From IMG/VR virus record IMGVR_UViG_3300020583_000407, positions 1 through 20,207 of that record: a DNA stretch of 20,207 nt, one strand, 5' to 3'. The stretch is from a virus. The position numbers and the translations under genes are program-made. The notes under the pieces are model-generated. The model worked only from the letters and a program-made list of their open reading frames with translations, had not been told where the DNA came from and ran no database searches. This document shows, in pieces, positions 1-20,207 of this stretch. Each line of letters begins with the position of its first letter. Positions within the stretch are counted from its first letter, which is position 1.

Positions 1-71
1 TTGAGATTACCGCGTCCGGAGCAGGCATCAGTGCTGCTCAGTCGTTAGAAGATGAGGCCGATGATGAGTAA
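1..71 (+). CDS. 3' end of an upstream gene, acidic C-terminal tail (partial)
   Basis: The frame starting at base 3 is open from the window edge to TAA at 69-71 and encodes a short tail ending in SLEDEADDE. Its stop overlaps the start of the next gene by 8 bases, the same dense packing seen throughout the window, which is why this frame is preferred over the two that close earlier. An acidic tail is common on phage SSB, helicase or recombinase proteins, but too little is present to name it. Confidence 0.4.
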   Translation, partial: EITASGAGISAAQSLEDEADDE

Positions 72-1098
72 GCCTGTTGCAGTACTAATCTCAGATGTAC
101 ATTATAATGTACACACCCTGAAGCTAGCAGATGCAGCGATGCGACAAGCTATTGCTAGGGCCAATGAGCTGAGCATCCCATTGATTGTAGCGGGTGATTT
201 ACATGACACTAAAGCCAACCTCCGGGGTGAGTGCGTCAATGCAATGTTAGAGACTTTTAGTCTTTGCAACAACATGCCTTTTGTTATGCGCGGTAATCAC
301 GACTCCCTAAACGAGAAATCGGAGGAACACTCTTTAAATTTTTTAAAGCACCAAGCCTATTTAGTCGACCGATATACATATGATTCCGATACAAATCTTC
401 ACCTGTTTGCATATTTTAATAACACAGAAGAACTACTTCGGTATAGATCTAACTTACCAGATGGCGAGACCTGTATTATGCATCAAGGCCTTCAGTCTTC
501 TAACTCAGGCGACTACTTTCAAGATCACTCAGCACTAGCGCCTAAAGATGTCGCAGGCCTTCGCATCATAAGCGGGCATTACCACACTCGTCAAACAATC
601 GCTCTTCCAAATGGCGGCCAATGGGACTTTGTAGGCAACCCCTACACACTGACCTGGGGCGAAGCAAAAGACCCAGTAAAAGGCTACCAGATACTCTACG
701 ACGATGGTAGCCTCGAATTCGTAGCTACTGGATTGCGCCGACATGCCATCGAAGAAATACCTTTCGACAATCTCAAAAACTATAAACTAAATAGTTTTCC
801 CACGGATCTCCTGTGGGTGAAAATCAGCGGCACCCAGGAGCAGCTAAGCACTCTATCCAGACAAAAGGTAGCAGATGCTCTAAGCCTGCCGCCTACAGGC
901 TGGAAACTTGACTTTCTGCCGGCAGATACAACACCTACCCAAATTGGTATTATAACGCCTGTTGTAACCCAAAACGTATTACTTGACAATATCATTGATT
1001 CCATGCAAAATACCTCTACAAAGCAAAAAATTCGAGTAAAGGAACTATGGAAATCCAAACTGTACAACTCCACAATTTCGGCAGTTACCAAGAGCTGA
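64..1098 (+). CDS. SbcD/Mre11/T4 gp47-like recombination nuclease subunit
   Basis: A 344-residue metallophosphoesterase of the Mre11/SbcD/gp47 type. All five metal-binding blocks are visible: SDVHYN (D11, H13), GDLHD (D45), GNHD (N78, H79), MHQG (H140) and SGHYH (H172, H174). In the family this subunit forms a complex with an SMC-like ATPase and resects DNA ends during phage recombination and replication. The partner ATPase follows directly and overlaps by 52 bases, supporting the assignment. Start: ATG at 64 is chosen over 52 and 61 because GAGG at 54-57 lies 6 bases upstream of it. The C-terminal third (after about residue 225) has no motif I can name and probably contacts the ATPase. Confidence in the nuclease family is high; the exact cleavage activity is inferred. 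Confidence 0.92.
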   Translation: MSKPVAVLISDVHYNVHTLKLADAAMRQAIARANELSIPLIVAGDLHDTKANLRGECVNAMLETFSLCNNMPFVMRGNHDSLNEKSEEHSLNFLKHQAYLVDRYTYDSDTNLHLFAYFNNTEELLRYRSNLPDGETCIMHQGLQSSNSGDYFQDHSALAPKDVAGLRIISGHYHTRQTIALPNGGQWDFVGNPYTLTWGEAKDPVKGYQILYDDGSLEFVATGLRRHAIEEIPFDNLKNYKLNSFPTDLLWVKISGTQEQLSTLSRQKVADALSLPPTGWKLDFLPADTTPTQIGIITPVVTQNVLLDNIIDSMQNTSTKQKIRVKELWKSKLYNSTISAVTKS

Positions 1099-2618
1099 AG
1101 TTTGCTTTCGCTAAAAAAGGCTTGGCTCTAATTCACGGACCTACTGGCTCTGGTAAGAGCACCTTCTGTGATGCCGTCCCTTGGATTCTCTTCGGTAAGA
1201 CCGCCAAAAACGGTTCTGTCGACGAAATAGTCAGTTGGAATGCCGAAGGGCCGACAACAGGAACAGCGACTGTTAAATGCAAGCACAAGACTCTCTGTAT
1301 TACGCGCGTAAGAACACCCAAAGGAAATGACTTATACTACTCTGTATTACCTCATCCAGAGGCAGTACGAGGCAAAGACTTGGCAGACACACAGCGGCTT
1401 ATTAATCAGCACCTCGGTATAGATTCCGAACTATACTTGTCTGCTGCCTATTTTCATGAATTCTCGCAAACAGCGTCTTTCTTCACGACGAATGCCAAAA
1501 ACCGTAGATTGCTTTGTGAGCAACTTGTAGATTTGTCTCTACCTAAGAGATTACGTATACTTATAGATGAAGACAAAAAAGTAATTACTCAAGAATTGAA
1601 TGTGATTTGTAACGAACTTGACATTAATTCAAAATTATGTCAACAATTACGCAGACAACAAAAGAGTATCAACGAGCAGTGGCATCAATGGGAAGAAGAC
1701 AAAAAAGAGAAGATTGCAGACTTGGAGTATGCAAGAGACCACTTTGAAGAGCAGCAAACAGAAGTCTATAACAAACTAGCGGTGTCTGAGGCTAATTATG
1801 CAGTCAACATAGCAAAAAAGATTGAAAAACTAGAGTATCGATTAAAGCACTCAACCGTCTGTTCTGAGTGCAATTCTAAAGTACCGCTCACTGAGCTGCA
1901 AGTGAAAGGCATCCAAGATGAGATAGTAGCTTACCGACAATCACCAAACTTGTATACAGAGCAAATCAAGCGCGAGCGACAACGACAGAGTACTGACAAC
2001 CAGCAACTACATGCTCTTATTAAAGAAAAGAACCCACACACACTAAACAACACTGCAGAGATAGCCAAATTGACAAAGATAATGGACTTAAACGAGATCG
2101 CTAAAGATGAAAACCAGCTCCGACTTGCCGATTTAGAGTTGTTGTCTGATGCAATAGATTGTTTGAGAGCCGTCTCAGTCAAAAACACAATAAATGAACT
2201 ACAAAACCGCATAAACGGACTCTTGTCTAAGTATTTCGATGCAGAAATCCAAGTGACTTTCGAAGTCGAAGCGGCGGACAAAGTAGATGTAGTCATTCAA
2301 AAAGACGGCAACCATTGCTCTTACGCACAACTCAGTAAAGGCCAACGAAAGCTCCTAAACTTATGTTTCGGACTATCGGTCATGAAGACAGTGTCTGAAC
2401 ATCACGGATTAAGCCTCTCATCTGTATTTATCGATGAGGCCCTTGACGGTTTTAGCGAACAGCTGAAGATAAAATCCTACCGATTGTTGCAGTCTTTGGA
2501 AACAGACTACGATAATATTTTTGTCGTAGAACATTCTCAAGAGCTAAAGGCTTTATTTACGACCCAATATAGAGTAGAATTAGCAGACAAAGGCAGTGCG
2601 TTATATGAAGAAGCGTAA
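1047..2618 (+). CDS. SbcC/Rad50/T4 gp46-like SMC-type ATPase
   Basis: A 523-residue ATPase partner of the preceding nuclease. Seen in order: Walker A GPTGSGKST (residues 31-39), a coiled-coil-rich arm (about 165-265), a zinc-hook type CSEC motif (C272, C275), a return arm (about 280-395), the ABC signature LSKGQ (429-433), Walker B VFIDE with D-loop (460-467), and a switch histidine in VVEHS. Head domains come together when the two arms fold back and dimerise through the zinc hook, as known for Rad50/SbcC. The short arms match phage gp46 proteins rather than cellular SbcC, which is about twice as long. The gene starts inside the 3' end of the nuclease gene, so the two are translationally coupled, and it overlaps the next gene by 14 bases. 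Confidence 0.92.
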   Translation: MEIQTVQLHNFGSYQELKFAFAKKGLALIHGPTGSGKSTFCDAVPWILFGKTAKNGSVDEIVSWNAEGPTTGTATVKCKHKTLCITRVRTPKGNDLYYSVLPHPEAVRGKDLADTQRLINQHLGIDSELYLSAAYFHEFSQTASFFTTNAKNRRLLCEQLVDLSLPKRLRILIDEDKKVITQELNVICNELDINSKLCQQLRRQQKSINEQWHQWEEDKKEKIADLEYARDHFEEQQTEVYNKLAVSEANYAVNIAKKIEKLEYRLKHSTVCSECNSKVPLTELQVKGIQDEIVAYRQSPNLYTEQIKRERQRQSTDNQQLHALIKEKNPHTLNNTAEIAKLTKIMDLNEIAKDENQLRLADLELLSDAIDCLRAVSVKNTINELQNRINGLLSKYFDAEIQVTFEVEAADKVDVVIQKDGNHCSYAQLSKGQRKLLNLCFGLSVMKTVSEHHGLSLSSVFIDEALDGFSEQLKIKSYRLLQSLETDYDNIFVVEHSQELKALFTTQYRVELADKGSALYEEA

Positions 2619-2904
2619 ATCAAAGCCTTCTGGCTTGCGCAAATACTGGCCTCATTTGACAGGCAAGCAAGCTGAAGCAGAGAGACAAAAGCTATCCGAT
2701 GCACAGAACGCTTGCTGTGCTTTATGCCAGAGACCAGAATCCACGTTTGTTAATCGTCTTGCAGTGGACCATAACCATAGGACCGGGAAAGTAAGAGGCC
2801 TTCTTTGTTATCGGTGTAATAAGTTTCAAGTCGGCAGACATAGTCTAGTCAGTGCCCGGGCAGTCTATGAATATCTCCTGAAGTATGATCCAAAAGGAGG
2901 GTGA
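2605..2904 (+). CDS. Free-standing endonuclease VII-type HNH nuclease
   Basis: A 99-residue protein of the recombination endonuclease VII family (T4 gp49-like). The core shows CALC, then VDHNH with the metal/catalytic Asp-His-x-His, then LLCYRCN with the second Cys pair and the conserved Asn. The paired CxxC motifs should bind one structural zinc. Family members either resolve branched DNA before packaging or act as homing endonucleases. Its place beside the gp46/gp47 pair would suit a Holliday-junction resolvase, but its clear kinship with the intron-borne enzyme at 19641-20039 (shared ES-x-F, RL-x-VDH, LLC-x-RCN spacing) leaves homing origin possible. Start: ATG at 2605 preferred over an in-frame GTG at 2596; AAAGG lies upstream at about 2589. 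The N-terminus is strongly basic. Confidence 0.85.
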   Translation: MKKRKSKPSGLRKYWPHLTGKQAEAERQKLSDAQNACCALCQRPESTFVNRLAVDHNHRTGKVRGLLCYRCNKFQVGRHSLVSARAVYEYLLKYDPKGG

Positions 2905-3033
2905 GTGGGGAAAACAAAGAAACAACCCAAGTATCGAGAAGAGAAAGAAGTAAAAGAGTATTTAAAAAGCCTTAAAGAGGCTGCGCCCATTACTTATAAG
3001 CTATTAAAAAAGGCCCTTAAGGAGAAGAAATGA
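2905..3033 (+). CDS. 42-residue basic protein, GTG start
   Basis: A short open frame with a GTG start at 2905, preceded by a perfect AGGAGG at 2895-2900 with 4-base spacing. It fills the space between the HNH gene (stop 2902-2904) and the next gene (ATG 3030, ATGA overlap with this stop), so position, ribosome site and overlap all support translation. The product is rich in Lys and Glu and looks like one or two amphipathic helices (Lys-Glu heptads such as EVKEYLKSLKEA and KLLKKALKEKK). No family recognised. It may be a nucleic-acid or protein-binding accessory factor; that is inference from charge only. Confidence 0.65.
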   Translation: MGKTKKQPKYREEKEVKEYLKSLKEAAPITYKLLKKALKEKK

Positions 3034-3731
3034 ATAAATCTAAGAGTATACTCGTATTAAGCGATATGCACCATCCATATGCGCATCCAGATATTATACC
3101 GTTTCTCAAAGCAGTAAAGGCTAAATACAAGCCCGATACAATTATTTGCATAGGCGATGAAGTTGATTTTCATGACGCGAGTTTTCACGATTCTGATCCC
3201 GATCTCGACAGCGCAGGCGCTGAGCTTCAAAAAGCAATTAAAAGCCTGACTCCTATTTACAAACTATTCCCTAAAGTCACTGTGATCGAGTCTAACCATG
3301 GTTCTATGGTGTTAAGAAAAGCCTTAGTCGGAAAAATACCTCGAAAGGCTATCAAAAGCTATAATGACATATTAGATGCGCCCAAAGGCTGGAAGTGGGT
3401 GTTTGATACTATCGTACAAACGCCATTAGGACCTGTATATTTTTGTCATGGCAAAACAAGCACCCCAGGTAAACTAGCTTCTCAATACGGTATGTCAGCT
3501 TGCCAAGGCCATTTTCACGAAAAAGCCCAAATAAATTACATATCTACGCCAGAAAAACTTATGTTTGATGCTCATACAGGGTGTCTTGCAAACGATAACA
3601 GTCTTGCATTAGGATACAACAAAATCAATCCGAAACGTCCTATTGTATCATTATTGGTTATTCTTCATGGGATACCACATATAATCCCTATGGTACTTTC
3701 TAAAAATAGTCGTTGGATAGGTCGCCTTTAG
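3030..3731 (+). CDS. Calcineurin-like metallophosphoesterase
   Basis: A 233-residue single-domain metallophosphoesterase, distinct from the gp47-like protein upstream. Metal blocks: SDMHHP (D12, H14), GDEVD (D43), SNHG (N89, H90), CHGK (H140) and GHFH (H161, H163). Block III is SNHG rather than the usual GNHD/E, but both catalytic residues (Asn, His) remain. Stand-alone phage phosphoesterases of this kind act on nucleotides, RNA 2',3'-cyclic phosphates or DNA ends; the substrate cannot be read from the sequence. The ATG overlaps the stop of the 42-residue gene in an ATGA junction and AAGGAG lies at 3020-3025, 4 bases before it. Confidence 0.88.
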   Translation: MNKSKSILVLSDMHHPYAHPDIIPFLKAVKAKYKPDTIICIGDEVDFHDASFHDSDPDLDSAGAELQKAIKSLTPIYKLFPKVTVIESNHGSMVLRKALVGKIPRKAIKSYNDILDAPKGWKWVFDTIVQTPLGPVYFCHGKTSTPGKLASQYGMSACQGHFHEKAQINYISTPEKLMFDAHTGCLANDNSLALGYNKINPKRPIVSLLVILHGIPHIIPMVLSKNSRWIGRL

Positions 3732-3763
3732 ACTCTTTGTCTAAATTGTGCTATATTTTAGAA

Positions 3764-4180
3764 ATGAGCATATCAGCACTATTCCTAGCTGCGTCTATTC
3801 AGTTCAGTCTCCCTCAAGGACTTCTCGATTCTATTTGTTGGGTAGAGACAAAACACGATGTGTCTGCCATTCACTACCAAGATGGCAGTTCAAATTCTAT
3901 AGGTATCTGCCAAATTAAATGGAATACAGCTAAAGACTTAGGCTTTAAAGGTACAGAACAGCAACTTTTGAATCCGAAGACAAACATTTTTTATGCGGCT
4001 AAATACCTTCAATACCAATTTCTTAGATACAACGGCGACATCGAAAAAACTATCGTGGCTTACAATCAAGGCTCTGTAAAGTTATTGACACAAACCGCTT
4101 ATTCGCGTAGAGTAATACAACACTGGAGGGAAGAAACACATGAACGATACATCATCGTCGACAGGCGCCACCAAGAATGA
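3764..4180 (+). CDS. Small lytic transglycosylase (SLT/lysozyme fold)
   Basis: A 138-residue peptidoglycan lytic transglycosylase. The catalytic Glu is in WVETKHD (usual form AxxESxF), followed by SIGICQIK (equivalent of GxxGLMQI) and by AYNQGS (equivalent of AYNAG), in the order expected of the SLT fold. The first 20 or so residues after ATG 3764 are hydrophobic (MSISALFLAASIQF) and could be a signal or signal-anchor segment, so export without a holin is possible. That start is chosen because upstream in-frame starts are only TTG codons; no good Shine-Dalgarno is seen for it, so the start is uncertain. It overlaps the next gene by 41 bases. Placement in the DNA metabolism arm rather than with lysis or tail genes is unusual. 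Confidence 0.8.
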   Translation: MSISALFLAASIQFSLPQGLLDSICWVETKHDVSAIHYQDGSSNSIGICQIKWNTAKDLGFKGTEQQLLNPKTNIFYAAKYLQYQFLRYNGDIEKTIVAYNQGSVKLLTQTAYSRRVIQHWREETHERYIIVDRRHQE

Positions 4181-4625
4181 CCAAGAAAAAGTAGACTTGA
4201 GTCTAATACCTCAAGTATTTCTTACAGCAGTAGCCAAGGCTTTCATGGTCGGCGAAAAGAAGTACGGTAGATATAATTACACTAAAGGGCACACATCTAG
4301 TCAATTGATTGCTGCAGCTTTGCGACACTTGACCGCCTATAATGATGGTGAAGAACTTGATCCTAAAGACGGACAGCCGCATCTAGGTTCCGTAGGTGCA
4401 TGCATAGCTATGCTTCTCAGGCAACAAGAACTAGGTACGTTGACAGACAATCGGTTTAGTAAGACAAAAGAAATCAATAATATATCAGGTATTCCTAATA
4501 TCTCACCTCAATCTATTATGCTCTCACCTCAATCTATTATGCAATGTAATTGTGCTAAAGGTACCCGAAATGGAATAACTGTCAACGGTAAATACATATG
4601 TAGAGATTGTGGCGGCAGTATATGA
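4140..4625 (+). CDS. DUF5664-type dATP/dGTP diphosphohydrolase-like protein with Cys-rich tail
   Basis: A 161-residue protein. Residues 15-100 match the phage family annotated as dATP/dGTP diphosphohydrolase N-terminal domain (DUF5664): a KVDLSLIP start, the helix GEKKYGRYNYTKG, AALRHLTAYNDGEELDPKDGQPHL in two adjacent segments, and SVGACIAMLL. The His and acidic residues in RHL and GEELDPKDGQPHL are the likely metal and nucleotide ligands. Role inferred: adjusting the dNTP pool, perhaps for altered bases. The tail (135-161) carries C136, C138, C154 and C157 and could be a small zinc ribbon. Between the two parts lies a doubled SPQSIM(L/Q) linker made by a 21-base tandem duplication. The stop overlaps the next ATG in an ATGA junction. 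Confidence 0.75.
   Translation: MNDTSSSTGATKNDQEKVDLSLIPQVFLTAVAKAFMVGEKKYGRYNYTKGHTSSQLIAAALRHLTAYNDGEELDPKDGQPHLGSVGACIAMLLRQQELGTLTDNRFSKTKEINNISGIPNISPQSIMLSPQSIMQCNCAKGTRNGITVNGKYICRDCGGSI
4501..4542 (+). repeat. Perfect 21-base tandem duplication
   Basis: The unit TCTCACCTCAATCTATTATGC occurs twice back to back (4501-4521 and 4522-4542) without mismatch. It adds exactly seven residues to the linker between the enzymatic domain and the Cys-rich tail and keeps frame. Perfect identity points to a recent slippage event. Confidence 0.95.
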
Positions 4626-5005
4626 AAGTCATCAAAAACGAAAAAACTGTTTTCTTTGATATAGATAATACTCTTGTCTTTTCTTCTCTTGATCCTCTTA
4701 TAGCTAACTTAAACCCAGTCACCTGCGTAGAAGTGTTTGACCCAATAAACGAGAGATTTATGAATATGGTTGTCCACGAACCCATGGTAAGACTCTTACG
4801 CGAAGAGCACCATCGTGGTTCTTATGTAGTCGTCTGGAGCAGAGGTGGGTATGCATGGGCTGGCTCTGTAATAAGTGCGTTAGGTCTAGAAAAATGCGTC
4901 CATGAGATTATGACAAAGCCGATGGTATACTTTGATGACAGACCTATCGAAGAGTGGCTTCCTTATAGAGTCTACTTGCCGCCAGATATGCCTTATAAAA
5001 AATAG
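4622..5005 (+). CDS. HAD-superfamily phosphatase-like protein
   Basis: A 127-residue protein with HAD motif I FFDIDNT (nucleophile D13, D15) near the N-terminus, motif II as VVVWSRGG (Ser), and a late FDDRP motif supplying the acidic pair of motif IV. Similar small HAD proteins in phages are annotated as 3'-phosphatase or nucleotidase; the substrate is unknown. Start: ATG 4622 overlapping the previous stop is preferred to the upstream TTG 4607. Its neighbours are DUF5664 and SSB genes, which favours a role in nucleotide or end processing (inference). Confidence 0.82.
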   Translation: MKVIKNEKTVFFDIDNTLVFSSLDPLIANLNPVTCVEVFDPINERFMNMVVHEPMVRLLREEHHRGSYVVVWSRGGYAWAGSVISALGLEKCVHEIMTKPMVYFDDRPIEEWLPYRVYLPPDMPYKK

Positions 5006-5012
5006 GAGTTTT

Positions 5013-5213
5013 ATGGAAAAGCAAAACAAGGAACTCTGGAACTACGTCAATGCGGCTGCTGATTTGGCGGAGCTACTTAAAAAAGCTATTAAGAAAGACA
5101 AAAAAATTACAAATGAAATCGTTGTGGCATTAAATGCTTTCATTATCGCAGCCAATGAGGTAGAATACGTAACATCGGCTTTATATAAAATAAACGTCAA
5201 AACAACACAGTAA
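5013..5213 (+). CDS. 66-residue hypothetical helical protein
   Basis: Start ATG 5013 follows AGGAG at 5004-5008 at 4-base spacing; an in-frame ATG at 4932 lies inside the HAD gene and is unlikely. The product is predicted mostly helical (LWNYVNAAADLAELLKKAIKKD, in part) with no motif I recognise. It sits 13 bases ahead of the SSB-like gene, in the same transcription unit. Confidence 0.7.
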   Translation: MEKQNKELWNYVNAAADLAELLKKAIKKDKKITNEIVVALNAFIIAANEVEYVTSALYKINVKTTQ

Positions 5214-5226
5214 CAAAGGAGACAAC

Positions 5227-5733
5227 ATGGCTTTTAAAGAAGTAAGTACGCTTGATGCAGACGTCACAGTCGCGCTAGGCAAACGAGACAAAAAGACAGG
5301 AAAGGCATATCCTACTTCAGCAGAAGGATACTACCTAGGCTCTCGTCCAGTCACAAACAAGAAAGGACAAAGCAACCTACATTTCTTGCAGACAAGCAAA
5401 GGAAACCTCGGTATCTGGGGTACGACTGACTTAGATCGCAAACTCAGTCAGACAGACCCAGGTGTGATGGTGCGCATCACTTCGACTGGTACTAAACCGA
5501 CACCCAATGGTGACATGTATACTTATAAGGTAGAGGCCGACAAAGACAACACAATCGTAGTGAATATGGCTAGCTCTTCTTCGACAGAAGGCAGCTATGG
5601 TGAGGATGCAGACGATGATCTCGGGTCAGCCTATGAAGACGATGACTATGAGGCGCCTGTTGCAGCGTCGACAGCACGAAGCAACAAAAGATCGGTAGAA
5701 GAACTACTAGCAGGCAAAAAAGCTAAGAACTAA
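5227..5733 (+). CDS. Candidate single-stranded DNA-binding protein
   Basis: A 168-residue protein. The first 115 residues alternate short beta strands and turns, with lysine- and glycine-rich loops (GKRDKKTGKAY, NKKGQSN) and aromatic residues (YYLGSR, LHFLQ, IWGTT), as expected for an OB-fold. The remainder is an acidic, Ser-rich linker (GEDADDDLGS, YEDDDYEA), then a basic tail. Phage SSBs typically have an acidic C-terminal region that recruits replication partners; here the very end is basic (LAGKKAKN), unlike E. coli SSB or T7 gp2.5. Position just before primase-helicase and polymerase supports the role. Start ATG has AAAGGAG 6 bases upstream. No sequence family could be proven by eye. Confidence 0.65.
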   Translation: MAFKEVSTLDADVTVALGKRDKKTGKAYPTSAEGYYLGSRPVTNKKGQSNLHFLQTSKGNLGIWGTTDLDRKLSQTDPGVMVRITSTGTKPTPNGDMYTYKVEADKDNTIVVNMASSSSTEGSYGEDADDDLGSAYEDDDYEAPVAASTARSNKRSVEELLAGKKAKN

Positions 5734-5738
5734 ACCAC

Positions 5739-5778
5739 AAACCTAATCTAGGGCAATAATTACCTAGATTAGGTTTTT
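5739..5778 (+). terminator. Strong intrinsic terminator
   Basis: A perfect 14-base-pair inverted repeat (AAACCTAATCTAGG at 5739-5752 and CCTAGATTAGGTTT at 5763-5776) with a 10-base loop is followed by a T run (5774-5778). It lies 6 bases after the SSB-like stop. It separates the first gene block from the primase-helicase and polymerase block on the + strand. The opposite strand lacks a comparable U tract, so it is one-directional. No promoter was recognised in the 15 bases between it and the next gene, so read-through or an antiterminator must feed the replication genes. Confidence 0.9.
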
Positions 5779-5793
5779 CTATGAAAGGAGCCT

Positions 5794-7668
5794 ATGACTT
5801 TATTGCGCATAATAGCTCCTGACTGGTTAATGAAGAAAGAGCCTGGCACGCCTCGCGTATTAGAAGGCCTTTTCTCAGAAGAACAAATAGCCGAACACAA
5901 CCGACGAGGCTACAATGTTTACTACTTACCAAATCACCCTAAATCTTACAAAAAAGGCAGTACAGTCGATGGCTCAATGATAGACATGTTTAATTATGTG
6001 TTTGTAGACTGCGACACTAAAGAGGGAATCCACACAAAAGACTCATTTCTAGAAACCCTCGCATACAAAAATATCCCTCCTACTAAGATAATAGATTCTG
6101 GGAATGGCATTCATGCCTACTGGCAGGTGTCAGACTTAGATGCCCTAAGCTACCTTCGTTTCCAGCGCCGCCTCGTGCGCCTATTCAATACAGACGAAGC
6201 CGTGGGTCAGCTTTTCCAATTGATGCGCTTACCTGGTACAGTCAATACCAAAGTACAAGACGCACAAAAACCATGTGAAATACTAGCTGAATCCGATACT
6301 CAATATACAGCAGAAGAGTTAGATAAGTTACTCCCGCCTATCACACGAGAAGACGAAATCTATTGCAAGCAGCATTATGATAGAACCTATAATATACAAC
6401 AAAATCAAACACTTATAGACGACACTTTGCCGCCTAAATTCGGTGCCTTTATCCAGAACAACCGAGAGGCGAAAGAATTGTATGCAGGAACTTCAGACGA
6501 CCGCAGCAAGAGCGACTACCGCTTAGGACATCTGATGTTTGCCAATAGTTTCTCTAAGACAGAAGCTTTGAGCGTGCTAGTAAATACAGCTAAGGCCTTA
6601 CAGCGCGCTCCTGTCCATAGAGCAAGCTATGCCGAGAACATAGTCAACAAGATATGGACCTTTGAGTTGACAGAAGATAAGAAAACCTTGTCTCTTTCCA
6701 ACAGTGTCCGGGAGATACTCCAAAAGTCAGGGAATACACTCAAGGGCACGCCTTTTCGATGCCACAAACGAATAGATAACACAGAGCATGGATTTCGTCT
6801 AGGGCAAGTTATCGGCCTAGTAGCGGGCTCGGGCGTAGGAAAGACAGCAACAGCTTTGAATATGTTTCGATGGTTTGCTCAGGAAAATCCTGACTATCAT
6901 AGTTTTTTTATCCCCCTTGAACAGCCTGCCAACGAGATAGCAGACCGATGGAAGACCATGTGTGGCGACGACACCAGTATGCATGACAAGGTGCACGTTA
7001 TGAGCAACTATGATGATGACGGCAACTTTAGGCATCTATCTTTCGACGAAATTAAGGACTATATTCAGCAATTTCAAAAAGAGCGAAACATTAAAGTCGG
7101 ATGCGTGGTAATCGACCATATCGGAGCTCTTAAGAAAAAAGGCAGCTCAGGCGAAAATCAGGATATTATGGATATATGTCATGCCATGAAAGCCTTTGCT
7201 GTACAGACTAACACTGTACTTGTAATGCAATCGCAAAGCTCAAGAGAAAAAGCCGGTATTGGTGACCTGGAGTTGAACAAAGACGCGGCTTATGGCACTG
7301 TCTTCTTTGAATCTTACTGCGACTTCTTGATAACTATGTGGCAGCCGCTAAAACGCTGTCACAACGAGCAATCTTGTCCTACAGTCACAGCTTTCAAATT
7401 TTGTAAAATACGCCATAAGAAAGCCAGAAAAGATGTCATCCAAGAAGATGTGCCTTATTGGCTGTATTTCGACAGCGAGACAGAGCTGTTGAGAGATATG
7501 ACCCAAGACGAAATCACTTCTTTCAAGTACTTTAATAGCAAAGCAATCAACAAAAGAAAGGCAGACAGAAAGACTGAGATTATTGCTTATGAATCTGTAC
7601 CATACAAGGAAGGAGTAGCACAGAATGAAGCCTCAGCTGATAGTCCTCGACACAGTACAAGACATTGA
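5794..7668 (+). CDS. Primase-helicase: AEP/RepB-like primase fused to DnaB-like helicase
   Basis: A 624-residue fusion. The N-terminal third looks like an archaeo-eukaryotic type primase: FVDCD (D72, D74; motif I), DSGNGIHAYW (S102, G103, H107; motif II) and RLPGTVNTK (145-153), a combination typical of RepB/prim-pol proteins. A helical linker (about 185-320) leads to a RecA/DnaB fold ATPase: Walker A AGSGVGKT (344-351), Walker B VVIDH (D441), and VMQSQSS (about 478-483), which corresponds to the H4/Q motif. Proposed role: unwinding the fork and laying down primers for the downstream polymerase. SD AAAGGAG (5784-5790) precedes ATG 5794. The last 44 bases overlap the polymerase gene. It is not T7 gp4-like, since no TOPRIM or zinc-binding primase is visible. 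Confidence 0.87.
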   Translation: MTLLRIIAPDWLMKKEPGTPRVLEGLFSEEQIAEHNRRGYNVYYLPNHPKSYKKGSTVDGSMIDMFNYVFVDCDTKEGIHTKDSFLETLAYKNIPPTKIIDSGNGIHAYWQVSDLDALSYLRFQRRLVRLFNTDEAVGQLFQLMRLPGTVNTKVQDAQKPCEILAESDTQYTAEELDKLLPPITREDEIYCKQHYDRTYNIQQNQTLIDDTLPPKFGAFIQNNREAKELYAGTSDDRSKSDYRLGHLMFANSFSKTEALSVLVNTAKALQRAPVHRASYAENIVNKIWTFELTEDKKTLSLSNSVREILQKSGNTLKGTPFRCHKRIDNTEHGFRLGQVIGLVAGSGVGKTATALNMFRWFAQENPDYHSFFIPLEQPANEIADRWKTMCGDDTSMHDKVHVMSNYDDDGNFRHLSFDEIKDYIQQFQKERNIKVGCVVIDHIGALKKKGSSGENQDIMDICHAMKAFAVQTNTVLVMQSQSSREKAGIGDLELNKDAAYGTVFFESYCDFLITMWQPLKRCHNEQSCPTVTAFKFCKIRHKKARKDVIQEDVPYWLYFDSETELLRDMTQDEITSFKYFNSKAINKRKADRKTEIIAYESVPYKEGVAQNEASADSPRHSTRH

Positions 7669-9721
7669 GAAGCTACAACAATACTTGTCAGATAAAGAAT
7701 ATGTCTCTTATGACTGTGAGACCACGGGCCTTACCAACAGCGATGAGATTATTGGCTTTTCTGTATGCGCAGAAGAAGATAAGGCATATTATGTAGTGTT
7801 GTCCAAATGGAATAAAGATACGCAAGCTTTAGAGTATCTGCCCGGCAATAAAGAAGCAGCACAGTCTGTTATACAAATGTTAGTACAGAAGTCTTTAATC
7901 ATGCACAATGCCATATTTGACTGTAGAATGGCCGAATCCTTCTTCAAAATACGACTCATCGATAGCCTTCATACAGATACTATGATTTTGGCTCACTTAT
8001 TAGACGAAAACCGCCGCAAAGGCCTAAAGGAACTTGCAAAATCTATATTCGGAGAGCATTCAGCCGACGAACAAATTGAGATGAAAACCAGTGTATTGGC
8101 TAACGGAGGGCAACTTACTAAAAGTAACTACGAGCTCTACAAGGCAGACTCAGCATTGTTAGGCAAGTATGGTGCTCAAGATGCTTTACTAACACTAAGA
8201 CTTTTTTATCATTTAATACCAAGTTTATTTGCTCAAAAACTTGACGTGTTCTTTTATAAAGATGAGTCAATGCCACTACTTAGAGGACCCACTTATGAAC
8301 TTAATACGACTGGCTTGCAAGTAGACACCAAGAAACTTACTGCATTGAAAAAGACGCTAGAAGCAGAATGTGCAGAGGCCGAAGCTTTTATACAACAAGA
8401 AATCGCTCCTCACATCAAAGATAAATACCCAGGCAACACAGTAAAGAACACCTTCAACATAGGCGCCTCTACACAACTATCCTGGCTTTTATATGGAAAG
8501 CTGGGCCTGGAATTCAATACTCTTACTAAAGGCGGCAAAAACATCTGTAAGGCCTTAAATATGAGGCTGCCGTATACTGCGCCTGCTAAGAGAGAGTTTA
8601 TCGCCGCGTGCGAACGAGAAAAAGGCAATGTCCTCGTGCCTGCCTACATAGGTAACGGCAAGAAAGCCTCAGTGAAGAAGTATAAAGAGCCGTGGGGATA
8701 TATAGCTTGCGACAAAGCTGCCTTAAAGAAAATAGCCCATAAATACAAATGGATAGAGCGTCTGCTTGAATACCAACGCAAAATGAAACTCTTGTCGACA
8801 TATGTCAAAGGCATAGAGGAGCGAGTAGAGTACGGTGTTATACGACCTAGCTTCCTCCAGGCGGGTACTTCATCAGGCCGATACTCCAGTAAGGCGCCTA
8901 ATTTTCAAAACCTTCCTAGAGACGACCAGCGTATTAAGGACTGTATAATAGCTCGCCCAGGCAAGGTGTTTGTGATAGCTGACTATAGTCAACTTGAACC
9001 CCGAGTGTTTGCTTATTATAGCAAAGACTCTCGACTCATGGCTGCTTTCGATGGCACAAGTGATTTCTACTCGGTTGTAGGCATCGAAGTCTACGACAAA
9101 CACGATGCAAAGCCCCAGAAAGATGGCTCTCCAGATGCCTTCGGTGTTAAATATAAGAAATTACGAGACTTATCTAAAGTCATAGCCCTGGCGAGTGCTT
9201 ATGGCGCCACCCCTTATCAATTGGCACCCACGACAGGTAAGAGTATAGACGATACTGCAGAAGATATGGCTAAATATTTCGAGCAATTTCCAGGTGTTAA
9301 GACTATGATGCTAGAAGCGCATGATCAAGCCAAGAAGCAAGGCTTTGTGACTAATTTATTTGGACGTCCTAGGCGTATCCCAGAAGCTAAAAAGATTACT
9401 AAATTATACGGCAACATCTCGCATGCTGAGCTTCCGTATGAGGCCAGAAAGCTATTAAACTTATCTTGCAATCATAGAATCCAGTCCACAGGGGCATCTT
9501 TAATCAACCGAGCGGCTATTAGATTCCATCAAAACTTGATAAAAGCAGGGATAGAATGCAAAATAGTGATGCAAGTCCACGACGAATTGATTGTAGAATG
9601 CCAAGAAGCAGACGCCGATGACGTGAGTTTATTGCTTCAAGATGCTATGGAAAATACGAATCGTCTTGAAGGTATTGCATTAGAGGCTATTCCTAGGATT
9701 AGCAGGAGTCTTTCAAAATGA
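7625..9721 (+). CDS. polA: Family A DNA polymerase with 3'-5' exonuclease
   Basis: A 698-residue replicative polymerase. Exonuclease motifs: YDCETTG (D30, E32), HNAIFDCR (N95, D99) and YGAQDALL (D186). Polymerase: GRYSSKAPNFQNLP (419-431), motif A DYSQLEPR (D453), motif B RDLSKVIALASAYG (R514, K518, Y526) and motif C VHDE (H652, D653). Aligning motif B with E. coli Pol I places Leu522 where E. coli has Phe762. There is no 5' nuclease domain, as is usual in phages. A roughly 50-residue stretch (488-512) between motifs A and B looks like a family-specific insertion. Start ATG 7625 is preceded by AAGGAAGGAG and lies in the end of the primase-helicase gene; the stop overlaps the next ATG (ATGA). 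Confidence 0.97.
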   Translation: MKPQLIVLDTVQDIEKLQQYLSDKEYVSYDCETTGLTNSDEIIGFSVCAEEDKAYYVVLSKWNKDTQALEYLPGNKEAAQSVIQMLVQKSLIMHNAIFDCRMAESFFKIRLIDSLHTDTMILAHLLDENRRKGLKELAKSIFGEHSADEQIEMKTSVLANGGQLTKSNYELYKADSALLGKYGAQDALLTLRLFYHLIPSLFAQKLDVFFYKDESMPLLRGPTYELNTTGLQVDTKKLTALKKTLEAECAEAEAFIQQEIAPHIKDKYPGNTVKNTFNIGASTQLSWLLYGKLGLEFNTLTKGGKNICKALNMRLPYTAPAKREFIAACEREKGNVLVPAYIGNGKKASVKKYKEPWGYIACDKAALKKIAHKYKWIERLLEYQRKMKLLSTYVKGIEERVEYGVIRPSFLQAGTSSGRYSSKAPNFQNLPRDDQRIKDCIIARPGKVFVIADYSQLEPRVFAYYSKDSRLMAAFDGTSDFYSVVGIEVYDKHDAKPQKDGSPDAFGVKYKKLRDLSKVIALASAYGATPYQLAPTTGKSIDDTAEDMAKYFEQFPGVKTMMLEAHDQAKKQGFVTNLFGRPRRIPEAKKITKLYGNISHAELPYEARKLLNLSCNHRIQSTGASLINRAAIRFHQNLIKAGIECKIVMQVHDELIVECQEADADDVSLLLQDAMENTNRLEGIALEAIPRISRSLSK

Positions 9722-9990
9722 TTAAAAGAAAACAAATCAAGGGGCAGCTTTATGGGCAGCTTTATTGGCAGCTTTGGGAGCAGCTTAGGGAGCAGCTTAG
9801 TGAGCAGCTTTGGGGGCAGCTTAGTGGGCAGCTTTATGGGCAGCTTTATGGGCAGCTTGGTGGGCAGCTTGATAGGCAGCTTTGGGGGCAGCTTGGTGGG
9901 CAGCTTAGTGGGCAGCTTTATGGGCAGCTTAGTGAGCAGCTTTGGGAGCAGCTTAGTCAAAATATTATAAAAATAGTTGACTATTCATAA
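9718..9990 (+). CDS. xQLx tetrapeptide-repeat protein
   Basis: A 90-residue protein made of a basic head (MIKRKQIK), 18 consecutive xQLx units, and a short tail ending KIVDYS. The flanking positions are mainly G, E, Y, W and S (GQLY, EQLW, GQLS). Translation is supported by the ATGA overlap with the polymerase stop. Gln-Leu repeats with a four-residue period could form a helical or beta-solenoid rod with Leu inside, but I know no function. I recall similar QLxx repeat proteins in other phage genomes, without a named family. It is the last gene before the promoter at 9977, which begins inside its final codons. Confidence 0.6.
   Translation: MIKRKQIKGQLYGQLYWQLWEQLREQLSEQLWGQLSGQLYGQLYGQLGGQLDRQLWGQLGGQLSGQLYGQLSEQLWEQLSQNIIKIVDYS
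9742..9957 (+). repeat. 18-copy 12-base tandem repeat with invariant CAGCTT
   Basis: Eighteen 12-base units run without a gap, each with the core CAGCTT flanked by variable triplets (GGG, GAG, TGG or AGG before; TAT, TGG, AGT, GGT, AGG or GAT after). The core never varies even at silent positions, whereas the flanks do. The period is a multiple of three, so three frames stay open across it, including one on the opposite strand. Confidence 0.97.
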
Positions 9991-10004
9991 AATACATATA
10001 TAAT
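9977..10004 (+). promoter_or_regulatory. Near-consensus sigma70 promoter for the packaging/virion arm
   Basis: TTGACT at 9977-9982 (5 of 6 to -35) and TATAAT at 9999-10004 (6 of 6 to -10) are separated by 16 bases in an A+T-rich stretch. Transcription would start near 10011, just before AAGGAG (10013-10018), giving a very short leader for the gene at 10027. This is the only recognised strong host-type promoter in the window and sits at the border between replication genes and structural genes. Confidence 0.75.
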
Positions 10005-10026
10005 GTCTATATAAGGAGTCCTGCGC

Positions 10027-10374
10027 ATGAAACTAGTTTTTCTTCGAATCTTAAGTTACTTTCCTCGCCAACTACCTGTCGGCATGACTGCATTCAATAC
10101 CTGGTCGTCCCGAATTATAACTCTTTGTGGACCTTTGGCGGACGAGACGTCTATGCGTTTTGCTCTTGCTTCACAGATTATGCATCTTCCGCCGCAATCA
10201 AGTAAGAGAGCAGACCAATACTTCATCAGGAGTATGCTCAAATCTGCCGCCAATCAAGTGGCTTCGCAGGTTTTCCAAGACATTAAAACCAAACAGCAAG
10301 AACAGCAACAAGCACAAATTGTAGCTGCAGCGACAGAGGTTACGACTCCAGATGTCAGCTCCAAGACAACCTAG
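10027..10374 (+). CDS. Conserved phage protein of unknown function (LPVGMT family)
   Basis: A 115-residue protein whose block PRQLPVGMTAFNTW, then FALASQIMHL and ANQVASQVFQDIK, is familiar to me from many phages just upstream of terminase genes; I know no function for it. Helical, with a Gln/Ala-rich tail. AAGGAG lies 8 bases before the ATG and the promoter at 9977 lies directly upstream, so it is the first gene of this transcript. It overlaps the next gene by 23 bases. Confidence 0.8.
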   Translation: MKLVFLRILSYFPRQLPVGMTAFNTWSSRIITLCGPLADETSMRFALASQIMHLPPQSSKRADQYFIRSMLKSAANQVASQVFQDIKTKQQEQQQAQIVAAATEVTTPDVSSKTT

Positions 10375-10732
10375 TTTTAAAAAACTTCAAAAAACCTGGT
10401 ATAAAAAACTTAAGAAAAGCGGCTTTGAAGACATTGAATATTCTGATGGCAGCTCAAAATCCTGTAAGCCTCGCACCCCCAGAGGCTTAGATCCTTCTCT
10501 TAGGCAATCAATCATAGACTACTATAACATGTGCGATGCCTTTCTCAATGACCATACATTCGAAACAGAATTAGACAAAGTTATGTGGGAATATCACAGT
10601 AATGGCATCAGCAATATGGACATTGTCTTGATTCTCAAACAAACCAAAGTCAAAAAGACTAATAGAGACTGGGTGCAAAAACGACTTAAAGACTTAAAAG
10701 AACAGATGAAAAAGAGATATCTCTCACCATGA
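10352..10732 (+). CDS. Hypothetical basic protein, possible helix-turn-helix
   Basis: A 126-residue protein with a Lys-rich N-terminal half. Residues 75-120 (MWEYHSNGISNMDIVLILK, then a polar turn and WVQKRLKDLKEQMKK) could be a helix-turn-helix of the kind found in small DNA-binding phage proteins. It lies upstream of the terminase genes but is not an obvious TerS. ATG 10352 is within the preceding gene; the stop makes an ATGA overlap with the next one. Function not assigned. Confidence 0.7.
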   Translation: MSAPRQPSFKKLQKTWYKKLKKSGFEDIEYSDGSSKSCKPRTPRGLDPSLRQSIIDYYNMCDAFLNDHTFETELDKVMWEYHSNGISNMDIVLILKQTKVKKTNRDWVQKRLKDLKEQMKKRYLSP

Positions 10733-11157
10733 CCAATTTCGCCGGGCTTTACAACATAAGAGACTACACGCCTAAAGACAAGAATTTTGTTATAGCTACA
10801 TTCCTTAGAGGCTTGTATTACGGTGACTCTTGGTTTAGCCAGATACCAAAAGCCATATTCATGGCTAACTATAAGCTAGTTATAGAAGCTTTGATAGCCA
10901 AGACTACAATCAAAGTGGCTTGTCTGAAAGAAGATCCAGATGTAATCCTGGGTTATAGCATTTTAAGCAATGACTTCCAAACAATACACTGGGTGTATGT
11001 AAAAAGTTCTAAGCTAGCAGACGGTACGACTTGGCGCCAAAAAGGCATAGGCAGAGCCCTAATACCGCAATATCCTACTTCTGTCAGCCACCTCACTAAA
11101 CTAGGTAAAGACTTGCTTCCAAAACTAAAAAACACAGTATTTAACCCCTTCATTTAA
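10729..11157 (+). CDS. GNAT-like acetyltransferase family phage protein
   Basis: A 142-residue protein. WRQKGIGRAL (102-111) matches GNAT motif A (Q/RxxGxG/A), which binds acetyl-CoA pyrophosphate, preceded by strands VILGYSIL and IHWVYVK as in the GNAT core. The N-terminal block FLRGLYYGDSWFSQIPK recurs in phage proteins between replication and terminase genes. The fold is shortened at the C-terminus, so catalytic activity is uncertain and the target unknown. It begins in an ATGA overlap. Confidence 0.72.
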   Translation: MTNFAGLYNIRDYTPKDKNFVIATFLRGLYYGDSWFSQIPKAIFMANYKLVIEALIAKTTIKVACLKEDPDVILGYSILSNDFQTIHWVYVKSSKLADGTTWRQKGIGRALIPQYPTSVSHLTKLGKDLLPKLKNTVFNPFI

Positions 11158-11171
11158 CCAAAGGAGACTAT

Positions 11172-11417
11172 ATGTCAAACAAATCAGCTAAAAAACCCAA
11201 ACAACTTTCGGTACCTCGGGCGCTTCCTGAGATTCAGAAAGACTACGCACAAGTCTGCAACAATGCAGGACAGATTCAATACCAAATTAAGGTGTATGAA
11301 CAAGAGCTTATTCAGACTAATCAAAGACTCTTATCATTGAACCAAGAAGCAGCTGCTCGTAATCAGCTAGATGCCGCTGCCAAACCTGCCCCTGCACCAG
11401 AGGTAACAAATGGTTAA
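11172..11417 (+). CDS. Small coiled-coil protein
   Basis: An 81-residue protein: a Lys-rich start, a helical centre (residues 20-60, KDYAQVCNNAGQIQYQIKV and QELIQTNQRLLSLNQE with leucine-type spacing) and an Ala/Pro tail. The shape resembles small phage head or chaperone-like proteins found near terminases, but no family is certain. AAGGAG precedes ATG at good spacing; the stop overlaps the next ATG by 8 bases. Confidence 0.7.
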   Translation: MSNKSAKKPKQLSVPRALPEIQKDYAQVCNNAGQIQYQIKVYEQELIQTNQRLLSLNQEAAARNQLDAAAKPAPAPEVTNG

Positions 11418-11664
11418 CATCAAATATGCAGTCCTCCATGGTAGTATCTTTGTCCCAAACCTAGTGGGTAACTTAGGTCCGACACTTACTTTAGAGCCGA
11501 ACCGAATCTCAAGCATGGTGTTATTAGGAGATGGCTTTTTGCGACTCCAAGTAAAAGACACCGAGATTATGTTGCCACTCACGAGTGTTTTACATATGGT
11601 GCCCGCTTCAAAACCGACACTAGTTCCAGCGCAGAGTTCTAATGGCTCAAGTACCGAAGCCTAA
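11410..11664 (+). CDS. Hypothetical small beta-rich protein
   Basis: An 84-residue protein. Alternating hydrophobic stretches (YAVLHGSIFV, MVLLGDGFLRLQV, TEIMLPLTSVLHMV) suggest a small beta barrel, ending in a Ser/Pro tail. No family recognised. It overlaps both neighbours (8 and 23 bases), so it is part of the same coupled unit leading to TerL. Confidence 0.65.
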   Translation: MVNIKYAVLHGSIFVPNLVGNLGPTLTLEPNRISSMVLLGDGFLRLQVKDTEIMLPLTSVLHMVPASKPTLVPAQSSNGSSTEA

Positions 11665-11944
11665 TCAACAGACAGACCTTTCATCAACAAAACCTGCAGA
11701 TGTGTCTCCAAAAGACATATCTGTAGACCGCTTGATTGACGACGGGCTCATGACAATCTATAGAGAAATCAAGAACTTACTTTATCTCAGCTCTAAAGGT
11801 AAACTCGATGCAGCCAATGCTAGAGACCTCAGAGACACTGTAAAGCTCCTGTTTGACCTACAGGCAAGAGAAAAAGACAGCCTCAGGAATCTTACAGACG
11901 AACAGCTAAAAGAACAAGCAAAAGTGGTCGTGGATGAAACCTAG
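11642..11944 (+). CDS. Candidate terminase small subunit
   Basis: A 100-residue, mostly helical acidic protein (ISVDRLIDDGLMTIYREIK, KGKLDAANARDLRDTVKLL, LTDEQLKEQAK). Its position immediately before and overlapping terL by 11 bases, size and helical make-up fit a TerS that recognises packaging sites, but no DNA-binding motif can be proven. It could equally be another small conserved protein, with TerS elsewhere. Confidence 0.5.
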   Translation: MAQVPKPNQQTDLSSTKPADVSPKDISVDRLIDDGLMTIYREIKNLLYLSSKGKLDAANARDLRDTVKLLFDLQAREKDSLRNLTDEQLKEQAKVVVDET

Positions 11945-13367
11945 CAAAACTGCCATCTTAACCGAGGTGATAGAGCGGAATACGACCGCTGCTGTCCGCA
12001 ATAAGGTTGTCTTAAAAGGAGATTTTGCTTCCCAAGATGCCTTCATAAATGACCCTTCTCGTTTCCTTGTCGCACAATGCTCTCGTCGCGCAGGTAAGAG
12101 CAACGGCCTTGCATTAAGATTCTTTAAGACACTAGAAAAGTATCCTAAGTCTCAATGCCTATATCTAGCTTTGACTCAAGAGTCAGCGCGCGGTATCATG
12201 TGGCCGATTTTACAAGAGATTAACGACAGATACGCCTTAGGATGTACATTTACTGAATCTAGGCTAGAAATGAAGCACCCCAATGGCGCGAAGCTTAAAC
12301 TTATGGGTGCAGACCTCAAGGACTACATCAAACGCCTCAAAGGACGTAAATTCCCCGGCATAGCTATCGACGAAGCACAAGATATGGGTGCTCACTTACA
12401 AAGTCTTATAGACGACGTGCTTACTCCTTCTGTATTCGATTATACCGATGGATGGATAGCTTTAACCGGCACGCCTGGCCCTGTACCACAAGGATACTAC
12501 TTCGACATCACGCAAAACGGCAAATACGGGTATAGCCTCCATAAATGGACAATGTTAGACAATCCGTACATGCCAGATCCTCAGTCAGTCCTAGCTAAAG
12601 TCAAGGCTGACCATGAGTGGCAAGATGACAATCCTACTCTTCAACGAGAGTATCTCAATCGATGGGTGTTAGATGTAAACTCTTTGTGGGTGAGATACAA
12701 CGAAAAAGCTAATCATTATCAAGAGTTACCTAAAGAGCATAAATGGAGTTATGTAATGGGCATAGACATCGGCTTCAACGATGCTGATGCCATAGCTGTC
12801 CTGGCTTGGTCTGATACAACTCCTGTCACTTACTTGGTAGAAGAAAAGATAACTACTAAGCAGGGTATAACAGAATTAGGCGAACAAATCCAGGCACTTG
12901 ACAAGAAATATAGCGTTTCTAGGATGGTGATAGATGAAGGAGGCCTCGGTAAGAAAGCAGCCGAGGAGCTTCGTAGGCGCCTCAACCTCCCTCTAGAAGC
13001 AGCAGACAAGGCTAGAAAGCAAGAGAACGTAGAGCTGCTAAACGACGAATTGCGTACAGGTAAGTTTAAGGCCAAGTCTGCCTCAAGGTTTGCACAAGAC
13101 TCCTATCTCGTACAGATAGATTGGGAGAGAAGTACGCCTGACAAAGTGGTGATTAAGAAAAAGCCCCACTCTGACATCATAGACGCTGTCCTATACGCCT
13201 ATAAGGCATCTTATGCATACACACACACCCCTGAGAAAGAAAAGCCCAAACCTGGTACGAAGGAGTGGGCAGATCAACAGAGCAATGATATGTGGGAACG
13301 AGAACTCGAAGGCTATTCTAAAGAGATGGAATACTCAAATTGGCTTAAAAATGGCGGATATGGGTGA
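11934..13367 (+). CDS. terL: Terminase large subunit
   Basis: A 477-residue packaging motor. ATPase domain: Walker A SRRAGKS (50-56), Walker B IAIDEAQ (D146, catalytic E147) and coupling motif LTGTPG (177-182). Nuclease domain, RNase H-like: GIDIGFND (D278), VIDEGG (D334) and HSDIIDA (D414, D417). It moves DNA into the prohead and cuts the concatemer. The ATPase and nuclease residues are all present, so it should be active. The ATG lies within the preceding gene. After the stop there are 44 noncoding bases, one of the few gaps in this arm. Confidence 0.96.
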   Translation: MKPSKTAILTEVIERNTTAAVRNKVVLKGDFASQDAFINDPSRFLVAQCSRRAGKSNGLALRFFKTLEKYPKSQCLYLALTQESARGIMWPILQEINDRYALGCTFTESRLEMKHPNGAKLKLMGADLKDYIKRLKGRKFPGIAIDEAQDMGAHLQSLIDDVLTPSVFDYTDGWIALTGTPGPVPQGYYFDITQNGKYGYSLHKWTMLDNPYMPDPQSVLAKVKADHEWQDDNPTLQREYLNRWVLDVNSLWVRYNEKANHYQELPKEHKWSYVMGIDIGFNDADAIAVLAWSDTTPVTYLVEEKITTKQGITELGEQIQALDKKYSVSRMVIDEGGLGKKAAEELRRRLNLPLEAADKARKQENVELLNDELRTGKFKAKSASRFAQDSYLVQIDWERSTPDKVVIKKKPHSDIIDAVLYAYKASYAYTHTPEKEKPKPGTKEWADQQSNDMWERELEGYSKEMEYSNWLKNGGYG

Positions 13368-13411
13368 TATTTGACTGTTATATTGACTAATAGAGAGCTC
13401 GGAGGCCCACT

Positions 13412-13696
13412 TTGTTGCCATTCTTGAAACCCAAAGACAAGTCAGTAGCTGGCCTAATAATCAAGCAGCGTACCCCAGATGAGAAGCCTGAATCTGAACA
13501 AGACGACTCTAGCGCCTCTATAGACGCTTGCGCAGAAGAATTGATCCGAGCAGTTCATGCCCGAGACACCAAGGCTGTAGCCAACGCTATGAAAGACGCC
13601 TTCACCATACTAGAATCCGAACCCCACAAAGAAGGCGAGCACGTCGAAAAACACACTTATGCAGCTCAAAATGAAAAAGCTGCTCAGGAGCCCTAA
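13412..13696 (+). CDS. Small conserved acidic phage protein, TTG start
   Basis: A 94-residue protein. TTG 13412 is chosen because GGAGG at 13401-13405 is 6 bases upstream, and the frame has no earlier ATG. The N-terminus (PFLKPKDKSVAGLIIKQR) and central helix (ACAEELIRAVHARDTKAVANA) resemble small proteins between TerL and portal in podovirus-like genomes. Function unknown; minor virion or packaging role is only suggested by position. Confidence 0.72.
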   Translation: MLPFLKPKDKSVAGLIIKQRTPDEKPESEQDDSSASIDACAEELIRAVHARDTKAVANAMKDAFTILESEPHKEGEHVEKHTYAAQNEKAAQEP

Positions 13697-14818
13697 GTGC
13701 CTTTAATGCAAAAAAAGTCAAAAGCTGCCTTTGAACACAACTTTAAAGCCGAAATGAATGCAGGAAAGCCGAAGGCTCAATCCTTGGCTATTGCTTATAG
13801 TGTCAAGCGCAAGCCCAAGAAGAAAGCCTCTGGCGGTACAGTCGAGTCTGGCTCTCCAGACATGAACTATACAGACGGCGGTATGGTAAATGCCAAGTCT
13901 GAAAAGCGTCCTATGCCAAACGAGCGGAATCAAGACTCCAAGATGGTGAGCCAGAATACTGGCAATAAACCTCCTAGGAATGACGACTGGACACAAAATC
14001 CAATGATTCCTAAGCCTAAGACACAGCCTATCAAATACCCCAAGATGGTGCCGTCGAGTGCCTTTAGCACTCGCCTTCGCGATGAAGAAGACGACCTTCA
14101 GTCATCTGCCAGCACTAACAACGGACCTCAGCATCAACCTCCAGAGCATGACAATGAAGAAGGACCTGACCGCCAAGGCCCTAAAGTACCAGATATGCAA
14201 GACGAACATAGCAATCACCGCAAACCTTATGCCAAAGGCGGTATGGTTGATATGGAGCCTGAAGACCTAGGTATCGAGCTCTCAGAACGTGACGATGAAG
14301 CTCATCTCGAGTCTAGCGCTTCTCCTTCAGAAGACGAAGGCACTGAGTTTGCTGACAGTCATGATGAAATGGAACAAGATAGACAAGGTCCTCAAGTCTC
14401 AGACATGGAAGACGAACACAGCACAGGCCGAAAGCCTTATGCCAGAGGTGGTGAAGTTAGCCCCAATGATGAAATCGAAGAAGAGAAGCACAACTCTATA
14501 GCAGCAGCCATAATGTCTAGACGAGACCGCATGCATGCAGCTATCGACTCAGGTGCATTAGACATGGACGAAGCCGTTCGCATGGCTGATGGCGGTATGG
14601 TAGACATTGACTCTAATAACGAAGAGCAGCCTAATGGCTATTATAATCGAAACGAAGACGCCGCACTCAAAGAGAACTACGACAGTGATATGGATGGCTT
14701 GCGCCAACCTACAGATTCTAATGAGATTGGCGATTCTAGAGAAGATGACGAAGAAAATCGACACGACATGATTAGCCAAATCCGCTCTAAAATGAACATG
14801 AAGAGACAATTCCGCTAA
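13697..14818 (+). CDS. Repeat-rich acidic protein with GGMV motifs, GTG start
   Basis: A 373-residue protein. Residues 1-45 (SKAAFEHNFKAEM, LAIAYSVKRKPKKKA) match a phage family whose members start this way and then carry a Lys-rich segment and a G-G-x-V box. Here the box occurs five times (GGTV, GGMV, GGMV, GGEV, GGMV at about 46, 61, 181, 251, 299), separated by acidic low-complexity sequence. Residues 128-197 and 198-254 are a degenerate 70-residue duplication. GTG 13697 is supported by AGGAG at 13686-13690. Function unknown; its location between TerL and portal suggests a head or packaging protein, and most of it is probably disordered. Confidence 0.75.
   Translation: MPLMQKKSKAAFEHNFKAEMNAGKPKAQSLAIAYSVKRKPKKKASGGTVESGSPDMNYTDGGMVNAKSEKRPMPNERNQDSKMVSQNTGNKPPRNDDWTQNPMIPKPKTQPIKYPKMVPSSAFSTRLRDEEDDLQSSASTNNGPQHQPPEHDNEEGPDRQGPKVPDMQDEHSNHRKPYAKGGMVDMEPEDLGIELSERDDEAHLESSASPSEDEGTEFADSHDEMEQDRQGPQVSDMEDEHSTGRKPYARGGEVSPNDEIEEEKHNSIAAAIMSRRDRMHAAIDSGALDMDEAVRMADGGMVDIDSNNEEQPNGYYNRNEDAALKENYDSDMDGLRQPTDSNEIGDSREDDEENRHDMISQIRSKMNMKRQFR
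14078..14458 (+). repeat. 210-base degenerate tandem repeat inside the acidic protein gene
   Basis: Codons 128-184 and 198-254 align at a constant 70-codon offset: RDEEDDLQSSAS with RDDEAHLESSAS, then DRQGPKVPDMQDEHS with DRQGPQVSDMEDEHS, then RKPYAKGGMV with RKPYARGGEV. Unit one is 14078-14287, unit two begins at 14288. The copies have diverged at both the DNA and protein level, so the duplication is old. Confidence 0.85.
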
Positions 14819-15087
14819 TGAAAATCGAAAATCTTAAACAGTTACAAAAGGTTATGCAACTATGCCGTAAGCAGGGCGTAGAAACCATCGAGATAGATGG
14901 TGTCAAGTTCCAATTCGGCCCGCAAATGGAGATTCCACAGCGTAAAACTAAAGCCATAGCCAACGAAGCCTTTCAGCCTATTACACCTGGTGGGATTACA
15001 GATGAAACCAAGATTCCTACTATGGACGGGATTACAGAAGAAGCTCTTTTAATGTGGTCAGTACAGAACATGGGTGATGGACAATAA
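14818..15087 (+). CDS. Small conserved phage protein upstream of portal
   Basis: An 89-residue protein starting in a TAATG overlap with the previous gene and ending in a TAATG overlap with portal. The N-terminal helix plus strand (LKQLQKVMQLCRKQGVETIEIDGVKFQFG) reads like a small alpha/beta domain found next to portal genes in related phages. A doubled GGITDE/DGITEE phrase lies near the C-terminus. No function known. Confidence 0.72.
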   Translation: MKIENLKQLQKVMQLCRKQGVETIEIDGVKFQFGPQMEIPQRKTKAIANEAFQPITPGGITDETKIPTMDGITEEALLMWSVQNMGDGQ

Positions 15088-16988
15088 TGAAAGTCACTGG
15101 CGTTCCAGCCCCTAAATCAAAAGTTACCTTCAAGACTCAGCCGACTACTGAGTCTATGGTGTTGCATCAATGGTGGCTGGACTCTAATCCAGACAAAGCT
15201 GCCTCCTATATGCTTACGACTGCAGCCTACCTAAAAGAATCTCAACAATACAGGTATCGACAGGCAGCCGTCTATGCTCGCTTATATGGCAACCAAAGCC
15301 TCTATTCCTTTGCAGGTTCAAACATTTCTAAGATGGACCAGACCTATGGCCTCCCCCAAGAGCGTCCTACCTTCAACCTAATACAAAGCGTAACAGACAC
15401 ATTAGTCTCCCGCATCACCCAGTCCAGACCCCAACCAGTATTCCTGACCGACAACGGGGACTACAAACAACGTACCTTAGCTAAGAAGCTCAATAACTTT
15501 ATCTTAGGTGAGTTCTACCACACCAAAGCCTATGAACTAGCTGCCATTGTCATGAGAGACGCCCTAGTCGAAGGCACAGGTGTCCTACATACGTTTGAGA
15601 CACCAGACAACAGAGTAGGCTTAGAGCGCGTTCTATTGACAGAACTCTTAGTCGATCCCAACGAGTCCATGTATGGTGAACCAAGACAACTGTACCGTAT
15701 CAAACTAGTCGACAGAACCGTCTTGATGGCCAATTTTCCTAAATTCAAGCAAAAACTAGAGATTGCAGCCAAAGCCTACCCAGACAACTCAGCTGACAGC
15801 TCAAAGACTGTCTCTGACCTCATCATGGTAGTCGAAGGCTGGCACCTGCGCTCAGGCAAGAACGCTAGTGATGGCAGACATACTCTCGCTTGCTCTTCTG
15901 GCTACCTGATAGATGAAGAGTACACTAAGGACCGCTTCCCATTCACTTTCCTCCATTACGCTCCTCGCCTATTAGGCTTCTGGAGCCAAGGTGTGGCAGA
16001 GCAGTTAATGGGCACTCAAATGGAATTAAACAGTATCCTGTACACGATTTCGCGTGCAATTAAGCTTGTAGGCGTTCCGCGTATATTTATGGAGGAAAGC
16101 TCCAAAGTAAACTCTGCTGCCTTCAACAATGAGATAGGGACTATCATAAAGTATCGTGGTGCTGTAAAGCCAGAATATGAAGTCACTCAATCAAACGCTT
16201 CAGACCTTTATGCAGAAAGAGACAAGCTAATCCAATATGGATACCAGCAATCAGGGGTGTCTGCCCTTCAAGCCTCGTCACAAAAGCCTCAGGGTCTCGA
16301 TTCTGGGGAAGCAATACGAACTTATGATGATATTTCGACAGATCGTTTTGCTAGTCTATCTCGTCGCTATGACAATATGTTTATTGATTTAGCCTATCAA
16401 ATCATAGACTTAGCCAAGGACATTACTGAAGAGCAAGGCAGCTACTCTACAGTCTATCCTAATAAGAACAGCACCAAAGAAATCGACCTCAAGAAATCAG
16501 ACCTCGTAGCTGACACCTTTGTCATCCAGTGCTTCACCCAAAGTTCGCTCCCTAAAGACCCAGCCGGACGCCTAGCCAAGGTGACTGAAATGGTCACCAG
16601 TGGCATGGTGACTCTTCAAGAAGGCAGGCGCCTACTCGATTATCCTGACCTTGAGCAAATTGAAAAACTTGCTAACGCGGGAGAAGAAAGAATTTTTCAA
16701 ATTCTTGACGACATTATCGAAACAGGTAAGTACACTCCGCCTGATCCTTTTATGGACTTACAACTTGCTACGACTTTAACAACTCAATACATCAACTTAT
16801 ATAGTCAAGCCAAACTAGAAGAGTCTAAAGCTCAGAAGCTTCGTGATTTCTTTACTCAAATTCAGGCAATTAAACAAGCAGCTCAGCCGCCTCCACAACC
16901 CATGCAGCCAGAGCCTCAACAAGCAGGTGTTCCTCAACCTTCTGTAGCTCCTCCTCCACAACAACTTGGGATTAACTCGCAGCGATGA
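15087..16988 (+). CDS. Portal protein (head-tail connector)
   Basis: A 633-residue portal, forming the dodecameric ring through which DNA enters and to which the tail attaches. Recognisable are RPTFNLIQSVTDTLVSRI and ALVEGTGVLHTF in the N-terminal wing, the LGFWSQGVAEQLMGTQMEL segment leading into the stem helix (about 310-330), SAIKLVG/PRIFMEE-like strand after it, and SGVSALQASSQKP with the GLDSGEAIR loop. The last 50 residues are Pro/Gln-rich. The stop overlaps the GIY-YIG start (ATGA). The natural C-terminus may have been altered by that insertion, because the GIY-YIG gene ends in a proline-rich, portal-like tail. Confidence 0.93.
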   Translation: MKVTGVPAPKSKVTFKTQPTTESMVLHQWWLDSNPDKAASYMLTTAAYLKESQQYRYRQAAVYARLYGNQSLYSFAGSNISKMDQTYGLPQERPTFNLIQSVTDTLVSRITQSRPQPVFLTDNGDYKQRTLAKKLNNFILGEFYHTKAYELAAIVMRDALVEGTGVLHTFETPDNRVGLERVLLTELLVDPNESMYGEPRQLYRIKLVDRTVLMANFPKFKQKLEIAAKAYPDNSADSSKTVSDLIMVVEGWHLRSGKNASDGRHTLACSSGYLIDEEYTKDRFPFTFLHYAPRLLGFWSQGVAEQLMGTQMELNSILYTISRAIKLVGVPRIFMEESSKVNSAAFNNEIGTIIKYRGAVKPEYEVTQSNASDLYAERDKLIQYGYQQSGVSALQASSQKPQGLDSGEAIRTYDDISTDRFASLSRRYDNMFIDLAYQIIDLAKDITEEQGSYSTVYPNKNSTKEIDLKKSDLVADTFVIQCFTQSSLPKDPAGRLAKVTEMVTSGMVTLQEGRRLLDYPDLEQIEKLANAGEERIFQILDDIIETGKYTPPDPFMDLQLATTLTTQYINLYSQAKLEESKAQKLRDFFTQIQAIKQAAQPPPQPMQPEPQQAGVPQPSVAPPPQQLGINSQR

Positions 16989-17515
16989 TTGTCTACAAAA
17001 TAGTTAATAAAATCAATGGCAAAAGCTATGTGGGGCAGACAGTTCGCTCTTTGCGAATTCGATTCCTCCAACATTGTAAATCGCACTCTCATTGCACGGC
17101 TTTAAATAAAGCTATTCAAAAATATGGAGCAGAAAACTTCGCCTCAGAAATACTGTTTGAATCTGAATGCAAACAGCAGATAACTAAAAAAGAGATTTAT
17201 TTCATTAAAGAACTTAGCACAATGGCCCCGCTAGGCTACAATCTAACCGAAGGCGGAGAAAGCGCATCACATACGCCTGAGAGCCGTAAAAAACTATCCG
17301 AAGCAAAAAAAGGCGCAAAGAATCCTCAATTTGGTAAAAAACGTAGCTTCGAAGCTAGAGCTAAAACATCAACTGCTCTTAAAGGCCGCAAACGTCCTCA
17401 ATGGGTAAAAGATAAGATACGCGCCAGCCACAATCCGAAATCAAATAAAAACCTAACCTATAGGCGCAAACCTATGCCTACATCGCCTTTAGTGCCAAAC
17501 GGAGCCGGACAATAA
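16985..17515 (+). CDS. GIY-YIG homing endonuclease with NUMOD3 repeats
   Basis: A 176-residue I-TevI-type enzyme. The GIY-YIG domain has VYKI (Y4), YVG (Y15, G17), R25 as catalytic arginine and E70 as metal ligand. Then GYNLTEGGESASHTPES leads to two NUMOD3-like DNA-binding segments (TPESRKKLSEAKKG and a more diverged SFEARAKTSTALKG). It would cut DNA in alleles lacking the insert and spread by repair. It sits in frame-tight junctions (ATGA with portal, TAATG with the next gene), so it is free-standing and co-transcribed with late genes; no intron fold is seen. The last 15 residues (KPMPTSPLVPNGAGQ) do not look like a DNA-binding module. Confidence 0.9.
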   Translation: MIVYKIVNKINGKSYVGQTVRSLRIRFLQHCKSHSHCTALNKAIQKYGAENFASEILFESECKQQITKKEIYFIKELSTMAPLGYNLTEGGESASHTPESRKKLSEAKKGAKNPQFGKKRSFEARAKTSTALKGRKRPQWVKDKIRASHNPKSNKNLTYRRKPMPTSPLVPNGAGQ

Positions 17516-17700
17516 TGAAGTATTTGTTTTATGCCTTTCTCAGCTTATTTAAGCCCAAACGCGTCTATACGCATGTAGACAAGTCTGAGTCTAAAGTCTA
17601 CACAGGTGTAGACAACCAACAGACCTACATGGTAACAGCCCTGACTTCTAGTAAAACTTCAACCCATTACCTTCACCAAGGCTCAAACGCCAACAACTAA
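17515..17700 (+). CDS. 61-residue hypothetical protein
   Basis: Starts in a TAATG overlap with the GIY-YIG gene. A short hydrophobic/aromatic start (MKYLFYAFLSLF) may be a membrane anchor or signal segment, followed by a repeated KVYTxVD-like phrase (RVYTHVDKS, KVYTGVDNQ). No family recognised. Its position between portal and scaffold suggests a virion or assembly accessory role, without direct evidence. Confidence 0.6.
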   Translation: MKYLFYAFLSLFKPKRVYTHVDKSESKVYTGVDNQQTYMVTALTSSKTSTHYLHQGSNANN

Positions 17701-17708
17701 AGGAAAAT

Positions 17709-18080
17709 ATGGAATCTAGAACAAAAGAACGCTCTCTGCGAGAAAGAGCTATAGATGCATGGTATGCCGTTCCACAACGAGAAGTCGTGAAACCTCGCCT
17801 GTCTTTCCGCCAGAAACTAACTAAGTTTTTCAACAAACCTTTTTACTTAACTCGCGGACAAAGACAGCCAAAAGACATTGTTATTGAGACCATTCATATT
17901 GGTTATAGAAACCATGAAGTACAAAAGACTAAGATCAAGCAAAAAGCCACCTCCTGGTCTGCTTTAGTCAGAAAACAGCATTGGGATGAAGTTAAAGCAT
18001 CGTTGAAAGCCAAAATCACCCGGTATAAAGCAATCTGGACATTTTACACTTACAATCTCACACACAAGGATAACAAATGA
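17709..18080 (+). CDS. Basic hypothetical protein (123 aa)
   Basis: ATG 17709 follows AAAGGAAA. The product is strongly basic and rich in aromatic residues (FRQKLTKFFNKPFYLTRG, WTFYTYNL), with no motif I can name. The stop overlaps the scaffold ATG (ATGA), so it is translationally coupled to capsid assembly genes. Confidence 0.65.
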   Translation: MESRTKERSLRERAIDAWYAVPQREVVKPRLSFRQKLTKFFNKPFYLTRGQRQPKDIVIETIHIGYRNHEVQKTKIKQKATSWSALVRKQHWDEVKASLKAKITRYKAIWTFYTYNLTHKDNK

Positions 18081-19138
18081 GAGTAACTCAAGTAGCATCG
18101 GCCAACGCCGTTCAACCAACCCAGTCATCTGAAGCAGCCCGCACATCACGTGCCAAAGCTGCATTCGTCCAAGCGAGTGCCGCCCCCACAAGTGAGCAGC
18201 CTCAGCAACAGCCTCAAAGCCGAAATCAACAACAATCTCCAGTACTTAACCAGAATGCCATCTCGGTCGAAGAGCTGAGCGCAATCCAAACTCCCGGCCA
18301 AGTTGACAATACTGAAGACAATCAACAAGATACAGCATCCACTCCAGAGCCCAAGGCTGAAGATCCAGCACTCTCGAGGCAGTTTGCTCAGCTTGCTAGA
18401 CAAGAAAAAGCACTAAGAGCCAAAGCCCAACAGCAAGAACAGGCTATCCGAGCTCGTGAAGAGGCCATCAAGGCTAAAGAAGAACAGCTGACAGCTAAAG
18501 ACAATGAGTATCGCCAAGGGTACTACTCAAAAGACCAGATCAAACAAAACTACCTCCAAGTCCTAGTCGATGCCGGAGTGCCTATTGAAGACGCTGTTCA
18601 ACAATTAGTCTCGACCAGCCAAACACCCCAGGACCCAAGGGTAACGAACACTATAAGCCGTCTAGAGGCTAAAATCAAGGCTCTAGAGGAACAGAATACC
18701 ACTAACCAGAAGACTGCAGCCGAGCAACAGACAGCAGCCTACCAGGCGGCCGTAAACCAGATCAAGACCGACGCAAAGAAGCTGGTGTATACCGACCCTG
18801 CCTTCGAGACTATCAAGGCTACAAACTCGGTTAATGACGTCGTGGAGCTGATTACAGAGACCTACAACAAAGATGGCGTACTTCTGACAGTCGAGGAAGC
18901 CGCTGAACAGGTAGAAAACTACCTCATCGACGAAGCAATGAAGCTTACAAACATAGGAAAAATTAAACAGCGAATGGCGAAGGCTGGTGCAACAGCCTCG
19001 ACAAACGCTCCTGGGAAGACACCCTTGAGCAAAACGCAGCCACAAATGAAAACCTTAACAAATGCTACGAGCTCAACGCGGCAGCTTAGCGCGAGAGATA
19101 GAGCGTTACTAGCGTTTAAAGGAGAGCTTAAGTCTTAA
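18077..19138 (+). CDS. Capsid assembly scaffolding protein
   Basis: A 353-residue protein. It has a Gln/Pro/Ser/Ala-rich N-terminus, a long acidic/basic coiled coil (about 110-150, with AKAQQQEQAIRAREEAIKAKEEQL in segments), a second Gln-rich helix (about 195-225), a globular-looking section (240-300) and a basic C-terminus (RQLSARDRALLAFKGELKS). Such shape, size and place right before the capsid gene are typical of podovirus scaffolds that direct prohead assembly via a basic C-terminal helix-turn-helix. The assignment rests on architecture and synteny rather than motifs. Confidence 0.8.
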   Translation: MRVTQVASANAVQPTQSSEAARTSRAKAAFVQASAAPTSEQPQQQPQSRNQQQSPVLNQNAISVEELSAIQTPGQVDNTEDNQQDTASTPEPKAEDPALSRQFAQLARQEKALRAKAQQQEQAIRAREEAIKAKEEQLTAKDNEYRQGYYSKDQIKQNYLQVLVDAGVPIEDAVQQLVSTSQTPQDPRVTNTISRLEAKIKALEEQNTTNQKTAAEQQTAAYQAAVNQIKTDAKKLVYTDPAFETIKATNSVNDVVELITETYNKDGVLLTVEEAAEQVENYLIDEAMKLTNIGKIKQRMAKAGATASTNAPGKTPLSKTQPQMKTLTNATSSTRQLSARDRALLAFKGELKS

Positions 19139-19241
19139 AACACCCCTGTGAGTCGTATAACAGCGCAGTAAGAGGGTTGAGAGACATACGATTGTATTCA
19201 TTTCGACTACAACGTAAAAATATTAATTAAAGGAAAAACAA
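19139..19241 (+). other. Leader region before the capsid gene
   Basis: 103 bases without a gene, the longest plain intergenic stretch in the late arm. AAAGG at about 19230 serves as ribosome site for the capsid ATG at 19242, followed by an A-rich spacer. I see no hairpin with a U tract and no convincing -35/-10 pair, though an unusual phage or host promoter could be here, since capsid genes often have their own. Confidence 0.5.
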
Positions 19242-19388
19242 ATGGCAGCAGTTTATGCCAATAGTGCGAATCAAATCGCAGCTTTAAAAGAATTGTATAC
19301 CGATGACAAGGAATACATGAAAGATTTAGTGTATAAGGAAAATCCATTCCTTGCACTAGTGCCTAAAAACGAGAGTCCTTCTAAGTAA
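19242..19388 (+). CDS. Major capsid protein, first coding segment (ends at in-frame TAA)
   Basis: ATG 19242 opens a frame encoding 48 residues. The beginning, AAVYANSANQIAALKELYTD, and then YMKDLVYKENPFLALVPKNE, match the N-terminal arm and first helix of HK97-fold capsid proteins of podovirus-like phages (NPFLALVPK is the familiar phrase). After NESPSK comes TAA at 19386-19388, far short of a usual 300-350 residue capsid protein. The next pieces of the same protein are in another frame (19424/19430-19447) and after a group I intron (20062 on). As the window holds no other capsid gene, this is presumably the functional one. Confidence 0.88.
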   Translation: MAAVYANSANQIAALKELYTDDKEYMKDLVYKENPFLALVPKNESPSK

Positions 19389-19423
19389 CCGTTGGGTCTC
19401 TCGGTAATTTTACCTGCGCATAA
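19383..19423 (+). other. Unexplained stop-containing gap within the capsid gene
   Basis: Between NESPS (codon ending 19382) and the resumed capsid sequence (ATG-GAC-GGT at 19424-19432, or GGT at 19430) lie 41 to 47 bases. TAA occurs in frame 1 at 19386, in the resumed frame at 19382-19384 and 19421-19423, and in the third frame at 19405-19407. No single frameshift can cross it. It contains two mutually exclusive short hairpins: ACCG 19388-19391 with CGGT 19402-19405, and GGTA 19403-19406 with TACC 19411-19414. It lies outside the group I fold that begins at 19448. TAAGTA occurs at 19382-19387 and again at 19441-19446. Exact borders are uncertain by a few codons. Confidence 0.75.
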
Positions 19424-19447
19424 ATGGACGGTTTTGCAGGTAAGTAT
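19424..19447 (+). CDS. Major capsid protein, short middle coding segment (MDGFAGKY)
   Basis: ATG GAC GGT TTT GCA GGT AAG TAT reads MDGFAGKY and ends exactly at the predicted 5' splice site. FxGK followed by (x)IPVPL is a recurrent phrase in HK97-type capsid proteins, and after intron removal this segment joins IPVPLEYG in frame. Whether the first one or two codons belong to the protein is unclear. No Shine-Dalgarno is visible before the ATG. Confidence 0.75.
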
Positions 19448-19622
19448 GGATATCGTACCACTAGCTAGTAATAGCTAGCAGAAAACTGGTCAAAAACGGT
19501 GGAGGCTGAAACGCTAATACCGTGCTAATCTCAGATAGTAACGACTTTGAGACAGTGTAACGCGTAGTACTTGAAACTAACTACTTGATATGTTAGAATA
19601 AAATAGTACCAAGAGTGACCGG

Positions 19623-19640
19623 AAACCCAAGAGGTTTATG
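19623..19640 (+). promoter_or_regulatory. Ribosome site of the intron endonuclease buried in P8
   Basis: AAGAGG at 19629-19634 is the only Shine-Dalgarno-like sequence for the HNH gene. Its bases form the loop and the 3' strand of the P8 hairpin (AAACC 19623-19627, GGTTT 19633-19637). Folded intron RNA should therefore hinder translation of the endonuclease, as is known by other means for T4 intron genes. Spacing is 3 bases to ATG 19638 and 6 to ATG 19641. Confidence 0.55.
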
Positions 19641-20039
19641 ATGTATGCTGAGCTTAAACAAAAGATATGCCAAGGATGCAATAAAACTAAAGACGAAAAA
19701 GAATTTAGTCGCATCTCTAGAGGTAAGAAAACGACACAGCCTTATTGTAAAGAATGTCGTTCTTATAAAGAGTTTGTCAGAGGTTTAAAAAGAAACTATG
19801 GCATTATTCCTGAGCAATACAATAAAATGCTCCTATCTCAAGGCAATAGCTGTGCTTGTTGTGGAGAACATGAATCTAATTTCAAACGTAGACTTCATGT
19901 AGACCACGACCATACAACTCGGCAGGTAAGAGCCTTATTATGTACTCGATGCAATCCATTAGTAGGATTCGCCAAAGAAGATATAACAAGACTTGAAATG
20001 ACCGCAACCTATCTAAGAAAGTTTAAGAAGTTAGGATAA
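19641..20039 (+). CDS. Intron-encoded endonuclease VII-type HNH homing endonuclease
   Basis: A 132-residue protein (133 from ATG 19638). Domains: an N-terminal zinc ribbon CQGC...CKEC, a linker helix with NYGIIPEQYNKMLLSQ, then the endonuclease VII core CACC, VDHDH (Asp-His-x-His) and LLCTRCN, with the conserved Asn. The extra N-terminal ribbon is absent from the paralogue at 2605. Located in the group I intron, it should cut intronless capsid genes around the GKY/IPV junction and promote intron transfer. Start 19641 is favoured by spacing to AAGAGG. The stop codon ends 5 bases before the P7' strand, so the ORF occupies the space between P8 and P7. Confidence 0.9.
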   Translation: MYAELKQKICQGCNKTKDEKEFSRISRGKKTTQPYCKECRSYKEFVRGLKRNYGIIPEQYNKMLLSQGNSCACCGEHESNFKRRLHVDHDHTTRQVRALLCTRCNPLVGFAKEDITRLEMTATYLRKFKKLG

Positions 20040-20061
20040 AAAGCCTAGCGATAACACACTG

Positions 20062-20207
20062 ATCCCCGTGCCTCTTGAATACGGCACTCCCCAAGGACGT
20101 AGCCACACTTTTGCTAATGCCCAGTCTCAACAGACAGCAACAGCACTAGTTAGCTATTTTGTCTTTGTCATCGAAGACTATCAACTCGTGACAATCACTA
20201 ACCTCCT
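20062..20207 (+). CDS. Major capsid protein, downstream exon (partial, runs off the window)
   Basis: From 20062 the frame ATC CCC GTG reads IPVPLEYGTPQGRSHTF, then NAQSQQTATALVSYF and YQLVTITNL, and is open to the window end. This is the E-loop and following strand region of the HK97 capsid fold as seen in podovirus-like capsid proteins (GxPQGRSxTFxNAQ). It continues GFAGKY of the segment ending at 19447 after removal of the intron. The rest of the gene lies outside. Confidence 0.92.
   Translation, partial: MPVPLEYGTPQGRSHTFANAQSQQTATALVSYFVFVIEDYQLVTITNL

What the first reader, a model, noticed from the sequence alone, without database searches (positions are those of the whole stretch)
19380..19447. 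Capsid gene is interrupted a second time by a 41-47 base stop-containing gap next to the intron: candidate translational bypass or novel RNA removal
The capsid reading frame ends at TAA 19386-19388 (after NESPSK). The expected continuation, GFAGKY, appears in another frame at 19430-19447, exactly abutting the group I 5' splice site. All three frames are closed in between, and the gap is not part of the intron fold. A capsid gene should be essential, so the phage must either skip this segment, remove it from RNA, or assemble capsid from two chains. Known precedent: in T4 gene 60 ribosomes skip a 50-base gap, and that gap and a neighbouring homing endonuclease form one mobile cassette. Here a similar-sized gap lies 19-25 bases from an endonuclease-bearing intron. 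Unlike T4, no take-off/landing codon pair gives GFAGKY directly, so the mechanism, if any, would differ.
Basis: partly seen in the sequence, partly recalled or inferred. Interest (0 to 1): 0.9.

Follow-up and report, generated by a model that had tools for sequence, protein, structure and literature searches.

The report
Mini-introns borrowing a neighbour's ribozyme
The stop-containing gap in this phage capsid gene looks like a 47-base intron that carries the guide and splice signals of a self-splicing group I intron but no catalytic RNA; 26 similar elements in related phages appear to depend on a complete intron just downstream, an arrangement I found no description of in nature.

Summary
The gap is real, but it is not a ribosome bypass. 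Eighty related, uninterrupted capsid genes place it at 19380-19426 (47 nt), between P (CCT) and D (GAC) of NESP|DGFAGKY. It starts after U and ends in G. Inside it is a contiguous guide, AACCGTT-GGGTCTCTC, that pairs with both exon ends as a group I intron's P10 and P1 do. There is no catalytic core. I found 27 such core-less elements (30-59 nt, nine sites) in the same gene of related phages. All have U|...|G ends. P1+P10 fits the own junction far better than other junctions (mean 12.4 vs 4.75), and pairs covary. All lie 21-112 nt upstream of a complete group I intron; most of these have a covariation-supported core. Elements occur in 27 of 28 intron-bearing genes and 0 of 51 intronless ones. 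In most, the tail pairs with the exon just upstream of the complete intron's P1, whichever site that intron occupies. This helix covaries at synonymous positions, and two later-found elements followed the rule. Best explanation: non-autonomous mini-introns, excised by the neighbouring intron's ribozyme. No RNA data exist, so splicing is inferred.

The parts
19242..19379 (+). capsid exon 1 (MAAVYAN...VPKNESP)
   Evidence: tblastn relatives
19371..19379 (+). P1 exon strand GAGAGTCCT, U at the splice site
   Evidence: covariation
19380..19426 (+). core-less mini-intron (47 nt), stop-containing, begins after U, ends in G (19426)
19387..19393 (+). guide, P10 part AACCGTT, complementary to 3' exon GACGGTT (19427-19433)
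19394..19402 (+). guide, P1 part GGGTCTCTC, complementary to GAGAGTCCT with U.G at the splice site and one U.U mismatch at -4
19409..19418 (+). tail strand of helix X, TTTACCTGCG
19427..19447 (+). mini-exon DGFAGKY; 19435-19444 TGCAGGTAAG is the exon strand of helix X
19448..20061 (+). complete group I intron (IA-like); P10 GGAT pairs with ATCC, P1 GUAU/GUAC; 3' terminal G at 20061
   Evidence: sequence
19485..19648 (+). group I catalytic core P3-P8 and P7 (169 bits to model R1, which was built partly from an identical copy)
19638..20039 (+). endonuclease VII-like (His-Me finger) ORF; its start codons overlap J8/7-P7' of the core
20062..20207 (+). capsid exon 3 (IPVPLEYG...), runs off the contig

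Best explanation
The gap is a non-autonomous 'mini-intron'. It keeps the two ends of a group I intron: U before the 5' splice site, a guide that forms P1 with the upstream exon and P10 with the downstream exon, and a terminal G. It has no catalytic core. The RNA is cut and the exons rejoined by group I chemistry, using the ribozyme core of the complete intron a few dozen bases downstream. The mini-intron's tail (helix X) pairs with the exon next to that intron's P1, which would hold the mini-intron's own P1 next to the core. The mini-intron must leave before, or together with, the complete intron. Shown here by sequence: borders, P1, P10, terminal U and G, helix X, absence of a core in the gap, an intact core downstream, and co-occurrence. 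Inferred: that splicing happens, that the downstream core catalyses it, and its order.
For: Borders from 80 intact relatives. 25 curated mini-introns at 8 sites, 30-59 nt, all U|...G|. P1+P10 at the own junction: mean 12.4 against 4.75 for other-site junctions (n=470); 23 of 25 beat every other-site junction. Window insert p=0.0005, the floor of 2000 shuffles. Covariation in P1/P10. Helix X: in 19 of 25 the best tail-exon helix ends 6-9 nt before the complete intron's 5' splice site, 2.8 expected; it covaries at synonymous third codon positions, 18 double-change cells against 5.6 shuffled, 0/500 shuffles as high. Two later-found elements at a new site, one in a contig identical to the window over the overlap, follow P1, P10 and X (offset 7 nt) with p 0.0002-0.002. 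Downstream core: 39 pairs incl. P7, 97.9% paired, 148 double-change cells against 41. Mini-introns in 27 of 28 intron-bearing genes, 0 of 51 intronless. Core-model matches lie in intron-bearing contigs; none in 10 contigs of 30-58 kb with intact capsid genes.
Against: No transcript or virion protein data. Many elements share ancestry, so counts overstate independence. The window's P1 has a U.U mismatch at -4, and the complete intron's own P1 there is only 4 bp. By the mismatch-free score helix X is not at the standard offset in six of 25: the window (3 nt, where it overlaps a short P1), L171, L185 and L181 (weak or interrupted), and the second element of two genes (L088 A, L096 L). The rule was noticed by eye before it was tested, though the two late elements were not used to form it. 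A group I core splicing a segment that ends upstream of itself is not established in nature.
Confidence: 0.83

Rival explanations
1. The gap is removed by group I chemistry, but the ribozyme acts from a separate RNA molecule (free excised introns), not from the same transcript.
For: Engineered group I ribozymes excise internal segments from other RNAs (trans excision-splicing; spliceozymes, PMC4094466).
Against: Helix X ties most elements to the exon beside the complete intron of the same transcript, at a near-constant offset whichever site that intron occupies; all elements lie 21-112 nt upstream of it.
Confidence: 0.1
2. Ribosomes bypass the gap as in T4 gene 60.
For: Similar size, stop codon soon after the gap begins, neighbouring endonuclease gene.
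Against: No matched take-off/landing codons that keep DGFAG; gap ends follow the group I U/G rule and P1/P10 pairing, absent from T4 gene 60; elements occur only with group I introns.
Confidence: 0.03
3. The downstream intron uses the mini-intron's 5' splice site as an alternative and skips the mini-exon, as in Twort orf142 and SIOphi (exon skipping).
For: Natural precedent (PMC10136302, PMC11878797). In the window the skipped 21 nt would keep the frame.
Against: The guide's P10 part matches the mini-exon start. DGFAGKY is conserved in all 80 relatives. In several relatives (74, 62, 40, 23 nt) skipping would break the frame.
Confidence: 0.04
4. Dead gene, assembly error, or a capsid made of two chains (an in-frame ATG lies at 19424).
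For: ATG GAC GGT at 19424 could restart translation; the contig is a metagenome fragment.
Against: Identical second contig and many other contigs with different inserts. Capsid exons remain conserved, and RNA pairings are maintained by compensatory synonymous changes. The ATG is not shared by most elements (their last three bases are TTG, ATG, AAG, GTG or ACG).
Confidence: 0.02

Closest known systems
Autonomous group I introns of phages (e.g. Twort orf142, Bastillevirinae; PMC3984707, PMC11878797)
   Same: Splice-site rule (U before, G at the end), guide forming P1 and P10
   Different: No P3-P8 core, no endonuclease, 30-59 nt; appears to depend on a neighbour
Group III introns of Euglena chloroplasts (degenerate group II introns, about 90-120 nt; PMC4424553)
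   Same: Miniature introns that lost the catalytic domain and are thought to rely on trans-acting RNAs or proteins
   Different: Related to group II introns and thought to use a general machinery; here group I signals and a specific partner intron in the same transcript with a pairing that links them
Engineered trans excision-splicing ribozymes and spliceozymes (PMC4094466)
   Same: A group I core removes a segment that carries no core and joins the flanks
   Different: Artificial; there the guide sits on the ribozyme, here on the excised segment
T4 gene 60 bypass element
   Same: About 50-nt stop-containing gap in a gene near a homing endonuclease gene
   Different: Ribosome hop with matched codons; no P1/P10, no U/G ends
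Trans-spliced (fragmented) group I introns in mitochondrial cox1 (PMC2813288)
   Same: Group I intron parts acting non-contiguously
   Different: Those reconstitute one full core from two pieces; here a separate intron lacks any core

Membership tests
group I intron | 5' exon ends in U that pairs with G of the guide | tested here: met
   27 of 27 elements end the 5' exon in U opposite G; borders have one-base slack at some sites, resolved in favour of this rule
group I intron | intron ends in G | tested here: met
   27 of 27, same caveat on slack
group I intron | internal guide forming P1 and P10 | tested here: met
   four site-D elements need a bulged U in P1
group I intron | catalytic core P3-P8 with P7 guanosine site inside the intron | tested here: not met
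   47 nt (range 30-59) leaves no room; core model matches lie in the complete introns
group I intron | self-splicing or splicing in vivo | not testable with these tools
   no RNA data
group I intron (the downstream intron 19448-20061) | core P3-P8 and P7 | tested here: met
   39 pairs, 97.9% of cells paired, 27 pairs with changes on both sides, compensatory change in P7; Rfam RF00028 itself did not match
translational bypass element (T4 gene 60 type) | matched take-off and landing codons giving the conserved protein | tested here: not met
   AAG/AAG would delete DGFAG, conserved in all 80 relatives
trans-spliced fragmented group I intron | separated pieces that together rebuild one core | tested here: not met
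   the partner intron already has a full core

The most novel reading that the evidence does not exclude
A natural class of non-autonomous group I-type mini-introns. They are excised in cis by the ribozyme of a neighbouring intron, which they address through a dedicated docking helix. This makes the neighbouring intron indispensable to the phage (an RNA-level addiction of an essential capsid gene to a selfish intron).
Probability: 0.75. Interest if true: 0.96.

Novelty: categorically new. Interest (0 to 1): 0.93.

Why it matters
It would be the first natural case known to me of a group I ribozyme splicing out a core-less intron other than its own. It would be a group I counterpart of group III introns, and a working model of how catalysis can pass from each intron to a shared RNA, a step proposed for the origin of the spliceosome (PMC4424553). 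It also suggests why such introns persist: a phage that loses the complete intron could no longer make capsid. The idea is directly testable in a test tube.

Tried and rejected
Rfam scan: no group I match in the window at gathering score or E<=1; weak match only to a second-type intron in L088. The family model is insensitive here, so the core was shown by covariation instead. DNA search of phage isolates and tblastn of the capsid: none. Pattern scan of bacterial genomes: no true hits. Elements in other genes (portal, scaffold, terminase, polymerase): none found, and no complete introns there either. An early idea that nearly every complete intron has a mini-intron was weakened by L208, L055, L068 and the C-terminal intron of L218; the dependence is one-way. 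T4 gene 60 as a hidden member: rejected.

Full report
Observation. The capsid gene of this 20.2-kb virus fragment starts at 19242 and its frame stops at 19386. Eighty related capsid genes without interruption fix the exon borders: NESP | 47 nt (19380-19426) | DGFAGKY (19427-19447) | complete intron (19448-20061) | IPVPLEYG. A second contig is identical over 1207 nt.

The gap carries splice signals. It follows a U and ends in a G. Its bases 19387-19402, AACCGTT-GGGTCTCTC, form one guide: the second half pairs with the end of the upstream exon (GAGAGTCCT, U.G at the cut, one U.U mismatch) and the first half pairs with the start of the downstream exon (GACGGTT). This is the geometry of P1 and P10 of group I introns (PMC3984707). 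Against 2000 shuffles of the gap the fit is at the floor, p=0.0005.

It is one of many. Pattern and protein searches gave related phages with short inserts at other codons of the same gene. I curated 25 elements at eight sites; two more at a ninth site came later. All 27 are 30-59 nt and have U|...|G ends. For the first 25, the guide score for the own exon junction is 9-15 (mean 12.4), against a mean of 4.75 for junctions of other sites (470 comparisons), and 23 of 25 fit their own junction best. Individual shuffle p-values range from 0.0005 to about 0.01 for most; the four site-D elements with a bulged U in P1 and L096_L are weaker in that simple score. Within site A, P1 and P10 show compensatory changes, e.g. 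GAGAGTCCT:GGGTCTCTC, GAAAGCCCT:GGGGCTTTT, GACGG:CCGTC, GATGG:CCATC. Caveat: related elements are not independent, and borders at some sites have one base of slack, which I resolved in favour of the U/G rule.

The neighbour is a ribozyme. The complete introns of 20 loci were aligned. A group IA-like core (P3, P4, P5, P6, P7, P7.1, P7.2, P8) has 97.9% of cells paired, 27 of 39 pairs with changes on both sides and 148 double-change cells against 41 in shuffles. P7 pairs GCGUA with UACGC/UAUGC at the start of the endonuclease VII-like ORF (ORF), with compensatory GCAUA:UAUGC. A covariance model built from these finds the core in the window (19485-19648, 169 bits) and in relatives with elements, but not in ten contigs of 30-58 kb whose capsid genes are intact. 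Some partner introns (L196, L222, L251 site C) look like other group I types by eye, with a GACUA-type P7; L222 scores only 54 bits and L196 none.

Dependence. In the set anchored downstream of the N-terminal insertion sites, 27 of 28 intron-bearing genes hold at least one mini-intron and 0 of 51 intronless genes do (Fisher p 3e-20, not corrected for relatedness). Complete introns without mini-introns exist (L208, L055, L068, C-terminal intron of L218); the reverse was not seen. Every mini-intron lies upstream of a complete intron, 21-112 nt away.

Helix X. The part of each mini-intron after the guide is complementary to an exon stretch. [quoted passage not shown] it abuts that intron's P1 (2.8 expected; among the 12 with at least 35 nt between them, 8 against 0.8). 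In the window it ends 3 nt before, consistent with its short P1. Two more cases (L185, L171) fit if internal mismatches are allowed (my reading of the output). When the complete intron sits at another site, the tail matches the exon next to that site. At intron site C the helix covaries at synonymous third codon positions (18 double-change cells against 5.6, 0/500 shuffles). After this rule was noted, two mini-introns at Y412 were found, one in the contig identical to the window and one in L222; both show P1, P10 and a 10-bp helix X ending 7 nt before their different partner introns.

Mechanism. The simplest account is that the complete intron's core docks the mini-intron's P1 instead of its own, cuts after U, then joins at the terminal G, with helix X positioning the substrate. 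Because the core is lost from the transcript once its own intron leaves, the mini-intron should go first. In the window, helix X overlaps the complete intron's P1 strand, which could impose this order (inference). Engineered ribozymes do comparable reactions (PMC4094466).

Novelty. Ten literature searches in open-access PMC found no natural core-less group I introns; closed-access papers were not searched. Group III introns are the closest natural idea, with other chemistry. By the membership test the element is not a group I intron (no core), although it appears to work like one.

Noticed in passing
L174:5229-5274 (contig 3300050821_007042, identical to the window over 1207 nt): A second mini-intron in the same capsid gene, at Y412, 33 nt upstream of a further complete intron; also an IA-type core at L174:4223-4399.
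   Followed up: yes
window 19638-19648: The endonuclease VII-like ORF begins inside the ribozyme core: its first codons form the 3' strand of P7, conserved in 20 introns.
   Followed up: partly
L096 (same gene as L187/L189): Capsid gene interrupted at least four times within about 60 codons: two complete introns and two mini-introns.
   Followed up: partly
L211 against L185, L192, L250: The same insertion site (G|K) holds a mini-intron in one phage and complete introns in others, as expected if mini-introns arise by core loss.
   Followed up: no
window 9718-9990: Repetitive ORF rich in GQL/YGQL units, overlapping an opposite-strand repetitive ORF.
   Followed up: no
window 16985-17515 and 2596-2904: ORFs resembling free-standing GIY-YIG and HNH-type endonucleases by inspection only.
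   Followed up: no
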